Positions 1-64,000 of a stretch of DNA of 64,000 nucleotides are shown one piece after another (position 1 is the stretch's first letter; every line of letters begins with the position of its first letter). The position numbers and the translations under genes were made by a program. This stretch comes from Halorarum salinum (GTDB lineage Archaea > Halobacteriota > Halobacteria > Halobacteriales > Haloferacaceae), in contig NZ_CP058579.1 in NCBI RefSeq assembly GCF_013402875.1, forward strand, positions 2,232,001 through 2,296,000, given 5' to 3'. Below the pieces are notes generated by a model, which searched no databases, was not told the DNA's origin, and saw only the letters and a list, made by a program, of their open reading frames with translations.

Positions 1-1049
1 TCGACGACGGCACCCTGAGGATCGTTCTCCCGGAAGTCGAGTTCGCCCCCGGACCTCATGACCGTCCAATAGATCACCCAAAGGCCGAGTCCTTCCCCGT
101 GTGATAGCTGCGTCTCAGTCGGTTGAAAGAGCGCATTTACTTCGTCGAGAGGCAACCCGCTGCCCGTATCGGCGATCGAAAGCCGCACCTGCTCCGTTTG
201 AACTGGGCTCGAACACTCGATCGCGATTTCGACCTCCCCGTCGTTGTGGATGACCGCGTTCTCGAGCGCTTCATCGATCGCCCGCGGAAGCGCCGAGTGC
301 CCGCGAATCGTGTACCCTTCTGGAATCTCTGTCGAGACGGGAACCTCCGGGTGGTCCCGTCTGAACCGCTGGACACGCTCGTCGACGAGTTTCCGAACCG
401 GGAACTTCTGGATCGTATCATCCTCCCAAATCGAAACGATCCGCCGGGAGCTCTCGCTCAGATTAAGAAGCTCCTCCAAATGGTCCTTCACCCGCCGGAC
501 GTCCGGATTATCCGACCCGAGTTTCGCTTCTACATTCTCCAGATGGCCGAGGGCGATGGCTAGCTCATTTCGCAAGTTGTGCCGGAGGACGCGCTGATTC
601 ACGTTGAGCAACTTCGTGAGTTCGCGGACGTGTTCGGACTCCTCCTCCGACTCGACTACACACAAGTTCGCCTGTCCCCCGTACGCTCCCCCGAGCACTC
701 CACCAAAGAGAACCATGAACTGTGACTCCGGGAAGGCTGGGTGTTGGACGAACTGAATACTGGTGATCGCGAGGCCAAGGAGTGCGAACGCAAAGATCGA
801 TAGACAGGTCTTGATTAGCGCGTGGCGCGATCCGCTGTCGGAGATATCGCGGGTGGTGAGGTCATAGCCGGAGTAGATGATAACGCACGATAGCGACGCT
901 ATGATGATCGCTTCCAGTACCGTTCCGAATCTCGTCCCCTCGGTCAAAAGGTGAACGACGGAGAGGCCGAGGCCGGTAGAACCCAGCATGTAAAATCCAC
1001 TGGCGGGCCACAGCTCCCGCCTGGATGCAGTGCCGAACGCGTTCGTCAT
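1..1049 (-). CDS. Membrane-bound sensor histidine kinase (3' end cut by window edge)
   Basis: Read by hand on the minus strand from ATG at 1049; the frame stays open to base 1, so about 349 residues are visible and the C-terminus is missing. Four hydrophobic segments (about residues 15-38, 43-62, 81-103, 110-128) suggest a small membrane sensor domain. The phosphoacceptor helix follows, with RHNLRNEL and the likely phosphorylated His157. The ATP-binding lid is present: N box DEALENAVIHND (259-270), G1 box DTGSG (294-298) and G2 box GEGLGL (318-323). This is the short haloarchaeal kinase layout with no periplasmic loop. It presumably autophosphorylates and passes phosphate to a regulator outside the window. 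A TATA-like AAATTATAC lies 23-31 bases upstream. Confidence 0.88.
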   Translation of the reverse strand, partial: MTNAFGTASRRELWPASGFYMLGSTGLGLSVVHLLTEGTRFGTVLEAIIIASLSCVIIYSGYDLTTRDISDSGSRHALIKTCLSIFAFALLGLAITSIQFVQHPAFPESQFMVLFGGVLGGAYGGQANLCVVESEEESEHVRELTKLLNVNQRVLRHNLRNELAIALGHLENVEAKLGSDNPDVRRVKDHLEELLNLSESSRRIVSIWEDDTIQKFPVRKLVDERVQRFRRDHPEVPVSTEIPEGYTIRGHSALPRAIDEALENAVIHNDGEVEIAIECSSPVQTEQVRLSIADTGSGLPLDEVNALFQPTETQLSHGEGLGLWVIYWTVMRSGGELDFRENDPQGAVV

Positions 1050-1368
1050 ACCCTCTACCTTAAGGGATACTGTATAATTTTGTCTCTTTGTAGTGGTACT
1101 TTGTATAGGTATGACATAAAAATATAGTATTGAATCGAGGATCAGATAAAATTATCATCTTCTCCCCGGCCTCCGAATTCGAATTAATGCTCATGAGATG
1201 CCATAGACCGCGAATTACGCAGATCCTCGCACTACTACACTCCCTAACACTTTCGGGCAATCCTTGCCTCCCGACCAGGTCGAAACTGTATCACTACGGT
1301 CATATTCGAGACCACTTCCACCTTACATAAATGTACTTACCATTTACCGAGCGAACCAGTCCGGATGA
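1050..1368. other. AT-rich intergenic region with divergent promoters
   Basis: About 320 bases, markedly more AT-rich than the flanks. It separates the minus-strand kinase from the plus-strand zinc-binding protein. TATA-like elements are at 1072-1080 (minus, AAATTATAC) and 1322-1330 (plus, CTTACATAA). No convincing gene or RNA was seen. The low GC suggests imported DNA or a decayed element end. Confidence 0.6.
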
Positions 1369-1827
1369 ATGCAAATGCCCGAGAGCAAATCGAGGCGAGT
1401 TACCATCAACCTCGATAACGAAACCGATCGCTGGCGGTACGTCTGCCCACAGGGACATCGCAACTGGGAACCGACGAACAATCACTTCTGGTGCCAAAGC
1501 TGCGCGGCGAGCTGGCAGGAAGTCGACGCGGAATTCAGTAAACTCTACGACCAACGGGACGAGCAGACGCTCCCTCGCGACGCCGTGTTCCTGGTCACCT
1601 CGGCCTTCACCTCGCGATTGACACCATCAAGACCACGGACGAGGAGGAGTCCTCCGACCAGCAGCTCGCGCCGTCGGACGCCCGCGACCTCCTCGCGTTC
1701 TATCGGAACAGCACCGCGTGGCGCGGAACCCGCCGGCACGCGATGCTGGAGATCTTCTGGCACGTCGGGTGCCGGTCGTCCGCGGTCCGCGGGCTGGATA
1801 TCGACGACTACGAGGACGGCGTCCTGA
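1369..1827 (+). CDS. Small zinc-binding protein, N-terminal part genuine, tail read through an integrase remnant
   Basis: The first 75 or so residues look like a haloarchaeal small protein often seen beside integrases: WRYVCPQGH, then NNHFWCQSCA. Cys26, His30, Cys42 and Cys45 could bind one zinc. After about residue 80 the frame becomes Arg/Ser/Thr-rich with no family signal, and it overlaps integrase sequence in another frame. The original stop has therefore probably been lost by a deletion that joined this gene to the integrase remnant. Start is ATG 1369 or the in-frame ATG 1375. Function is unknown; by context it belongs to the integrated element. Confidence 0.6.
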   Translation: MQMPESKSRRVTINLDNETDRWRYVCPQGHRNWEPTNNHFWCQSCAASWQEVDAEFSKLYDQRDEQTLPRDAVFLVTSAFTSRLTPSRPRTRRSPPTSSSRRRTPATSSRSIGTAPRGAEPAGTRCWRSSGTSGAGRPRSAGWISTTTRTAS

Positions 1828-2368
1828 AGTTCCGGAACCGCCCCGACACCGGGACGCGGCTGAAGAGCGGCAACGAGCACGAGCGGAACGTCGTGCTCTC
1901 GGAGAAACCGCGGAAGGTTCTCGAGCTCTTCATCGCTCGTGAGCGCATCAACAAGCGTGACGAGCACGGGCGCGCGCCGCTGTTCACCAGTCGGCGGGGA
2001 CGGCCGACGCTCAACACGATTCGAAGCTGGATGTACCTGACGACACAGCCGTGCATGGCCGTCGAGTGCCGCACGGCAACCGGCGGCCGAACTGCGAATA
2101 CGTTCCCCGTGACCAAGCTAGCAAGTGCCCGTCGACGCGTGGTCCGCATGCGATTCGCCACGGGTCGATCACGTGGCAGCGGAATCTCGGCTTCGACGAG
2201 GATACCGTCGCTGCGCGGGTGGCGGCGACTCCGCAGGTCATCCGGCGGTACTACGACGACCCCGACTTCGACGACGAGCTCGAACGCCGTCGTTCGGAGA
2301 CCGAGGTGATCGACATCGAGGAGCATCTCCACCCGACGGATCTGGGGGCAGAAGAGGAGGATTCCTGA
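1614..2368 (+). pseudogene. Tyrosine recombinase/integrase remnant, N-terminally truncated and frameshifted
   Basis: Two frames join into one haloarchaeal XerC/D-like integrase. The first (from about 1614 to 2068) carries RNSTAWRGTRRHAMLEIFW and the catalytic Arg region GCRSSAVRGLD. The second (about 2069-2368) carries CPHGNRRPNCEY, the HAIRHGS box with catalytic His/Arg, and RYYDDP with the nucleophile Tyr. Cys-rich spacing before the HxxR box is usual in haloarchaeal integrases. At about 2067-2070 the sequence has GAGTGCCGCAC where GAGTGCCCGCAC would keep the frame, so one C appears missing. The N-terminal core-binding domain is also absent, so the enzyme is dead even if the frameshift is a sequencing error. 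Confidence 0.8.
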
Positions 2369-2737
2369 CCATGCTCAGAAGACCTCAAACTGGCTATATA
2401 GTAAGAATTCCGTCACGAGAATCGTCCTCCGACCCACTCCATTTATGTACTGAGCGACAGCCGAACTCGGTAGATTCACAGCTCAGATCCTTCGACGGGA
2501 CCCTCTGGAAACGAGGGTCAAATCGGGCTTCAATACTTGATGCAAATGTGATGATCATGGCCCATCGAGCTAGTCGTACAGGTGAAGATCTCCGTTCAAC
2601 CGTTCCTTCGGCTCCGAACAGGTGGCGTTTCCCCCGCTCTCACGCAGGGGTTCCCGAACCCGCCACCCCATACGTGCCGAAACCGAGTCACCTGAACGAG
2701 AGGGTCGGATGGAACGGCTCTCGAGGTCGTACCTGGC
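2369..2737. other. Intergenic region downstream of the integrase remnant
   Basis: About 370 bases of mixed composition. An open frame crosses it (to 2811) but has no recognisable motif or codon bias. It may hold decayed element sequence or an attachment site next to the integrase remnant. No direct repeat or tRNA 3' end was found to prove that. Confidence 0.4.
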
Positions 2738-3769
2738 TCACCCGGACACGTCGTCGGCCCACTCCGCGGGGAGGACGCGCAACAGGCCGTCGGCCGCGAG
2801 ATCGTCGGTAGTGACGAACAGGATGCCGTCGCCCCCGGTGACGGCGGTGCCGCCGCCGATCACCTCGTCCCAGTGGTCGAGGACGGCGTCGGGGATCGGC
2901 AGTTCGCGGACGTCCTCGCCGATCTCGCTGCTAGCGACGTACCGCACCCCGTCGCGCCCCTCGATGGCGTCGTAGTCCTGGGAGACCAGCGTTGCGTCGT
3001 CGCGCGTGCGGATTCCCCAGAACGCCTCGGCCGAGTGCGCCAGAAAGCCCTGGTTGAACGCCCGCTGTGGCGCCGGGACCTCTCGGCTCTGCCTGTCGAA
3101 GGCCGCCTCGCCCAGGCGATCGACGTCCTCGGTCTCGGCGCCGGCGCCGGCGCCAGTGCTCTCCGCGCCCGCCGTCGTCTCGTCGCTCGCGGTTCCCTTG
3201 CCACCGGCGTCTCCTGTTTCACGCTCGGTTTCCCCCGTCAGGTCGTCGCCATCGACGCCGGTGTCGACGACCTCGCGCTGATCAATCGATGTCGACCCGA
3301 CGTCGGTACCGGGTTCGGACTCGAGCCCGGACCCCACGTCCTCGACGTCCGGGGACGTGTCCGTGACCTCCGCGGCCGCTTCGCCGGCGGCGTGGTCCTC
3401 CTCGCCGACGCCGCCGGCCTCGTCGGCGACCGCCTCTATGTCAGGGCCGGTGTCGACCACGTCGGTTTCCTCGACGGCCGACTCCCTGCCGCGGCTGCGG
3501 GACCGCCGCTGGGCGAGCGCGGCCGTCAGGAACGCAGCTCCGAAGGCGAGCCTGGCGAACCCGCGCCTGCGCTCGCCGCCCAGGAACGCTCGGAGCCCGC
3601 CGAGGAGGCCCGTTCCGCCGATGATCGCCGTCACCGCGCCCGATTCGACGCCGCGGCGGAGATACGGCGCTACCTTCGAGATGTACTCGCGGCCGATTTT
3701 CGCCGCGGCCCGCGCGGTTTCGACGCCTGATTCCGACTCCGATCGTGGGCTGGTGTCGGACTGGTTCAC
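2738..3769 (-). CDS. Acidic haloarchaeal membrane-anchored protein of unknown function
   Basis: The frame extends to 4066, but the stretch before 3769 belongs to a different broken gene. GTG 3769 (VNQSDTS...) is the best start, giving 343 residues. Order: a short soluble head, two adjacent hydrophobic stretches (SGAVTAIIGGTGLLGGLRAF and FARLAFGAAFLTAALA), a long low-complexity acidic linker rich in Asp, Glu, Gly and Thr, and a folded C-terminal domain with FNQGFLAHSAEAFWGIRTRD and DGILFVTTDDL. The linker fits a protein in a high-salt cytoplasm or cell surface. I do not recognise a named family with certainty and infer no function. Confidence 0.65.
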   Translation of the reverse strand: MNQSDTSPRSESESGVETARAAAKIGREYISKVAPYLRRGVESGAVTAIIGGTGLLGGLRAFLGGERRRGFARLAFGAAFLTAALAQRRSRSRGRESAVEETDVVDTGPDIEAVADEAGGVGEEDHAAGEAAAEVTDTSPDVEDVGSGLESEPGTDVGSTSIDQREVVDTGVDGDDLTGETERETGDAGGKGTASDETTAGAESTGAGAGAETEDVDRLGEAAFDRQSREVPAPQRAFNQGFLAHSAEAFWGIRTRDDATLVSQDYDAIEGRDGVRYVASSEIGEDVRELPIPDAVLDHWDEVIGGGTAVTGGDGILFVTTDDLAADGLLRVLPAEWADDVSG

Positions 3770-3939
3770 GCGGGACCGTTCGGTCGCGACGCACAAATCC
3801 TCACGGTCATCTCTATTACATCTCGAACGGATCGTTCGTGTACCGGAACCGTCTCTTCTCGGCGACCGGAACTCCGTGCTGGCGACCTGTCGACATTCCG
3901 GATTCGGAACATCGGCGACGTCGCGACGCCGGCTGCACG

Positions 3940-4244
3940 TCAGCGTGTGCGTGCCCCCGCGGGAGAACACACCGATGAGACGACCGCGCCGACGTGCTGG
4001 AGGATGTAGCCGGTGTCCGAGGCCGCGGAGAACGGCGCACTCGAAGGCGTCGGGGTCCACCACCATGCGGAGGGCGTGGAAGCCGTCCGCCCGAACGGCG
4101 GGCGCCCGCCATCAGCGCGTGGATGCCGTGCCGGTCGACCTCGTCGAGTCGGTGCTGCAGGCGGCTCTCCGTGGTCACCACGACTTCACGCTGGCGTCGA
4201 ACGATTTCTCGAAGAGCAGTACCTTCCCCGTCCCATTTCTCCAT
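3940..4244 (-). pseudogene. Broken small haloarchaeal gene (about 110 codons, two frame changes)
   Basis: Protein-like sequence moves through all three minus-strand frames. From ATG 4244: MEKWDGEGTALREIV, VVVTTESRLQHRLDEVDRHG and IHALMAG. After about 4105: GFHALRMVVDPDAFECAV. After about 4035: DTGYILQHVGAVVSSVCSP, ending at TGA 3940-3942. Each segment looks like real coding sequence, but no single frame spans them. Both frame changes are +1 in register, unlike the single-base losses elsewhere in the window, so true decay is likely. A TATA-like TTTATATG (4294-4301) lies about 50 bases upstream. The parent family is not identified. Confidence 0.45.
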
Positions 4245-4470
4245 CCGCAAAATTACCCGGAATGATTTCGGATCAAACATTCAGTACGCCATCTTTATAT
4301 GAATCGGCCGGAGACCCCGGGTATGGACTCCCGCCGTCGGCACATCCGGACGGCAGCATCGAATCCCCGAGGCGTCGTTCGGGGGAACGGAGCGGAGACG
4401 GACCGGCGAGGTCGGCCGAACCCTCCGGAGGGACCGTCCCTTCGGGACCGCGGGGGACGGTGAACCGGCA

Positions 4471-4896
4471 ATGACGCCGTTCGACCACCTCCTCGTTCCG
4501 ATCGCGAGCGAGGAGGACGCGGAGGCGACGTGCGCGGCGCTGGAGCCGTTTCTCGACGACGTCGGCCGCGTCACGGCGGTCCACGTCATCGAGAAGGCGG
4601 GGGGCGCGATGGACAAGGCGCCCCTGGAGAAGCGACAGGAGGACGCCGCGACGTTCCTCGGTGTCGTGGACGCGGCACTCGGCGACTCCGTTCCCGTCGA
4701 GACGCGGGTCGCGTACGGAACCGACGTCGTCGAGACGCTGTTTCGGGAGGCGGCGGAGATCGGCGCCACCGCCATCGCCTTCCGCCCCCGTGGTGGAAGT
4801 CGCCTCCTCCGCATCATCTCCGGCGATACGGCGTCCCGCCTCGTCACCGAACCCGAGATTCCGGTGATCACACTCCCCCAGCAAGAGGACGCCTGA
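4471..4896 (+). CDS. Universal stress protein, UspA family
   Basis: 141 residues, one complete Usp domain. The N-terminal beta strand FDHLLVPIASEEDA and the next strand VTAVHVIEKAG are typical. The C-terminal part keeps SRLLRIISGDTASRLV and PVITL, corresponding to the nucleotide-binding loop, though the glycines of the ATP-binding consensus are only partly kept (RPRGGSRLLRIISGD). It is a soluble cytoplasmic protein. It sits 62 bases upstream of an amino-acid transporter that itself ends in Usp domains, so co-regulation or assembly with that transporter is likely (inference). Confidence 0.85.
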   Translation: MTPFDHLLVPIASEEDAEATCAALEPFLDDVGRVTAVHVIEKAGGAMDKAPLEKRQEDAATFLGVVDAALGDSVPVETRVAYGTDVVETLFREAAEIGATAIAFRPRGGSRLLRIISGDTASRLVTEPEIPVITLPQQEDA

Positions 4897-4958
4897 CCGT
4901 CCATGACCGGTCGTTCAGCGACGCGAGCCAGTGAGTTCCCACTCGGGGTGAACCGCCG

Positions 4959-7223
4959 ATGACTGACGAGGAACTCGCCAAAGACCTGGGCCTGGTGTCG
5001 GCGATGACGATCGGCATCGGCACGATGATCGGCGCCGGCATCTTCGTCCTGCCCGGCGTCGCCGCGAACGCGGCGGGGCCGATCGTCGTCGTGTCGTTCG
5101 TCGTCGGTGGCCTCATCGCGATGGTGAACGCGCTCTCCGTCTCGGAACTCGGGACGGCGATGCCGAAGGCCGGCGGCGGGTACTACTACATCAACAGGTC
5201 GCTCGGGCCGCTGTTCGGCTCGATCGCCGGGATGGGCGACTGGATGGGGCTCGCGTTCGCCTCGGCGTTCTACTGCATCGGCTTCGGGCAGTATCTCGCC
5301 GTCTTCGTATCGTTACCGGAGGTGGCGTTTCTCAACCCGATCCAGCTGGGCGCCCTCCTCGCCGGATCCGTCTTCGTCGCGATCAACTACGTCGGGGCCA
5401 AGGAGACCGGCGGCGTCCAGACGGTCATCGTGTTCGTGCTGCTCTCGATCCTCACGGCGTTCGCCTTCGCGGGCTTTCTCTCGTTCGACTATGCGACGCT
5501 CGCCGGGGCCGACGGTCTCGCGCCGTACGGAACCGGCGCGATCCTGCCGGCGACTGCGCTCGTGTTCGTCTCCTTCCTGGGGTACGCGAAGATCGCGACG
5601 GTCGCCGAGGAGCTGAAGAACCCGGGTCGGAACCTCCCCATCGCGATCATCGGGAGCGTCGGCATCGTCACCGTCATCTATGCCGTTCTCGTGACGACGA
5701 TGCTCGGGGTGATCCCGTGGCCCGAGCTGAGCCGGGACGCGCCGGTCGCGCAGGCGGCTCGGGTGTCGTTCCCCTCGTCCGTCGGTTCGATCGACGGGGT
5801 CGCCGCCGCGGCCGCCGGCGTGATGACTCTCGGCGCGCTGCTCGCGACGGCGTCCTCGGCGAACGCCTCCATCCTCGCGTCGGCCCGCATCAACTTCGCG
5901 ATGGGGCGTGACAGGATCGTCACCAACTGGCTCAACGAGATCCACCCGAACTACGCGACGCCCTACCGGTCGATTCTCGTCACCGGCGGGCTCATCGTCG
6001 CGTTCATCGCGTTCCTGGGACGGGACATCGAGGTACTTGCGAAGGCGGCCAGCGTGCTCCACCTCATCGTGTACGCGCTCATGAACGTCGCGCTGATCGT
6101 CTTCCGGGAGGCGGACGTTCCCGGGTACGATCCGGAGTTCACCGTGCCGTTCTACCCGTTCACGCCGATCGTCGGCGCGACGCTGTCGCTCGGACTCGTC
6201 GCGTTCATGGACGAGCGGGAGATCGCGCTCTCGGCCGGGTTCGTGGTCGCTGCCGTGCTCTGGTACTTCCTGTACGCTCGGACCGAAACGCCCCAGCGGG
6301 GCGTGCTCTCGAACTACGTTCTGAGTCGCGAGGGGGAGCTACCGGGACGGGTCGTCGATGCCACCGATGCGGTCGCACCGACCGGGAACGAGGGACCGAC
6401 GATCATGGTCGCGCTGGCGAATCCACGGACCGAAAGTGCCCTCGTCACGCTCGCCGCCGCGCTCGCGAAGCACCGGGGCGGACGGGTGCTCGCGACCCAC
6501 GTCGTCACGGTCCCCGATCAGACGTCGCTGGCCACCGCCGCGGAGAACAGGGCGGCGATCGACACCACCTCCGAGCGACTTCTCGCGGCCGCGAAAGCGG
6601 ACGCGGAGGCGTTCGAGGTTCCCATCGACACGAAAACCGTTCTCTCACATCGGGGAATCGGGGAGGTGATCGACGCCGCGCGGTCGAACGAAGCCGACAC
6701 CGTCGTGATGGGCTACGGCGGCGCGCAGTTCGCGGGCGGACGTGCCGAGGGGTCGCTGGACGAACTGACGCACGATCTCCCGTGTGACTTCCTCGTGTTG
6801 GACGGTCAGGACCTCGATCTCTCCGACGTGCTCGTTCCCACTGCCGGGGGACCTTCGTCCGACCTCTCCGCGGAGGTCGCCCGCGCGTTGCAGGAGACCG
6901 TCGGCGTGGACGTCTCACTGCTACACGTCGTCGATGCGGACGAAACGGCGGCTGGCCGCGAGTTCCTGTCCGAGTGGGCCGAGAGCCATCAGTTGGGCGA
7001 CGCGGAACTGCTCGTCGAAACGGGGGAGGTGGAGGCGACGATCGGACGGTTCGGTGCCGGGTACGGTTTGGTGATCGTCGGAGCGACGGAGCGGGGCCTG
7101 CTGTCGCGCATCGTTCGTGGATCGCTCGTGTTCGATTCGATCGAGAGGCTCGAGACGCCGGTGTTGCTGACGGAGCGACCGTCTTCACGGTCCGTTCGGG
7201 AACGGTTGCTGGGCCGTCGTTGA
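4959..7223 (+). CDS. APC-superfamily amino-acid/cation permease with C-terminal tandem Usp domains
   Basis: 754 residues. Residues 1-440 form about 12 membrane helices with the APC signature near the start (TIGIGTMIGAGIFVLPG) and the conserved GGGYYYINRSLG after helix 2. From about 480 the cytoplasmic tail holds two Usp-like domains: TIMVALANPRTESALVTL and LSDVLVPTAGG, the second closing with VGATERGLLSRIVRGS, a good Usp nucleotide-binding loop. Haloarchaea commonly carry such fusions, and the Usp part is thought to gate transport in response to ATP or AMP. Substrate cannot be read from the sequence. It is probably co-transcribed with the free Usp gene upstream. Confidence 0.88.
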   Translation: MTDEELAKDLGLVSAMTIGIGTMIGAGIFVLPGVAANAAGPIVVVSFVVGGLIAMVNALSVSELGTAMPKAGGGYYYINRSLGPLFGSIAGMGDWMGLAFASAFYCIGFGQYLAVFVSLPEVAFLNPIQLGALLAGSVFVAINYVGAKETGGVQTVIVFVLLSILTAFAFAGFLSFDYATLAGADGLAPYGTGAILPATALVFVSFLGYAKIATVAEELKNPGRNLPIAIIGSVGIVTVIYAVLVTTMLGVIPWPELSRDAPVAQAARVSFPSSVGSIDGVAAAAAGVMTLGALLATASSANASILASARINFAMGRDRIVTNWLNEIHPNYATPYRSILVTGGLIVAFIAFLGRDIEVLAKAASVLHLIVYALMNVALIVFREADVPGYDPEFTVPFYPFTPIVGATLSLGLVAFMDEREIALSAGFVVAAVLWYFLYARTETPQRGVLSNYVLSREGELPGRVVDATDAVAPTGNEGPTIMVALANPRTESALVTLAAALAKHRGGRVLATHVVTVPDQTSLATAAENRAAIDTTSERLLAAAKADAEAFEVPIDTKTVLSHRGIGEVIDAARSNEADTVVMGYGGAQFAGGRAEGSLDELTHDLPCDFLVLDGQDLDLSDVLVPTAGGPSSDLSAEVARALQETVGVDVSLLHVVDADETAAGREFLSEWAESHQLGDAELLVETGEVEATIGRFGAGYGLVIVGATERGLLSRIVRGSLVFDSIERLETPVLLTERPSSRSVRERLLGRR

Positions 7224-7423
7224 AACGGGCAGCGTGTTCGGTCTTCCTTTCGTTACCGCCCCCACTCGTTAGCCTCGAGGCAGAACCCGTCCTGCGCAAA
7301 CGAGGTCGACGTGGATCGGCGAGGGGATCTCCACTACCGTGCCCTCGATGGCGTCGCGACCCGGGCCGAGCAGTCGCGTACAGGCACCGCGTTTATTGTC
7401 GAGAGCAAGGAGCATACACGCGG

Positions 7424-9814
7424 ATGGTAGAGCACACGCGAACGCTGGGGTTCAAGGTCGCTTTCGCGATCGGGCTGGGGACGATGATCGCGGCGGGCAT
7501 CTTCTCGCTGTCCGGGACGGCCGTCGCTCAAATCGGCAGTAGCGCCGTCATTGCGTTCGTCATCGCCGCCGTCGTCGCGGGATTGACCGCGGCCTCCTAC
7601 TCGGAGTTCGCGTCCATCTACTCCGAGAACGGCGGCGGCTACCTCTTCTCCTCGCGAACCTTCGAGAACGACACGCTCGAATACACCGTCGGCGCGATGC
7701 TGTTTCTCGGCTACACCGGGACGACCGCGTTCTACCTCGCCACGATGGACGAGTGGTTCTTTCGGTTCATCGTCCCCGAACCGCTCCACTTCCTTCCCCA
7801 CGGGACGACGGGCGTGCTCGCTGCGCTCCTCCTCGGGACGCTCAACGCCAGGGGGACCGAGGAGAGCGGCACCTTCCAGCTGCTGGTCACGGGGGCGAAG
7901 GTCGCGGTCCTCCTCGCGTTCATCGGCGGGGCGTTCGCGTACCGCGGACCGGTGGCCGCGGGAGGGACGTTCGCCGCCGGGTTCTCGACTGACGTCGTCG
8001 GCATCGTCGCCGTCGCCGCGCTCGCGTTCATCACGTTCTTCGGCTTCTCCGCCATCGCGGCCAGCGCCGGCGAGATCATCGAGCCGAGACGGACGGTTCC
8101 GAGGGCCATCGCGGCGAGCATCCTCACCGTCACCGTCCTGTACGCGCTGGTCATCGTCGCGATGGTCAACTCGCCCGTCCCCGCCGAGGTCATCGCCGAG
8201 GAGGGCGAAACGGCGATGGGGCGGGTCGCCGCGGGCTTCCTCGGCCCGATCGGTCGGAGCCTCATCGTGGCCGGCGCCGTCTTCAGCATGGTCAGCGCCT
8301 CGAACGCGAGCATCCTCGCGGCAAGCGGGATCGGCTCGTTGATGGGCCGCCAGGGACAGGCTCCTCGGCCGTTCTCGCGCATCCACCCCGAGTACAACAC
8401 GCCGTTCTGGAGCGTGGTGACCGCGACCGGGACCATCGTCGGCCTGATCGTGCTCTTCATCGGCGTGTTCCCGGCCGAGGGCGGGCCGATCCCGTTCGAC
8501 GTCACGGTGCCGGTCCCCGCCGTCGGCGCGCTCACGGTGACGGAGCTCGGGCTGACTGTTCTGACCGGGTTCGCCACGCTGAACCTCCTGTTGCCGCTCT
8601 CGGTCGTCAACGTCGCGCTCATCTACTCCCGTCGGCGCCATCCCGGCGTCGAACGGGGCTTTCGCGTACCGGGCGTGCCCCTGGTGCCGGCGCTCGGGGT
8701 CGTCGCGAACCTGGCGCTCATCTACAACCTCCCGGTCAAGGGCGTCGTCGTCGGCCTGCTGTTCGTCCTCCTGCTCCTCGCGTCCTACCTCGTCTGGGGC
8801 GGTGCGCCGGACGTCAGGGAACTGTACGAGGAGGTGGTGCCGCCGACCGGTCCGTCGGCTGTGACCGGCGGGGACGAGGCCGCCGCGTCGACCGTCGACC
8901 AGGGACGTCACCGCATCCTCGTCGCCGTCGCTCGGCCGGAGCGCGCGCCGCGGTACGTCAAACTGGCGGCGACGCTCGGATCGCTCCGGAGCGACGACCC
9001 GCTCGTTCAGGTCGTCAACGTCACGCACGTCCCCGAACAGACGCCCTTCGAGGCGGTCGTGGACACCGCTCGGGGGCGCGCCGATCGCATCCAGGAGCTG
9101 CTCGACGCCGAGGGGATCGACGTCGAGTACACCGTCGAAGGCCACGTCTCCCAGGACGTCGCCTTCGACATCCTCCAGACCGCCAGAAACGACGGAGCGG
9201 ACCTGATCCTCATGGGCTACCCCGAGAAGCACACCCGAGTCGCCGAACGGGTCGAGTACAGAGCACCCTGTGGCGTTCTGTTCGCCAGCGGCATCACGGA
9301 TCCGACCGGACTCGACGTCGTCAACGTCGGCGCCGGCGGCGGCCCCCACCATCTGGACCTGCTGCCGCTGGTCGAGCGCATGGGACGGGAGGGGGCGGAC
9401 CTGCACGTGATCAACGTCGACCCGGGCGGCGGTCACGGCAGTCCCGAGGACGTCGAGGCGACGACCGCGGAGCTCTCGGAGGCGCCGTCCGTCCGAATCC
9501 ACGAGGTCACTGCCTCGACCGTCGCTGAAGGGCTGGTGGAGACCGCCGCTCGAAACGGCGGGATCCTCCTCATCGGCGCGACCCGGACGCGACGGCTCCG
9601 CCGATGGGTGTTCGGAAGCACGCCGGACAGGGTGATCGAACTCGCCGGAGGCGCCGACGTGCCCGTCCTCGTCTACGCGAGTCCGCGCGGCGTCCACGGC
9701 CCGGTGGAAGATTACGTCTATCCCGTGTATCGCTATCTCACCGGACGACGGCGGCGCAGTGCTGCCACGCAGTCGACCACCGAACCTGAGCCGACCGAGC
9801 AGAACGGGACGTGA
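7424..9814 (+). CDS. Second APC-superfamily permease with C-terminal Usp domains
   Basis: 796 residues from ATG 7424. The open frame runs further upstream to 6974 but that part overlaps the previous gene. A TATA-like TTTATTG at 7391-7398 lies 26-33 bases before ATG 7424 and supports this start and a separate promoter. About 12 helices are predicted, with AIGLGTMIAAGIFSLSG, the ENGGGYLFSSR turn and the conserved EIIEPRRTVPRAI. From about residue 480 come two Usp-like domains (RILVAVARPERAPRYVKL and LDVVNVGAGGGPHHLDL; final loop IGATRTRRLRRWVFGS). It is a paralogue-like partner of the preceding transporter, but too diverged to be a recent copy. Substrate unknown. Confidence 0.87.
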   Translation: MVEHTRTLGFKVAFAIGLGTMIAAGIFSLSGTAVAQIGSSAVIAFVIAAVVAGLTAASYSEFASIYSENGGGYLFSSRTFENDTLEYTVGAMLFLGYTGTTAFYLATMDEWFFRFIVPEPLHFLPHGTTGVLAALLLGTLNARGTEESGTFQLLVTGAKVAVLLAFIGGAFAYRGPVAAGGTFAAGFSTDVVGIVAVAALAFITFFGFSAIAASAGEIIEPRRTVPRAIAASILTVTVLYALVIVAMVNSPVPAEVIAEEGETAMGRVAAGFLGPIGRSLIVAGAVFSMVSASNASILAASGIGSLMGRQGQAPRPFSRIHPEYNTPFWSVVTATGTIVGLIVLFIGVFPAEGGPIPFDVTVPVPAVGALTVTELGLTVLTGFATLNLLLPLSVVNVALIYSRRRHPGVERGFRVPGVPLVPALGVVANLALIYNLPVKGVVVGLLFVLLLLASYLVWGGAPDVRELYEEVVPPTGPSAVTGGDEAAASTVDQGRHRILVAVARPERAPRYVKLAATLGSLRSDDPLVQVVNVTHVPEQTPFEAVVDTARGRADRIQELLDAEGIDVEYTVEGHVSQDVAFDILQTARNDGADLILMGYPEKHTRVAERVEYRAPCGVLFASGITDPTGLDVVNVGAGGGPHHLDLLPLVERMGREGADLHVINVDPGGGHGSPEDVEATTAELSEAPSVRIHEVTASTVAEGLVETAARNGGILLIGATRTRRLRRWVFGSTPDRVIELAGGADVPVLVYASPRGVHGPVEDYVYPVYRYLTGRRRRSAATQSTTEPEPTEQNGT

Positions 9815-9925
9815 CGACGGTCGGGCCGGTCCCGCGATCACCCCCGTCGAAGACCCCGCAAACGCGCCGCCGACTGGTCACCGACTGGCGGAAACCGGTT
9901 TCCCCCGCTCGACCGTACGTCGACC

Positions 9926-10255
9926 ATGGCCACCGGTGACACCGACAGGGAGGAGGGCGTCGACTTCGCCGAGATAAACCAGGTCCTCGAGGGGCTCTCG
10001 TTCCCGGTCACGAACGACGAACTGGTCGAACGCTACGGCGACCGCGAGTTCGGGCGCACGAACGTCGGCCCGATCACGATCGCGGACCTGTTCGAACCGA
10101 TGGGGGAGGACACCTTCGGGTCCATCGACGAGGTGCGCGAGATGGCGTTGAGCCAGATGCCGGGCGAGTCCGTCGGCCGCCTGCGCTACTCCGACCGCGG
10201 CGTGTCGAACGACACGCGCGAGGGGACCGGTCTGAGCGAGTCGGAGTCGTTCTAA
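9926..10255 (+). CDS. DUF5789-like small haloarchaeal protein
   Basis: 109 residues, acidic and soluble. It has the pattern I associate with DUF5789: a helical INQVLEGLSFPVTNDELVE start, a middle GPITIADLFEPMGEDTF and a closing MPGESVGRLRYSDRG. Function is unknown. It stands alone, 111 bases after the second permease, and converges with the next minus-strand gene. The family name is from memory of the motif pattern. Confidence 0.65.
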   Translation: MATGDTDREEGVDFAEINQVLEGLSFPVTNDELVERYGDREFGRTNVGPITIADLFEPMGEDTFGSIDEVREMALSQMPGESVGRLRYSDRGVSNDTREGTGLSESESF

Positions 10256-10318
10256 TCGCTTGCCGACCCCGTCGACCGGCGGGCTCGACCGTGACACGGG
10301 ACGAATCCGACGCGTCGG

Positions 10319-10549
10319 TCAGCCGTCGTGGGTGAAGATGAACGCCTGCCCGTCGTCGACGCCGACGCAGAGGTCGAGCAGCTTCGAGATGTCGAGGCTC
10401 GTCGGGTTCTGCTTGCAGACGACCAGGTCCTCGAACGGCTCCCCGCAGGCCGGACAGGCGACCGAGACGGTGTTCTGGTACGACTTGATCGCGGCGTTCT
10501 CCTCGCGGGGCGTCAGCGACGAGGTGAGTTCGTCGGTGTCGACGTCCAT
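10319..10549 (-). CDS. Small zinc-ribbon protein of the DUF7385 ('flagella cluster protein') type
   Basis: 76 residues. A single CPACGEPFEDLVVCKQ motif offers three cysteines for metal binding, followed by DISKLLDLCVGVDDGQAFIFTH, which I recall from haloarchaeal proteins once labelled flagella cluster protein. No archaellum genes are in this window, so the label says nothing certain about motility. A TATA-like GATTAGGG lies about 20-27 bases upstream of the ATG. Confidence 0.6.
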   Translation of the reverse strand: MDVDTDELTSSLTPREENAAIKSYQNTVSVACPACGEPFEDLVVCKQNPTSLDISKLLDLCVGVDDGQAFIFTHDG

Positions 10550-10645
10550 AGGGGCGCGTTCGACCGATCCCTAATCAATGTCTCGGGCGTGTGGGACGCG
10601 TTCGGGGGGGCCGTACGAACCGCCGTCCGCCCGGGCGTCGGCGGC

Positions 10646-11398
10646 CTACGCGAACTCCACCAGCGTCCCCTCGTACCGGCAGTCCTCCAGGGCGTGTTTC
10701 GCGGCGATGCCGGCCTCGTGGGCAGTCGGTCCCCGGCCGACGCCCACCTTCAACTGGACCTCCGCCTCGTCGGCGACGTGCTCTATCGCCGCGTGGTACT
10801 CCTCGACGCCCAGATCCGGGCAGACCGAGATGACGTTGTCGCCGCCGACGAAGAAGGAGAGCGCGCCGTGGGCCTCGCGCATGTACCGCATGAGGCTCGC
10901 GTACCCCTGCTCGATCCGGATGAACGAGTCGAACTCGTTGAGCCTGTCGGTGTACTTCCCGGTGGCGTCGTTCACGTCGAAGTGGGCGATCCGGACGTCG
11001 TCGTCGCCCGCGTCGCCGTTGAACTCGCCGGCGAGCACCTCGGCCCTGTCGGCCGACTGGGCGCTCCCGGCGTCCTGGACGCGCTCGGTCGCGGTCTCGA
11101 GCGCCTCGATCGGCCGGTCGTCGACGCCGACCCCGAGGCTGACGGTGACGGGGTAGCGGTTCCGGATCGTCTCCTGGAGGAGCTCGTGGTCGGTCAGGTC
11201 GAGGCCGTTCGTCACGGCCACCATGTTGTCGAACCGTGTGAAGAACACGTAGCCGTCGCGGGAGCCGACGAACTGCGCGAGGTCGGCGAACAGCCGCGAC
11301 TGCATCGTCTGGAGGTCCATCTCGCGGCGCGGCTCGGGCGTCACTGTCCAGGGTCCGTAGTTGTCGATCTGGACGAGCGTCAACTGCGTCGCGGTCAC
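10646..11398 (-). CDS. gch3: GTP cyclohydrolase III (archaeal, GTP to FAPy)
   Basis: 250 residues from GTG 11398, which matches the usual family start (TQLTLVQIDNYGPWTVTPEPRRE). An ATG at 11425 in frame would add nine residues without family support, and a TATA-like CGTATGTG lies at the right distance for the GTG. Conserved motifs: QSRLFADLAQFVG, DGYVFFTRFDNM with metal-binding Asp, and the second half GALSFFVGGDNVISVCPDL. These are the two fused palm-like domains of the family. The enzyme hydrolyses GTP to the formylamino pyrimidine used for riboflavin, F420 and 8-HDF precursors, in the cytoplasm. It is transcribed alone. Confidence 0.9.
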   Translation of the reverse strand: MTATQLTLVQIDNYGPWTVTPEPRREMDLQTMQSRLFADLAQFVGSRDGYVFFTRFDNMVAVTNGLDLTDHELLQETIRNRYPVTVSLGVGVDDRPIEALETATERVQDAGSAQSADRAEVLAGEFNGDAGDDDVRIAHFDVNDATGKYTDRLNEFDSFIRIEQGYASLMRYMREAHGALSFFVGGDNVISVCPDLGVEEYHAAIEHVADEAEVQLKVGVGRGPTAHEAGIAAKHALEDCRYEGTLVEFA

Positions 11399-11698
11399 GG
11401 TGCCGACTCCGACCCCACCACACATACGCGTTACCGTTCACGGTTTCGGGACGCCCCCGCGTCGTCGGGCCCGGCGGACTGGAATCGGGTCGCGAACGCG
11501 GGGGGACGGACGAGGCGGGACGCAGGTTCGAACCCGGTGAACGCCCGTTCGAACCAGACGGACCGCCGGGGCTCGCTCCGGGGGCGCACTCGACGAGGCC
11601 GCACTCGACGGTGGCGGCGTCGCCTTCCACGACGGGACGCCGTTACGAGTGTCATCGTCTGACAAAGGTTTATATGCGACAGCGTGATACAGACTACC
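11399..11698. promoter_or_regulatory. Divergent promoter region with paired GTTCGAAC palindromes
   Basis: This gap lies between the minus-strand gch3 gene and a plus-strand 47-codon gene. The 8-base palindrome GTTCGAAC occurs at 11526-11533 and again at 11547-11554, a start-to-start distance of 21 bases or two helical turns. Such spacing would place two dimers on the same DNA face. It is not a T-arm of a tRNA, because the flanks do not pair. A regulator and target gene cannot be assigned. The plus-strand TATA (TTTATATG, 11669-11676) lies about 115 bases further on. Confidence 0.4.
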
Positions 11699-11842
11699 AT
11701 GGAAGAGCGCGATTCACCGTACGTCTTCCGTGACGAGGCCGAGGGCCGCGTCGGCGACCGGGATCCGAACCCGGACGGCCGCGACGTGGTCATCATCGAG
11801 GGCCGCGCGATGACGTACCGCGCGTACCGCGGGGCCGAGTAG
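11699..11842 (+). CDS. 47-residue conserved-looking haloarchaeal small protein
   Basis: The frame from ATG 11699 to TAG 11840-11842 encodes an acidic, Arg-rich peptide beginning MEERDSPYVFRDE and ending MTYRAYRGAE, with VVIIEGRA between. A strong TATA (GTTTATATGC) sits 23-30 bases before the ATG, so the message is probably leaderless. Codon use is GC-rich at third positions as in neighbours. No known domain and no membrane segment. The promoter quality and composition make it a real gene, but its function is unknown. Confidence 0.65.
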   Translation: MEERDSPYVFRDEAEGRVGDRDPNPDGRDVVIIEGRAMTYRAYRGAE

Positions 11843-11908
11843 CCCCGCCGCCGTTCGTGTGGTCGTCCCGTGCTCGAAAAGTGAGGAGCGGCGCGTCCGC
11901 GCGTCGCC

Positions 11909-12307
11909 TCAGAACGCGTCGCCGTGGGCCGTGATGTCCGCCTCGAGCCCCTCGCGGACCGCCGAGTGGACGTGGCAGATGTCCTCCCCGCGGGCGACGA
12001 CGTCCGAGAGCGTGTCGTCGTCGACGTCGGCCTCCACGTAGACGTCGAAGCTGATGGCCGTGAGGTCGTCGTCCCCGTCCAGTTCGGCCTCCGCGTCGAT
12101 CTGGACCCTGCCGAGGTCGTCGTGGCCCTCCTTCTGCGCGCCGACGCGGAAGGCAGGGAGATAACAGGAGGCGTAGTCCGCGACGAGCACGGAGTTCGGG
12201 TCGGGGCCGCCCTCCCCGGTGGCGTCGATGGTGAGGTCGTAGTCGCCGACCTGGCTCGTGCTCTCGTAGCCCTCCTCGCTGACGGTGGACGTCTCGATGT
12301 CGGTCAT
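11909..12307 (-). CDS. OsmC-family protein
   Basis: 132 residues. It has the compact OsmC fold pattern with the two family cysteines: VADYASCYLPAFRVGAQ (about Cys48) and GEDICHVHSAVREGL (about Cys111). These cysteines form the thiol peroxidase site in characterised OsmC/Ohr proteins, so a role in organic hydroperoxide detoxification is plausible, although the exact subfamily cannot be set. A second OsmC protein lies at 58 kb in a different subfamily. It is transcribed alone; a TATA-like GGTTTACG lies about 30 bases upstream. Confidence 0.82.
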   Translation of the reverse strand: MTDIETSTVSEEGYESTSQVGDYDLTIDATGEGGPDPNSVLVADYASCYLPAFRVGAQKEGHDDLGRVQIDAEAELDGDDDLTAISFDVYVEADVDDDTLSDVVARGEDICHVHSAVREGLEADITAHGDAF

Positions 12308-12453
12308 GATGCATCCATCCGGTAAACGATCCGAGGGCGTAAACCTTGTCGAAGCGGTAGCGCGGATCGTCCCGCTGCGGGTGGTTTCGGTCGGAACTGA
12401 CCGAACTCGTCCCGGCCGGGTCTGACCGAACCCGTCCCGGACCGGTCAGCAAC

Positions 12454-13176
12454 TCACTCCAGCGTGAACGACTCGTCGCCCTCGAGCACGTGGACCTCGG
12501 CGTCGCTGCCGGTCGCTTTCACCTCGCGGACGAAGTCGTCCGTCTCGATCTCGATCGGCGGGAACGTGTCGTAGTGCATCGGAAACGCGTGGTCGACGTC
12601 GAGCCAGTCGACCGCGATGGCGGCCTGGGTCGGCCCCATCGTGAAGTAGTCGCCGCAGGGCACCGCCACGGCGTCGGGTTCGAGGAACGGCCCGATCACG
12701 TCGCGCATCTCGGACATCAACGACGTATCGCCAGCGTGGTAGAACGTCGTCGAGTCCGGGTCGGACTCCTGGGTGGGCCTCTTGTCGGAGACGACGTAGC
12801 CGGCGGGCATGCCGCCGGAGGCGCCGTATCCCGTGTCCAGGCCGTTCGAGTGATCGGCCCGGACCATCGTGACGAACGCGTCGTCGAGTTCGACGGTGCC
12901 GCCGAGGTTCATCCCCGTCGTGTCGTCGACGCCGTATTCGTCCGTGAGGTAGCCGGTCAGTTCGGGCGTGCCGACGAAGTGCGCGTCGCGGAACCGATCA
13001 CAGTCCGCGATGTGGTCCGCGTGTCCGTGGGTCAACAGCACGTGGTCCGGATCGAGTTCCTCCGGGTCGGTGTCCGTGTACGGGTTGTCGAAGAACGGGT
13101 CGACGAGCAGGTCGGTGTCGTCCATCGAAACGTGCCACGTGGAGTGGCCGTGCCAGGTGAGTTCCATTGCCGACAT
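12454..13176 (-). CDS. Metallo-beta-lactamase fold hydrolase, UlaG/UPF0173-like
   Basis: 240 residues. Metal ligands are visible: HGHSTWH at the start of the family pattern, [13 protein letters not shown] (HxHxDH, about residues 50-55), YHAGDTSLM with the bridging Asp, and a final [13 protein letters not shown]. This set is typical of the short UPF0173 hydrolases that bind two metals. Substrate is unknown. A TATA-like CGATTTTATG lies about 27-34 bases upstream. It is separated from the OsmC gene by 146 bases and may be on its own. Confidence 0.85.
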
Positions 13177-13229
13177 GACGGGTTACCGTTCGCGCGACGG
13201 GCACATAAAATCGGTCGCCGGGGCGGCTC

Positions 13230-13565
13230 TCACGCCGTCGGCTCGGGGTCCGAGTCGGTGACCTCGACCAGTTCGGCCGATTCGACGTACTCGCTCTCCC
13301 CGCCGACGCGGAGCTGGATCGTCGTCCCCGGCGTGTCGGTCCCCGCTCGGTCCGCCAGATCCGGGAGCGAGACGGCGGTGACCCCCTCGCGGGTCACGGC
13401 GCGCCGCTGGAGCGTCCGCCCGCCCACCTCCGTCCGTTCCCACTCCTCGCCGGGGGTGTCTGTTCCGAAGTACGACTCGTCGTCGCGGTCGGGGGCCACC
13501 TCGCCGTCGCCCCGCACCGACTCCGTCGCGTCGTCCTCCCGATACTGGTGCAGGTGTACGAGCAT
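13230..13565 (-). CDS. Conserved-looking haloarchaeal protein of unknown function
   Basis: 111 residues, acidic, no membrane segment. The N-terminus MLVHLHQYREDD and a C-terminal beta-rich half with TTIQLRVGGESEYVESAELVEV suggest a small beta domain. It is read in the same direction as the MBL hydrolase, whose start is 54 bases beyond its stop, so they may be co-transcribed. I recognise no family. Confidence 0.55.
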   Translation of the reverse strand: MLVHLHQYREDDATESVRGDGEVAPDRDDESYFGTDTPGEEWERTEVGGRTLQRRAVTREGVTAVSLPDLADRAGTDTPGTTIQLRVGGESEYVESAELVEVTDSDPEPTA

Positions 13566-13735
13566 ACGTTCACTCCCGTCCCCGACGGCCTATCGGTCAC
13601 GGCAGGTTCGCGACCGATCTCCGTCCGATCGACGACCGCGTTCCGACCGCCCGCACGCCGAACGTCGACCGCGCCTCTCGCGGCCGACCTCGCCGGACTC
13701 ACAACGACTAACCCGGCACGACACGGCCCTCCCCC

Positions 13736-14473
13736 ATGCGCACTGCCCGCATCCGCGACCCGTCGGGGGCGATCCGAACGGGGCGCTACGAGGACGGTAC
13801 CGTGGAAGCCGCCGGGACGACCTTCGACGTGGACGACCCGGACGTCGACCTGCTCGCGCCCTGCGACCCGAGCAAGATCGTCTGCGTCGGCCGGAACTAC
13901 GCCGCCCACGCCGAGGAGCTCGGCAACGAGGTGCCGGACCGGCCGCTGCTGTTCCTGAAACCTCCCAACGCGGTCGCCCCGCCGAACTCGACCGTCCCGC
14001 TCCCGGCGGGGAAAGAGCGGATCGACCACGAGGCGGAACTGGCCGTCGTCGTGGGCGAGGAGGCGCGCAACGTCGACGCCGCGGACGCCTGGGACGTCGT
14101 CGACGGCATCACCTGCATGGACGACGTGTCGAACCGTGACGACCAGAACCGCGAGCAGAACTGGGTGCGGGGGAAGGCGTTCGACGCCAGCGCGCCGCTC
14201 GGTCCCGTCGTCGCGGACGTCGAGCACGTCCCGGCCGACGCCTCGGTGATGCTCCGCGTGAACGGCGAGGAGCGCCAGCACGGGAGCCGCGACCAGTTCA
14301 TCTTCGACGTCCCGACGCTGATCGAGGAGATCACGACGTACCTCACGCTCGAACCGGGCGACGTGATCGCGACCGGGACGCCCGACGGCGTCGGACCGCT
14401 GTCGGACGGCGACCGCGTCGAGGTGGAGGTCGAGGGCGTCGGCGTCCTCGAACACGACGTGCGCGCCGAGTAG
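13736..14473 (+). CDS. Fumarylacetoacetate hydrolase-family enzyme
   Basis: 245 residues. The FAH C-terminal fold motifs are clear: KIVCVGRNYAAHAEELG, PLLFLKPPNAV, the acidic metal site DHEAELAVVVGEEARN, then NWVRGKAFDASAPLGPV and PGDVIATGTPDGVG. Proteins of this type act on beta-dicarbonyl acids (2-hydroxyhepta-2,4-diene-1,7-dioate isomerase, acylpyruvate or oxaloacetate hydrolase/decarboxylase). The sequence does not decide which. It is cytoplasmic and monocistronic, and converges with tpiA. Confidence 0.87.
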   Translation: MRTARIRDPSGAIRTGRYEDGTVEAAGTTFDVDDPDVDLLAPCDPSKIVCVGRNYAAHAEELGNEVPDRPLLFLKPPNAVAPPNSTVPLPAGKERIDHEAELAVVVGEEARNVDAADAWDVVDGITCMDDVSNRDDQNREQNWVRGKAFDASAPLGPVVADVEHVPADASVMLRVNGEERQHGSRDQFIFDVPTLIEEITTYLTLEPGDVIATGTPDGVGPLSDGDRVEVEVEGVGVLEHDVRAE

Positions 14474-14522
14474 GCGACGCTCCGCACCCGCGCCGCCCCG
14501 ACGTCGCCCCTGTGACCGGGTT

Positions 14523-15167
14523 TCAGATTCCGGAGACGAGGTCGCGAAGGACTGCCCGCGGGTCCTCGGCCTTCGCCACGCCGCTGGCGAGGAGCACGCC
14601 CGACGCGCCGAGTTCCGCCGCCGCCGCCACGTCCTCGCCGGTGGAGACGCCGGCGCCACAGAACAGGTCGACGTCGTCGTTCACCGCCGCGACCGCCGCC
14701 GCGGAGTCCTCGACGATCGACGGGTCGGCGGTCGCGACCGAGTCGTCGCCGCCGATGAGCTCGGGCGGTTCGACCGCGACCGCGTCCGGGCCGAGCGCCG
14801 CCGCGGCGGCCGCCTGATCCGGGTTGTTCCCGCAGACGACGGTCTCGAGGTCGGCCCGATCGGCCGCGTCGAGCGAGCCGTCGACGTCGGCCAGTTTCAA
14901 GCGGTTCTCCGAGTGGTTCAGCAGCGTCCCGACCGCGCCGGCGTCGGCGACGGCCTCCGCGAGCGTGCTGCCGGTGTGGCTGCCGTGCCCGACGGGGGAG
15001 ACGTGCTGGGCCCACGTTTCGACGCCCGTCCCCGCCACGGCGGGGAGGTGGGCGGCCTGCGGCGAGACGGCGATCCGCGCGCCGGACTCCTCGGCGACGT
15101 CCCTCGCGGCCGTCGCGACCGCGACCGGGTCACACGGGTACGCCTTCAGGTTGACGAGGACGAACAT
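14523..15167 (-). CDS. tpiA: Triosephosphate isomerase (archaeal short form)
   Basis: 214 residues, the usual archaeal length and about 35 shorter than bacterial enzymes. The N-terminus [10 protein letters not shown] carries the substrate Asn/Lys. [10 protein letters not shown] has the electrophile His, [10 protein letters not shown] carries the catalytic Glu, and the phosphate loop [10 protein letters not shown] and LLASGVAKA close the barrel. It interconverts DHAP and glyceraldehyde 3-phosphate in the cytoplasm. A TATA-like CCTTTTGCC lies 25-33 bases upstream. Confidence 0.93.
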
Positions 15168-15238
15168 ACCGGAAGCGTGCGCCTGCGGGCAAAAGGCGTG
15201 GCGGTTGCGGCGCTATCGCCGACCGAGGGCGGCGTCGC

Positions 15239-15757
15239 TCAGGAGTCGTTGCGCTTGACGACGTCGCCGAGCGTCATCGTGCCCGACGACTCCGAGGACC
15301 ACTCGGAGTCCTCGGCGTCCTCGCCCTCGACCAGCGAGATGCCGAGCGACTTCTCCAGTTTCGACTGGACGTCGTCGCTCGGGAGGATCTCGCCGCGTTC
15401 CAGCTTCCGGATGACGCTGGCCTTCTCGTTGAGCTGCTTCGCGAGGTCCTCCTGGCTCAGCCCGGCGCTCTCGCGCGCGTTCCGGATGCGGTCGTCGTAG
15501 TCGGCCGCCACCGTGTCCATCTCGTCGAACATGTCGCGCCGCCGCGTCGACGAGGAGGAGGACGATGGCGACGAGGACGACGATCCGCCGGAGGAGGAGG
15601 ACGTCGAGTACTTCGTGGAACCCGACGAGCCCGACGACTCCGTCCGCACCGTCGTCCCGAACTCCGAGCAGTCGCCACAGAGCTCTAGCTCGGCCCCCTC
15701 GACCTTCGTGGTGGTGAGCGAGGGCTTCTCCGCGCCGCACATCTCACACTGAGGCAT
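15239..15757 (-). CDS. Archaeal multiprotein bridging factor aMBF1 (zinc ribbon plus HTH)
   Basis: 172 residues. An N-terminal zinc ribbon (CEMCG at residues 4-8 and CGDC at 28-31) is followed by a Ser-rich linker with long Ser runs. The HTH_3 domain is RIRNARESAGLSQEDLAKQL and ASVIRKLERGE, the Cro/CI-type fold of MBF1. The C-terminal tail ends in TMTLGDVVKRNDS. Characterised aMBF1 proteins bind the small ribosomal subunit and link to transcription. A good TATA (ACGTTTTATC) is 24-33 bases upstream of the ATG. Confidence 0.9.
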   Translation of the reverse strand: MPQCEMCGAEKPSLTTTKVEGAELELCGDCSEFGTTVRTESSGSSGSTKYSTSSSSGGSSSSSPSSSSSSTRRRDMFDEMDTVAADYDDRIRNARESAGLSQEDLAKQLNEKASVIRKLERGEILPSDDVQSKLEKSLGISLVEGEDAEDSEWSSESSGTMTLGDVVKRNDS

Positions 15758-15972
15758 ACCTGACGTAGCGCGTACCCGTTGATAAAACGTGCGCCCCGGC
15801 GGCCCGGAGACGCTCGCCCGACCGTCGCCGATTCGGACGGATAGTTACCACCTGCCTCCGCGTTCGTCTACCTTTCCGACCGATCGGAGGGGAAAAGCAA
15901 CTTTATTGTACGACCTGAATATCAGGACCTTTCAGATAGATTCACTATGAAAGGAACTCCTCTTCGACGTGT

Positions 15973-16107
15973 ATGTCCGAAGCAAACCGGATGTCGGAGT
16001 TCCTGGCTGAGCACCCGAAGATGGTCGGCGCGCTGTTCACGATGACGCTGCTGCTGTCACAGGCGGGCGCCGTGATGGCCGGCTCGTCCGCTACTGCTGG
16101 TCCGTAA
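15973..16107 (+). CDS. 44-residue single-pass membrane peptide, DUF7503-like
   Basis: ATG 15973 to TAA 16105-16107. The peptide opens MSEANRMSEFLAEHPKMVGA and has one hydrophobic helix, LFTMTLLLSQAGAVMAG, with a short polar end. From memory it resembles small haloarchaeal DUF7503 peptides. Its last 17 bases overlap the 3' end of the CHAT-protease gene on the other strand. A TATA-like TTTATTG lies about 70 bases upstream. It could be a membrane effector, a substrate or an exported peptide; nothing in the sequence decides. Confidence 0.6.
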   Translation: MSEANRMSEFLAEHPKMVGALFTMTLLLSQAGAVMAGSSATAGP

Positions 16108-18271
16108 GCGATCGCACGTCCGAGACGCTCATTTCGTCGGTCCAGTGGATTTCGTTCTCGATAGCCAGCGGGATCCGTGCTAGTTCCAGGAACGAGCGGA
16201 AGGTATCCAGCTCCGACCTGGAGTTCGCACGGACCCCCGAGGCAACGTACTGCCTGTTCGACGCCTCGTAGTGGGGATTGGCCATCGTTCCTAGCCCGAA
16301 CGAGCGGGTCGGATAGTACACGGGGCGGATGTGGAACGCGTCCGGTTCCGTGTCCGTGATTTCGGCGACGATGGGTGCGCCCGTCGCGCACTGACACAGC
16401 TGTACCCGCGGGTCGCCGACGATGGTGTACGCGCTCCCCGCGAACGGCCCGCGAGCCACGACGTCCAGCGCCGCGTCCAGCGGGAACCCCGCGTCGAACA
16501 GGCGGGCGAGGTCGCGGCCCACCCGCGTCGCCAGCGAGTTCGGGAGCTCCGTGAGCGAGACGACGCCGCCGAGCGCGCCGGCCTCGACGAGCGCCATCCC
16601 CTGCTGGTAGGAGGTGCAGGCGTTCAGCAGGAACGCCTCGACGCCCGTCCCGTCCAGGCGCCGGAGGTCGAGGAAGCTGTCCGAACACTCGACGCCGCGC
16701 TCGTCCACGTGGCCGATGTAGTGGAGGAAGTCGTGGTCGTCCCGGAGCAGTTCGGCCAGCTCTGCCACGCTCAGGTCCACGGCCTGGACGACGTCGAACG
16801 CGACGTGGTCCCTGAACCCGTACACGTCGTCGGCCTCACCCGCCATCCGGCCGTCGTTGCAGACGACCGTGACGTCGATGGTGAGATCCGCCGATAGCGT
16901 TCGGTCGAGCCGTCGACGGTAGGCGTCGACGGTCGGCTTCGCCGCGCGCATCGGGAAGCCCGGACCGACCCACGCGAGCGAGGTGCTCCCGGCGGGGCGG
17001 GGGGAGACGATCGCGTCCCCCTCGGCGGTGACGTTCTGGGTCGGGCTCCGGGTCGAGTCGGGCCGGGGGGACGCGTCGTCGGCGCTCCGCGTGACCGGCG
17101 CCGCCCGGTCGTTTCGGACGAACTCGGCGAGCGGCCCGGCGTCGTCCCGGTCGGGGACGGTCGGCGTCGGAGGCGGCGACCGGACCTTCGAGAGGTCGCC
17201 CGCGAGGAACGGGAGGATCGCCGCGTTCGCGGCGACCGGCTTCACGTCGGTGGTCTGTGGCCAGTCGACGGCGCCCTCGGTCGCGCTCCGTGGGACCTCG
17301 AGGTACGCCGCCGTTCGCTCGGCGAGGTCCGCCTCGTACCACTCCTCCCACGGCGGGTCGAGCCGGTCGGTGAGCGACTCGTGCAGGTGGAGGTCGACGT
17401 CGTACAGCCCGGCCGGACAGGCTCGCGTCGCACAGTCGAGCGTGAACGTGTGCGCGAGCAGCCGTCCGAGTTCGAGCGCGAGCTCCTCCCGCTCGTCGGG
17501 GAGGCGGTGCCGGGTGCCGCCGGCCGAGAGGTACGGCCGCTCGCTCTCGACGACGTTCGCCCCGAGGTAGTAGGCGACCGGCGCGGCCGAGAACAGGGGC
17601 CCGTACTCGAACGGCAGGCCCAGCTTCACCCCGTTCTCGGCGCGCTCGACGAGCGGCGGCAGCTCGAACTCCTCGCCGACCCGGAGGAGCGGGGGGTGGC
17701 CCCGCAGCGTCGGGAACGACCGCTCGGGGGAGGTCGTCGCGAGCGCCGACCCGAACGTCGAGAGCCCGGCGGCGACGTCGGCCGGGTCGTCGGTCACGGT
17801 CACCGTCCCGGCGGGCGTCCCGTGGCGCGAGCGCGCGCCGAGCGTGACCGTGGCGGGACCGCCGTCGGACGTCACCGTCGGGTATCTGTCCCCGTAGCTG
17901 ACCAGCGCCGGCCCGTCGAGCGCGAGGTACGTCTTCACCGGCGCCGTGGAGAGTTCGAGCACGTGGGGACCGGAGGGGACGCGCGCGGAGCCGTCCGCCG
18001 TCGCCGTCGCGACCACCCGGTTCTCCGGGGTTCTGACGTACACGTCGGCGGTACAGAGCGGGGTGACCGACGGGGCGGTGAACCGCCAGCAGCCGTCCAC
18101 CGGCGTGGGGAACAGCTCCTCGTCGGACACTCGGGTCGGGCAGGTGCTCCCGCCGCCGAGCCGAAACGGGAGGTTGACCTCCTCGATTCGGTCGTCCACC
18201 TCGTAGTCGGCGGGCCCCTCGGCCGGGACGAGCGACACTGCCCGTGCGGCGTCGCCTCGTGTATCGCTCAC
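16091..18271 (-). CDS. Large haloarchaeal protein with C-terminal CHAT (caspase-like) protease domain
   Basis: 726 residues from GTG 18271; the frame extends to 18442 but those codons overlap the upstream gene and are Ser/Arg-rich. The N-terminal 480 residues have no named domain but include a beta-rich start (SGPHVLELSTAPVKTYLALD) and a middle block YEADLAERTAAYLEVPRS. The C-terminal part has HDFLHYIGHVDERGVECSD (likely catalytic His521) and AFLLNACTSYQQGMALVEAG (likely nucleophile Cys552), the dyad of CHAT/caspase-like peptidases. The linked gene upstream ends 4 bases before this start, so the two form one transcript. Confidence 0.75.
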   Translation of the reverse strand: MSDTRGDAARAVSLVPAEGPADYEVDDRIEEVNLPFRLGGGSTCPTRVSDEELFPTPVDGCWRFTAPSVTPLCTADVYVRTPENRVVATATADGSARVPSGPHVLELSTAPVKTYLALDGPALVSYGDRYPTVTSDGGPATVTLGARSRHGTPAGTVTVTDDPADVAAGLSTFGSALATTSPERSFPTLRGHPPLLRVGEEFELPPLVERAENGVKLGLPFEYGPLFSAAPVAYYLGANVVESERPYLSAGGTRHRLPDEREELALELGRLLAHTFTLDCATRACPAGLYDVDLHLHESLTDRLDPPWEEWYEADLAERTAAYLEVPRSATEGAVDWPQTTDVKPVAANAAILPFLAGDLSKVRSPPPTPTVPDRDDAGPLAEFVRNDRAAPVTRSADDASPRPDSTRSPTQNVTAEGDAIVSPRPAGSTSLAWVGPGFPMRAAKPTVDAYRRRLDRTLSADLTIDVTVVCNDGRMAGEADDVYGFRDHVAFDVVQAVDLSVAELAELLRDDHDFLHYIGHVDERGVECSDSFLDLRRLDGTGVEAFLLNACTSYQQGMALVEAGALGGVVSLTELPNSLATRVGRDLARLFDAGFPLDAALDVVARGPFAGSAYTIVGDPRVQLCQCATGAPIVAEITDTEPDAFHIRPVYYPTRSFGLGTMANPHYEASNRQYVASGVRANSRSELDTFRSFLELARIPLAIENEIHWTDEMSVSDVRSLTDQQ

Positions 18272-18275
18272 CGGA

Positions 18276-19022
18276 TCACCCGAGCGGATACCAGTCGGTC
18301 GTCCCCCACCCGTGGATGTGCCACCGCTCCTCGGGCAGCACCGCCCGGTCGCGGAGCCGGAGCTCGACGACGACGTCGAGGACCTCCCCGAGCTGGGTCG
18401 CGATCCCGTCGACGAGGGGGTCCGACCGCGGCTCCCCGTCAACGGGGCGTCTGGGCAGGTGGAAGTGGGCCATCCCGCCCCGGTCGCGCGTGGTCGCGGC
18501 CGCCTCCCTGAGGACGTCCCCCGCGCCCGACTCGCCGAGCGTCGCGCGGAGGCCGTCGACGCGGTACAGCCCGACGCGGAGCGTCATCTCGTCGCCGCCG
18601 TCGACGCTGACCTCGTCGATGGCGTCGAGGAAGCGCCGTCCGAACCCGTCGTCGACGGGGCCGGACGGCGCGAGGCCGCCGTCGCTCGCGGGCGACCCGC
18701 CGGACGCCCCAGCGCTTCGGAGCGTGTCGTCCCTGCGGACGATCGCCGTCCCCCCGCTGTCGGCGGAGACGCTCCCCGGGAGCCAGGCGTTCGGTCGCGG
18801 CGTGTCGTGTGTCAGCCCGAGGACGCGACGGCGCGGGTTCGACGGATCGCCGAAGTATCGCGTCGCCGCGACCCGGTGGGCGTCCGTCGGGACGTCGCCC
18901 GTGACGAGCATGCCACACCCCCCGTCGAGGGTGTCGAGCGCCGCCCGGAGCGACGGGTCGGCTCCGCGCGTTCGGGGGCCGGACGCCTCGGCGCCGGGCG
19001 TGTCGGCGCGTCCTCGATTCAT
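18276..19022 (-). CDS. DUF7504-like RecA-fold-like partner of the CHAT protease
   Basis: 248 residues from ATG 19022; an upstream ATG at 19067 is possible, but a T-rich promoter element (19047-19053) fits the inner start. The core LRAALDTLDGGCGMLVTGDVP, then RYFGDPSNPRRRVLGLTHDTP, resembles the haloarchaeal DUF7504 family as I remember it: a RecA/KaiC-like alpha-beta fold without a Walker A motif. The later part, DEMTLRVGLYRVDGL and MAHFHLPR, looks like another strand-helix layer. It lies 4 bases upstream of the CHAT gene in the same direction. Likely a sensor or regulator of the protease (inference). Confidence 0.65.
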   Translation of the reverse strand: MNRGRADTPGAEASGPRTRGADPSLRAALDTLDGGCGMLVTGDVPTDAHRVAATRYFGDPSNPRRRVLGLTHDTPRPNAWLPGSVSADSGGTAIVRRDDTLRSAGASGGSPASDGGLAPSGPVDDGFGRRFLDAIDEVSVDGGDEMTLRVGLYRVDGLRATLGESGAGDVLREAAATTRDRGGMAHFHLPRRPVDGEPRSDPLVDGIATQLGEVLDVVVELRLRDRAVLPEERWHIHGWGTTDWYPLG

Positions 19023-19080
19023 GAGTCCGGTGAGGATGTCGGGGAACAAAAACGTTCGGCCACACACGCCGACGTCGTCC

Positions 19081-19686
19081 TCACGCGAGGTCGGCCCACG
19101 CGCCCCGGAACCGCTGGAGCGCGGTGGCGTGTCCGACCACGGCGAACAGCCAGAGCAGGAGCGACACGACCCCGTACCCGGCGACGAGCGGCCCGGGAAC
19201 CGCGGCCGCGAGGAGCCCGGCGACGCCGACGAGCGCGAGTCGGTCCGCCCGCCCGAGCAGCCCCCCGTACTCGCGGCCGATCCCGACGGCCTGGATCTGC
19301 GTGCCGAGATACGAGGTCATCAGCACCCCGGTCACGGCGGCGAGCCCGAGCGCGTACGCGTCGATGCCGGCCGCGAGCCCGACGAGCACGGCGATGTCCG
19401 CGTAGCGGTCGAGCACGTGGTCGAGGAAGTCGCCGCCCGCGGAGGCGACCCCCCGTTCCCGGGCCAGCGCCCCGTCGACGAGGTCGAGCCAGCCGTTGAG
19501 GAACACGAGCGCCGAGCCGGCGACGTACCAGGCGGGCTCGGCGAGGCCGAACGCGACCCCGGCGGCGACCGCACAGGCGAACGCGACGACGCTGACGCCG
19601 TCCGGCGAGAGTCCGAGCGCGTCGGCCGCCCGGACGAACGGCGAGAGCCCGCGGTCGGCGACGTGGCGGAACCGGTCGAGCGTCAT
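19081..19686 (-). CDS. CDP-alcohol phosphatidyltransferase family enzyme (archaeal phospholipid headgroup synthesis)
   Basis: 201 residues with about six hydrophobic segments. The family signature D-x2-DG-x2-AR-x8-G-x3-D-x3-D is intact: DLVDGALARERGVASAG followed by GDFLDHVLD. It therefore joins a CDP-activated archaeol lipid to a polar alcohol such as myo-inositol phosphate, glycerol phosphate or serine; archaetidylinositol phosphate synthase is a good guess. Its ATG overlaps the stop of the AK6-like gene (ATGA at 19683-19686), so translation is coupled within a three-gene operon. Confidence 0.87.
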   Translation of the reverse strand: MTLDRFRHVADRGLSPFVRAADALGLSPDGVSVVAFACAVAAGVAFGLAEPAWYVAGSALVFLNGWLDLVDGALARERGVASAGGDFLDHVLDRYADIAVLVGLAAGIDAYALGLAAVTGVLMTSYLGTQIQAVGIGREYGGLLGRADRLALVGVAGLLAAAVPGPLVAGYGVVSLLLWLFAVVGHATALQRFRGAWADLA

Positions 19687-20180
19687 CGGTACTCGAGGAA
19701 ATCGACCTCGCCCGCCGAGGGGTCGCGCTCGCCGGCGGCGACGGCGGCCAGTTCGGCCGCGACCTCGTCGGGCGTCAGGTCGGTCGTGTCGATCTCGTAG
19801 ACGTTCTCCGGGCCGTGCGCGGCAACGGCCTCGCCGAGTATCACGTCGAGCGCCTCGCTCTCGCGGTTCTCCGCGGCCTTCGCGGCCGGTTCGCCGCGGT
19901 CGAGCAGCCGGGACTCGAGTTCGTCCGGCCGGCACCGGAGGACGGCGACCCGATCGGCCTCGAAGCGGTGGGCGAGGTGGGACTCCAGCACGCCGTCCCA
20001 GTCGCCGAGGTGCTCCCGGCAGGCGTCGAGGTCGACGACGAGCGTGTCGCGGTCCTCGTCCCGTTCGCTCCACAGGCCCTCCTCGCGGACGACGTCGTTC
20101 AGGTGGACGACGGGCCGGTCGAGCGCCTCGGTCGCGCTCGTCTTCCCGGTTCCCGGCGTCCCGGTGACCGCGAGCCTCAC
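19683..20180 (-). CDS. Adenylate kinase-like NTPase of the AK6/Fap7 family
   Basis: 165 residues from GTG 20180. The P-loop GTPGTGKTSA is at residues 7-16. Then come VVHLNDVV, the conserved VVDLDACREHL strand, and VAVLRCRPDELESRLLDRGE, which is the lid region with its Arg. This is the AK6 pattern: an adenylate kinase-like enzyme that in other organisms also acts in small-subunit maturation. The GTG overlaps the hisC stop (GTGA, 20177-20180), and its own stop overlaps the next ATG. Confidence 0.88.
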   Translation of the reverse strand: MRLAVTGTPGTGKTSATEALDRPVVHLNDVVREEGLWSERDEDRDTLVVDLDACREHLGDWDGVLESHLAHRFEADRVAVLRCRPDELESRLLDRGEPAAKAAENRESEALDVILGEAVAAHGPENVYEIDTTDLTPDEVAAELAAVAAGERDPSAGEVDFLEYR

Positions 20181-21289
20181 GCTTCCGCCTCCGGGTCCGA
20201 CTCCAGGTCCGGGTCGAGTTCGGCGAGTACCTCGTTCAGCGTCTCGACCGCGCGCCTCGTCTCCGACTCGGTCCCGCAGGAGACCCGCACACAGCCCGGG
20301 AGCCCGAACGACGAGGTGTCCCGGACGATGACGCCCCGCTCCCGCGCGCGCTCCGTGACCGCCGTCCCGTCGCCGACCTCCGCGAGCACGAAGTTGCCGG
20401 CGCTGTCGAAGGTGTGGGCGTCGAGGCCCTTCTCCATGTACTCGCGGGCCCATTGGGCGGACTCGACGGATCGCTCGACGTGTTCCCCGTCGTCGAGTGC
20501 GGCCAGCGCGGCCGCCAGTCCGACGGCGCTGGCGGCGAACGGAGTGTTCACCCGCGAGTACGCGTCCGCCCACTCGGGGGGGACGAGCGCGTAGCCGACC
20601 CGGAGGCCGGCGAGGCCGTACGCCTTCGAGAACGTCCGCGTGACTGCGAGGTTGTCGTGCTCGCCCAGCAGGTCGACCGCCGTCGGCGAGGTCGAGAACT
20701 CGGCGTACGCCTCGTCGACCACGACGAGGGTGTGCTCGTCCACGCCCGAGAGCAGCGCGAGCAGTTCCTCGCGCGGGAGTTCCGAGCCCGTGGGGTTGTG
20801 CGGCGTCGTCACGTGGACCATCCGCTCGCCGTCGTAGGCGTCGAGGACGGTCTCGGCGGCCTGTGCGAACCCGTCGTCCTTCGTGAGGGGGTAGCTGGCG
20901 GCGCTCCCGTGGTGGTACCGCGCGCTCATCGCGTAGTAGGAGAACCCCGGTTCGGGCACCAGTACCCGATCGCCCGGGTCGAGCATGGCGCGCGCGAGGT
21001 AGTCGAGCGCGCCGTCCGCGCCGGGGGTCACCCACACCTGCTCGGGGGCCACCCCCCAGCGCTCGGCCAGTTCCTCGGCGAGGTCCGTGTGGGCCGCCTT
21101 CGGGTAGACGCTCACGTCGTCCGCCGCGTCCCGGACCGCCGCCACGGCCTTCGGCGAGGGGCCGTGCGGGTTCTCGTTCGAGGAGAGCTTCACCAGCTCG
21201 CCGGGGTCCATCCCCAGGTCGCGGGCCACCTCCTCGATCCCCCGACCGGGCACGTACGGGGCGTTCGCGGAGAGGTCTCGCGGTCGCAT
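20177..21289 (-). CDS. hisC: Histidinol-phosphate aminotransferase
   Basis: 370 residues from ATG 21289; a promoter element CTTAAGG at 21314-21320 is 25-31 bases upstream. It is a fold-type I PLP aminotransferase: LSSNENPHGPSP at the start, TPHNPTGSELPREE, VVDEAYAEFS, and the PLP lysine in TRTFSKAYGLAGLRVGY. The C-terminal PGCVRVSCGTESE binds substrate phosphate. It converts imidazole acetol phosphate and glutamate to histidinol phosphate. It leads the operon with AK6 and the phosphatidyltransferase, an unrelated pairing that reflects tight packing. Confidence 0.93.
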   Translation of the reverse strand: MRPRDLSANAPYVPGRGIEEVARDLGMDPGELVKLSSNENPHGPSPKAVAAVRDAADDVSVYPKAAHTDLAEELAERWGVAPEQVWVTPGADGALDYLARAMLDPGDRVLVPEPGFSYYAMSARYHHGSAASYPLTKDDGFAQAAETVLDAYDGERMVHVTTPHNPTGSELPREELLALLSGVDEHTLVVVDEAYAEFSTSPTAVDLLGEHDNLAVTRTFSKAYGLAGLRVGYALVPPEWADAYSRVNTPFAASAVGLAAALAALDDGEHVERSVESAQWAREYMEKGLDAHTFDSAGNFVLAEVGDGTAVTERARERGVIVRDTSSFGLPGCVRVSCGTESETRRAVETLNEVLAELDPDLESDPEAEA

Positions 21290-21690
21290 ACGCGAGGGGA
21301 GTGGCCGGCGCTTCTTAAGGGTGCTTACACGTCGTCCGGGAACGTGCACCGGCCTCGTGCAGAACGGGGAGTGAGACGTGGCGCGGGCCGGCGGGCCTCC
21401 GTTCACGCGAGCGAGCCTGCGAGCGAGGGGGAGTTCCGAGGGGCGTGCTCCAAGGTGGGGGTGGATGAGGTTGCGGTTCTGGCGGGACTGAAAGGGACCC
21501 CGCGGGGGCTTCTGGAACCGCTTCACTACGAGCGGGCGGACTGTAGTGCCGATTGCCGGGCGGACCTTCAAATACGATACCGACCCAGCCACCCCGTGAT
21601 CTGACGACTGGCCCGGCGCGTCACGCGGTTGTGCGGCGACGCGCGTCGGGAACGATTCCGCCGCCCGTCAGCCCCTCGAAGGCGTGCACG
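21290..21690. other. Intergenic region with a GC-rich hairpin
   Basis: About 400 bases between the hisC promoter and the hflX stop. Within it, GCGGTTC (21473-21479) and GAACCGC (21515-21521) form a 7-base inverted repeat around GGACTGAAAGGGACCCCGCG. The core CCCCGCGGGG is itself self-complementary. A GGGACTGAAAGGG motif recurs in haloarchaeal non-coding DNA as I recall. No protein or tRNA could be recognised here. Confidence 0.4.
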
Positions 21691-23019
21691 TCACCGGTCC
21701 TGTTCCCACGACTCGCCCGACCCCCCGGGCGCCGCTAGCTCCTCCGCCCGCCGTTTCGCCTCCTCGACCACGGACGGTCGCCCGGCGAGTTCGACGCGGA
21801 CCGTCTCCCCCTCGTAGGTCGCCTCGACGTCGCCGCGCTCGTACAGGTCCGAGAGCAACGACTGTGTCCGTCCGTCGTTGGGTAGCACGAACTCGATCCG
21901 TTCGGTCGGCAGCGAATCGGCGACGGCCGCCCGGAGGTCGTCCACGCCCTCGCCCCCCAGCGCGCTCGCCGCCACCGGTCCGTGAACGGTCGTCGCCAGT
22001 TCCCGGACGAGTTCGCGCCGTTCGGCGAGCGCCTCGTCGTCGACCCGGTCGGCCTTGTTCAACACCGGGATCACCGTTCCCTCGGCCTCGTCGTCGACGA
22101 CGTCCATCGCGACCGACGCCCGTCGCCGCAGCGCCTCGGGGTCGACGCTCGCGTCCACGACGGCGAGCACCGCGTCCGCGTCGCCGATCTCCCCGAGCGT
22201 CCCCGAGAAGGATCGAACCAGGTCGTGCGGGAGGTCGTCCACCAGCCCGACCGTGTCGGCGAGCAGCGTTCGCCTCCCGCGGAGCGTCGCCCGACGCGTC
22301 GTCGTCTCCAGCGTCTCGAACAGACGGTCGGCCACCTCGGCAGTCCCGTCGAGGTCGGCGTGAGTCGGCTCGTGGTCAGCGACCGAGAGGTCGTCCGCCA
22401 GTCGGTGGAGCAGCGTCGACTTGCCCGCGTTCGTGTAACCCGCGAGCGCGACGAGGTCGAACCCCTCGTCGCGCCGCTCCGCTCGCCGCTCGGCCGCCGC
22501 GTCGCGGACGTCGTCGAGTTCGCGGTCGATGGCGTCGATGCGCCGCTCCAGGTCGAGCACCGGCGAGCCCTTCTCGGTCGCCCGGTTCAGCAGTGATTCC
22601 TCTGCGGTCTGCCGGAGCCGTGGGAGTTCGTACGCCAGCGTGGCCCGCTCGACCTGCAGGGCGGCGACCCTGCTCCCGGCCCCCTCGGCGAAGACGTCGA
22701 GCACGAGCCGATACCGGTCGAGGAGCGCCACCCCGTCCGGGAGCAGTTCCACCAGCGAGCCGTACTGGCCCGGCGTCAGCCCGCCGTCGAAGACGACGAC
22801 GGTCGCGTCGAAGTCCGCGGCGACGTCGGCGAGTTCCTCCGCCTTCCCGCGGCCGAGGCCGTACGTTCCGTCCTCGCGGCCCCTCTGGGTCACGCGCTCG
22901 ACCACGTCGTAGCCGGCGGTCCCCGCGAGCGCGCGAATTTCGTCCGTGTTCGGTTCCGTTCCGTCGTACCGGGCGGCCACGACCGCGCGACCGCCCGACG
23001 GCGTTCGTCCTGCTTGCAT
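21691..23019 (-). CDS. hflX: Ribosome-associated GTPase HflX
   Basis: 442 residues. The N-terminal HflX domain includes GTYGLGRGKAEELADV, VVVFDGGLTPGQ and RYRLVLDVFAEGAGS. A coiled segment LDLERRIDAIDRELDDV leads to the G domain: GYTNAGKSTLLHRL (G1), ADTVGLVDDLPHDLV (G3) and NKAD (G4). HflX binds ribosomes and splits or rescues stalled ones under stress. It is transcribed alone, with the reverse-oriented HerA-like gene 308 bases upstream. Confidence 0.93.
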   Translation of the reverse strand: MQAGRTPSGGRAVVAARYDGTEPNTDEIRALAGTAGYDVVERVTQRGREDGTYGLGRGKAEELADVAADFDATVVVFDGGLTPGQYGSLVELLPDGVALLDRYRLVLDVFAEGAGSRVAALQVERATLAYELPRLRQTAEESLLNRATEKGSPVLDLERRIDAIDRELDDVRDAAAERRAERRDEGFDLVALAGYTNAGKSTLLHRLADDLSVADHEPTHADLDGTAEVADRLFETLETTTRRATLRGRRTLLADTVGLVDDLPHDLVRSFSGTLGEIGDADAVLAVVDASVDPEALRRRASVAMDVVDDEAEGTVIPVLNKADRVDDEALAERRELVRELATTVHGPVAASALGGEGVDDLRAAVADSLPTERIEFVLPNDGRTQSLLSDLYERGDVEATYEGETVRVELAGRPSVVEEAKRRAEELAAPGGSGESWEQDR

Positions 23020-23327
23020 TCGACTGTGACCGCCGCGCCGTCAGGTTCGCGACTACGGGACCGCGAACCGACGACGGACGGCCCGACGCTCGTCAGGCCA
23101 TCCGACTACGGGAGGTACTAGGTACTACCCGCACCGCCGTGCCGCCGAGCGCGTCCCCGCCGACGCGACCGGTCAGCGCGCAGCGAAAAGGGTCTCCATT
23201 CGAGTTCGAACGGGACCGGAGACGGGAAAAACGTTGTCCGGGTGTGTGAACGAGACACGGGGGTCGTGGACCGACCGCCGTCCGGGCCCGTCGGCGACGC
23301 GCTGACGCTCGCCCGTCGTTGGCCGCG
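23020..23327. other. Intergenic region without recognisable gene
   Basis: About 308 GC-rich bases between hflX and the stop of the HerA-like gene, both on the minus strand. It must contain the hflX promoter. I saw no small gene, RNA or repeat. Confidence 0.5.
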
Positions 23328-25187
23328 TCAGCGCCGTTCCGGTTCGGCGAGTCCGGCGCGGACCTCGATCTCGGCGACGACCTCCGCGAGCTCCTGCCGG
23401 TCCGCGTTGTCGCCGTACACGCGTTCGACGAGGTCCGGCAGCGCGTAGGCGTACTCCCCGTGTGAACGGTGTTCGACCAGGCCGGCCCGCCGGAGCTTTC
23501 GGTTCCGGCTGTACGCGAAACGGCGGTCGCCCGAACCGCCGGCGGCGACGTGTGCCTCCTCGGCGGTCGCACGGCCCGCAACGCGGTAGTAGGCGAACAT
23601 GTCGCGGGTCACCTCCTCCAGCGATCCGATCGCCCGGGAGAACCCGTCGACGACCGCGTCGCGTCGCCTGAGCTCGGCCCCGTCCGCGAACGAGGCGAGT
23701 TCGGCCGCGTCGTCGAACCCGGAGCGGGACCGCGCCTCCTCGACGGAGACCCCGTCCGTCGTCGGAACCGCGTCGGGGGCCGTCGCTGCGACGTCCGCCT
23801 CGCCGACGGTGGCGTCGGTTTCGGTCCCGTTCGTCGCGGCACCGTTCGACGCCGCCTCGCCGTGCGGCTCCGCGTCCAGGTCGGTCGCGTCGGAGTCGGC
23901 CCCGTTTTCGCCGACGTCGTTCGCGGCGGCGCCGGCGCCGTTCGTCGCGGCGGCAGCGACCGTCGCCTCGCTCCGAACGTCAGCCGCGTCGTCCCCCCGG
24001 TTCGACGCCCCGGGTTCGTTCCCGGGCCTCCGGTCCCTCCCGTCGTAGTCGTGGAGCGCCGACTGGTCGGGACGAGCGGGCTCCCGCCCGACGAGGTCGC
24101 CCCCGGAACGCCGGCCGTCACCGCCCCGGTACGGCGCATCGGCCTTCCGGAGGAGCGCCTGCGCGAAGGTGTCCGCCATCGAGGACATGTCCTTCGCCTC
24201 CTCGAGTTCCCGCTCCAGTTGCGTGATGCGCTGGCGCTTCTTGTCGAGTTCCTGGCGGAGGTCGGCCAGCTCGGACTCGTGACGCTCCCGCTCGTCGGTG
24301 ATGTCCTGTAGCTCGGAGACGAGATCGCCCGAGACGGACTTGAGGTCGGGCCGCTCGAAGTCGTCGAGGCCGGGGGTCGCGCCCGCGTCGAACGTCTGCT
24401 TCCGGTGGAACTGCACCCGCCGGATGGACTCGGCCCAGTCGGTCATCATGAACGCCTCGCCGTCGTCGAGGTCCTCGATCGCCTCGCCGTAGTCGCTCCC
24501 GAGGATGCGCGAGACGACCTTCGTGTCGTTGTCCCAGGTGAGTCGGTGCCAGCAGAGCCAGTCGCACTGGGTGATGAAGTCCTTCTTCACGTCCGCGGGC
24601 CGCTGGGAGATGCCGACGATGCCGAGGCCGTGTTTCCGGCCGCGCTTGCCGATCTTGATCAGCGTCTTGCCCGCCTCGTCCATCCCGACGCCCTCGGGGA
24701 TGTACTCGTGACACTCCTCGACGAGCATCAGGAACGGCTTCTTCAGCTTCTTCTCCTTGGCGAACAGCTGCCGTGCCGTCTCCTTGATGATGCCCGACGC
24801 CTCGTCCTCGTCGAGGTAGCCGGAAACGTCGAGGATGATGGGGACGTTCTGTTCGAGCGCGAGCCCCGCCAGTTTGCCCGCGTGCTCCTCGGACACCTGG
24901 ATGTCGCACTCGTCGTCGGCGCCCGCGTGGAGTATCTCGAACTCCTGTTTCAGCCCGTAGTACTCGCCGTCGGAGTCGACGATGAGCACGGGGAAGTTGT
25001 TCGAGAGGAGGTTCTCGATGACGACGCTGGCCGTGTTCGACTTTCCGCTCCCCGACTTCCCCGTGATGAACCCCCGCCCGGTGAGGATCTCGACCGCCGG
25101 GAGGGAGATGGGGGTTCCGGCCGCGAGCCCCGACTCGCCCCCGACGCCGTCGCTCACGTCGGCGACGGTGATCGTCTCCTCGCTCAT
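23328..25187 (-). CDS. HerA-like hexameric ATPase (DUF87) with long acidic linker
   Basis: 619 residues. The motor core is residues 1-300: GFITGKSGSGKSNTASVVIE (Walker A), FLMLVEECHEYIPEG (Walker B), and IGKRGRKHGLGIVGISQRP (arginine-finger and sensor region). A coiled coil follows (DITDERERHESELADLRQEL onward, about 300-345). Then comes about 150 residues of disordered Ala/Asp/Gly-rich linker, and a C-terminal winged-helix-like part (DMFAYYRVAG, RRFAYSRNRKLRRAGLVEH). It is longer than the NurA-partner HerA. No nuclease gene is beside it, so it may work in another DNA-translocation context. A TATA-like CTTATGCC lies 25-31 bases upstream. Confidence 0.85.
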   Translation of the reverse strand: MSEETITVADVSDGVGGESGLAAGTPISLPAVEILTGRGFITGKSGSGKSNTASVVIENLLSNNFPVLIVDSDGEYYGLKQEFEILHAGADDECDIQVSEEHAGKLAGLALEQNVPIILDVSGYLDEDEASGIIKETARQLFAKEKKLKKPFLMLVEECHEYIPEGVGMDEAGKTLIKIGKRGRKHGLGIVGISQRPADVKKDFITQCDWLCWHRLTWDNDTKVVSRILGSDYGEAIEDLDDGEAFMMTDWAESIRRVQFHRKQTFDAGATPGLDDFERPDLKSVSGDLVSELQDITDERERHESELADLRQELDKKRQRITQLERELEEAKDMSSMADTFAQALLRKADAPYRGGDGRRSGGDLVGREPARPDQSALHDYDGRDRRPGNEPGASNRGDDAADVRSEATVAAAATNGAGAAANDVGENGADSDATDLDAEPHGEAASNGAATNGTETDATVGEADVAATAPDAVPTTDGVSVEEARSRSGFDDAAELASFADGAELRRRDAVVDGFSRAIGSLEEVTRDMFAYYRVAGRATAEEAHVAAGGSGDRRFAYSRNRKLRRAGLVEHRSHGEYAYALPDLVERVYGDNADRQELAEVVAEIEVRAGLAEPERR

Positions 25188-25368
25188 TGGCCGTACGGTG
25201 CCGCCCTCCCGGCATAAGTCCCACCCATCGTCGTCTGACGGGCGTCACGCGCCTCCGTCCGAAACGGCCCGGTTTCCGTCCCCGGACGCGGCGACGTCGC
25301 CTCGCACCTTCCGGCGCTACCCCACACGTCCCGGCAACCTTCAACAACACGCGCGAGAAGCCTTCGGT

Positions 25369-26241
25369 ATGGATACGAGCGCCCAGTTGTACGAGTCGGA
25401 CGCGACCGGATGGCGCGAGGGGCTGTACGCGGACGTCAGGCACGTCTTCCGCGCGCCGTTCGTCAACTGGATCGTCCGGACCGCGACCGCGAACCACCCG
25501 GAACTGACTCGCCACCTCTGGGGACAGGTGAAGCCGGCGTTCCTGACGCGGGCGTTCGCGGAGACCTCGGTCGCGTACCGGGACGCCGTCCTCTCGGCGC
25601 TGGAGGACCTCCCCGCCTACCGCCGCGGAACCCTCGGTCTCCCGCCGTCCGAGGAGCGCGAACTCCGTGCCCAGGTCGAGACGTTCGACGTGGTCGCCCC
25701 CCGGCTCGCGGTGCTGTTCGACCTGGTGGACCGGTCGATGAGCGGCGGTGCCGTCGGCTCGGCTCCCCCGGACGATCCCGCAACCGCGGCGCCGTTTCCG
25801 GAGCACCTCGACGCGGACCGCGGCGCGGAACCGTCCATGATCGCGGCCGACGAGGTCGATCCGGAGGCCGCTGACGCGATCGCGGGGATCCGCTCGTTCC
25901 ACGGCTTCGACGACGGGTTTCCGAGCATCTACCGGTGTCTCGCGCAGTGGCCGGGGTTCCTCGCTCGGCTCTGGGAGGACGTCCGACCGGCGTTCGAGTC
26001 GGACGCGTTCGACGCCGCGGTCGACGCCGCGGACGACGTGGTCGGGGGGTACGTCGACGAACTCGCCTACCGGCCCGCGCTCTCGACGGAGGCGCTGACG
26101 GCGGCGGGATTCGACCGGGAGGCGATCGACGAGGTGGCCGGGCTGTTCCGCGAGTTCAACGCCGGTCCCGTCGAAACGGTGCTGCCGGCGCTCCCGGCGT
26201 TCGCGACCACACTCGGCGTCGCGGGCCAGCGGCGCATCTGA
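25369..26241 (+). CDS. DehI-like (halocarboxylic acid dehalogenase) family protein
   Basis: 290 residues from ATG 25369; the open frame upstream overlaps the HerA promoter. The protein is a tandem duplication: YADVRHVFRAPFVNWIVRT with HLWGQVKPAF and FAETSVAYRDAV, and then FHGFDDGFPSIYRCLAQWPGF with LWEDVRPAFESDAFD. This double helical domain is the DehI dehalogenase layout, where Asp and Asn residues near the pseudo-dyad attack the substrate. The true substrate in haloarchaea is not known, and the family name should not be read as proof of dehalogenase activity. Confidence 0.75.
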   Translation: MDTSAQLYESDATGWREGLYADVRHVFRAPFVNWIVRTATANHPELTRHLWGQVKPAFLTRAFAETSVAYRDAVLSALEDLPAYRRGTLGLPPSEERELRAQVETFDVVAPRLAVLFDLVDRSMSGGAVGSAPPDDPATAAPFPEHLDADRGAEPSMIAADEVDPEAADAIAGIRSFHGFDDGFPSIYRCLAQWPGFLARLWEDVRPAFESDAFDAAVDAADDVVGGYVDELAYRPALSTEALTAAGFDREAIDEVAGLFREFNAGPVETVLPALPAFATTLGVAGQRRI

Positions 26242-26266
26242 TTCGGTCGGTCGAGCGGATCGCCCG

Positions 26267-26671
26267 TCAGTCGGCCGCGGCGCGAACCGCCTCCAGCGCC
26301 CGCCGCCACTCGTCGGCGATCCCGTCGACGCGTTCCTTCTTGTCCTCGATGTCCTGCTGCTCGTGGAGCCAGTAGAGGTCCGTGTAGAACGTCACGAGCG
26401 CCTCGACCTCCTCGTCCGTGAGACGGCCGATCTCGCCGGCGTTCGTCTCGTAGACGACCGGGTCCTCGACGCTCGCGGCGAGCTCCTCGTACCGGCCCGC
26501 CTCGCTCAACTCCTCGACGTACGACAGCGCGGCCAGTTCGGTCTCGAAGGCGAGCCGGAGCCGTTTGACGGCCGCCCGGCGGCGACGCCTGAGGACGACG
26601 TACGAGCCGACGCTGGTCGCGACGGCGCCGATGAGGCTGCCGACGACGAAGCCGAGTATCGTTCCCTGCAC
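26267..26671 (-). CDS. Single-pass membrane protein of unknown function
   Basis: 134 residues. An N-terminal transmembrane helix (ILGFVVGSLIGAVATSVGSYVVL) is followed by basic RRRRR, so the rest is probably cytoplasmic. The remainder is helical, with RLRLAFETELAALSYVEEL and TFYTDLYWLHEQQDIEDKK. It resembles haloarchaeal hypothetical proteins but I cannot name a family. It lies 40 bases downstream of the next minus-strand gene, so it may share its transcript. Confidence 0.65.
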   Translation of the reverse strand: MQGTILGFVVGSLIGAVATSVGSYVVLRRRRRAAVKRLRLAFETELAALSYVEELSEAGRYEELAASVEDPVVYETNAGEIGRLTDEEVEALVTFYTDLYWLHEQQDIEDKKERVDGIADEWRRALEAVRAAAD

Positions 26672-26711
26672 GGTTCGACTACGTGGCCCCGACTGAAACC
26701 CGTCACGGCAC

Positions 26712-28346
26712 TCAGTACCCCAGCGCGTCCCAGAACAGTTCCGGCGCCGTGGGGTTTCGAATCGGTTCCGGCCGCCTCAGGTCGTACGTTTCCCACTCGC
26801 CGTAGTCGACGACCGTCCGGAGGTGCCGACGGTCCCCCTCGTCCGTCACGTTGCGGTTCACCGAGAGCGTCCGCGGTCGGCCCGTGTGGGCGTCGACCGT
26901 CAGGCGAACGTGGCTGTCCGCTGCGACGTCGTCGGCGTCGACGCCGAAGGGTCCGGCGAGTCGCTCGGGGCGTTCGACCCCGACGACCACGCTGTCGTTT
27001 CCGCGGGAGAGGACGCGCCACGGGACCTCGTCGGCGTCGACGCCGACACCCTCCAATCGCCGCTCCGGCCCGCCGTCGTCGGTCATCCCGAGGCTCTCTC
27101 CCGGGACCGAAACGACGGTCCATCGGCCCGCGTCGTACACGACGCTCCCCCCGAACGGCCCCGAGAAGGGGACGTCGTATCCGAACGCGACGGTTCCGTC
27201 GCCGTAGAATATCGGTCCCATCCCGGGCGGGTTCCCGGCCACGTGAGGATCGGGGACGAGAACGGCTCGACGGTCGTCGCCGTCCCAGCCGCGATCGACC
27301 GACAGCGTGGGTTCCATCCGCCCCGTCGTGTCGTTGTACGCCCATGCCGTCGCGTTCTCGTAGTGGTTCGTCCGCCGCGTCGCGTCGCCGGCCGTCGCGA
27401 CGACCGACTCCGCCGAGTCGGTGGCGGCCACGGCGCCCGAGGGTCCGAGTGAGGGGCGGCTATCGGAGACCCGTACGGCGATCGTGGGGGTCGCGACGGC
27501 CGCCAGCACGACGACGCCGGCGAGGAGAACGCGCCGCCCGGGGAGCATGGAGGTCACCGAAGGCGGCGACGTCGGAGACGGCATGGACGCAGCCATCCTG
27601 CGCTCGAGGCCGACCGCGAGCGGCGTCGCTACCGCGGCGACGACGACGGGAGCGACGAGTAGCGTGGTCTCGACCGGCGGGCCGGTCCGAACGAGGAGTT
27701 CGGCGGCGACGGCGAGCAGCACCACCGCCCAGGGTACGACCCGGAGGACGATCAACGCGGTCGTCCCGCGGGGGCGCCGCCGCGCGACCGCGATCGCCGC
27801 GGCCGTCGCACGGGTCGCCGCCACGTCCCCCGCCAGCGACGTGCCGATCCGAAGGGGCGCGCCGACGCCCGCTCCGACACCGACCAGGCCGATCGTCACG
27901 ACCAGCAGCACCGTGAAGCTGTTCTGTGGCGCCACGACGCCGGCCGCCGCGAGGGCGTACCCGCCGGCGGTGGCCAGCGCGAGCGAGGCGGTGACGACGG
28001 CCGTCCCCACGACGACGGTGCCGGCGACGACCGCGACGCGCTCGACGGCCGCCGCGGCGACGCGTTCGGCAGCCCGTCCCCGGGCCGTTTCGACCGCCTC
28101 GTGCGTCCTCTCGCCGGCGAGCAGGGCCTCGACGACCGCGTTCGCCGGCGCGGACGTGAGTCGACCGATCTGTGCGACGAGTGCGAGCGCGAGCAGACCG
28201 AACGGGATCAGCGATCGTGCTAGCTCGACGACGAGGGTCGCCCCCGCGAGGAAGACCGCCGGGACGACCAGCGGTGCCGCCGCTGCCGGTATCGCTGCCG
28301 GCGTCCGGCGGTAGTCGCCGGCGGCCGTTCGGAGCGAATCGAGCAT
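26712..28346 (-). CDS. Large multi-pass membrane protein with extracytoplasmic C-terminal domain
   Basis: 544 residues from ATG 28346; the frame runs on to 28448 but the upstream part is Arg/Pro-rich. Hydrophobic helices cover residues 20-290: AAIPAAAAPLVVPAVFLAGA, then IPFGLLALALVAQI, VLLVVTIGLVGVGAGVG and others, with a last helix at RRVLLAGVVVLAAVATPTIA. Then comes a soluble domain of about 250 residues rich in Asp and Gly, with NATAWAYND, FYGDGTVAFGYDVPFSGPF and WRVLSRGNDSVVVGVERPE, which reads like a beta domain on the cell exterior. No known family was recognised. Confidence 0.65.
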   Translation of the reverse strand: MLDSLRTAAGDYRRTPAAIPAAAAPLVVPAVFLAGATLVVELARSLIPFGLLALALVAQIGRLTSAPANAVVEALLAGERTHEAVETARGRAAERVAAAAVERVAVVAGTVVVGTAVVTASLALATAGGYALAAAGVVAPQNSFTVLLVVTIGLVGVGAGVGAPLRIGTSLAGDVAATRATAAAIAVARRRPRGTTALIVLRVVPWAVVLLAVAAELLVRTGPPVETTLLVAPVVVAAVATPLAVGLERRMAASMPSPTSPPSVTSMLPGRRVLLAGVVVLAAVATPTIAVRVSDSRPSLGPSGAVAATDSAESVVATAGDATRRTNHYENATAWAYNDTTGRMEPTLSVDRGWDGDDRRAVLVPDPHVAGNPPGMGPIFYGDGTVAFGYDVPFSGPFGGSVVYDAGRWTVVSVPGESLGMTDDGGPERRLEGVGVDADEVPWRVLSRGNDSVVVGVERPERLAGPFGVDADDVAADSHVRLTVDAHTGRPRTLSVNRNVTDEGDRRHLRTVVDYGEWETYDLRRPEPIRNPTAPELFWDALGY

Positions 28347-28504
28347 CGTCCTCACAGGAGACGGTTCACGCAAAAGCCCTCCGCTATCCGACCAGTCCCC
28401 CCGCGGACCGGTCCCCGTCCGATCAGGGGCCTCCTCGACCGATCTCACCGGGCGGTCCGGGGATACGTCCCGTCAGGTTCGGTCGCCGCGGGCGTCGGTA
28501 ACGT

Positions 28505-29902
28505 TCACTCGAAGTCGCCGAGCGACACCTGGCCGTCGCGCGAGCGCCGGTCCCGGCTCCGTTCCTCCCCGTCCACAGTCCCCGTCTCCTCGACCCACTC
28601 CTCGAGCGTCGGGTCGGCCGTCCTCGCCTGGCCCCCCTCCGACCGGTCGGTGCGTCGGGGCGAGCCCTGCCCGGCGGCGTCCGCGCCGTCGGACTCCCCG
28701 TCGACCGTCTCCGCGCCCTCGTACCCGCCGAGCGTCGCCTGCTCGCCCGCGTCGAACGAGAGTTTCGAGACGCGCACGCCGAGCTTCCGGACCGTCTCGT
28801 CCTCGAACTCCCCCAGCAGGTCGAGCGCCACCTCCCGCACGAGGTCGGGATCGTCCACGGGTCCGGAGAGCGACTCGGCGCGCGTGTTCACGTCGTACGG
28901 CGGGGTGACCGCCATGATGCCGATGGTGCGGTAGAGGGCCCCCCGGGAACGGGCACGCTCCGCGACGTCCGCCGCGAGCGCCCGGACGACCTTGGCCTTC
29001 CGTTCGCGGTCGTCGGTCGGCTCCGACAGCGCCGACGAGCGGGAGAGGCTCTTGGGCCGCCCGGTCGGGGTCACCTCCCGGTCGTCATCGCCGCGGGCGC
29101 GGTCGTACAGCTCCCGCCCGCGATCGCCGAAGCGGTCCGTCAGCTCCGCCGGGTCGGCGTCGGCGAGGTCGCCGGCGGTCTCGATCCCGAGGTCGGCGAG
29201 TTCCCGGGCGGTCACCGGGCCGACGCCGTGGACCTCCTCGATGGGGAGCGGCCCGAGGAACGACTCGATCCCGCCCGGGCGGACGACCGTGAGCCCGTCC
29301 GGCTTGTCGAAGTCGGAGGCGACCTTCGCGGTCGCCATGTTCGGCGCGACGCCCACGCTCGCGACCACGCCGACCTCGCGGTCGATACGGTCCTTCACGT
29401 GCCGGGCGAAGCCCTCGGCGAGCGTCCGGTCGCCGTCGGGCGCGTCGGTCCAGGCGGTCCGATCCGTCACGTCGAGGTACGCCTCGTCGATGCTGACCTC
29501 ACGGACCGTGTCCGCACAGTCGTGGAGCACCTCCTTCACCTCCGCCGCGACGGACTCGTAGAACTCCATGTCGACGGGACGGTAGAACCCGGCCTCGTCG
29601 GGGTCCGGGGCGTTCGGATCGTCCGCGTCCGCGTCCGCGTTCGCCATCCGGGGGAGCCGTTCCAGCGCCACGGAGATCGCCTGCGCGGACTCCACGCCGA
29701 ACTCGCGCGCCTCGTAGCTCGCGGTCGCCACCGCGCCGACGGTCTCGCCCGCCTCGTAGCCCATCCCGACGACGACCGGTTCGCCGCGGAGTCGGGGCTC
29801 ACGCATGCGCTCGCACGAGGCGTAAAAGCAGTCCATGTCGACGTGCAACACGACGCGCTCCCCGTCCTCGTCCGTCGGCACGCCGGGGAGCGTTCCCTCC
29901 AT
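28505..29902 (-). CDS. dinB: DNA polymerase IV, Y-family
   Basis: 465 residues from ATG 29902; a TTG two codons earlier is in frame, but the promoter element GCTTAAGC at 29927-29934 favours the ATG. The palm motif VVLHVDMDCFYASCERM, the second acidic pair REVSIDEAYLDVTD, and the thumb HhH stretch VHGVGPVTARELADLGI are intact. The C-terminal tail ends QVSLGDFE, a good PCNA-interacting box. Between the little finger and this tail there is about 75 residues of disordered linker. It performs lesion-bypass DNA synthesis. Confidence 0.94.
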   Translation of the reverse strand: MEGTLPGVPTDEDGERVVLHVDMDCFYASCERMREPRLRGEPVVVGMGYEAGETVGAVATASYEAREFGVESAQAISVALERLPRMANADADADDPNAPDPDEAGFYRPVDMEFYESVAAEVKEVLHDCADTVREVSIDEAYLDVTDRTAWTDAPDGDRTLAEGFARHVKDRIDREVGVVASVGVAPNMATAKVASDFDKPDGLTVVRPGGIESFLGPLPIEEVHGVGPVTARELADLGIETAGDLADADPAELTDRFGDRGRELYDRARGDDDREVTPTGRPKSLSRSSALSEPTDDRERKAKVVRALAADVAERARSRGALYRTIGIMAVTPPYDVNTRAESLSGPVDDPDLVREVALDLLGEFEDETVRKLGVRVSKLSFDAGEQATLGGYEGAETVDGESDGADAAGQGSPRRTDRSEGGQARTADPTLEEWVEETGTVDGEERSRDRRSRDGQVSLGDFE

Positions 29903-30148
29903 ACCCAATGGTTGTCACCTGGCGATGCTTAAGCTTCGCCACCCGCGGCGAAAGTGAAGACGCGGGACGGACGGAACGACGTCCGTCGGTTCGACGCCGG
30001 AACCACGACGGCGCGGTGACGACACGGAATCACGGCGGGGTAGTGAGGAACGGAGTCGACGACGACGCCGAAACCGAGACGGGCCGGGCGGGGCACGACC
30101 GGCGGCTCCGCTCGGCGGTCGTCTCGAAAGGGGGTGACTCCCCCTGGA

Positions 30149-30355
30149 TCAGCGATCGTTCATCCGAGTGGTGGTCTCGTGCCCACAGCGCGTACACGAC
30201 GCCACGCGGTAGGGCTCCCTGGAGAACTCCTCGTTCTCCCCGGAGCCCTCGGTCCGGATCTCGATGCTGACCTCGTGAGGAGTGTCCGTACCGCACTGCT
30301 CGCACGATTCTGTCAAGCTACCGTCATCGCGTAGCGCGTGTGACACGGAGTTCAC
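30149..30355 (-). CDS. Small zinc beta-ribbon protein (DUF7835-like)
   Basis: 68 residues from GTG 30355; the frame opens at 30412 but GCTTATTACGT (30378-30388) is a TATA 24-33 bases upstream of the GTG, so the shorter start is favoured. Two pairs CEQCG and CTRCG, about 33 residues apart, form a zinc ribbon. Between them lie VSIEIRTEGSGENEEFSREPY and a basic end. Small single-ribbon proteins like this are common in haloarchaea; the role is unknown. Confidence 0.68.
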   Translation of the reverse strand: MNSVSHALRDDGSLTESCEQCGTDTPHEVSIEIRTEGSGENEEFSREPYRVASCTRCGHETTTRMNDR

Positions 30356-30452
30356 CCTTTCTGGCCTACGCGATGGGACGTAATAAGCGGTGGTGATTCC
30401 GGACCCCGGCATTCCTTCGAGTGGCTGATGAGTTCCCCGCCGGCCCTCCGAT

Positions 30453-30881
30453 CTACTTCAGTCGCTCCTGCAGGACGGAGGGGTGTGCCGCAGTGACGCC
30501 CTCGACGGCGCCGATCTCCTCGCTGATGACCCGGCCGAGTTCGTCGCCGTCCGAGGAGCGCACCTCGGCCATGAACATGTGGTCGCCCGAGGACGTGTAC
30601 AGCGACTCGACGGCGTCGATCGACTTCAGTTCGCGCGTGGCCTCGACGTACTGCTCGCTGTCCACCTCGATGCCGACGAGCGCGATGGTCTTGCCCGAGA
30701 GCTTCTTCGGGTCGACGTCGGCCGAGTAGCCGACGATGACGCCGTCGTCCTCGAGCTGGTTGATGTACTTTCTGACCGTCGGTTTCGACACGCCGGCCCG
30801 GTCCGCGATGTCGGCGTAGGAGGCCTGGGCGTCCTGCTCCAGCACCTCGAGGATGCGGTCGGCAGTGGACGTCGTACTCAT
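30453..30881 (-). CDS. Lrp/AsnC-family transcription regulator
   Basis: 142 residues. The N-terminal winged HTH is TADRILEVLEQDAQASYADI, then GVSKPTVRKYINQLEDDGV. The C-terminal ligand domain has YSADVDPKKLSGKTIALVGIEV and the RAM pattern VESLYTSSGDHMFMAEVRS. A good promoter GGTATTTTTTC (30905-30914) lies 24-33 bases upstream. It follows korAB on the same strand, 128 bases downstream of korB, and may regulate that or amino-acid metabolism (inference). Confidence 0.9.
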   Translation of the reverse strand: MSTTSTADRILEVLEQDAQASYADIADRAGVSKPTVRKYINQLEDDGVIVGYSADVDPKKLSGKTIALVGIEVDSEQYVEATRELKSIDAVESLYTSSGDHMFMAEVRSSDGDELGRVISEEIGAVEGVTAAHPSVLQERLK

Positions 30882-31008
30882 TGCCGTGTCTTTTTGCGTG
30901 GACGAAAAAATACCTTGCGAAGCGAAAAAGGGTTCTTCACGCCTCGCGTCCGCCGCCGCGCCGAGGGCGGCAGGGAGGCGCCGTCCTGCGGTGGGACGCC
31001 CGTCGTCG

Positions 31009-31947
31009 CTACTTGTGCTGGTCGATGAACCGGTCGTAGGACCGCTCCCAGTCGTAGTCCTCGTCGAAGTAGCGCTCCGCGAGCGGCTCCTCGGGGAGTT
31101 CCCCGAGCTGCTTCTTCTCCTCCTGGTAGGACGGCCGGTCGTCCTCCCGGTAGTAGATCCCGGTGAGCACCTCGCCCTCGTACAGTTTGTCCTCCGTCTC
31201 GCGCATCAACTCCTGGGCGTCGGCCCGGTTCGTCGGGTCGAACTCGTAGTCCTCGGAGTCGTTGATGTCGGTGTAGGGGACGTACTGTCGCGCGTCCTTG
31301 TTCCAGGTGGGACACTGGGTGAGGAAGTCGACGTGCGCGAAGCCGTCGTGCTCCATCGCCTGGACCAGGATGTCGCGCGCCTGGTTCGGGTTCACCGCCG
31401 CGGTGCGTGCCACGAACGAGGCGCCCGAGGTGAGCGCCATCGACAGCGGCCGGATCGGCGTCTTCGCGGACCCGTGTGGCTGGGTCTTCGACTTGTGACC
31501 CTTCGGGCTCGTGGGGGAGGTCTGGCCCTTGGTGAGCCCGAAGATCTCGTTGTTGAACACGATGTAGGTCATGTCGTGGTTCTCCCGGGCGGTGTGCACG
31601 AAGTGGTTCCCGCCGATGCCGTAGCCGTCGCCGTCGCCGCCGGCGGCGATGACCTCCAGTTCCGGGTTCGCCAGCGCGGCCGCACGCGCGACGGGCAGCG
31701 CGCGCCCGTGCAGCGTGTGGAAGCCGTAGCTGTCGAGGTAGCTGTTCAGCTTGCCCGAGCAGCCGATCCCCGTCACGAGGAGCGTCTCCTCGGGCGTGCG
31801 GCCGACCTCGGGCAGCGCCTGTTTCAGGGACTTGAGCACGCCGAAGTCGCCACAGCCCGGACACCACGTTGCCTGGGGCTCGACGGTCGGCGTGTACTCG
31901 TCCCGGTCGATCTCTCGTTCCTCTCCGATCGCACTGAATGCGCTCAT
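31009..31947 (-). CDS. korB: 2-oxoacid:ferredoxin oxidoreductase, beta subunit (thiamine-PP binding)
   Basis: 312 residues. The Fe-S/TPP head WCPGCGDFGVLKSL, a further Cys in GIGCSGKLNSYLDSYGFH, and the TPP/Mg motif AAGGDGDGYGIGGNHFVH followed by YIVFNNEIFGLTKGQTSPTS define the beta subunit. With KorA it oxidises 2-oxoglutarate or pyruvate, with CoA and ferredoxin, in place of a dehydrogenase complex. Its start lies 3 bases after the korA stop region, so the two genes are one unit. Confidence 0.94.
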   Translation of the reverse strand: MSAFSAIGEEREIDRDEYTPTVEPQATWCPGCGDFGVLKSLKQALPEVGRTPEETLLVTGIGCSGKLNSYLDSYGFHTLHGRALPVARAAALANPELEVIAAGGDGDGYGIGGNHFVHTARENHDMTYIVFNNEIFGLTKGQTSPTSPKGHKSKTQPHGSAKTPIRPLSMALTSGASFVARTAAVNPNQARDILVQAMEHDGFAHVDFLTQCPTWNKDARQYVPYTDINDSEDYEFDPTNRADAQELMRETEDKLYEGEVLTGIYYREDDRPSYQEEKKQLGELPEEPLAERYFDEDYDWERSYDRFIDQHK

Positions 31948-31950
31948 TGG

Positions 31951-33843
31951 TCAGTCACCTGCCGCGGGGACGAACTTGGTCTCGGGGCCGGGGAGCTCCC
32001 CGTCCTCGACGATCGACGTCTCGAAGCCCTCCACGATCTCGGCGGGCTCGAAGGGGTTGCCGTTGTACTTCAGCAGCGAGTGCAGCTTCTCGCCGTAGCG
32101 ACCCAGCTCCTTCTGGGTCAGGCCGCGGAACTGCGCGGAGGCGTTCATCTCGACGACGAGCACCTCGTCGACGCTCTCGACGAAGGCCTCGACCGACTCG
32201 ACCGGGTAGGGCGCCAGTTCGTTCACCGCGAGCGCCTTCACCGACGTCCCGTTCGCGTTCAGCCGGTCGACCGCCTCCTCGACGGTCCCCTGCTGGCTGC
32301 CGAACGTGAGGATACCGTACTCGGCCTCCTCGGGTCCGTACGGGGCGAGCAGCGAGTTCTCGTCCAGGTCCGCGCGGATGGCGTCGAGCTTCTGGAACCG
32401 TCGGTTCACCTGCGCGACCCGGTTGTCCGGGTCCTCGCTGATGTGGCCCGCCTCGTTGTGTTCGTTGCCGGTGACGAGGTAGCGCCCGCCCTTCTGGCCC
32501 GGGATCGAGCGCGGCGAGACGCCGTCGTCGGTCTCGTGCTGGAAGCGGAGGAACTTCCCGTCCTCGGTGTGGGGCTGTTCCTCGAGCTCCGCCTCGGTGA
32601 GCGTCTTCCCCATCGTGGGGTTCGGCTCGCGGTCGAAGTGGGAGGCCGGAACGTTCGTCAGTTCGCCCGAGAGCTTCTGGTCGTACAGGACGACGGACGG
32701 GATCTGGTAGTCGTACGCCAGCCTGAACGCCGTCCGGGAGTGGTCGTACGCCTCCTGGACCGTGCCGGGCGCGAGCACGACGCGGTGGGAGTCGCCCTGC
32801 GAGGTGTAGAGGACGTGCTCGAGGTCGCCCTGTTCGGGCTTGGTCGGCATCCCCGTGGAGGGGCCGGCACGCATCGCCTCGATGAGGACGACCGGCGTCT
32901 CCGACATCTCCGCCAGCCCGAGCGGTTCGGACATCAGGGCGAACCCGCCGCCCGAGGACCCGGACATCGCTTTCGCCCCCGCGTGGGAGGCGCCGACCGC
33001 GAGCGCGGCCGCGGCGATCTCGTCTTCCACCTGCTCGGAGATCCCCCCGAGTTCGGGGAGGTTCTGGGACATGATGGTGAACACCTCCGTCCACGGCGTC
33101 ATCGGGTAGCCGGAGATGAACCGGCAGCCCTCGTCGATGGCGCCGTAGGCGATGGCGTCCGACCCGGACATGAGGAGCTGTTCCTCCTCGTGTTCGCCCT
33201 CGGGGACGTTGATGTCCGGGGCGTCCACGTCGTAGTTCTCGGACACCTGCTCGTACGCGGTCTCGAGGATCTCGAGGTTCGGCTCGAAGATCTCCTCGGG
33301 CATCGCGTCGGCCATCAGCTCCTCGATCCACTCGAGGTCGATGCCGGTGATGGCGCAGGTCGCGCCGACGCCGGCCGTGTTCCGCATGACCTCGCGTCCC
33401 TGCTCGCGGGCGAGGCCGCGCAGGTCGAGCGGGAACACGTGCCAGTCGTTCTCCTCGACGCGCTCCTCGAAGTCCGGGACGTCGGCCGGGTCGAGCAGCC
33501 CCTCGTCGTAGATGATGACGCCGCCCTCCCGGAGGTCGTCCAGGTTCTCCGAGAGCGGTTTCACCTCCTCGTTGCCGTAGTACGCCCCCTCCTGGGGGTT
33601 CCGGGCGAACGAGTCGCCCAGCGCCAGGAGGAAGTTGTACCCGTCACCGCGCGACTTCACGGGGTCCGCGGAGGCGCGCACCTCGACGTAGGTGTGGCCG
33701 CCCCGGATCCGCGACGGATAGTGACGGTGCGTGAATACGTGGAGCCCCGCACGCATCAGGGCTTTCGCGAAGTTCTGGCTGGTCGAGGCGATTCCGTCTC
33801 CGGACCCGCCCGCGATCCGCCAGATGAGTTCGTCGTCTGCCAT
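31951..33843 (-). CDS. korA: 2-oxoacid:ferredoxin oxidoreductase, alpha subunit (gamma-alpha fusion)
   Basis: 630 residues from ATG 33843; GTG 33897 is in frame but would add 18 residues without family support, and a Shine-Dalgarno-like GGAGG lies between them. The gamma domain comes first (LIWRIAGGSGDGIASTSQNF, HVFTHRHYPSRIRGGHTYVE), then the alpha domain: FISGYPMTPWTEVF, GSSGGGFALMSEPLGLAEM, and PVVLIEAMRAGPSTGMPTK. This gamma-alpha fusion is the usual haloarchaeal arrangement. Pairs with KorB for CoA-acylating oxidation with ferredoxin. Confidence 0.94.
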   Translation of the reverse strand: MADDELIWRIAGGSGDGIASTSQNFAKALMRAGLHVFTHRHYPSRIRGGHTYVEVRASADPVKSRGDGYNFLLALGDSFARNPQEGAYYGNEEVKPLSENLDDLREGGVIIYDEGLLDPADVPDFEERVEENDWHVFPLDLRGLAREQGREVMRNTAGVGATCAITGIDLEWIEELMADAMPEEIFEPNLEILETAYEQVSENYDVDAPDINVPEGEHEEEQLLMSGSDAIAYGAIDEGCRFISGYPMTPWTEVFTIMSQNLPELGGISEQVEDEIAAAALAVGASHAGAKAMSGSSGGGFALMSEPLGLAEMSETPVVLIEAMRAGPSTGMPTKPEQGDLEHVLYTSQGDSHRVVLAPGTVQEAYDHSRTAFRLAYDYQIPSVVLYDQKLSGELTNVPASHFDREPNPTMGKTLTEAELEEQPHTEDGKFLRFQHETDDGVSPRSIPGQKGGRYLVTGNEHNEAGHISEDPDNRVAQVNRRFQKLDAIRADLDENSLLAPYGPEEAEYGILTFGSQQGTVEEAVDRLNANGTSVKALAVNELAPYPVESVEAFVESVDEVLVVEMNASAQFRGLTQKELGRYGEKLHSLLKYNGNPFEPAEIVEGFETSIVEDGELPGPETKFVPAAGD

Positions 33844-34247
33844 AGTAGGTTCTGGGCCCTCCAGTAGGCCTAGTGTCCGGAGGTTGTTCTTCGCCACTCA
33901 AATGCCTTGCTATGGGTTCGCAAGGAACGTTCGTGAGGGTTGGCGGGGTTTGGAGACGACCTGCCCTTCGGAAGTCGCCATCTTCCGACCGTTCCGTCTC
34001 ATGCCGTCCTTTGGGCGGGACGATTCGGTTCGTCGTAGGGTTCGCGGGGAGTCGATTTTACGTGGCAGACCGAGCCAGAACTACCGCTGCGCGCCGGGAA
34101 TGCGAGCTGCCGCCTCTCGGTCGAGTGTAAGCAGCTCTACGTTACAGCGAGTCGTTTGCTCGGAAACGGCGTGCCTCCAATGACGGTATAATTCCTGAAA
34201 ATCCGACTAAGTTTTATAACCAAAAACGAATCAAATGCGGCCATCGA
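33844..34247. other. Intergenic region with promoters of korA and the PKD-protein gene
   Basis: About 400 bases, AT-enriched toward the right end. It holds the korA promoter (minus strand) and, at 34212-34219, TTTTATAA, a TATA 30-36 bases before the plus-strand ATG 34248. Composition shifts here from core to accessory DNA. No gene was recognised. Confidence 0.6.
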
Positions 34248-36913
34248 ATGAGGTACGTACTGCTCGCTGTCGCGTTATCGCTCGTCATCGCAGGTTTGCC
34301 CACGGCCACCGCCCTCGACGGAAACGAGCCGCCGGTCGTCGACGCCGGACTCGACCAGTCGGTGGAGGTCGGGGACACCGTCTATCTGGATGGGGGCGGG
34401 TCGTTCGATCCGGACGGCGACCGTCTCACGTACGAGTGGAGCGTGGAGTCGCCGGACGGCTCGACGTTCCCGCCGGAGGGCGCCGGATCCGAACGAACGA
34501 GCTTCGAGGCGTCGGAGACCGGTCGATACTACGTGACCCTCGCCGCGACAGATGAGGACGGAGTAGAGCGAACTGACACGCTATACGTCGACGTCGGTCC
34601 GGCCGACGAGGAGTCGGAGGAGAACGGGGCGCCGACCGGTCGGATCTCCGGCCCGGACGCCGTGATTCGGGGGGAGTCCGCGACGTTCTCCGCCGACGTC
34701 TCGGACCCGGACGGGTCGATCGATAGCTACGGCTGGAGCACGGGTGCGCACGGTCGGACGACGGAGCGAACGTTCTCGGAGGCGGTCGGGGAACGGGTGA
34801 CCGTCTCGGTGACCGTGACGGACGACGACGGAGCCTCGACGCGTCTCACGAAGACGGCAACCGTGGTCGAGGACGGGTCCGAGTCGACGTCCAACAACGA
34901 TCCTCCCGGTGCCAGTATCGACGGTCCAGAACGATTGGGTGTCGGCGAGGGGGCGACGTTCCTCCTCAGGGGAGCGGACTCCGACGGGACGGTGGTGCGA
35001 CGGTCGTGGGCGGAGCCGGAGGCCACGTCCGGGTCGACGATCACCCGGTCGTTCGACCGGAGCGGGGAGTACACCATCCGCGGAACCGTCACGGACGATG
35101 ACGGGGCGACTGCGACCGCCAGCCACACCGTCGAAGTGTACGGAAGCGGGGAACCGGTCGTGAGCATCTCCGGGCCGGACACCGTTCCGTCGGGATCCTC
35201 CGCGAGCTATACGCTGGAGGCGTACGATCCGGACGGGGGCGAGCTGACGGTTTCCTGGTCGCCCGCACAGACTCGGCTGGAACGCGAGGCCTCGCCGTTC
35301 GACAACACGGTGCCCGTGGACGACCCTCCCGGTGAGACGCTAGTGGTTTCCGCGACCGTGACTGACGACGAAGGGCAGTCCGTGACGGTGGTGAAGCGGA
35401 CGAAGGTGACTAGGGTGACGGATAAGGTATGGGACGAGGCCTCACCTATCATTGACGACCTCACTTTCGCCTATCCGCCATCGATGGAGGAACGGATGGA
35501 CGACCGGTACGACGTCCACGGTGGAACGTACATCTACGGTGTGAACGTCTCGCACGATACGGGTGAGCGCGTCAACGTACGATGGGAGTTCAACGATAGC
35601 ACGACCTTGACGGACGCGCTCGGCCCGCTGGACGGGACCGTGAACTCGACGGTCGAACACCAGTTCATGTCGGAGGAGGGCGGGAAACAGACCAGGGCGA
35701 TCTGGGTCGAGGCGACCGACGGGTCCGGCGATCAGACGCGGCGGAAGTGGACCCATCGCGTCCACACGTCCGCCAGACACGACGATATCCGGTTCAGCGC
35801 GTCGGCCGGCGGCGAGTCCATCGGTGCCGATGGTCGTCTCACCGTCCCAGTCGGAACGACGGTTCGATTTGACGCGTTCTCCCTTCAATACTTCAGAGTG
35901 GAGTTCGGCGACGGTGTCGTCGAGCAGCACGATGGCTCTCAGGACTGGCAGTCGTTCCAGCATTCGTACGATGACCCTGGAACGTACACCATACAGATTT
36001 CCTCACATCAGGGGCCAGAGGGGTACGGGGCGAAACGAGTTACCATCCATGTCACTGGAGAATCTTACACTGAGTATTGGTACGAAGTCCGGGAAAAGAT
36101 GCGTGAACAAATTATCTCACAGAATAGTCCAGCAGGAGATAGTTGGGAGGCCATCTCTGTAGCTAGATCTGAGAGATATTTCACCGGAAACACGGAGACC
36201 TATGAAGGTCATCTTGCCGATAACATTGAACTCGGAGATGGATGGATACTAAATCGGACCTACACGGCCACACGCGAACGAACGAAGACCCGAGTCGCCG
36301 ACTTCGATCCCGTGGATCGGGTAGCACATGGACGCTCTCGGAACGGCGTGTCGAACAGGACACGGAGACCTATTTCGAGGACGAGTACACCTGGTACGGT
36401 GCGAGGTACGATCGGCCCGGATGGTCGTACACGGGCGAAACGCGGACCGAGAAGATCGTACACAGCGACGGGCACGACCACCGCCGACAGCGTCACGTCG
36501 ATTACGAACGGACGTCCTGTGCGGAGTGGGCGCTGGACCCGTCACCGTATGGCGGGTTCTCACGATCGTGTGAACGGTGGAACTACGAAAGAAACGTCTG
36601 GTACACTGGACACTATCATAGCGGATGGACGGAGTACGATACGGAGTACCAGTACCATCGTGAAGTCGAACGAACGAGGACTGTCTGGCTTCACGAGTAC
36701 GTGAAGACGTGGGAAGAGGCGGTTAGCGTCACGGAGTTTGCGGAAACAGAGACGCGAACCTTCTGGCTCTGGGAACGTCAGATACAGGGTGAATACGTTA
36801 CGGAGTACGCTCTCGAGAAACCGGGCAAGAACGACTACGTCGAAGGTACGCTCCGACAAGTGGAGGTCCTCTGCGGGTCAGGGGACAGTCATCACGACTC
36901 CGTCATGTGCTAG
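34248..36913 (+). pseudogene. Exported PKD-repeat surface protein, frameshifted
   Basis: The first frame from ATG 34248 has a signal peptide (RYVLLAVALSLVIAGLPTATA) and four Ig-like PKD domains: VVDAGLDQSVEVGDTVYLDG, ISGPDAVIRGESATFSADVS, IDGPERLGVGEGATFLLRGA and ISGPDTVPSGSSASYTLEAY. A further beta stretch has FRVEFGDGVVEQHDG. From about 36300 this frame loses sense, and another frame carries STWTLSERRVEQDTETYFED with a Tyr/Trp/Arg-rich C-terminus to TAG 36911-36913. Near 36313 CGGGTAGC would become CGGGGTAGC if one G were added, restoring about 888 codons. It may be a surface adhesin. AT-rich patches inside the gene suggest transfer. Confidence 0.75.
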
Positions 36914-37036
36914 CGGAGATCCGGAATGCCGAACCATTATATTTAAAACAAAAATAAAAGAATACAGGATTAGAAGGGAAGAATAATAAGCGAGCAACTA
37001 AGTCCGTCTTCGAAACTCGACCCAAAATCCAATACA
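36914..37036. promoter_or_regulatory. AT-rich promoter region of the CAP-domain gene
   Basis: Strong AT bias against a GC-rich genome (TTATATTTAAAAC at about 36937-36949 and AATAATAAGC nearer the gene). It probably holds the promoter of the lipoprotein pair downstream. The TATA candidates lie 60-100 bases before the ATG, so the exact start site is unclear. Confidence 0.45.
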
Positions 37037-37663
37037 ATGATGCCATGCCGGATCGCGATCGCCATGCTCCTCCTCCTTTCAGGTTGTGGCGCATATGCCA
37101 CTGATATAGCGACGACGGATGTGAAGGAAATTACTCGCGCTGATACGACCGAAGCGGATCACTCGGACCGTACAGGGTTCGGCCAACCTGATAGTGCTGT
37201 CAGCACTCCCGAACCTTTGCATAATAAAACACCACGAGGTGATATCAACGTTACTGAAGCTGAGAAGCACCTCGTAGCGGAATTGAATGATCATCGACTC
37301 ACAAATGATCTTGATACGTTAGTTGCTGATCCTCGCCTTGCGGTAATTGCCCGACATCACTCGTATGACATGGCGAACAGGGATTTCTTCGACCATGAGA
37401 ATCCAGACGAGCAATATCTCGGTGACCGATTGGATGAAAGTAGTTACAAATGCAGTCCAGGTGCAGAAAATATCCATTTGACTGGATGGTTAACAGGAAA
37501 CCGTACTACTGAAAGACAACTTGCATACGATTCTATTCTTTCATTTATGAGGTCAGCTCCACACAACGAAAATATGCTTACTCCCCAATTCACCACCACC
37601 GGAATCGGCATCTACGTTACAGAGGACCGCCACGTCTTCGTGACGATGTTATTGTGCAAATGA
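37037..37663 (+). CDS. CAP (SCP/PR-1) domain lipoprotein, low GC
   Basis: 208 residues. The signal sequence ends in a lipobox (AMLLLLSGCG), so the mature N-terminal Cys would carry lipid. A Thr/Asp-rich spacer leads to the CAP domain: VAELNDHRLTNDLDTLVADP, ARHHSYDMANRDFFDHENPD with conserved His residues, CSPGAENIHL with Glu, and APHNENMLTPQFTTTGIGIY. These carry the His/Glu tetrad of CAP proteins. GC content is clearly lower than in neighbours, and codon use is less biased, so recent transfer is likely. The next gene overlaps it by ATGA. Confidence 0.85.
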   Translation: MMPCRIAIAMLLLLSGCGAYATDIATTDVKEITRADTTEADHSDRTGFGQPDSAVSTPEPLHNKTPRGDINVTEAEKHLVAELNDHRLTNDLDTLVADPRLAVIARHHSYDMANRDFFDHENPDEQYLGDRLDESSYKCSPGAENIHLTGWLTGNRTTERQLAYDSILSFMRSAPHNENMLTPQFTTTGIGIYVTEDRHVFVTMLLCK

Positions 37664-38430
37664 CAAGACACCCACGAATGACACGCAACGAGACGCCCAA
37701 AATGACGGACAAGGACACCGTATCGGAACGAACCTCGCCGAAAAGCTCACCGAACAGACGGCAATTGCTCGCCGCGATGGGAAGCACTGCCTCGGTTACG
37801 ACCGCCGGTTGTCTCGGCCTGTTCAGTAGTAACCCCGTTCCGGAATCGGACGGAACCGACGACCGTTACACGACCGTCGAAAAGACGAACACCTTCGGAT
37901 TCGGAGGAACACAAACGCCGTTTCCCCCCGTACAGGGTATCTATCGGGGCTCCGGATCGGGAATTCTGGTCATCGCGTACTTCGACTACTCACACGAGGC
38001 TTCGCTCCAGTGGTGGCGTGAAGAGTACCCGGAACTGACCGACCTCGTGGACGAGGGGCGTCTCAGACTCACGTTACACATGTTCCCGAAACCCGTCGAC
38101 CAGTGGTCGGTCATGCTCCCGTCCGCCCTCTTCGAGGTCCGATCCCGTTCCTCCCGGGAGGCCGCCTGGACGTTCCACGAGCGACTCGTCTCGGCCGACG
38201 AGTACTCGATGGACCTGCTCGAACAACTGGCGAGTGATGTGGGAGTCCCGTCGGATGCCATCACCGAGGCAGCGGAAACCCGGCGTCGTCGAAATCAGGC
38301 GTTCAGCGACAAGGCGATGGGGGAGGACAGCGGCGTGGAGTCGCTTCCGGCGTTCAGATGGGGGATGGAGCGCATCGACGGCACCTCGGCCGAAGACATC
38401 CGGAAGTTCGTCGAGGAGCAACTGGACTAA
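37660..38430 (+). CDS. DsbA-like Tat lipoprotein lacking the CXXC active site
   Basis: 256 residues from ATG 37660, which overlaps the CAP stop as ATGA; ATG 37678 and ATG 37702 are also possible. The twin-arginine signal NRRQLLAAMGSTASVTTAGC ends in a lipobox Cys. The body has a thioredoxin-fold pattern (GILVIAYFDYSHEASLQWWREEYPEL, then RLRLTLHMFPKPVD). In DsbA/DSBA-like proteins the CXXC pair would follow this first strand; here the place reads FDYSHEAS with no cysteine. A redox role is therefore unlikely, and a binding or chaperone role is possible. It is probably co-translated with the CAP lipoprotein. Confidence 0.75.
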   Translation: MTRHPRMTRNETPKMTDKDTVSERTSPKSSPNRRQLLAAMGSTASVTTAGCLGLFSSNPVPESDGTDDRYTTVEKTNTFGFGGTQTPFPPVQGIYRGSGSGILVIAYFDYSHEASLQWWREEYPELTDLVDEGRLRLTLHMFPKPVDQWSVMLPSALFEVRSRSSREAAWTFHERLVSADEYSMDLLEQLASDVGVPSDAITEAAETRRRRNQAFSDKAMGEDSGVESLPAFRWGMERIDGTSAEDIRKFVEEQLD

Positions 38431-38446
38431 TGCCGGTTCGGATCAG

Positions 38447-39634
38447 TTACTGGTTCTCCGGACTGCTGGGGTGGTACTCCGTATCGTACTCCCCGACCTT
38501 CCCGTCCAGCCGGTCCGGGTTGATCCGCCCGCCGAGCAGCATGAAGTCGAGCACCGTACACCACAGCATCGCCTCGACCACCGGAACCCCGCGGGGCGGG
38601 AGCACCGGATCGTGCCGGCCGACGACCTGGATCTCCTTCTCCTCGCCCGTCTCCCAGTCCACGGTCGTCTGCCGCTTCGGAATCGAGGTGGGCGCGTGGA
38701 ACGACACCTCGCCGTAGATCGGCTGGCCGGTGGTGATGCCGCCCTGGAGGCCGGCGTGGTCGTTGCCGACCGGCACCGGGTCGCCCTCCTCGCTCACCGT
38801 CTCGGAGTGACCCTCGCCCTCGTCGAACTCCCAGTCCTCGTTCCGGTCGTGGCCCGCCACCTCCCGGGCGTCGCGGCCGAGTCCGAACTCGAACGCGGTC
38901 GTCGCCGGGATGGACATCATCGCGCGGCCGAGGCGGGACGGGACCGAGTCGAAGCGGGGAGCGCCGAGTCCGCGCGGCACGCCGCGCGCCTCGAAGTAGA
39001 TGGCGCCGCCGATGGAGTCGCCCGCCTCCTGGTACTCGTCGATCAGGTCCCGCATCCGCTCGGCGGTCTCCGGATGAGCACATCGGACCTCGTTCCCCTC
39101 CGAGTGTTCCAGGATCTCCTCGAAGTCCACTTCGGGCGCCTCGACGTCGCCGATCTGGTTGACGTGCGCCTTGATCTCCACGTCGTACTCGCTCTGTTCG
39201 AGGGCCGTCCTGGCGACCGCGCCCGCGGCGACCCAGTTCACCGTCTCCCGGGCCGACGAGCGACCGCCGCCGCCCCAGTTCCGCGTGCCGAACTTCGCGG
39301 AGTAGGTGAAGTCGCCGTGGGAGGGTCGCGGGGCGGTGACGAACGGCTCGTACTTGCCCGAGCGGGCGTCCTTGTTCCGGATGACCATCCCGACCGGCGT
39401 GCCGGTGGTGTAGCCGTCCTGAATCCCGGAGTTGATCTCGACCGCGTCCGGTTCGTCCCGACTCGTCGTGATCATCGACTGGCCGGGCTTGCGCCGGTCG
39501 AGTTCGCGCTGGATCTCCTCCTCGCTCAGTTCGACGCCGGCGGGCACCCCCGACACGGTACAGCCCATCGCGTCGCCGTGGCTCTCCCCGTAGGTGGTGA
39601 CCCGGAAGAGCCGGCCGAACTCGTTCCCGTTCAT
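38447..39634 (-). CDS. aroC: Chorismate synthase
   Basis: 395 residues. The family signature FRVTTYGESHGDAMGC, the RKPGQSMITTSRDEPD loop, RPSHGDFTYSAKFG, and GGGGRSSARETVNWVAAGAV are all present. It converts EPSP to chorismate with reduced FMN, the last common step of aromatic amino acid synthesis. A TATA (ACTTTATACC) lies 22-31 bases upstream. It converges with the DsbA-like gene, 16 bases apart. aroA and tyrA lie further along the window but not in one operon with it. Confidence 0.95.
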   Translation of the reverse strand: MNGNEFGRLFRVTTYGESHGDAMGCTVSGVPAGVELSEEEIQRELDRRKPGQSMITTSRDEPDAVEINSGIQDGYTTGTPVGMVIRNKDARSGKYEPFVTAPRPSHGDFTYSAKFGTRNWGGGGRSSARETVNWVAAGAVARTALEQSEYDVEIKAHVNQIGDVEAPEVDFEEILEHSEGNEVRCAHPETAERMRDLIDEYQEAGDSIGGAIYFEARGVPRGLGAPRFDSVPSRLGRAMMSIPATTAFEFGLGRDAREVAGHDRNEDWEFDEGEGHSETVSEEGDPVPVGNDHAGLQGGITTGQPIYGEVSFHAPTSIPKRQTTVDWETGEEKEIQVVGRHDPVLPPRGVPVVEAMLWCTVLDFMLLGGRINPDRLDGKVGEYDTEYHPSSPENQ

Positions 39635-39757
39635 GGCCGGAAGTGAGTGACTCAGGGTATAAAGTCCGGCGAAGGTGGCGGGAACCGCAGGGCGTCGGTC
39701 CCTCCCACCCGATCGCCGGGACGACGGGCGGTCGGACGACTGAGGGCCGGTTTCGAG

Positions 39758-42700
39758 CTACGGCCGTCGGAGCGTCAGCGTCGCGACGGCGAACGTCCCG
39801 CCGAGGACGAAGGCGATCGCCGGGTAGTGCGGGCCGCTCCCCGCAGCCCCCCTCGCTGGCTGGACCGACGCGGACGCCCCCGTCGGCGACTCCGTCGGAG
39901 TCCCGGTCGGGGTTTCGGTCGTCACGACGGTGTACTGGATCAGTTCCGAGGCGAGCACCTCGTCGGTGTCCGCGTCGTGGATCGAGACGGTGACGGTCGT
40001 ACTCCCGTCGAGCGGCGTCGTCAGGGGGAGGTCGCCGTCGACGAGGTCGCCACCCTCGTACTCGACCGACCGCGCGACCTCCCGGCCGTCCGCGCCGACG
40101 GAGACGTAGAAGTCGACCGGGGCGGAGGCCTCCGCGAGGGACACGCTCGACCCGTCGCCCGTCTGATCCTCGACGCGCAGGGTCACGGCCGGCGAGGCGG
40201 TCGTCGTCCGTCCGGGCGGCGACGTAGTCGTCAGTCGGTCGGTCGGCGACTCGGTGGTCGGCGGTCCGGTCGGAACCTCCGTCGCGGTTTCGGTCGGCGT
40301 TTCCGTGGCGGTCGCCGTCGGTGTGTCCGTCGTCGTTGCAGTTGGCGTGTCGGCGGGCGTCCCGGTCGTCGTCCCAGTGGGCGTGTCGATGGGCGTCTCC
40401 GTCGGAACCTCCGTGGGAGTTACGGTGGGCGTCTCGGCCGGGGTATCCGTCGGCGTGTCGGTGGGCGTCTCAATAGCCGTCACGACGGGCGTCTCAGTAG
40501 CGGTCACGACGGCCGTCTCCGTGGCGGTCTCGGTCGGAGCGCTCGTCGGGGTCCCCGTCGGCGTCCCGGGCGTCACGTCCGCCCCCTCGACGGTCACCTC
40601 GGACTCCGCGACGACCGGAACGCCCTCCTCCGCGTACGGTCCGTCGTCGGCGCCGTCGGTCGCGACGAAGTCGAACTCGCCGTCGTCGTCGGTGTCCCGG
40701 TACGGCACGACGAACGCCGTGGCGGACTCGTCGAGAGGTTCGTCCAGTTCGACGGCGACGTCCTCGTGAGTGCCGGGTTCGAGGTAGTCGGAGACGCCGA
40801 TGACGCTCGACCCGGGTTCCTGGACGGCGAACTCCTCGGAGTGAACGGCGAGGTAGCCGCCCTCGGAGAGGGTGGCCGAATCGACCACCACGGCGGTCCC
40901 GTCCGACGTCTGGTCGGACACGCTCACCGTGGCGGCGCCCGCCTCGACCGACAGCTCGGCGTCGTCGATCACCGGCGCGTTCTCGGCGACGTACGGGAGG
41001 TCCTCGCCCGCAGAGGTCGCGACGTAGTCGAACTCCTCGTTCCCGTTCGTGTCGAGGTGCGGCACCGCCGCGATCGCCGCCTCGTCCTCGAGCGCGTCGT
41101 CATCGAACTCGCGTCCCGGCACGTCGAACAGCGTCACCGTGACGTTCTCGTGGGTGCCGGGGTCGAGGTAGTCGGAGACGCCGACGACGCTGCCGAACGG
41201 ATCGCTCCCGACGGCACCGCCCTCGCGGACGGTGACGAAGCCGCCCTCGGAGAGGGTCACCGACGAGACGGTCACCGTCGTCCCGTCCGTCGACTGGTCC
41301 GCGAGGGCGACGTCCGCCTCCCCCTCCACGTCGGGCACCGAGAGGTCAGCGCTCTCGGTCTCGGCGGCCCGAGCGACGTCGTCGACGTCGTCGATCCCCT
41401 CCTCGGAGGCGCTGCTCGCCGCGCCGGCGGACTCGACCCAGGTGGCGTACTGGAGTTGCTGGACGGACACCTCCTGGGCCTGCGAGAGGGCCCCCCGGCA
41501 ACTACCGCGTGCCGCCCCCTCGATCTGGTTCGCGGTCGCGCGCCCGGACTGCGAGAGCGCGCCGCTGGCCGCGCTCTGGGTGACGATCTGCACCTGGACG
41601 ACGGTCACCCGCTGCACCTGCACGCCGCCGGCGGCCGCCCCCCGGGCGGCGGACTGCACCTGCTCGACGGTCACCCGCGTGTACTGAACGACGGACCCCT
41701 TCGCCGCACCGTACGCGGCCGACTGGATCTGGACGAGCGACACCCGCTGGACCTGCGTCAGCGACCCCTCGGCCGCGCCGCTGGCCGCCGCCTGAAGCTG
41801 CTCGACCCGCACCGTCTGCCGCTGGAACGTGCCGGAGGCGGCGCCGGAGGCGGCGCCGTAGGCCGCCCGCTGCACCTGCTCGACGGTCACCGTCTGGACC
41901 TGACGAAGGGCGCCGCCCGCGGCGCCGCTCGCGATCGACTGGGTCTGCTCGACGGTGATTCGCGTCCGCTGGGAGAGCGCGCCGTCGGCGGCGCCGTGGG
42001 CGGCGTACTGGATCAGTTCGACGTCGACGGTCTGCCGCTGGACGGCCTGTCCCACCGCACCTCCCGCGGCACCCTCGGCCGCGTACTGTGCCTGCTGGAC
42101 GTCGACCGACTGTCGCTGCGAGACGACGCCGGATGCAGCGCCCGTCGCCGCGTACTGTACTTGCTCGACGGTCGCCTCCTGTGACTGCGTTAGCGCGCCC
42201 TTGGCCGCCCCGCGTGCGGCTCGCTGGACTTGCGTCACGTCCGCGCGCTGGGAGACGGCGCCCTTGGCCGCCCCGTGAGCGGCGAACTGGAGCTGTTCGA
42301 CGGTGGCGGACTGGTGCTGCTCGAGGGCGCCGCCGGCGGCGCCGCGGGCGGCGAACTGCACCTGCGTGACGTCGACCTCCTGAACCTGCGTGACCGCCCC
42401 GGTCGCGGCGCCGCGGGCGGCCGACTGGATCTGTTCGACGTCGACCACCTGCCGCTGGGCCGCCCTCTCGCAGGCGCCGTGGGCGGCCCCCTCCGCGGCG
42501 ATCTGGATCTGCTCGACGGTCACGGTCTGGGACTGGACGAGCGCGCCCGCTGCCCCGCCCCGCGCCGCGGCCTGGATCTGTTCGACGGTGACCGACTGTC
42601 GCTGCGTTGCGGCCCCCTTCGCCGCGCCGCGAGCCCCGCCCATCGCGGCCACCTGGACCTGCTTGACGTCCGCCCGCTGGTGCTGTTCGAGGGCACCGCG

Positions 42701-43417
42701 TGCGCCGCCGGTGGACGCGGCCTGGAGCTGTTCGACCGACACGCGCTGGCGCTGGGTGAGTGCGCCGTAGGCCGCACCCTGCGCGGCTTCCTGTACCTGA
42801 CCGACGTGGGTGACCCCCCGCTCGACCGCGCCGCGGGTGGCTCCCGACGCCGCGCCGCGGGAGACGCGCCGGAGTTGTTCGGCCGTCACCGACCCCCGCT
42901 GCGCGAGCGACCCGTGGGCGGCCCCGTGGGCCGCGCTCTGGATCTGGGTCACCTCAGCCTCCTGATGCCGTTCGAGGGATCCCTCGACGCTCCCTCCCAC
43001 GGCCGCCCGCACCTGCGTGACGTCGGTTACTTGCTCCTGCAGGAAGGCACCGTGTGCGGCGCCCCGGGCCGCCCGACTGACCTTCCCGTCGCTCGCGTCC
43101 GGATACTCCGCGGCGGCCTCGGCCGCCGCCTCGCTCGCGGCCTCGACCTCGTCGTCGGTCACGTCGGCGCCCTGATCGCGGGCCAGGTCCGCGGCGCGCT
43201 CGACCCCGTCGATTGCCGCCCGCTGCTGTGCCGCCCCCGCCGACCTGTCCGCGACCCGGTCGGCCGCGCCGTCCGGACCGTCACCCGCCGCCGACCCGTC
43301 GGCCCCGTGAACGCCGGCCGCGCCGAGCGATCCGCCGGCGAAGGCCGCGAGAAGCAGGACGCCGACGAGCGCGAGGGTCGTCCGGAGGAGCGCGACCGGG
43401 ATGTCCTCGTCAGTCAT
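39758..43417 (-). CDS. Very large repeat surface protein: about 23 Gly/Ala/Gln repeats, DUF7282 domains, TP stalk, membrane anchor
   Basis: 1219 residues. A signal or anchor helix (VALLRTTLALVGVLLLAAFAG) and an acidic, Ala-rich spacer lead at about residue 113 to roughly 23 imperfect repeats of about 23 residues with consensus V-T-V-E-Q-V-Q-x-A-A-x-G-A-A-x-G-A-L-x-Q-x-Q, ending near residue 665. Some units carry a 3-4 residue insertion. Three DUF7282-like beta domains follow (SVTLSEGGFVTVREGGAVGS, DSATLSEGGYLAVHSEEF). Then a Thr/Pro stalk, probably O-glycosylated, a third beta module, and a C-terminal helix AIAFVLGGTFAVATLTLRRP. Likely a cell-surface protein; no enzyme motif. Confidence 0.8.
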   Translation of the reverse strand: MTDEDIPVALLRTTLALVGVLLLAAFAGGSLGAAGVHGADGSAAGDGPDGAADRVADRSAGAAQQRAAIDGVERAADLARDQGADVTDDEVEAASEAAAEAAAEYPDASDGKVSRAARGAAHGAFLQEQVTDVTQVRAAVGGSVEGSLERHQEAEVTQIQSAAHGAAHGSLAQRGSVTAEQLRRVSRGAASGATRGAVERGVTHVGQVQEAAQGAAYGALTQRQRVSVEQLQAASTGGARGALEQHQRADVKQVQVAAMGGARGAAKGAATQRQSVTVEQIQAAARGGAAGALVQSQTVTVEQIQIAAEGAAHGACERAAQRQVVDVEQIQSAARGAATGAVTQVQEVDVTQVQFAARGAAGGALEQHQSATVEQLQFAAHGAAKGAVSQRADVTQVQRAARGAAKGALTQSQEATVEQVQYAATGAASGVVSQRQSVDVQQAQYAAEGAAGGAVGQAVQRQTVDVELIQYAAHGAADGALSQRTRITVEQTQSIASGAAGGALRQVQTVTVEQVQRAAYGAASGAASGTFQRQTVRVEQLQAAASGAAEGSLTQVQRVSLVQIQSAAYGAAKGSVVQYTRVTVEQVQSAARGAAAGGVQVQRVTVVQVQIVTQSAASGALSQSGRATANQIEGAARGSCRGALSQAQEVSVQQLQYATWVESAGAASSASEEGIDDVDDVARAAETESADLSVPDVEGEADVALADQSTDGTTVTVSSVTLSEGGFVTVREGGAVGSDPFGSVVGVSDYLDPGTHENVTVTLFDVPGREFDDDALEDEAAIAAVPHLDTNGNEEFDYVATSAGEDLPYVAENAPVIDDAELSVEAGAATVSVSDQTSDGTAVVVDSATLSEGGYLAVHSEEFAVQEPGSSVIGVSDYLEPGTHEDVAVELDEPLDESATAFVVPYRDTDDDGEFDFVATDGADDGPYAEEGVPVVAESEVTVEGADVTPGTPTGTPTSAPTETATETAVVTATETPVVTAIETPTDTPTDTPAETPTVTPTEVPTETPIDTPTGTTTGTPADTPTATTTDTPTATATETPTETATEVPTGPPTTESPTDRLTTTSPPGRTTTASPAVTLRVEDQTGDGSSVSLAEASAPVDFYVSVGADGREVARSVEYEGGDLVDGDLPLTTPLDGSTTVTVSIHDADTDEVLASELIQYTVVTTETPTGTPTESPTGASASVQPARGAAGSGPHYPAIAFVLGGTFAVATLTLRRP
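41430..43030 (-). repeat. Region of about 69-base coding repeats inside the surface-protein gene
   Basis: About 23 diverged units of roughly 69 bases (23 codons) sit head-to-tail. On the plus strand they show as recurring CTGGATCTGTTCGACGGT and GGCCGCC blocks. Repeat divergence at third positions points to old duplications, but neighbouring units share enough sequence to recombine. Units with inserted GAAKGAA or GAASGAA are the main length variants. Confidence 0.75.
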
Positions 43418-43587
43418 CGTCTATCACACGGTACGCCCCGTCGACGCTCCCGGGAAAGAGTCTACTTACGCGATTGCGGCCGGCGGCACCGACGTTGCTG
43501 TGACGTTGCGGCGACCTGGTTGCCGTTGCCGGTCACACCGTTGCGCGAAACAGGGTCGATGGCTACGTCACGGCCCGATGGTTCGCG

Positions 43588-44949
43588 TCACGGCCGGGAG
43601 GTGCACGCCCGACGCTCGCGGACGCGCATCCGAACCGGCCCGGTCGGCCGCGTCGTGATGCTCGCCTGCAGGTCCAGGTCCGCGGGCTCGACCGGTTCGA
43701 GGCGGTACCTGCGGAGGATCGTCGCGAGCACGAGTTTCGCCTCGAGCATCGCGAACCGGTCGCCGACGCAGCGGCGGGGTCCCGCGGAGAACGGGAAGTA
43801 CGCCAGCGCGGGGAGGTCGGCTCGCATGTCGTCGGTCCACCGGTCGGGGTCGAACGCGAGCGGGTCGTCGTAGAGGTCGGGGTCGCGGTGGACGACCCAC
43901 TGGCTGATGGAGACCGGCGACCCGGCCGGCACCCGGTAGCCGCCGAGGGTCACGTCCTCCGTGGGTTCGCGCAGCACGCCGTGGACCGGCGGGAGCAGGC
44001 GCATCGACTCCGTGACGACTCGGTCCAGGTACTCCAGTTCCTCGACGTCCGTCAGCGTGGGGACGTCCCCGTCGAGCACGTCGTCGAGTTCCGCGAGGAG
44101 TCGGCGCTCGATCTCGGGGTTCCGCGCAAGCAGGTGGTACGTGAACGTGAGCGACAGCGCGGTCGTCTCGTGGCCGGCCAGCAACAGCGTCTTCACCTCG
44201 TCGCGGACCTGTTCGTCGCTCATCCCCTCGCCCGCCCCGTTCTCCGCGCGCAGGAGCGCGGAGACCACGTCGTCGCCGGGGTCGCGTCGCTTCTCCTCGA
44301 TTATCCCGTCGACGATGCGGTCGAGGGTCGCGACCGCCTCGTGGACCGACTGCCGCGCGGGAGTCGGGACCCACAGGGGGAGCAGGTCGGTCAGCGACCC
44401 GACGGAGGCGTCCATCACGTCGTCGAGCGCGGCGCCGACGGCCGGGGTCCGGTCTCGGATGTCCACGCCCATCAGCGCGGTGGCGACGACGTCGAGCGTG
44501 AGCCCCATCGACTCCCCGTGGACGTCCCTGACGTCGCCGTCCCGCCAGCCCGACGTCGCGTCCACGGTCCGCTCGGTCATCATGTCGGCGTACGCCGCGA
44601 TGCGGTCGGGGCCGAACGCCGGCTGGACGAGGTGGCGCTGCCGCCGCCAGAACTCGCCCTCGCTGTTGAGCAGGCCGTTTCCGAGCACCGGACCGAGCTG
44701 CCGCTGGAACAGGTCCCCCTTGACGTACTTCCCGTTGTCGTGGACGAGCACCCGCTCGATCAGGTCGGGGTCGGTGAGGAGGAACACGTCCGTCCCGAGC
44801 ACTGAGTAGCGGGCGATCCCGCCGTGCCGTCGGGCGACGCGCTCCCGGAAGCCGAACGAGTCGCGGCGGACGTCGAGGAACGACCCGACCACGGGGAGCC
44901 CGTCCGGTCCCGGGACGTCGCCGGGCGGGCGCACGCGTTCGCCGCTCAT
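43588..44949 (-). CDS. Cytochrome P450
   Basis: 453 residues from ATG 44949 (MSGERVRPPGDVPGPDGLP); the frame continues upstream to 45033 but with no family support. Oxygen-binding I helix is LLLAGHETTALSL, K-helix ESMR is in RVVTESMRLLPPV, and the heme loop is FPFSAGPRRCVGDRFA with the thiolate Cys. The pattern is that of a CYP102/CYP4-like class seen in haloarchaea. It has no membrane anchor, so it is soluble, and needs an external ferredoxin. The substrate is unknown. It sits between the surface protein and the alcohol dehydrogenase. Confidence 0.92.
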   Translation of the reverse strand: MSGERVRPPGDVPGPDGLPVVGSFLDVRRDSFGFRERVARRHGGIARYSVLGTDVFLLTDPDLIERVLVHDNGKYVKGDLFQRQLGPVLGNGLLNSEGEFWRRQRHLVQPAFGPDRIAAYADMMTERTVDATSGWRDGDVRDVHGESMGLTLDVVATALMGVDIRDRTPAVGAALDDVMDASVGSLTDLLPLWVPTPARQSVHEAVATLDRIVDGIIEEKRRDPGDDVVSALLRAENGAGEGMSDEQVRDEVKTLLLAGHETTALSLTFTYHLLARNPEIERRLLAELDDVLDGDVPTLTDVEELEYLDRVVTESMRLLPPVHGVLREPTEDVTLGGYRVPAGSPVSISQWVVHRDPDLYDDPLAFDPDRWTDDMRADLPALAYFPFSAGPRRCVGDRFAMLEAKLVLATILRRYRLEPVEPADLDLQASITTRPTGPVRMRVRERRACTSRP

Positions 44950-45048
44950 ACCCGTCGCTGGCGCTCGGCGGACATAGGGGTTGGTCAACCGGACGTCCGT
45001 TCCGCGCGGTTGTCGTCCCGTTCCGGGGTCCACCGGGGACGAACCGGA

Positions 45049-46248
45049 CTACCAGGCCGCCTCGAGGATCCGTCGGGCGTCTTCGACCCCGAGTTCGTAG
45101 CCGGCCGGCGCGTTGCCGAGCAGCGGATCGGCCGCCGTCGCCTCCGCGGCCTCCTCCACCCCGTCGCACGTGGCGCCCTCGACGTCCCGGAGTCGACCCG
45201 GCAGGCCGAGCGCGTCCCCGAGTCGATCCGGCAGGCCGAGCGCGTCCCGGAGGTCGGCCACCCGGTCGACCACCTCGTCGCCGTCGTCGGCCCCGAACGC
45301 CTCGACGAGCGCGTCGGTGTCGGCCGACGAGTCGAACAGGTCGGCGAGCGCGTGCGGGGCGACGACCGCGTGGGCGACGCCCTGTTGCATCGCGAAGGCG
45401 TCCCTGAGCCCGTGGCCGAACGCGTGGAGCACGTTGAGCGTCATCGAACCCGGCCGGGAGACGCCGTACTGGGCTAGGACGACCCCCGCGACGGCCGCGT
45501 CCATCGCGTCCGCCGACTCCGTCATCCGCGGGAGCCCTTCGAGGAGGTATCGAACCGCCCGCGTCGCCGTCGCGTCGGTGATCGCGGACCGGTGACGCGC
45601 GTACAGCGACTCGACCGCCTTGTCGAACCCGTTCATGGCCGACCCTGCGAGCACGGCGTCCGGGGTCGTCTCGAACAGCGCCGGGTCGTAGCAGAACGCG
45701 GCCGGCATCAGCGCGTCGCCGCCGACGCCGGTGCTCACTTCCTCGCCGTCCACCTCGACGGTGATGCCGGCGACGACCGACATGTCGGCGCCGGCGAGCG
45801 TCGTCGGGACCGGAACGAGCGGCGTGGGGGCGGCGCCGTCGGCGGGCATGGAGATCCCGCCGGACTCGCGCACCTCGGCCCGGACGTCCTCGATGCCCCG
45901 GCCGTCGGCGCGGAGCGCGCTCGCCACCTTCGCCACGTCGAGGCTCGACCCGCCCCCGACCGGCACGAGCGCGTCGGCGTCGAGTCCGTCGGCCAGTCCG
46001 GCCACCTCGACGGCCGTCTCGGCGCGCTTGTCCGGCGTCGTCCCGTCGAAGACGTCCGCGAGCCGGTCGCCCAGCCCCGCCTCGACGCGGTCCATCAGGT
46101 CGCGGTTCGCCCCGACGTTCCGGCCGCAGACGACGAGCGCCCGGTCGAGTTCCTCGTCCGCGAGCGCCTCGCCCAGGTCGGCGACGCGGCCGCGGCCGTA
46201 GCGGATCGTGCCGGGCCTGAACTCGAAGACGAACGGGTCGACGTTCAT
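45049..46248 (-). CDS. Iron-containing alcohol dehydrogenase
   Basis: 399 residues. Nucleotide-binding VPVGGGSSLDVAK, VPVPTTLAGADMSVVAGITV, and the metal ligands ALFETTPDAVLAG..D, LNVLHAFGHGLRD and GVAHAVVAPHALADLF match the family. It oxidises or reduces an alcohol/aldehyde with NAD(P). A 30-base tandem duplication (45190-45249) inserts GLPDRLGDAL near residue 345. Substrate unknown. A promoter element CGTTTTCGTGG lies about 25 bases upstream of ATG 46248. It is 100 bases from the P450 gene on the same strand. Confidence 0.9.
   Translation of the reverse strand: MNVDPFVFEFRPGTIRYGRGRVADLGEALADEELDRALVVCGRNVGANRDLMDRVEAGLGDRLADVFDGTTPDKRAETAVEVAGLADGLDADALVPVGGGSSLDVAKVASALRADGRGIEDVRAEVRESGGISMPADGAAPTPLVPVPTTLAGADMSVVAGITVEVDGEEVSTGVGGDALMPAAFCYDPALFETTPDAVLAGSAMNGFDKAVESLYARHRSAITDATATRAVRYLLEGLPRMTESADAMDAAVAGVVLAQYGVSRPGSMTLNVLHAFGHGLRDAFAMQQGVAHAVVAPHALADLFDSSADTDALVEAFGADDGDEVVDRVADLRDALGLPDRLGDALGLPGRLRDVEGATCDGVEEAAEATAADPLLGNAPAGYELGVEDARRILEAAW
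45190..45249 (-). repeat. 30-base tandem duplication inside the alcohol dehydrogenase gene
   Basis: Two 30-base copies (45190-45219 and 45220-45249) differ at only two positions (ACC/ATC and a final C/G). It duplicates ten residues, GLPxRLxDAL, in frame in the C-terminal helical domain. A recent slippage event is likely. Confidence 0.8.
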
Positions 46249-46319
46249 ACGCGCACGACGGACGCCGCCACGAAAACGGTGCTGGCCCCGGAACGGTCGC
46301 GGTCCCCGATCGTCCCTCG

Positions 46320-47636
46320 TCACTCCGCGCGGGCGGTCCCACCGGGTTCCGAATCGACGGCCGCCCCGAGCGCGGCGAGCGTCCCGAAGAAGCCGGGGAA
46401 CGACACCTCCACGTGTTCGGCGCCCCGGACGGTCGTCTCCCCCTCCGCGACGAGGCCGGCGACGGCGAGCGCCATCACGAGGCGGTGGTCGCCCCGGCCG
46501 TCGACGGTCGCCCCGCGGAGGTCCGAGTCGTCGCCGTGGACGGTGAGCGAGTCGGGTTCCTCGGTGACCGAGGCGCCCATCCGGCCCAGTTCCTCGGCCA
46601 TCGCGCTCACGCGGTCGGTCTCCTTGTAGCGGACGTGCTCGGCGTTCACGATCCGGGTGTCGCCGTCGGCGACGGCGCCGAGGGTCGCGATCGTCGGCAG
46701 GAGGTCCGGCGTGTCGCCGACGTCCACCTCGACGCCCGAGAGGGCCGAGCGGCGGACGGCGATCTCTCCCGCCCCGCGGTCCCAGTCGACGTCGGCGCCC
46801 ATCCGGTCGAGGACGTCGACGATCGCCGAGTCGCCCTGCGCGCTCGGCCGGGCGCCCTCCACGACGACGGGTTCGCCGCCCGCGGCGGCGACCGCGCCCG
46901 CCGCGAGCAGGTACGAGATCGAGGAGAAGTCGCCCGGGACCGCGTACTCGTCCGCGCGGTACGACTGCCCGCCGGGGACGGCGAAGCCGGCGTCGGTCCG
47001 CTCCGTCTCGACGCCGAACGCGTCGAGCACTTCGCGGGTTATCTCGACGTACGGCGCCGACTTCAGCGCCGTGCTCAGGTCGACCCGGACGCCCCCATCG
47101 GTCACCGCGCCGGCCATCAGCAGCGCGGTCACGAACTGCGAGGAGACGTCCCCCGGGATGGAGACGGCCCCGCCTTCCATGCCGTCGCCGACGACGAGCG
47201 GCGCCCGCCCGTTCCGCCGGGTCGACTCCGCGCGGCCGCCGAGCGCCTCCACCGCCTCGAGGAGCGGTCCCTGCGGCCGCGACCGGAGCGAGTCGTCGCC
47301 CGTGAGGACGACGAGGTCGGCGGCGAGGCCCGCGGCGGCGGTGACGAGTCGCATCGTCGTCCCCGAGTTCTCGCAGTTCACCACGTCGTCGGGCGTCCTG
47401 GGGCGTCCGTCGAACCCGTCGACGCGGGCGGCGTTCGCGGCGTCGTCCCACTCGACGGCGCCCCCGAACGCCGTCACGGCCCGGCCGGTCGCGCGCGGGT
47501 CCGCGCTGTCGAGCGGGTCGCGGACGACCGTGCCGTCGCCGTAGCCCGCGGCGAGCAGCGCACGGTGCGTGTAGCTCTTCGAGGGCGGCGCGCGCGCCCG
47601 GCCGGCGACCCGCGAGGGCGAGATGCGTGCGTCCAT
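46320..47636 (-). CDS. aroA: 3-phosphoshikimate 1-carboxyvinyltransferase (EPSP synthase)
   Basis: 438 residues. Substrate lysine motif [19 protein letters not shown], phosphate motif [30 protein letters not shown] and the RYKETDR plus [15 protein letters not shown]-terminal blocks define the two inside-out barrels. It joins PEP to shikimate 3-phosphate in the cytoplasm. It lies 72 bases upstream of the alcohol dehydrogenase gene and may be transcribed with it. Confidence 0.95.
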
Positions 47637-47745
47637 GTCCCGGGGGAACGCGGCCGCCCGGAAGTGTGTACCGGTGGCGGCGACGGTTCGGGACGGCGTC
47701 GAGTTCGGCAGGAAGGGGGGTCGAGCGGGCCGTTCGACGGTGGGG

Positions 47746-48153
47746 TCAGTCCGAGGGCTGTTCGACGCGCCCGCCGCTCTCGGCGGCCACGTCGTCGACG
47801 GCGGGTTCCCGAACCGTCACGGTCCCGCGGTCACGGACCGTCACCTCGTGTCCGAGGTAGTCGAAGCTGACGGCGGTCTCGCCCGTCCGCCAGTCCGGGT
47901 TCCCGGCGAGTAGCCCGTCGAGCGATTCGATGTCGAGGCGGTCGCCGAGCGGGTCGAGCCGCTCGGGTTCGCGGTCGAGGACGACCGCCATCGTCCCGAT
48001 GACGGCGATGGACGCCGGAACGTCCGCCGCGTCGTACCGTGCCTCGTACGCGTTCGTCTCGCTCCGGAACTCGAAGCTATGGAACGGGCAGAGCGTCTCG
48101 GCCCGTTCGATCCGTCCCCCCGCCTGCGGTCGGTCGTCTCGACGCTCGTGCAT
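47746..48153 (-). CDS. HalOD1 output-domain protein
   Basis: 135 residues from ATG 48153 (an ATG five codons earlier is in frame). The body is the HalOD1 domain: [21 protein letters not shown], then [16 protein letters not shown] and [20 protein letters not shown]. In other haloarchaeal proteins this domain follows receiver domains as a signalling output; here it is alone. A Bat-type regulator lies downstream on the same strand, 107 bases from this start to that gene's region. Role unknown. Confidence 0.75.
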
Positions 48154-48259
48154 CAGTGCCACGACCAACGGCGACGCGACACATCACTCTGGCCGCTGAC
48201 TATGTAGACCGCTTTTTACCCGTTCGTCGGCCCCTGGCCGACGCCCGCGGGAGGGCCGG

Positions 48260-48901
48260 TCAGGTCGCGACGGCTCGCTCGATCAGCTCCCGGTGCCCGC
48301 GGCGGAGCCGCGCCGCGAACGACTGGCGGCTGATCCCGAGTTCGTCCGCGAGCCCTTCGAGCGTCGTCCGCCGGGGGGTGTCGAAGTACCCCCGTTCGTA
48401 GGCCAGCAGGAGCGCCTCCCGCTGCGGGCCGGTCAGCCCGTCGTTCGACCCCCGGTCCGTGGCGGAGAGCTCTTGGAGCGTGGCGAGTTCGACCGGGAGG
48501 TCGTGGTCCAGACAGTAGGCCTGGAACCGGGCGACGGTCTCGCGGTCGTCCCCGCGGACCGTGAACGTCCACCGGTCGCTCGTCCCGGTGGCCGAGACGA
48601 GCGTCACCCCCGTCTCGGCGATGCCGTGTAACATCCCGACCTCGTCCGGGTCCCACCGACAACACAGGAGGACGTCCTCGCCGACGCCGTCGACGACGTC
48701 GACGTCCACGGTGCCCGGGTGGTCGCGGAAGGCGGCGACGACGTCCTCGAAGACCGCGCCCCGAACCCAGCAGTACGGGACGAGAGCGCCCCCCGTCGGG
48801 ACGACGCGCTCGAGTTCGACGGTCACGTCGGGCGACGACTCGAACACGGTTCCGAGCGGGAACTCGCCGGCATCCACTGTGAACGTCGCGACGGTCGCCA
48901 T
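48260..48901 (-). CDS. Bacterio-opsin activator (Bat)-type HTH-10 regulator
   Basis: 213 residues. The N-terminal Bat-associated domain includes LERVVPTGGALVPYCWVRG and TGVTLVSATGTSDRWTFTVR. The C-terminal HTH-10 domain is GLTGPQREALLLAYERGYFD with TTLEGLADELGISRQSFAAR, the usual haloarchaeal DNA-binding tail. No PAS or GAF sensor domain precedes it, so it is a minimal member. The target is unknown. It lies just before the plus-strand M24 peptidase gene and next to the HalOD1 gene. Confidence 0.87.
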   Translation of the reverse strand: MATVATFTVDAGEFPLGTVFESSPDVTVELERVVPTGGALVPYCWVRGAVFEDVVAAFRDHPGTVDVDVVDGVGEDVLLCCRWDPDEVGMLHGIAETGVTLVSATGTSDRWTFTVRGDDRETVARFQAYCLDHDLPVELATLQELSATDRGSNDGLTGPQREALLLAYERGYFDTPRRTTLEGLADELGISRQSFAARLRRGHRELIERAVAT

Positions 48902-49037
48902 CGACCGAACGTTTCGCCTCGAGCATCCTCAAACCCCTCGTTCGGCTCGTCGCCGAGGGATCGTCCCTCTCGCCCCGCCTCCCCGCCGGGAGTTCCGCGT
49001 GGGCAACTGCTTTGACCCGTCACCGACACGACGCGGT

Positions 49038-50216
49038 ATGGACCCGGACCTCTCGACGCTCGACTCCCTCCTCGCGGAGACGGGGACCGACGCGTACTGC
49101 ATCGACGCCGCGGGCGACGACTCGAACCAGCTCTACCTCTCCGGGTTCGACGCGCCCGACCCCTTCTTCACCGCCTACACCGGCGAGTCGCTCGCGCTGC
49201 TCGTCTCGGGGCTCGAGTACGGCCGGGCGCGCAAGGAGTCGCGGGCGGACGCGGTCGCCCGCCTCGCCGAGTACGACCACCACGAGCGCGTCGAGGAGTA
49301 CGGCGAGGCCGAGGGGGCCGCCCGGACCTGCGCGGCGTTCCTGGCGGACCTCGACGTCGCGTCCGCGCTCGTGCCGGAGCGCTTCCCGGTCGGCCTCGCG
49401 GACGGCCTCCGCGGCCGCGACGTCGACGTGTCGGTCGATCACGGCGACGCCGTCGGGACCGCGCGGGCCGTCAAGACCGACGAGGAGGTCGAGAGCGTCA
49501 AGCGGGCCCAGCGGGCGAACGAGGCCGCAATGCGGGCGGCCGAGGACCTGATCCGCGCGGCCGACGTCGACGCCGACGGGACGCTCGTCCACGGGGACGA
49601 ACCCCTGACGAGCGAGCGCGTCCAGGAGGAGATCGAGGTGACGCTGCTCCGACACGGCTGCGCGCTCGACGAGACCATCGTCGCGTGCGGCGCCGACGCC
49701 GCCGACCCGCACGACCGAGGGAGCGGGCCGCTCAGGGCGAACGAGACCGTCATCGTCGACGTCTTCCCGCGGGAGAAGGTCTCGAAGTACCACGCGGACA
49801 TGACCCGGACGTTCGTGAAGGGCGAGGCGAGCGAGGAGGTCCGGCGGCGGTTCGACGTAACCCGCCGCGCGCTGGAGGCGGCGTTCGACGCACTCGAACC
49901 GGGCGCCACCGGCGCGGACGTCCACGCGGCGGTCTGTGACCTGTACGAGGAGGAGGGGTACGAGACGCTCCGCTCGGATCCCACGACCGAGACGGGGTTC
50001 ATCCACTCGACGGGCCACGGCGTCGGCCTCGACGTGCACGAGGCGCCGGGCCTGAACCCCCGGGGGGGCGAACTGAAACCCGGCCACGTCGTCACCATCG
50101 AACCCGGGCTCTACGACCCCGCGGTGGGCGGCGTCCGCATCGAGGACATCGCCGTCGTCACCGAGGACGGCTACGAGAACTTCACCGACTACCCGGTCGA
50201 ACTGGAACTGGAGTAG
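49038..50216 (+). CDS. Xaa-Pro peptidase family (M24) protein
   Basis: 392 residues from ATG 49038 (earlier frame overlaps the Bat gene). N-terminal creatinase-like domain, then the pita-bread domain with metal ligands: VIVDVFPREKVSKYHADMTRTF (two Asp), HSTGHGVGLDVHEAP (His), VVTIEPGLYD and RIEDIAVVTE (two Glu). All five ligands are visible, so it should be an active aminopeptidase or proline dipeptidase. It is cytoplasmic and monocistronic. Confidence 0.92.
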   Translation: MDPDLSTLDSLLAETGTDAYCIDAAGDDSNQLYLSGFDAPDPFFTAYTGESLALLVSGLEYGRARKESRADAVARLAEYDHHERVEEYGEAEGAARTCAAFLADLDVASALVPERFPVGLADGLRGRDVDVSVDHGDAVGTARAVKTDEEVESVKRAQRANEAAMRAAEDLIRAADVDADGTLVHGDEPLTSERVQEEIEVTLLRHGCALDETIVACGADAADPHDRGSGPLRANETVIVDVFPREKVSKYHADMTRTFVKGEASEEVRRRFDVTRRALEAAFDALEPGATGADVHAAVCDLYEEEGYETLRSDPTTETGFIHSTGHGVGLDVHEAPGLNPRGGELKPGHVVTIEPGLYDPAVGGVRIEDIAVVTEDGYENFTDYPVELELE

Positions 50217-50306
50217 GGGGCTATCGGCGGCCGAACCGGGCGCGACGCGCTCCGGCCCGCGCGACCGACCGACACCCTTTCGGCGGCGGTCCGGCAACTC
50301 CGGGAC

Positions 50307-51233
50307 ATGAAGCTGTTCGTCGTCGGCGCCGGCGAGATGGGGCGCTGGCTGGCCCGGACGCTCGCCCCGGCGCTCGACGGCGTCGCGTTCGCCGACGTGG
50401 ACCCAGCGGCCGCGGAGGCGGCGACCGCGGCCGTCGCGGCTCCCGGCGACGACGATACGACTCCCGACGGTCCCGCCGCTGACGACTCCGATGACCCCGT
50501 CGCGGCCGGTGGGAGCCCAGACGCCCGGACGGTCCCGCTCGACACCGACGAGACGTTCGACTGCGTCGCGCTCGCGGTCCCCATCCCGGCGGTCCCGGAC
50601 GCCGTCGAGGCCCACGCCGCGAACGCGGCGACGGGCGCGCTCGTCGACGTCTCGGGCGCGATGACCGACCCGCTCGCCGCGATGGCCGAGCACGCCGAGG
50701 CGGAGTACGCGAGCTTCCACCCCCTCTTTGCGCCGCCCCGCGCGCCCGGCCGGGTCGCGTACGTCCCCGGCGAGGTCGGCGCCGTGGTCGAGGCGGTTCG
50801 GGACGCCCTGCGGGGGGCCGGAAACGACGTGTTCGAGACGACCGCGGGCGAGCACGACGGGGCGATGGCGACGGTCCAGACCGGCGCACACACGGCGGTC
50901 CTCGCGTACGCGCTCGCGGCCGCTGACGTCCGCGAGGAGTTCCACACACCCGTCTCGGAGCCGCTCGCCGAACTGGCCCGCACCGTCACCGAGGGAGACC
51001 CGGGCGTCTATGCCGACATCCGCGAGGCGTTCGGCGGCGCGGAGGCCGTCGCCGAGGCGGCGCGGGAACTCGCCGAGGCGGACCGCGGGGAGTTCGCGGA
51101 CCAGTTCGAGCGGGCACGCGAGCGCGCCGGCGCCGAGCGGCGCGGCGGTCGTGGCGGGAACGAACCACCCGACGGAAGGAGGGGGGCGGACCCGACCGGC
51201 GAGTCGGGCGACGGTCCCCGGGGCGACCGATGA
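50307..51233 (+). CDS. tyrA: Prephenate dehydrogenase
   Basis: 308 residues. NAD-binding LFVVGAGEMGRWLARTL, VALAVPIPAVPDAV, and the substrate-binding SFHPLFAPP and THTAVLAY-like region match TyrA. The usual ADVD after the P-loop is followed by an Ala-rich insertion, and the C-terminus has a polar tail of about 40 residues. It converts prephenate to 4-hydroxyphenylpyruvate for tyrosine. The stop overlaps the ATG of the next gene (ATGA at 51230-51233), so the two are translationally coupled. Confidence 0.87.
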   Translation: MKLFVVGAGEMGRWLARTLAPALDGVAFADVDPAAAEAATAAVAAPGDDDTTPDGPAADDSDDPVAAGGSPDARTVPLDTDETFDCVALAVPIPAVPDAVEAHAANAATGALVDVSGAMTDPLAAMAEHAEAEYASFHPLFAPPRAPGRVAYVPGEVGAVVEAVRDALRGAGNDVFETTAGEHDGAMATVQTGAHTAVLAYALAAADVREEFHTPVSEPLAELARTVTEGDPGVYADIREAFGGAEAVAEAARELAEADRGEFADQFERARERAGAERRGGRGGNEPPDGRRGADPTGESGDGPRGDR

Positions 51234-52654
51234 GCGTCGACCGCGAGGCGCTCCGCGACACGGCGAAGTACCTCCGGAACGCCCGGCCGGTCGACCCCGA
51301 GGAGATCTACGAGTACCTCCCCGACCGACCCCACCCGGCGGTCGTCCGGCGGGCGCTCCGCGAGGAGGCGTTCGACCTCGCCCTGTTCGAGCGCGAGGAC
51401 GGCGCGTTCGTCCCCGCGGCCGGGGGTCCGGTCGACCCCCCGGGGTGGGAGCCGACGTCGTTCCCCGACCGGTACGCGAACGCCCTCGAGGACCTCCTGT
51501 TCGAGCGGTACGGTCCGGACTGGTCGGAGGGCGAAAGCGGCGACCGGCTCCGTAAGACGATCAGCCGGCTGAAGGAGGACTACTACCGCGGCTACGACGT
51601 CACCTACGACGACGACGCCGCGCTCGGCTACGCGATCTATCACCTGCCGGACTTCTACGCGGCCGTCGGCTACGTCCTCGACGCGCTCGCCGAGCGGGAA
51701 CTGCTCCCCCGGACCATCCGCGTGCTCGACGTGGGCGCCGGAACCGGCGGTCCGGCGCTCGGCCTCCACGACTACCTGCCGGACGACGCGCTGGTCGACT
51801 ACCACGCGGTCGAACCGAGCGCGAACGCGGACGTGCTCGAGCGCCTGCTCGACGGGACCCGACGGAACTTCCGGTCCGCCGTCCACCGGACGACCGCCGA
51901 GGCGTTCGACCCGGAGTCGGTCGGCGAGGTCGACCTGCTCCTGTTCGGGAACGTCCTCTCGGAACTCGCTGACCCCGAGGCGGTCGTCCGCGACTACCTC
52001 GACGCGCTGGCCGAGGACGGCTCCTGCGTACTGCTCGCGCCCGCGGACCTCGACACCTCGACTGGGATGCGCGCGGTCGAACGGGCGGTGGCGACGCCCG
52101 ATTCGGACGTGACCGTCTACGCGCCGGACCTCCGGCTCTGGCCCGGCGAGGCGCCCTCGGACCGCGGCTGGTCGTTCGACGAGCGTCCGGACCTCACCGT
52201 CCCGCCGTTCCAGCGGCGGCTCGACGACGCGGCCCCGCGCGGGCCCGAGGACGAACCCGGCGAGTTCGTCAACGTCGACGTGAAGTTCTCCTACGCCGTC
52301 CTGCGGACCGACGGCGAGCGGCGCGTCCCGATCGTCGCCAGCCGCGAGCGACACGCCCGGATGGCCGACTCCGAGGCGCACGTCACCGACCGGGTGAACC
52401 TGCTCGCGGTGAAGCTCTCCCGGGACCTCGCCGGCCCCGACGCGAACCCGCTGTTCAAGCTCGGCGACGGCTCCGAGCGGCTCGAACACTACGCTGTGTT
52501 GACCGGCGAGTCGGCGCTGAACCGCGACCTCCGGGCCGCGCCGTACGGCGCCGTCCTCTCGTTCGAGAACGTCCTCGTGCTGTGGAACGACGACGAGGGC
52601 GCGTACAACCTCGTCTGCGAGAAGGAGACCGTCGTCGAGACGCTGGCGCCGTAG
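51230..52654 (+). CDS. Rsm22-like SAM-dependent methyltransferase, translation-associated
   Basis: 474 residues. SAM motif I RVLDVGAGTGGPALGLHDY, post-motif AVEPSAN, motif LLLFGNVLSELADPEAVV and the C-terminal FSYAVLRTDGERRVPIV fit the Rsm22 family, a mitoribosomal/archaeal methyltransferase-like group. An N-terminal helical part has YLPDRPHPAVVRRALREEAF. Four Cys zinc ligands common in this family are not seen, so activity is not assured. It is coupled to tyrA; the pairing probably reflects packing. Confidence 0.8.
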   Translation: MSVDREALRDTAKYLRNARPVDPEEIYEYLPDRPHPAVVRRALREEAFDLALFEREDGAFVPAAGGPVDPPGWEPTSFPDRYANALEDLLFERYGPDWSEGESGDRLRKTISRLKEDYYRGYDVTYDDDAALGYAIYHLPDFYAAVGYVLDALAERELLPRTIRVLDVGAGTGGPALGLHDYLPDDALVDYHAVEPSANADVLERLLDGTRRNFRSAVHRTTAEAFDPESVGEVDLLLFGNVLSELADPEAVVRDYLDALAEDGSCVLLAPADLDTSTGMRAVERAVATPDSDVTVYAPDLRLWPGEAPSDRGWSFDERPDLTVPPFQRRLDDAAPRGPEDEPGEFVNVDVKFSYAVLRTDGERRVPIVASRERHARMADSEAHVTDRVNLLAVKLSRDLAGPDANPLFKLGDGSERLEHYAVLTGESALNRDLRAAPYGAVLSFENVLVLWNDDEGAYNLVCEKETVVETLAP

Positions 52655-52736
52655 GTCGGGTGACGACCCGTTGGCGTCGCGGTGGCGACGTCGAGCGCGT
52701 CCCAACCGCTACCTCGACGGGGGTCCTACCCTCCGT

Positions 52737-53266
52737 ATGGCCAGATTTCACACCGTCGGCCACTCCTCCCGGTCGCCGGAGGAGTTCCTCGCGGCGTTGC
52801 GGGCGTACGGGATCGACCTCGTCGTCGACGTCCGGCGGTTCCCGGTTCCGAGCGTAACCCGCAGTTCGACGCCGACGCCCTCGCCGGGGCGCTCGCGGAA
52901 CACGGGATCGAGTACGTCCACGCGGAGGCGCTCGGCGGTCGCCGTTCGGGCGGCCGGACCGACTCCCCCAACGACGGCTGGCGGAACCGCTCCTTCCGGG
53001 CCTACGCGGACTACGCCCTCACCGACGAGTTCCGGAGCGCCCTCGATCGACTGTCGGAGTACGTCCGCGACCACACGCCGGCGATCACGTGCGCGGAGGC
53101 GGTCTACTGGCGCCGTCACCGGTGCATCGTCGCCGACTGGCTCGTCGCGCGGGGCCACGACGTCGTGTACGTCCTCGGTCCGGACCGGGCCGACGAACAC
53201 GAACTCACGCGGTTCGCTGCGGTCCGCGACGGGTGCGTCGTCTATCCGGGGGACGGGGAGGAGTGA
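52737..53266 (+). pseudogene. DUF488-family protein gene with a single-base frameshift
   Basis: From ATG 52737 the sequence reads FHTVGHSSRSPEEFLAALRA, then VVDVRRFP, the classic DUF488 start. From about 52847 the same family continues one frame over: NPQFDADALAGALAEHGI, FRAYADYALTDEFRSALD and CAEAVYWRRHRCIVADWLVARGH with DUF488's conserved CAE...RC.R pattern. TTCCCGGTTCC would become TTCCCGGGTTCC if one G were restored, giving DVRRFPGSERNPQ and an intact 177-residue protein. Either a fresh inactivation or a sequencing error. The protein is a small DUF488 (YeaO/XF-type) member of unknown chemistry. Confidence 0.8.
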
Positions 53267-53339
53267 TCGCTCCGGCCCGCGTCCGCGGCCTTCGGCGTGA
53301 TCGGCCAGCGTCGGCGGCCCGGCGCCACCGGCCTGACCC

Positions 53340-54491
53340 CTACTCGAAGGAGTGGCGTTCGACCACGACCCGCGCCCCGGCGAGCGCGGCGAGTCCGAGC
53401 GCGACCAGCGCGCCGACGGCGAGGTACGTCGCGGCGTCGGCGGTCCCGACCGCCAGCCGCGCGGCGACGTTCGCGGGGTCGACCGGCGAGAGCGCCGCGG
53501 CGCCGAACAGGCCGAGCACGCCCAGCGAGTAGACGGTCTGGGCGGCCCGACGGTCCGGCGCGACCAGCGCGAGCGCGGCGCCCGTCGCGGCGACGACGGC
53601 TGCCGCGGCGGCGACGAGCGCGAGCAGGCTCGCGACGCCGACCGCCGTCTCGAACGCCGACCCGGCGGGCGCGACGGCGGTGCCGTCGAACGCCAGCAGT
53701 CCGAGCCAGAGCCCAGCCTGGACGGGCGCCAGCCCGGCCGCCGCGAGCAGCTTCCCCTCCACGATCTCGGTCGGCGTCACCGGGGCCACGCGGAGCAGTT
53801 CGAGCGTCCCCCGGTCCAGTTCCTCGGTGAGCGAGTCCACCGTCATCGAGCCGGCGACGAAGACCGGGAGGAACAGCAGCAGTGGGACGAGCACGGTGTA
53901 CGTGAACCCGAAGTACGGGGAGCCGTCCGCCCGGGGCGGGAGCTCCAGCGTCCGGGACTCCAGGTGGGCCTCCCGGTCGCCGCGCTCGGCCCGCTCGAAC
54001 GCCCGGAGCGCCTGCCTCGCCTGCGTGACGACCACGGTCGTCCCGACGTTGCCCTCGGGGACGAGCACCCGAACCTCGTACCGATCCTGCGGCGTCTCGG
54101 TCACCAGCAGCGCCGCGTCGACCCGGCGCTCGGCGAAGGCGTCCGCGGCGGTTTCGGGGGAGTCGTACAGCCGGCCGTCCATCGCGTCGACCTCGCCGAC
54201 GGCCGCCAGCAGGTCCTCTGCGTCGTCGCCCGCCACCGCGGTCTCGACCGTGAACCCCTCCCCGGCGCCGGGGTCGTACAGCGACACCAGCCCGACGACG
54301 AGGAACGAGGAGAACGCCGCGACGAACAGCTGGATGAGCAGCGCGAGCACGATCGTCTTCTCGCTCCGGAGGGACGCGAGTTCCCTGCGGGCGACGGTGA
54401 TCCGGGGGTCGCGCCGCGGCCCGCCGTCGCGGTCGGCTCCGTCCGTCCCGTCCGCGCGGCTTCCGGGCGCCGGGCTCGGGCGGTCAGCCAA
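53340..54491 (-). CDS. ABC-2 type transporter permease
   Basis: 383 residues. One N-terminal helix (TIVLALLIQLFVAAFSSFLV), an extracytoplasmic domain of about 140 residues with YDPGAGEGFTVETAVAGDDA, and five or so C-terminal helices with the ABC-2 hallmark EELDRGTLELLRVAPVTPTE. It forms a membrane pore with the other permease gene and the ATPase. Overlaps the upstream permease gene by 8 bases (54484-54491). By architecture it is a NatB/exporter-type permease; its cargo is unknown. Confidence 0.85.
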   Translation of the reverse strand: MADRPSPAPGSRADGTDGADRDGGPRRDPRITVARRELASLRSEKTIVLALLIQLFVAAFSSFLVVGLVSLYDPGAGEGFTVETAVAGDDAEDLLAAVGEVDAMDGRLYDSPETAADAFAERRVDAALLVTETPQDRYEVRVLVPEGNVGTTVVVTQARQALRAFERAERGDREAHLESRTLELPPRADGSPYFGFTYTVLVPLLLFLPVFVAGSMTVDSLTEELDRGTLELLRVAPVTPTEIVEGKLLAAAGLAPVQAGLWLGLLAFDGTAVAPAGSAFETAVGVASLLALVAAAAAVVAATGAALALVAPDRRAAQTVYSLGVLGLFGAAALSPVDPANVAARLAVGTADAATYLAVGALVALGLAALAGARVVVERHSFE

Positions 54492-56280
54492 GGACGCTCA
54501 CCACCGCGTAGTCGTAGGCGAAGTGGATCGCCATCGCGACGGCGAGCCCCGCGCCGTAGCCCCGCCGACCCCGGGCCGCGCCGAGCGCGGCCACGGCGGC
54601 GGTGACGACGTGGAGCGCGAGCGGCGCGGCGAGCAGTCCCGCGGTTCCGACGACGCCCACGCCGCCGGGCGTGAACGCGGCCTCGCCGACGGGGACGGCG
54701 TCGAGCCCGACGAGCTGGACCACCGCGGTCGCCTTCTCCGCGAGGAAGAAGCCGACCCCCGCGAGCGCGCCCAGTTTCAGCGCGGTCCGCCGCGTCGCGG
54801 GGTACCGGGACCGGTGGAACCCGGCGTAGATCGCGACGCTCTTTGCGACCTCCTCGATCACCGCGACGACCAGAAGCAGCGCGACGATCGCGAGTCCCTC
54901 GGGGAGCACGAACAGGACCGCGACCGCGAGCAGTTCGAGCACGAAGACGAACGGGAGCGAGAGCGCGGCGAGCGTCCCGACGTCGCGGGGCCGTCGGAGC
55001 CGGACCGCGAGCGCGTCGAGGAACTTCAGCGGGACCGCCCGCTGGGTGAACATGTCCTCCTCCCGGTAGACGCCCGTCCCGAGCAGGAACAGGACCCCCG
55101 AGGTGACGTAGAACGGCCCCGCGGAGAACAGGTACTCGCCCAGTCCCGTCGCGGCCGCACCCGGCTGGAGGTCGCGGACGACGAGCGTGAGCGGCGAGAT
55201 GAGCGCGATCGGCGTGACGTTCGTGAAGATGGCGGGGACGAAGGCGTACGTCGTCAGGAACACGGAGACGGTCACGGTGACGAAGGTGAGTTCCTTGAAC
55301 GAGCGGGCGAACATCGCGCCGACGAACGTCGCCGCGAGGAACGCGAGCGCGATCGGGAACACGGCCGCCACCGAGAGCGGCCCGCCGCCGACCGCGAGCG
55401 CGATGGCGGCCGTCACGGCGAGCGAGGCGGCGACGTACGGGAGCGTCTTGCCCGCGACGACGTCGAACCGCGTGACGGGCGCGACGAGCAGCAGCTCACC
55501 GCGGCGGTCGACCCGCTCGTTCAGCACGCTGGAGCCGTACGCCTGGATGACGAAGTTCATCGGCACGAGGAAGGCGAACGCCAGCACGAGCGAGCCGAAC
55601 GGGAACGGGGGGGACACCTCGGCGGGCGACCCGGTCGCCTGCCCGCCCAAGAGGCCGCCGCCGGCGACGTCAGGCACGGCGAACCCGCTCCCGGCGTCGC
55701 CTCCCTCGTCGTCGGAGCCGCCGGCGCCGCCGGCGGAGCCGCCCCCGCCGCCCGCGGAGCCGTTACCCCCGCCGGCGTCCCCGGCTCCGCCGGAACCGCC
55801 CCCGCCGTCGACGCGCTCGGCGTCCCGCTCGACGTACGAGAGCGTGACCGAGACCGGGAACGCGGCCGAGCGGTTCCCCTCGGCGGCCATCCGCCGGTCG
55901 TTGTGCGCCTCGACGGCGTCGCGGAACGCCGCGAGCGCGGCGTCCGACCGCGGCGTGTCGCCGACGCGGACGGTCGCGGCGGCGTCCGAGCGGTCCGGAT
56001 CGCCGACGCGAACGTCGGCGTCCGGCGTTCCGGGGGCGACGGCCTCCAGCGGCGTCGACGATGCGACCGGTTCGTGGTACGGGCTGTCGGCCGGGACCGC
56101 GACGCGGTAGACGTCGCGGTCGAGCGCGACCCCGCCGCCGGCCGCGGCCGCGCCGGCGACGCCGCCGGCGAGCAGCAGGGCGACCAGCCCCAGCGCCGCG
56201 GTTCGGCGGTCGAGCACGCCGGCGGTCCGGGCGGCTTCCCAGCGGGCGATCCGGAGGACGGAGCGCGGATCGAGCCTCAC
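54484..56280 (-). CDS. ABC-2 permease fused to a PrsW-type intramembrane metalloprotease domain
   Basis: 598 residues. The first half is an ABC-2 permease: an N-terminal helix, an extracytoplasmic part with a Gly/Ser/Ala-rich disordered linker (about residues 157-200), then helices with NERVDRRGELLLVAPVTRFD. The second half, from about residue 440, is PrsW/CAAX-like: VIEEVAKSVAIYAGFHRS (glutamates), GVGFFLAEKATAVVQL (Glu) and AMAIHFAYDYAVVSVL (His). These positions match the PrsW active site. Start overlaps the ATPase gene stop (ATGA). Confidence 0.8.
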   Translation of the reverse strand: MRLDPRSVLRIARWEAARTAGVLDRRTAALGLVALLLAGGVAGAAAAGGGVALDRDVYRVAVPADSPYHEPVASSTPLEAVAPGTPDADVRVGDPDRSDAAATVRVGDTPRSDAALAAFRDAVEAHNDRRMAAEGNRSAAFPVSVTLSYVERDAERVDGGGGSGGAGDAGGGNGSAGGGGGSAGGAGGSDDEGGDAGSGFAVPDVAGGGLLGGQATGSPAEVSPPFPFGSLVLAFAFLVPMNFVIQAYGSSVLNERVDRRGELLLVAPVTRFDVVAGKTLPYVAASLAVTAAIALAVGGGPLSVAAVFPIALAFLAATFVGAMFARSFKELTFVTVTVSVFLTTYAFVPAIFTNVTPIALISPLTLVVRDLQPGAAATGLGEYLFSAGPFYVTSGVLFLLGTGVYREEDMFTQRAVPLKFLDALAVRLRRPRDVGTLAALSLPFVFVLELLAVAVLFVLPEGLAIVALLLVVAVIEEVAKSVAIYAGFHRSRYPATRRTALKLGALAGVGFFLAEKATAVVQLVGLDAVPVGEAAFTPGGVGVVGTAGLLAAPLALHVVTAAVAALGAARGRRGYGAGLAVAMAIHFAYDYAVVSVLG

Positions 56281-57227
56281 TCCTCGACCCCCAACGCCGG
56301 TCGTTCCGCCTCGACGGGGCGAGCAGCCTCCGAGTCGGGAGTCACCCGACGGCTCCCGGGCGTCGGCCGGCCGGCCACGTCCAGGAAGATCTCCTCCAGC
56401 GTCGACTCCAGCGTCCGGATGTCCGCGACCTCGCCGCCGGCCGCCGCCGCCCGCTCGCGGACGGACTCGACGGCGTCCATCGACCCGACTCGGACGACGT
56501 GTCGGTCGCCGTCCGGCCCGCTCCCCTCGACGGGGACGGTCGTGAACACCCGGTAGGTCGTCTCTCCGTACTCCGCGCGGATGCTCTCGACGGTGCCGCG
56601 GGCGACGATCACCCCCTCGTTCAAAATGGCGACCCGGTCGCAGATCGACTCGACGTGGTGGAGGTTGTGCGCGGAGAACAGCACCGTCTTGCCGGACCCG
56701 GCGAGTTCGCGGACGAACTCCAGCACGTAGTTCGTCGTCAGCGGGTCCAGCCCCGAGGCGGGTTCGTCGTACACCAGCACGTCCGGGTCGTTGACGAGCG
56801 ACCGGGCGATGGCGACCTTCCGCTTCATCCCCTTCGAGACGTCCCCGAGACGGCGGTCGCGGTGGTCCAGTTCGAGGTCGTCGAGCGCCGACTCGATGCG
56901 CCCGTCGGCGACGTCGCGGGGCACGTCGTACAGGTCCGCGAAGAAGCGGAGGTACGAGCGGGCGGTCATGTCCTCGTACAGCGGCGACTCCTCCGGGAGG
57001 AACCCCAGCGCGGTCCTGGTCCCCGGGTCGTCCGCCGGCCGGCCCGCGACGCGCACCGTCCCGTCGGTGGGTTCGAGTAGCCCCGCGACGCTCTTGAGCG
57101 TCGTCGTCTTCCCGGCCCCGTTCGGGCCGACGACGCCGAATATCTCCCCCGGTTCGACCGCGAAGGAACTCCCCTGCACGGCGGCGAAGTCGCCGTACAC
57201 CTTCCGCAACCCCTCGACGCGGATCAT
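56277..57227 (-). CDS. ABC transporter ATP-binding protein
   Basis: 316 residues. Walker A GVVGPNGAGKTTTLKSV, Q-loop in LGFLPEESPLYEDMT, signature RRLGDVSKGMKRKVAIARSL (SKGMK instead of LSGGQ) and Walker B DPDVLVYDEPASGLDP, followed by the H-loop VLFSAHNLHHVE. The C-terminal 90 residues are a DUF4162-like tail. First gene of the exporter operon with two permeases downstream, each overlapping by 4-8 bases. Drives export of an unknown substrate. Confidence 0.9.
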   Translation of the reverse strand: MIRVEGLRKVYGDFAAVQGSSFAVEPGEIFGVVGPNGAGKTTTLKSVAGLLEPTDGTVRVAGRPADDPGTRTALGFLPEESPLYEDMTARSYLRFFADLYDVPRDVADGRIESALDDLELDHRDRRLGDVSKGMKRKVAIARSLVNDPDVLVYDEPASGLDPLTTNYVLEFVRELAGSGKTVLFSAHNLHHVESICDRVAILNEGVIVARGTVESIRAEYGETTYRVFTTVPVEGSGPDGDRHVVRVGSMDAVESVRERAAAAGGEVADIRTLESTLEEIFLDVAGRPTPGSRRVTPDSEAARPVEAERPALGVEE

Positions 57228-57331
57228 ACGCGGTGCTCGCGGGTCGCCGGGTAAAGGGCGTCGCCGCGGCTATCGCGAATGAAAACTACAGGAGGCGGAT
57301 CCCGGTCGGCCTGCGTTTCCGCTCGGTTCGG

Positions 57332-57469
57332 TCAGTCGTCCGCGGGGGCGCGACTCGACGCGTCCGCGTCGGCGTCCGGCGAGTTCTCGCCGCCTCGTTC
57401 CCACACGGGGGCCGCGGACACGCCGTTCGGCGGCGTGTGGCTCACGTCTTTCATGGTGTCCTCTGTCAT
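57332..57469 (-). CDS. 45-residue acidic haloarchaeal small protein
   Basis: ATG 57469 to TGA 57332-57334; ATG 57454 is an alternative. The peptide begins MTEDTMKDVSHTPPNGVSAA, contains PVWERGGENSP and is otherwise Asp/Ala/Ser-rich. A TATA (CAAATACC, 57493-57500) sits 24-31 bases upstream, so the message is probably leaderless. It is hydrophilic with no membrane helix. No known function. The promoter and composition argue that it is real. Confidence 0.55.
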   Translation of the reverse strand: MTEDTMKDVSHTPPNGVSAAPVWERGGENSPDADADASSRAPADD

Positions 57470-57678
57470 GGTGAGTCGGCCTAGCAATCGACGGTATTTG
57501 AACGTTGCTTCGGATGTTCCTTAGTCAGTGTATAGCATATAAGGCCATTTAATGTAGTGCGGGCCGACGAGGTCGAACCGACGGGTCGCGTCGCTCGGCC
57601 GTGCTGCCCGCTACGTTCGTTCGCCGCACTCGGTCGGTCGACCGCACCTATTTGGCCGCCGGTCGCGTACGCGCCGAC

Positions 57679-57888
57679 GTGTCGAAGACGTCCGTCCGTG
57701 CGGCCGCGAGCGCCCTCCCGTGGAGTCACCACGCCGTCGCGCTCGTCGTGGTCGTCGTCGCGTTCGGCGGCGCCGCCGCGGTCGGGACCGACGTGGCCTA
57801 CTACGCCGCGGCGCTGGTGGCCTTCTCGGCCTGGATGGCCTGGTTCGTGGCGACGGTGGTCGACCGGCTCCGTCGTGCGGACGCCTGA
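57679..57888 (+). CDS. Small two-helix membrane protein
   Basis: 69 residues from GTG 57679; the frame opens at 57601 but a TATA (CCTATTT, 57647-57653) lies 26-32 bases before this GTG. Two hydrophobic helices, HAVALVVVVVAFGGAAAVGT and VAYYAAALVAFSAWMAWFVA, end in a basic tail VDRLRRADA, so the C-terminus is cytoplasmic. Family and function are unknown. Confidence 0.62.
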   Translation: MSKTSVRAAASALPWSHHAVALVVVVVAFGGAAAVGTDVAYYAAALVAFSAWMAWFVATVVDRLRRADA

Positions 57889-58047
57889 TCGGGCGCGGTT
57901 TCGGCGTCGGTTCGCACCGTCCCGGGTCCGGTCGTCCGGAACGCGCGGGCGGTGCCGCCCGCTCGCCCGGTGTGCCGTCGTTCCTTCTCGCGCGACCGGC
58001 CACGGCTCCTCGGGGTTCGACTCCCCGCCGAAAACCGGCGTCGCGGG

Positions 58048-58476
58048 TTAGCTCGCCAGCGTGGCGTCGAGCGTGATCTCCGGACCGGCGAGCGCCTTCG
58101 ACACCGGACAGGTCTCCTTGGCTTCCCGTGCGATCTCCTCGAAGGTGTCCTCATCGACGTCCGGGATCTCGGCCTCGAGCGTCAGGTCGATGCGCGGGAT
58201 CTCGAAGCCCCCGCCGTCGGCGCGTTCGAGGTGGACGTCCGCCTCGGTGTGGAGGCTATCGGGGGTGTACCCCTCCTCCCCGAGGAGCGCCGTCAGTTGC
58301 ATCGAGAAACAGCCGGAGTGGGCCGCCCCGATGAGCTCCTCGGGGTTCGTCCCGGGCTCGTCCTCGAACCGGGTCGGGAACCGGAACGTTCCCTCCACCT
58401 GCCCGCTCTCGGTCCCGAAGTCGCCGCTCCCGTCCTTTCCGCCTCGCCAGGTCGTCTCGGCTTGTCTCGTGGGCAT
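58048..58476 (-). CDS. OsmC-family peroxiredoxin (OsmC subfamily)
   Basis: 142 residues from ATG 58476 (MPTRQAETTWRGGKDGSG); the frame runs to 58572 without support. Core motifs FRFPTRFEDEPGTNPEELIG, AAHSGCFSMQLTALLGEEGY with the first Cys, and KETCPVSKALAGPEITLDA with the second Cys define true OsmC. It reduces organic hydroperoxides and helps in osmotic or oxidative stress, in the cytoplasm. It differs clearly from the shorter OsmC protein at 12 kb. Confidence 0.9.
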   Translation of the reverse strand: MPTRQAETTWRGGKDGSGDFGTESGQVEGTFRFPTRFEDEPGTNPEELIGAAHSGCFSMQLTALLGEEGYTPDSLHTEADVHLERADGGGFEIPRIDLTLEAEIPDVDEDTFEEIAREAKETCPVSKALAGPEITLDATLAS

Positions 58477-58568
58477 CCCGGTGTCGAGTACAGTCGCCGT
58501 CCCTATGGAGATGTCGGCGGGACCGTCCGTCGCCACGCTCGGCTGCGCCGGCGAGGCCGTCCGCGTGC

Positions 58569-58958
58569 TCACCGCTCAGACCGGAGGTACCACCCGAGAT
58601 AGCCGCCGAGAACGCTCAACCCGACGGTGTACAGTCCACTGACGACGACGACGAACAGCCCGGCGATGCCGAACAGCGAGGGGGTACCGGCGAACCCGAG
58701 GAAGAACAGCAGGAACGAGAGGATCGCCACGAACGGGACGAGCACGACCAGTCCGGCGATCGCGCCCACGGCGAGGCCGTCCTCCGGGCGTCCGCCTTCG
58801 AGGTAGCCGGCGATCGCCCCGCCGAGGAGCGTCGACAGCGGCACGAACGAGAGGACGACGGCGGCGACGCCGCCGACGAGTCCGTTGATCAGGGCGCCGG
58901 AGCAACCGTCGGTGATGGGGGAGCCGACCGTGGAGGAGGTCGAGGAGTCGGGAACCAT
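58569..58958 (-). CDS. DUF5518-like membrane protein
   Basis: 129 residues from ATG 58958; a longer start at 58970 is possible. Four hydrophobic helices with small-residue motifs: ALINGLVGGVAAVVLSFVPL, LLGGAIAGYLEGG, AVGAIAGLVVLVPFVAILSF, and GIAGLFVVVVSGLYTVGLSV. GAIAGYLEGG is the feature I associate with DUF5518. Function unknown. A promoter element TTTTTCGC lies 24-32 bases upstream. Confidence 0.7.
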   Translation of the reverse strand: MVPDSSTSSTVGSPITDGCSGALINGLVGGVAAVVLSFVPLSTLLGGAIAGYLEGGRPEDGLAVGAIAGLVVLVPFVAILSFLLFFLGFAGTPSLFGIAGLFVVVVSGLYTVGLSVLGGYLGWYLRSER

Positions 58959-59062
58959 ACGGCGGACCACCCGTCATCGAGCGAAAAACCCTTCGGTGGT
59001 CCCGGACCCGGCGCGTCGCGTGCGTCCCCATTCGAGGTGGACGGCCCCCGGGTCGGGCCTCC

Positions 59063-59094
59063 TCCCCCTCGAGGGGGAAACCGAGGGATATATT
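59063..59094 (+). promoter_or_regulatory. Palindrome and TATA box of the carbonic anhydrase promoter
   Basis: A perfect 16-base palindrome TCCCCCTCGAGGGGGA (59063-59078) sits just before the TATA box GATATATT (59087-59094). ATG 59118 is about 24-31 bases past the TATA, so the message is probably leaderless. The palindrome is placed where an activator, or a repressor blocking TFB binding, would act. The regulator is unknown. Confidence 0.6.
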
Positions 59095-59117
59095 CGCGGG
59101 AGCGGTTCTGCCTAGCC

Positions 59118-59798
59118 ATGGAACGGACGCTGGTCGAGCTGTTACGGAGCAACGCGGAGCACGCGAGGGAGTTCGGGTCCCGGTTCGACGCCGTCCAGGA
59201 CTCCCAGCGGCCGGACGTCGTCACGGTCTGCTGTTCGGACTCCCGCGTCCTGGCGGACAGCCTCTGGGGGAACGACGAGCCCGGACGGATCTTCACGTGT
59301 TGCAACGTCGGAAACCGCGTCGTCCAGCGGACCGACGCCGGGGAGGCCGTCTCGGGCGACGTCCTCTATCCGCTCGAACACACGGGAACCGGGGCCGCCG
59401 TCGTCGTCGGACACACGGGTTGCGGGGCGGTCACGGCGGCGTACGACGACCTGACGGAGGGGGTCTCCGAGCCCGCCGGCATCGAGCACTGCCTCGGCCT
59501 GCTGGAACCGCGCCTCGAGGCGGGCGTCGAGTCGCTCCCCCCGGACCTCCCCCGCGCGGAGGCGGTGAACCGGCTCGTCGAGTACAACGTCGACCGGCAG
59601 GTCGAGTTCCTCCTCGAAAGCGACGACGTCCCGGGCCACGTCGACGTCGTCGGCGTCGTGTACGACTTTCAGGACGTCTACTCCGCACGTCGCGGGGAAC
59701 TCCACGTGGTCAACGTCGGCGGCGTGACCGACGTCGGGGCGCTTCGGGACGAGCATCCCGAGATCGACTCGCGGATCGATCGGCTCTGGGAGTACTGA
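59118..59798 (+). CDS. Beta-class carbonic anhydrase
   Basis: 226 residues from ATG 59118 (earlier frame to 59037 has no support). Zinc ligands and catalytic dyad are visible: CCSDSRV (Cys39, Asp41, Arg43), HTGCGAVTAAYDDL (His99, Cys102). Strand CNVGNRV precedes them. It interconverts CO2 and bicarbonate in the cytoplasm. The promoter has the palindrome just described. It lies upstream of the copper-enzyme operon, but 418 bases and a separate promoter part them. Confidence 0.92.
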   Translation: MERTLVELLRSNAEHAREFGSRFDAVQDSQRPDVVTVCCSDSRVLADSLWGNDEPGRIFTCCNVGNRVVQRTDAGEAVSGDVLYPLEHTGTGAAVVVGHTGCGAVTAAYDDLTEGVSEPAGIEHCLGLLEPRLEAGVESLPPDLPRAEAVNRLVEYNVDRQVEFLLESDDVPGHVDVVGVVYDFQDVYSARRGELHVVNVGGVTDVGALRDEHPEIDSRIDRLWEY

Positions 59799-60216
59799 GC
59801 GCTCTGACGTGGGGTTTCTGGGCTAACGGGGCCACGGCCGACGATCGAATCGGGTTCGACGGCGTTCGGCGCCGTGGCCGGTCGGTCCGCGAGCACCCGC
59901 CGAGGAGAGAACCCGGCGGGGTGGAGGGCGACGTTTCAGGCCGGTTCACCGCGCTGCCGTTCGTGGCTTCCTCCGGCGCGTACGGATGGCGTTCGCTCCC
60001 CACCTCTTCGGGGCCTCGGATTCGTGTGCGTCTCCGGAACCTCGGACCCCCGCGTCTCGTCGGACCCCGGCCCGACGCTCGACCGGATCCACCGGAACGG
60101 GTTCGACCGAACCGAGTTAGCGTAGGCTCAATATATAATTAGACCCATCAAATACAAGTACTGGGTGAGCCAAGTAACGGACGAGTGAGGGCCGAACGCG
60201 GATCGGGTGCGCGAAC
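59799..60216. promoter_or_regulatory. Promoter region of the copper-oxidase operon with two inverted repeats
   Basis: About 418 bases, no gene seen. GGTTCG-AC-CGAACC (60100-60113) is an inverted repeat 17 bases before the TATA ATATATAATT (60131-60140). Around the TATA, GGCTCA (60125-60130) and TGAGCC (60166-60171) also form an inverted pair, and ACCCA/TGGGT (60043 region at 60143-60147 and 60162-60166) lies inside it. TATA to ATG 60217 is about 77 bases, giving a leader of about 50. These arrangements fit an operator for a metal- or redox-responsive regulator. Confidence 0.5.
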
Positions 60217-61476
60217 ATGACGCAGACAGACTACGACAGGGCGGCCGCGGTGACGGAACTGCTCGAAGACCGACTCGTCGGGTCGCTCGCCGGCGACGCG
60301 GGCGTCGACCGCCGGACGGTGCTCGGCGGCATCGGCGTCGCCGGGAGCGCGGCGCTGGGGATCGGGAGCACGCGGGCGGGCGCGACCCCCGGACACGGCG
60401 ACGGGAACGATCACGGTGACTTCGGCACCGTCGACGAGTATCGGGGTTCCGGGTTCGACCCCCACGAGTTCCTGACGACGTTCAACACGGGGGAGGACGG
60501 CCAGGAGTCGGTCCCCCAGCGGGTGTACGAGGAGGACGGGCGGACCGTCCGGGAGTTCGAGTTCACCGCGGTCGACACGACGATCACGATCGCGCCCGGC
60601 GTCGAGTTCGAAGCGTGGGCGTTCAACGGTCAGGTCCCGGGCCCGACGATCCGCGCCGTCGAGGGCGACCTGATCCGGATCGAGTTCGAGAACCTCGGCC
60701 GGCACGCCCACACGATCCACCCGCACCTGAGGAACCTCTCCCCGGAGATGGACGGGGTTCCACAGAACGGGCCCGGCGTGCTCGACACGGGCGAGTCGTT
60801 CACGTACGAGTGGATCGCCCGGCCGGCCGGGACGCACCTCTACCACTGCCACTCGCTCCCGCTCAAGGAGCACGTCCACCGCGGCCTCTACGGCACGGTC
60901 GTCGTCGATCCGGACCCCGAACGCGTCGCGGAGAACCCGCGCGAGTACGTCAACTACCACGGGCCGATCACCGACGAGTTCCGCGACCTGCTCGTGGAGG
61001 AGGCACGCACCCGGAACCACGAGCACGCCGAGAACGACGCCGTCAACGAGATGGTGATGGTGATGAACTCGTTCGACACGAACTTCGACGGCGAGAACGA
61101 GGTGTACGCCGTGAACACCCGGGCGTTCGCGTACGGCGTGGGCGAGACCGACGGCAAGGGCGGCTGGCGGGCGGGCGAGACGAAACGGCCCATCCGGATC
61201 GACGGGACCGAACGCCAGCGGGTGTATCTGGCGAACACGACCGAGTTCGACTTCATCAACTCGTTCCACACGCACTCGCAGTTCTTCGACTACTACGACC
61301 ACGGGACGACGCTGTTGCCGACGAGCAAGAACGTCGACACGATCATGCAGACGCAGGCCCAGCGGGGGATCGTCGAACTGGACTACTCGGACCACCGGCC
61401 GGGGCTGTACATGTTCCACGCCCACCAGTCGGAGTTCGCGGAACTCGGCTGGATGAGCTTCTTCGAGGTGATCTAG
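60217..61476 (+). CDS. Two-domain multicopper oxidase (type C-like), Tat-exported
   Basis: 419 residues. A twin-arginine signal, DRRTVLGGIGVAGSAALG, precedes a His-rich spacer. Copper ligands: domain 1 has HAHTIHPH (HxxHxH: type 1 and trinuclear His) and YHCHSLPLKEHVHRGLYG (HCH, type 1 Cys, a Leu where the axial Met of nitrite reductase would lie). Domain 2 has FHTHSQFFDYYDH and MFHAHQSEFAELGWM (HxH motifs). Thus the mononuclear site is in domain 1 and four HxH motifs complete a trinuclear cluster, as in two-domain laccase-like oxidases. Nitrite reductase annotation is possible but the HxH pattern argues for an oxidase. The next gene starts at once after the stop. Confidence 0.82.
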   Translation: MTQTDYDRAAAVTELLEDRLVGSLAGDAGVDRRTVLGGIGVAGSAALGIGSTRAGATPGHGDGNDHGDFGTVDEYRGSGFDPHEFLTTFNTGEDGQESVPQRVYEEDGRTVREFEFTAVDTTITIAPGVEFEAWAFNGQVPGPTIRAVEGDLIRIEFENLGRHAHTIHPHLRNLSPEMDGVPQNGPGVLDTGESFTYEWIARPAGTHLYHCHSLPLKEHVHRGLYGTVVVDPDPERVAENPREYVNYHGPITDEFRDLLVEEARTRNHEHAENDAVNEMVMVMNSFDTNFDGENEVYAVNTRAFAYGVGETDGKGGWRAGETKRPIRIDGTERQRVYLANTTEFDFINSFHTHSQFFDYYDHGTTLLPTSKNVDTIMQTQAQRGIVELDYSDHRPGLYMFHAHQSEFAELGWMSFFEVI

Positions 61477-62727
61477 ATGGCCGGGAAGCCACGCGACGCC
61501 GAGCCGGACGGGGGAGTGACGGCCGAGGAGGGGGTCGCCAGGCCGTACGGACTCCCCCGATGGGCCACGGCGGCGTTGCCCCTCGTGTTGCTCGTCCTCG
61601 TCCTGGGCGCGTTCGTGCTGGCGTCGCCGCTCTCCGGCGTCCAGAGCGGCGAGCCGCTCCCGGAGGTGACGGTGAGCCACGCCACGCTGCCCGCTGACGA
61701 CACGGTCGTCCTCCACGTCACCAACGACGGCCCGGAACCGGTCACCGTCTCGCAGGTGCTGGTCAACGACGCCTACTGGAACTTCCGGGTCGAGGGGAGC
61801 GGCGGCGATCGGACGCTCGAACCCCGGGAACGAGCGCGCGTGGTCGTCCCGTACCACTGGAACCCCGGCTGGGACCTCGAGGTCGCCCTCGTGCTCTCGG
61901 ACGGCACGACGATCGGCCACGACGTCGAGGCTCCACGACCGTCGCCCGGCTTCGACGCCGACGTCCTGTGGACGCTTGCGGTCGTCGGGCTGTTCGTCGG
62001 CGTGATCCCGGTCGCGATCGGAATGCTGTGGTTCCCGTACATCCGGTCGATGAGCGACCGCGCGTTGCACGCCGTCCTCCTGTTCGCCGCCGGCGTGCTC
62101 GGCTTCCTGGCGGTCGACGCCGGGTTCGAGGCGTTCGAACTCGTCGAACGGATCCCCGGCGCCTACGAGGGCGAACTGCTGGTCGTCTCCGGCGTCCTCG
62201 GGGCGCTGCTCCTCGTGCAGTCGATCAGCGCCTGGCGCGAGGGACGCGTCGGAGACGGTGACGGGCGGGCGGGAAGCGGGCTCCAGGTCGCGTACCTGGT
62301 CGCGCTCGGGATCGGCCTCCACAACCTGGCCGAGGGGCTGGCGATCGGGAGCTCGTTCGCGCTCGGGCGGGCGTCCCTCGGCGCGTTCCTCGTCGTCGGG
62401 TTCATGCTCCACAACGTCACCGAGGGCCCGGCGGTGGTCGCCCCGGTCGCCCGCGAGGAGCGCCCGGCGCTGTGGCACTTCGTGGCGCTCGGTCTCCTCG
62501 CGGGCGCGCCAGTCGTCCTCGGGGGGTGGATCGGCGGCCTCGCGTACTCGCCGACGATCGGCGCGTTCTTCCTCGCGATCGGCGTCGGCGCGATCCTCCA
62601 GGTCGGCCTGGAGATTGCGAGGATGGTCCGTGCCGCGGGCGGCCGCGTCGCGAGCGCGACGAACCTGCTCGCATTCCTCGCCGGCTTCGGCGTCATGTAC
62701 GCGACCGACCTCCTCGTGGTCCTCTAG
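61477..62727 (+). CDS. ZIP-family metal transporter with extra N-terminal extracytoplasmic domain
   Basis: 416 residues. A first helix (LPLVLLVLVLGAFVLASPL) anchors a beta-rich domain of about 105 residues (VTVSHATLPADDTVVLHVTN), which is outside the ZIP fold. The remaining eight or so helices carry ZIP metal motifs GIGLHNLAEGLAIGSS and FMLHNVTEGPAVV. ZIP proteins bring divalent metals into the cytoplasm, although direction can differ. ATG 61477 follows the oxidase stop with no gap, so translation is coupled. Confidence 0.85.
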   Translation: MAGKPRDAEPDGGVTAEEGVARPYGLPRWATAALPLVLLVLVLGAFVLASPLSGVQSGEPLPEVTVSHATLPADDTVVLHVTNDGPEPVTVSQVLVNDAYWNFRVEGSGGDRTLEPRERARVVVPYHWNPGWDLEVALVLSDGTTIGHDVEAPRPSPGFDADVLWTLAVVGLFVGVIPVAIGMLWFPYIRSMSDRALHAVLLFAAGVLGFLAVDAGFEAFELVERIPGAYEGELLVVSGVLGALLLVQSISAWREGRVGDGDGRAGSGLQVAYLVALGIGLHNLAEGLAIGSSFALGRASLGAFLVVGFMLHNVTEGPAVVAPVAREERPALWHFVALGLLAGAPVVLGGWIGGLAYSPTIGAFFLAIGVGAILQVGLEIARMVRAAGGRVASATNLLAFLAGFGVMYATDLLVVL

Positions 62728-62754
62728 CCCGGGCCGTTCGTCGCCACCCCTGCC

Positions 62755-63177
62755 ATGCCATCCGGCTCCTGCGATCGCCGGTCGTTCGTACGCCTCGGCG
62801 GCGCGGCGCTGTCGGCGGTGCCGACCGTCGGGTGTCTGCGCCGCCGGCCGACGGCCGCCCGCCGCGTCACGATGACCGACGCGTTCGCGTTCGATCCGCG
62901 GACGGCGACGGTCGGGGCCGGCCGGACCGTCCGCTGGGAGAACGAGAGCGACGTCGGTCACACGGTCACCGCCTACGGGGACGCGGTCCCGTCCGACGCC
63001 CGGTACTTCGCGAGCGGCGGCTTCGACTCCGAGCGAGCCGCGAGGGCCGGCGTGACCGAGGGACTCGTCCCTCCCGGCGGCGAGTACGAGCACGCGTTCG
63101 AGGAACCCGGGACGTACGGGTACTTCTGTATCCCACACGAGAGCTCCGGGATGGTCGGGACGGTCCGGGTGGAGTAG
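62755..63177 (+). CDS. Cupredoxin lipoprotein (halocyanin-like)
   Basis: 140 residues. The signal has RRSFVRLGGAALSAVPTVGC, a lipobox after a Tat-like RR. The blue-copper fold is visible: DVGHTVTAY (first His), then YGYFCIPHESSGMVGTV with Cys, His and Met. It is 28 bases after the ZIP gene and the third gene of the operon. A mobile electron carrier outside the cell membrane is the expected role, perhaps partner of the oxidase (inference). Confidence 0.85.
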   Translation: MPSGSCDRRSFVRLGGAALSAVPTVGCLRRRPTAARRVTMTDAFAFDPRTATVGAGRTVRWENESDVGHTVTAYGDAVPSDARYFASGGFDSERAARAGVTEGLVPPGGEYEHAFEEPGTYGYFCIPHESSGMVGTVRVE

Positions 63178-63428
63178 ACCGAACGAGACCCCCCGGGCGC
63201 CCGATCGTCGCGACGGGAAGTCGTGGCGGCGACCCTGTCGCGCCTTCCGAACCCGCCTCCCCCCGCGGTCGGACGTCGATCCGCCGGATCCGAGTCAGTC
63301 CGCGGCGCCGTGGGCGATCGGAGGCGGAACCGCGAGGACACAGTTATCGGTGGGGCCGACGAACTTCACCCGGTGACGACGCGTGATCCACGGCGAAACC
63401 TGGCCCGACGTCGACGGGGTGCGGCGGG

Positions 63429-63818
63429 ATGGCTGACCGAATCGTGTACGTCGACCGATCCGCCGTGCGCGACGGGAAGCTGGCGGAACTCGAGGCGGCG
63501 ATGTCCGAACTGGTGGAGTTCGTCGGGGCGAACGTGCCCGGGATGCTGTCGTACGACGTCTACTTCAGCGACGACGGCGCGCGGATGACGGTGGTGCACA
63601 CACACGCCGATCCGGCGTCGCTGGCGACCCACATGGACGTCGCGGGGCCGAAGTTCCCCCCGATCGGGGAGTTCGTCGACCTCGAGGCCATCGACGTGTA
63701 CGGTCGGCCGGGCGAGGAGCTCGTCCAGCGGCTGAGGGGGAAGGCTACGGAGCTAGGGAGCGGGACCGTGTCGGTTCACGACCGCCACGACGGCTTCGAT
63801 CGCAATTCGGTCCCCTGA
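63429..63818 (+). CDS. ABM-like small oxygenase/antibiotic monooxygenase family protein
   Basis: 129 residues. The ferredoxin-like fold shows as IVYVDRSAVRDGKLAELEAAM and LSYDVYFSDDGARMTVVHTHADPASLATHM, the pattern of the ABM family. No other motif is seen. It has its own promoter region, and a 250-base gap separates it from the cupredoxin gene. The reaction is unknown. Confidence 0.65.
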   Translation: MADRIVYVDRSAVRDGKLAELEAAMSELVEFVGANVPGMLSYDVYFSDDGARMTVVHTHADPASLATHMDVAGPKFPPIGEFVDLEAIDVYGRPGEELVQRLRGKATELGSGTVSVHDRHDGFDRNSVP

Positions 63819-64000
63819 CCCGCGGCGGGTTCCTCCCTGCCCGGCGACGGTCCGTCCGACCGCCGGTCGGGCGGTCCTCGGTCCCCGAGCCGCCGCGTCG
63901 TCCGATCCGTCCCGTGTAACGACGCTCCGCCGCTTCGCCGTACGACCCTGCCGACGGACACGAACGACGGGACCCGTCCCGGGGTCGACCGCTTTCGGCA

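Follow-up and report, generated by a model that had tools for sequence, protein, structure and literature searches.

The window analysed here, a 64-kb stretch of DNA from the genome of Halorarum salinum (G000), carries three genes for exported proteins in the interval between korA and aroC, encoding a PKD-stalk protein, a CAP-domain lipoprotein and a DsbA-like lipoprotein. The features of this interval and its flanks are as follows.

31951..33897, minus strand: korA-like 2-oxoacid:ferredoxin oxidoreductase alpha subunit (Pfam POR_N and POR); conserved left neighbour, used as site marker
34212..34219, plus strand: TATA-like box TTTTATAA, 29-36 bases 5' of the PKD start, read from the sequence
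34248..36310, plus strand: first-frame part of the PKD-stalk protein, with an export signal by eye, PKD/Ig-like domains (PF18911, PF00801) and same-site orthologs
36300..36320 (approximate), plus strand: point where the conserved PKD frame shifts to another frame, from the profile A2 match and alignment rows
36311..36913, plus strand: conserved C-terminal part of the PKD-stalk protein in the second frame, rich in W, Y, T and R, with four cysteines and CX11C at the end
36937..36948, plus strand: TATA-like element read from the sequence, within the AT-rich gap between PKD and CAP; possible second promoter
37037..37663, plus strand: CAP-domain lipoprotein, lipobox LSGC by eye (PF00188, 7e-14)
37660..38430, plus strand: DsbA-like lipoprotein of Tat type (by eye), lacking CXXC (PF13462), its start overlapping the CAP stop as ATGA
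38447..39634, minus strand: aroC, chorismate synthase (PF01264, 7.6e-116); conserved right neighbour

The GC content of the three genes is 48-63%, against 70% for the window: 0.63 in the PKD gene before the frame change and 0.58 after it, 0.37 in the PKD-CAP gap, 0.48 in the CAP gene and 0.61 in the DsbA-like gene, and the 1-kb profile across the window reaches its minimum (0.503) at 36501-37500. Third codon positions follow the same trend, GC3 being 0.73 for the PKD gene as called, 0.45 for CAP and 0.74 for the DsbA-like gene, against 0.93-0.94 for korA, korB, lrp and aroC. These scans bear out an earlier, sequence-only reading of this DNA, which had described a lower-GC patch unlike the surrounding core genes and an ATGA overlap of the last two genes (37660-37663). 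That reading had also placed three exported proteins across 33900-38430; signals recognised by eye agree that all three are exported, but 33900-34247 is mostly non-coding. The sole exact repeat of at least 20 bases within 33000-39600 is a 21-base inverted pair, in the PKD gene (36631-36651) and in aroC (38472-38492). We dismissed it as an insertion-linked flank and regard it as a coding coincidence: it falls on a stretch coding for EYDTEY, peptides like this one are seen in both protein families, and the longest word shared by the PKD and aroC genes in 14 other genomes checked is 11-16 bases.

The PKD protein begins with an ordinary Sec-type signal (by eye) and matches PF18911 at 2.1e-28, with four stretches above the cut-off; with its export signal it thus qualifies as a PKD-domain surface protein. 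As called (34248-36704), its ORF departs from the conserved frame at about 36.31 kb. The first frame covers positions 6-273 of profile A2 and the second positions 251-471, both window frames being rows of that profile. The frame change and the true C-terminus, which extends to 36913, had been missed by the sequence-only reading. The PKD frame is open, at 901-974 residues, in 10 of the 13 gene-bearing genomes of the two main genera; a frame change also occurs in G013, and the protein is short in G012 and G022. A box like the PKD TATA element stands at about the same distance in 8/9 relatives printed (by eye; the exception is G015), and in the ten relatives with an intact PKD gene, from the window's genus and the Halobaculum group, the PKD-CAP gap is 45-95 bases long with a GC content of 0.27-0.45.

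The CAP assignment is firm: the protein scores 53.1 bits against PF00188, far above the cut-off of 21.1, and its nearest solved relative by sequence match is 4ifa (3.7e-12). C139, C207, H120 and H176 are invariant across the eight aligned rows. It resembles the exported CAP/SCP proteins of YkwD type in its PF00188 domain and lipoprotein signal (by eye), but differs from the YkwD and DalA subfamilies in falling well below their NCBIfam cut-offs (54.8 of 171 bits and 19.5 of 200 bits, respectively). CAP genes are often present in the order outside this gene set, and profile matches at E<=1e-12 were obtained in 212 of its 382 genomes.

The third protein barely passes the Thioredoxin_4 threshold (PF13462; 23.4 bits, cut-off 23.2). 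Its label as DsbA-like holds with respect to this match, but the protein has no CXXC motif, a loss that the sequence-only reading had overlooked. CXXC is absent from all 13 orthologs, each of which carries FDY[SA]H..S in its place, whereas 14 of the 15 printed non-orthologous relatives have it (18 were given and 15 yielded the segment). Six of the 13 orthologs, including that of the window, have no cysteine beyond that of the lipobox, and the [LI]PA cis-Pro block is retained in every one. The catalytic CXXC expected of a DsbA or thioredoxin oxidoreductase has been lost in this branch. The family nonetheless shares with the haloarchaeal DsbA/Thioredoxin_4 lipoproteins a Tat-type lipoprotein layout (by eye) and the cis-Pro block, and it matches CXXC-bearing haloarchaeal relatives, a set picked for the presence of CXXC, with 99.4% probability over 214 profile columns. 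A profile search of the PDB with the DsbA-like alignment gave no match at E<=1; two AlphaFold models, one of them of this protein, are poor (mean pLDDT 50 and 52), and Foldseek comparison of the weak DsbA-like model with DsbA structures gave weak matches (E >= 8e-3). A GTG at 37654 is also open as an alternative start.

Fifteen neighbourhoods, selected as the best PKD matches, were fetched. Eleven hold all three genes, two PKD and CAP, one PKD and the DsbA-like gene, and one PKD alone; All of them have korA upstream of PKD, at a distance of 4.8 kb in G015, and 14 have aroC on the downstream side. The full trio follows korA in the congener G102 and in 10 of the 11 fetched Halobaculum-group genomes, and PKD with CAP occupies the site in a further genus. 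The four-base CAP-DsbA-like overlap is retained in 10 of 11 relatives having both genes. Several ORF starts are over-extended in the tables of PKD frame lengths, overlaps and GC for the relatives. In four genomes of three other genera, the PKD protein is found at the site with a different partner gene, whose product has a hydrophobic, anchor-like C-terminus (by eye). The joint occurrence of the three genes in relatives, together with the export signals, supports the earlier description of the trio as a cell-surface module.

The same reading had taken the module to be horizontally acquired. In a recent acquisition, the three genes would have arrived together from a lower-GC haloarchaeal donor, in keeping with their GC and GC3 below those of the neighbours and with the absence of the set from the congener G103, where 962 bases of other low-GC sequence occupy the site. 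The strain comparison and phylogeny proposed as checks point the other way, and the vertical conservation of the set, with the same composition, that was to tell against acquisition is what we observe. Orthologs stand at the same site in the congener and the Halobaculum group and share the CAP trough, CAP GC3 being lower than core-gene GC3 in all 14 CAP-bearing genomes; the PKD gene has little or no trough in three genomes (GC3 0.95 in G022, 0.84 in G012, 0.86 in G013). The window's genome joins its congener G102 in all four trees that include both (KorA, PKD, CAP and DsbA-like). For KorA, these trees use rows of at least 1700 bases, and the PKD row of the window's genome is the frame as called, out-of-frame end included. 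Two placements are discordant. In the CAP tree, G010, of the Halobaculum group, falls with the genus of the window's genome (89/89). G022 is joined to that genus by KorA (97/98), but the PKD tree sets it outside both that genus and the Halobaculum group. A search of the 64-kb window for tRNAs found none, and a tRNA-linked insertion was rejected on this ground. At the sensitivity used, a DsbA-like profile query found no relative on viral contigs, and DsbA-like and PKD queries of plasmids gave weak matches only, none of them a close relative; carriage of the set by a virus or plasmid was rejected accordingly for these queries. On synteny, composition and gene trees we reject a recent acquisition, which we regard as very improbable. 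An acquisition predating the split of these genera is compatible with the same evidence.

The trio evolves fast, with identities of 50-60% against a syntenic median of 79%, and it does so under purifying selection: dN/dS is 0.10-0.28, estimated with the same rows and length limit as the trees, in five genome pairs for PKD and four each for CAP and the DsbA-like gene. In the G016/G017 pair, aroC (an over-extended ORF) reaches 0.125, as high as PKD and the DsbA-like gene. Identity to G102 correlates with GC3 across 33 syntenic ORFs, a list that includes antisense ORFs (Spearman 0.77); recomputation from the rounded table gave 0.78 (33 rows), 0.74 for the 30 ORFs that remain without the trio, and 0.77 when the ORF opposite korA was also left out. 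In our reading, the low GC3 would be a product of rapid evolution combined with weak selection on codon use here, and not of a foreign donor. The broken or short PKD genes of G000, G012, G013 and G022 and the absence of the set from G103 indicate that it is dispensable. They would also fit a surface module that has come under relaxed selection and is on its way to being lost, as would the failure to detect CAP in G012 and PKD and the DsbA-like gene in G103. Such decay is nevertheless unlikely in view of the dN/dS values, the prevalence of open PKD frames, the conserved cysteines and the TATA-like box kept in most printed relatives.

More distant relatives carry comparable gene pairs, which favour the surface complex described below. 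In G234, from another family, a PKD stalk matching the C-terminal profile is directly followed by a CAP lipoprotein, as in the window; this PKD protein has a pilin-like start and lies near pilin-, pilB- and pilC-like genes (by eye), whereas that of the window has a Sec-type signal and korA/aroC flanks, and inspection by eye showed neither a pilin-type signal nor pilus genes among the window's trio and the genes that flank it. In G176, also from another family, PKD tails adjoin several CXXC-less DsbA-like copies, and two of the tails are identical over 59 residues and then diverge. The G176 tails also recall a recognition or competition system in which a PKD stalk would end in a variable C-terminal tip, with the lipoproteins encoded downstream as its cognate holders or protectors. 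Between genus groups, the first ~120 residues of the PKD protein are 50-62% identical and the remainder mostly below 30%, partner genes at the one site differ by genus group, and a broken additional DsbA-like fragment persists upstream in G015. However, divergence within the window's genus and within the Halobaculum group is roughly even along the PKD protein, with no tip swap seen; Pfam finds no toxin domain in the two window frames or in the PKD proteins of G102 and G009; and the gene arrangement in G176 is unsure, as its contigs break at the repeat. We consider this reading improbable for the trio, and slightly more doubtful still a general haloarchaeal system with a conserved PKD base, a changing disulfide-ended tip and a variant-specific CXXC-less DsbA-like holder or protector; if true, such a system would serve self-recognition, competition or virus escape at the cell surface.

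The activity could instead reside in the CAP protein, as a predicted envelope enzyme or lipid binder, with the PKD and DsbA-like proteins as substrate-binding accessories. The strength of the CAP match and its solved relative, set against the marginal DsbA-like match, and the existence of PKD-CAP pairs without the DsbA-like gene would agree with this. Yet no CAP gene was found at the site beside the PKD relatives of G022, G044, G008, G009 and G169, and the limited literature search made brought up no archaeal CAP activity, so that a CAP-centred function also appears unlikely.

The reading we favour, with moderate confidence, is that of a vertically inherited, fast-evolving surface-protein locus at the korA-aroC junction, whose products would form a surface complex: a PKD stalk with two lipoproteins, of which the DsbA-like protein would be a non-catalytic holder. 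In the function that we infer, the PKD gene would yield a secreted stalk of Ig-like domains followed by a C-terminal part that is rich in beta structure and stabilised by disulfides. The two lipoproteins, presumably made by coupled translation, would be exposed at the outer membrane face. Since the DsbA-like protein keeps the family plan and the cis-proline block without the catalytic cysteines, we propose that it holds or docks the PKD stalk and does not oxidise it. Redox-inactive thioredoxin-fold chaperones of eukaryotes such as ERp29 likewise lack catalytic cysteines and have a proposed holding role; the likeness would concern this role and a putative thioredoxin-type fold without catalytic cysteines, whereas the domain plan differs. 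The complex would most likely function in adhesion or in recognition at the cell surface, either below the S-layer or reaching through it.

This case indicates that a pronounced dip in GC on a haloarchaeal chromosome can be an inherited trait of a fast-evolving surface locus, and composition alone is thus a poor ground for calling horizontal islands. It also directs attention to a conserved branch of DsbA-like lipoproteins that lack CXXC and are linked, in two archaeal families, with PKD-stalk proteins. The limited literature search made brought up nothing on this branch, which offers a lipoprotein of predicted thioredoxin fold in which a role as holder and not as oxidase can be tested.

The genes lying between korA and aroC in the Halorarum salinum window, together with their flanks, are laid out as follows (export signals were assigned by eye):

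31009-33897, minus strand, korA/korB pair, left flank of the trio
from 34248, plus strand, exported PKD-domain protein
37037-37663, plus strand, exported CAP-domain lipoprotein
37660-38430, plus strand, exported DsbA-like lipoprotein, its start inside the CAP stop codon (ATGA)
38447-39634, minus strand, aroC, right flank of the trio

The sequence-only reading had described a lower-GC island of exported proteins in which the last two genes overlap as ATGA, and both descriptions hold: GC is 0.63 in the PKD gene, 0.48 in CAP and 0.61 in the DsbA-like gene against 0.70 for the window, the region has the lowest 1-kb GC of the window profile, and the CAP stop and the DsbA-like start coincide at 37660. 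Another low-GC stretch lies at 1-2400 (0.53-0.58 over the first 2 kb), with an apparent sensor kinase and a broken tyrosine recombinase (by eye). Next to aroC, the minus-strand gene at 39758-43417 encodes a protein of 1219 residues that looks exported and contains DUF7282 domains and numerous degenerate repeats (GAA.GA...Q...V.VEQ.Q). An exact 21-base inverted repeat pairs 36631-36651, in the C-terminal part of the PKD gene, with 38472-38492, at the end of aroC; both arms encode EYDTEY, and the counterpart in 14 relatives reaches at most 11-16 bases.

Of the proposal that this island is a horizontally acquired cell-surface module, the horizontal acquisition is not borne out. We fetched the 15 neighborhoods with the best PKD matches, from the 47 of 170 family genomes matching at E<=1e-10. 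In every one of them korA lies upstream of PKD, at a distance of 4.8 kb in G015. aroC follows downstream in 14; in the fifteenth, the congener G102, an inversion has displaced it. All three genes are present in 11 of the 15, namely G102 and 10 of the 11 genomes of the Halobaculum group; the others have PKD and CAP (two genomes of a further genus, g13), PKD and the DsbA-like gene (G012) or PKD alone (G022). The four-base overlap is retained in 10 of the 11 relatives having both CAP and DsbA-like genes, with a 47-base gap in G102. In that genome (C1, about 1243000-1262000; L196-L197) the aroC side runs opposite to its orientation in the window, one breakpoint of the inversion falling downstream of the DsbA-like gene. 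The sequence of ~4.8 kb that parts korA from PKD in G015 contains a broken extra DsbA-like fragment (L041:6382-6630).

The unusual composition is likewise shared. CAP GC3 is 0.42-0.72 in all 14 genomes with CAP versus 0.91-0.96 for KorB, and the GC drop along PKD is clear in four of six genomes profiled (the window's, G102, G019 and G052), slight in G017 and barely visible in G010; it is absent from G022, which has PKD alone (0.95). The window's genome groups with G102 in the KorA, PKD, DsbA-like and CAP trees, the AroC tree being without G102. Two placements are discordant: G010 falls beside the window's genus in the CAP tree (89/89), and G022 falls with that genus in the KorA tree (97/98) and outside it and the Halobaculum group in the PKD tree. 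On balance, the set is conserved at the same site with the same composition, the outcome that the sequence-only reading itself had set against its proposal, and the trio was inherited vertically rather than acquired recently.

Between the window's genome and G102, the trio proteins are 50-59% identical over aligned codons versus 92-95% for KorA and KorB, the median of 33 syntenic ORFs being 79%; two short ORFs from other parts of the window diverge at least as much (43% and 51%). Identity correlates with GC3 (Spearman 0.77 over the 33 ORFs, 0.74 over the 30 excluding the trio) in a list that includes some antisense ORFs. For PKD, dN/dS lies at 0.12-0.25 in five pairs; CAP gives 0.16-0.25 in four, with a fifth not estimable, and the DsbA-like gene 0.10-0.28 in four. 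Most of these values exceed the 0-0.125 of flanking genes: the trio evolves fast but under constraint. The low GC would therefore most plausibly be an enduring feature of a locus that evolves fast under weak codon selection.

The PKD protein has 901-974 residues in 10 intact relatives from the window's genus and the Halobaculum group versus 818 in the window's frame. Against the C-terminal profile, this frame aligns as far as position 273, and positions 251-471 are covered by a second frame that stays open to 36913, which puts the frame change near 36.31 kb. The window's gene is thus longer than called and, as assembled, broken, whether by mutation or by sequencing error. G013 likewise has a split PKD gene, and in G012 and G022 the gene is short. 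At the end of most intact proteins printed stand two cysteines, 7-11 residues from each other.

In all 13 DsbA-like orthologs FDY[SA]H..S[IL] stands in place of the relatives' CPHC or CSHC, and the cis-proline's [LI]PA block is retained; CXXC is present in 14 of the 15 non-orthologous relatives printed. The orthologs' profile and that of the 14 relatives, a set selected for its CXXC, match across 214 columns (99.4%). At E<=1e-20 the orthologs' profile matches in 10 of 392 genomes of the order, confined to two genera and G176, a genome of another family. The AlphaFold model is weak (pLDDT 50); Foldseek with it ranked ScsC and DsbA-type proteins first, though at E>=8e-3, and the profile brought up no PDB sequence at E<=1.

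We located aroC and korA in 40 genomes and read 18 stretches from 17 of them. Four (G044, G008, G009, G169) have a longer PKD protein (1115-1160 residues) and a 310-331-residue partner with a hydrophobic, anchor-like end (by eye), and five g13 genomes have PKD and CAP (on two contigs in G053). In G080, 235 bases separate korA from aroC; the congener G103, which lacks the trio, has two unrelated ORFs there (218 and 97 residues, GC 0.42 and 0.37; L107, reverse strand), and in G021 a PKD match lies close to aroC but korA is in another place. In G048 (L112) korA and aroC flank two ORFs that resemble pilin genes by eye. Across genus groups the first ~120 PKD residues are 50-62% identical and the remainder mostly <30%; divergence within groups is roughly even.

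Farther afield, L164:310-11816 of G234, a genome of another family, encodes a PKD-stalk protein whose start resembles a pilin, together with a CAP lipoprotein (both profile matches). A pilin-like gene precedes the two, and pilB/pilC-like genes follow them beyond a single minus-strand ORF (pilus names by eye); this stalk protein is possibly a pilus-tip adhesin. In G176, seen in part as contigs end at repeats (L160, L161, L162, L163), at least three PKD tails adjoin DsbA-like copies, two of the tails being identical over 59 residues and then divergent. Seven DsbA-like matches occur genome-wide, two being parts of one broken copy; the four copies aligned all lack CXXC, and the C-terminal halves are nearly the same.

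The PKD gene would encode a secreted stalk with a disulfide-ended C-terminus, and the CAP and DsbA-like lipoproteins may be made as a coupled pair, the latter incapable of CXXC chemistry and most likely holding or docking the stalk. Our boldest reading, a system for recognition or competition with a variable tip, is improbable; what speaks for tip exchange is confined to the differences between genus groups and to G176. The trio would likely act at the cell surface, in adhesion or recognition.

Follow-up and report, generated by a model that had tools for sequence, protein, structure and literature searches.

The window, a stretch of 64,000 nucleotides from contig NZ_CP058579.1 of Halorarum salinum, carries on its minus strand a gene (39758..43417, ATG start) for a surface protein of 1219 amino acids, all of whose segments are given here on that same strand. 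The protein begins with a signal segment (aa 1-33; 43319..43417), which reaches a hydrophobic maximum of 2.31 on the Kyte-Doolittle scale and was present in 53 of 53 homologs examined. This is followed by helical N-terminal cap units together with unit 0 (aa 61-124; 43046..43237), a segment including H122 and delimited by conservation and by AlphaFold (AF2) pLDDT values of mostly 91-98, and then by 23 predicted single-helix units of 23 (21-27) residues each (aa 125-666; 41420..43045), placed with a position-specific matrix and AF2. The remainder is composed of a first DUF7282 domain (aa 701-820; 40958..41317; PF23951, E=2.7e-32), a second one holding the best PF23951 stretch (aa 829-942; 40592..40933), a Thr/Pro-rich stalk evident from the sequence (aa 947-1076; 40190..40579), a degenerate third DUF7282-like domain (aa 1080-1153; 39959..40180; E=0.0029; 18.2 bits, below the cut-off of 27) and a C-terminal transmembrane anchor of hydrophobicity 2.01 on the same scale, ending in RRP (aa 1198-1219; 39761..39826).

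Signal peptide, stalk and anchor are therefore all present, in agreement with the surface location proposed in the initial annotation, whose DUF7282 domains (two full PF23951 copies and a third below the cut-off) and Thr/Pro stalk (aa ~947-1076) were also recovered. The C-terminal anchor it described stands for the window protein but not as a family trait, since only 9 of 53 homologs have one and 44 are without. Moreover, no PGF motif precedes the C-terminal transmembrane segment in the last 60 residues of any of the 53 homologs, a motif required of PGF-CTERM archaeosortase substrates, among which, on its sequence, the protein does not belong. Over the whole protein, PF23951 gives E=6.6e-68 and 226 bits (curated cut-off 27), a membership that, judged by the matched region, holds for the stalk only. 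The PDB sequence match AaBgIC was discarded, since it covers just the low-complexity Thr/Pro stalk.

Regarding the surroundings, chorismate synthase (38447-39634) and EPSP synthase (46320-47636) bracket the surface protein gene and a cytochrome P450 gene (43588-45033), all on the minus strand; the latter two genes have possibly been inserted into an aro cluster (38447-47636 of the window). In addition, positions 36001-38000, whose genes encode CAP and thioredoxin-like domains, show a GC content of 0.52 versus about 0.70 around them and represent a possible foreign island. In Natrialbaceae the gene sits between a divergent bioY and DUF7545/DUF5799, while no conserved neighbour was found outside that family. 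An operon partnership with BioY, the ABC ATPase, DUF7545 or DUF5799 was consequently rejected in favour of synteny, as these are conserved only in Natrialbaceae. A presenilin/signal-peptide-peptidase gene (L048:5465-6703 and five further loci) adjoins the homolog in several genomes, including those of Halorussus and Halobaculum.

Of 391 Halobacteria genomes, 113 contain homologs, as do 95 of 111 good Natrialbaceae genomes (family membership was read from the names of the organisms to which the same contigs belong), and the distribution elsewhere is patchy. Only a marginal match lay outside the order among 295 sampled genomes of the phylum, and in a species-wide scan 52 of 52 loci belonged to Halobacteria. 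Most of one large archaeal family has this gene, mostly in single copy, with a repeat that bears neither name nor model in the libraries searched. A viral or mobile origin was discarded, no phage record or viral contig having matched and only five plasmid records.

The repeat itself was located with the position-specific matrix, which gave 23 units at aa 125-666 with successive spacings of 23, 23, 26, 23, 23, 27, 23, 26, 23, 23, 21, 23, 23, 26, 23, 23, 26, 23, 23, 22, 23 and 23 residues, that is, a period of 23 with +3/+4 variants; one further clear unit (aa 102-124) and one or two degenerate helical units upstream of it were also recognised, the whole region covering about 560 residues. Two motif searches yielded 14 matches each in this domain, whereas 1000 shuffles of it averaged 0.045 and 0.001 matches and never exceeded 2 and 1, respectively, so that the repeat is far beyond chance. 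The 23-residue Gly/Ala/Gln repeat of about 23 units noted at the outset was thus confirmed, and merely the wording of its consensus had to be slightly amended, since the 795 pooled units are best described as L-x-Q-x-Q-x-[VA]-[TSND]-[VI]-x-Q-[IV]-Q-x-A-A-x-G-A-A-x-G-A, with the four Gln at 92-97%. Taking the first helix Gln as position 0, the consensus is made of -10 (L/V/I), -8 (Q, 95%), -6 (Q, 97%) and -4 (V/A), followed by -3 (T/S/N/D, 87% together), -2 (V/I), 0 (Q, 92%), +1 (I/V/L) and +2 (Q, 97%), and then by +4 (A), +5 (A), +7 (G, 90%), +8 (A), +9 (A), +11 (G, 91%) and +12 (A), while positions -9, -7, -5, -1, 3, 6 and 10 are variable. From -10 to +4 the consensus follows a strict i+2 alternation. 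In Natrialbaceae (L021-L051) some linkers carry exactly 8 or 16 additional residues, giving spacings of 31 and 39, and consist of Q-x-Q-x-V-x-V-x modules, a second periodicity nested in the first. A paralog in the same genome (L014:6280-10629; C1:3.38 Mb) encodes 1449 aa with units of about 26 residues (DVEVEVSPELVQNAARGAAKGSI), in which the same helix core is joined by acidic V-x-V linkers replacing Q-x-Q, and then an ASH/HYDIN Ig-like domain.

Between species the number of units ranges from about 7 to 23 and the stalk domains vary, being exchangeable among DUF7282, CARDB and beta-helix, while the head is constant. Within the genus, 20 of the 23 units best match their own counterpart in the ortholog L015, with a dN/dS of 0.16-0.27. 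This unit-by-unit orthology, together with purifying selection, means that the length and order of the array are fixed between same-genus orthologs, unlike those of recently expanded repeats. In fact, a recent tandem expansion was rejected on the same grounds and because the units are on average 59% identical at the DNA level.

AF2 predicted both the window protein and its Haladaptatus homolog L068 as all-helical, each unit forming one helix of 16-18 residues from about position -2; the +3/+4 units appear as helices of 20-22 residues, with one helical turn added. The T, S, N or D at -3 is of the kind that typically N-caps a helix, and this capping residue, along with the variable positions -1, 3, 6 and 10, is in the consensus the pattern of a helix running from -2 to about +13. 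For the window protein, pLDDT values are mostly 91-98 over roughly the first seven units (160 residues), much of the later array falls below 70, and there are differences among the five AF2 models (mean pLDDT 44-68 and 55-77); the overall shape is therefore uncertain, and the helix directions and the layer geometry are inferred.

A second level of order is provided by the comparison of units along the array, as in two antiparallel layers the helix residues of a unit should resemble unit i+2 more than unit i+1. The excess identity at helix positions for steps 1 to 6 was 0.001, 0.063, 0.001, 0.026, 0.001 and 0.021, and the even-minus-odd difference in 16 divergent representatives lay above all 2000 order permutations (p<5e-4), the window protein alone giving p 0.0125. 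The linker positions showed no period-two alternation (permutation p about 0.2-0.3; 0.22 in the representatives). Furthermore, the strongest couplings between neighbours (i/i+1) include 12-5, 5-10, 10-5 and 8-8, with sums of 15-17 as in antiparallel helices, while the strongest step-two couplings (i/i+2) include 10-10, 7-7 and 10-6, in register as in parallel helices. When permutations were applied identically across orthologous arrays, so as to remain ortholog-coherent, 0 of 100 reached the step-one antiparallel and 5-10 statistics or the step-two in-register one. Nevertheless, an in-register signal also exists between neighbours (helix diagonal 1.09, 0 of 100 permutations, 11-11 among the top pairs), which is weaker than that of step two (1.60) and at odds with an antiparallel register.

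Taken together, the AF2 helices, the period-two alternation and the couplings indicate that the repeat domain would be a two-layer up-down alpha-solenoid with a true period of 46 residues, and not an amyloid. The initial annotation had offered two alternatives for the repeat. Helices stacked through small residues were supported; the amyloid-like fibre was not, since the stacked beta-strands that would define it are absent from the predictions of both proteins, and period two and covariation speak for a discrete alpha-solenoid. The repeat would thereby constitute a clean example of a single-helix unit that conceals a period of two units.

At normally variable positions between H122 and K252 (42662..43054, minus strand; even units 0, 2, 4 and 6), polar and aromatic residues form a patch that is conserved among homologs. 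It comprises H122, an aromatic residue or His at 164 (H in the window protein, Y/F/W among homologs), H168, E210, Q213, Y217 and K252, that is, position 10 in unit 0, positions 6 and 10 in unit 2, positions 3, 6 and 10 in unit 4 and position -1 in unit 6. As an earlier conservation test had been partly circular, its loci having been fetched and anchored by the conserved motif, it was repeated on 44 homologs obtained by profile or protein search in which the patch motif played no part. At least 5 of the 7 residues were kept in 35 of these 44 proteins, with conservation of 76% for H122, 82% for H168, 82% for E210, 84% for Q213, 84% for Y217 (as Y/F) and 87% for K252. All six helix sites with a conservation of at least 70% lie on even units (chance 0.02, hypergeometric, 28 sites), and step-two couplings connect positions 6 and 10 of even units; in the two-layer model the even helices, with all the patch residues, would form one face. 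In six divergent paralogs the whole patch has been lost together, and three further homologs keep part of it. A conserved polar patch at otherwise variable positions is an argument for a specific site, as opposed to a purely generic fibre, and it may be a binding site for a metal, a glycan or another protein, supplying seven named residues for mutation.

As regards composition, the repeat domain contains 7% Asp+Glu, with a net charge of about 0 both in the window protein and across 55 homologs, whereas the remaining parts of these proteins have 24% and -0.22 charges per residue. In a survey of about 460 kb of the host genome, with approximate gene calls based on codon-position GC, it is the lowest Asp+Glu stretch among non-hydrophobic windows, the other non-hydrophobic proteins of the host averaging 17%, while its Gln content is about 16% against an average of 2%. 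The domain thus departs from the usual acidic composition of halophiles, Gln replacing acid, and allows salt adaptation to be studied in a single domain, for which the acidic stalk provides the internal control.

On the basis of computed quantities (the repeat, the period-two alternation, the couplings, the conservation and the near-neutral charge) and of a predicted helix per unit, we consider with moderate confidence that the protein is a displayed, membrane-anchored two-layer alpha-solenoid of single-helix units with a putative ligand-binding patch, its three-dimensional packing and its binding function being the deduced parts of the model. The gene product would be secreted and anchored in the membrane, and its N-terminal domain would consist of single-helix units, 24-26 in number and 23 residues long; in each, a helix of 16-18 residues, with T/S/N/D as its cap and A/G at the packing contacts, would lead into an extended Q-x-Q-x-V linker. 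Neighbouring helices would run antiparallel, so that two units (46 residues) would make one structural repeat, with odd and even helices as the two layers. The first seven units would represent a conserved head bearing the polar patch on its even-helix layer, where H122 to K252 could bind a small molecule, a metal or an envelope component; the later units, variable in number between species, would serve as an extension, and the DUF7282 domains and the Thr/Pro stalk would keep the solenoid off the membrane.

Other explanations have to be weighed against this one. The protein could have a structural role alone, as a spacer or coat element: a stiff rod that lies within the S-layer or above it, binds no specific ligand, and has conserved N-terminal residues that would only cap and stabilise the head. 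The variation in unit number (~7 to 23), the exchangeable stalk domains (DUF7282, CARDB, beta-helix) and the lack of a conserved operon partner outside Natrialbaceae would suit such a role. Nevertheless, the conserved His, Glu, Gln, Tyr and Lys occupy what are otherwise the most variable positions of the unit, and they do so on one layer only, a pattern that capping would not require, so that we consider a rod of this kind rather doubtful. Somewhat less probable still is the proposal of the initial annotation, a self-associating fibre or adhesin in which solenoids would associate side by side or head to tail for cell-cell or surface adhesion: a nearly uncharged, Gln-rich domain (7% D+E vs 17% in the host) displayed on a stalk could favour self-association at high salt, but 44 of 53 homologs are without the C-terminal anchor and no amyloid-type strand was predicted for the two proteins modelled.

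The alternating linker pattern can also be read as a beta/alpha solenoid with Gln ladders, in which the L-x-Q-x-Q-x-V linkers would stack as parallel strands and all helices would point in the same direction. The strict i+2 alternation from -10 to +4, the extension of Natrialbaceae linkers by 8-residue Q-x-Q-x-V-x-V-x modules and the V-x-V-x-V linkers of the L014 paralog agree with this arrangement, which was set aside as very improbable because neither AF2 model contains a strand, the T/S/N/D at -3 is typical of a helix N-cap, and a period of one unit would account for neither the period-two alternation nor the antiparallel couplings.

As for known families, the repeat region gave no match in Pfam, NCBIfam, PHROGs, PADLOC or PDB sequences, which supports the initial annotation on the lack of a description for this repeat; on sequence comparison, the domain matches no named protein family. 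DUF7282 was the sole Pfam hit of the window protein, HEAT, TPR, ARM, LRV and TALE models were absent from the matches at E<=1 for 52 homologs, and no literature on the protein was found. At the structural level, Foldseek and VIA-align ranked TALE, FD15 and DHR structures at the top, but these matches were weak, superposed poorly and belong to a common type of helical repeat (FD15, Z 11.8, rmsd 9.8; DHR10, Z 7.3, rmsd 5.9); no close PDB relative emerged from this search, which does not in itself prove a new fold, and a viral fold library gave nothing at E<=0.001. It can tentatively be proposed that the domain belongs to an unnamed alpha-solenoid class of 23-residue single helices with invariant Gln pairs, with a nearly uncharged surface adapted to saturated salt by Gln in place of acid, acting in most Natrialbaceae as a displayed receptor or as a metal- or ligand-binding, possibly catalytic, head.

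Compared with known systems, the likeness to DUF7282 (PF23951) surface proteins resides in the two full DUF7282 copies carried in the stalk; the domain is confined to that part, is missing from some homologs (L068 and L066, for example) and is uninformative on the solenoid. With Gly-zipper_YMGG the repeat shares GxxxG and Ala neighbours for close helix contact, but only 1 of 52 members touches that model (E 0.037), and its helices, placed in the proposed repeat solenoid, do not resemble membrane helices, their mean hydropathy being 0.26 and no helix exceeding 1.6. The closest systems are HEAT, TPR, ARM and TALE proteins and the designed FD15 and DHR10, with which the proposed model would share two layers of stacked antiparallel helices, an arrangement favoured by AF2, the period of two and the couplings, though the superpositions on PDB structures were poor. 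Nevertheless, the unit of the known alpha-solenoids is a helix pair, while here it would be one helix of 23 residues; the repeat differs from all of these in its A/G packing, its invariant Gln and the lack of any sequence match, and from other alpha-solenoids in being secreted, nearly uncharged and from a halophile.
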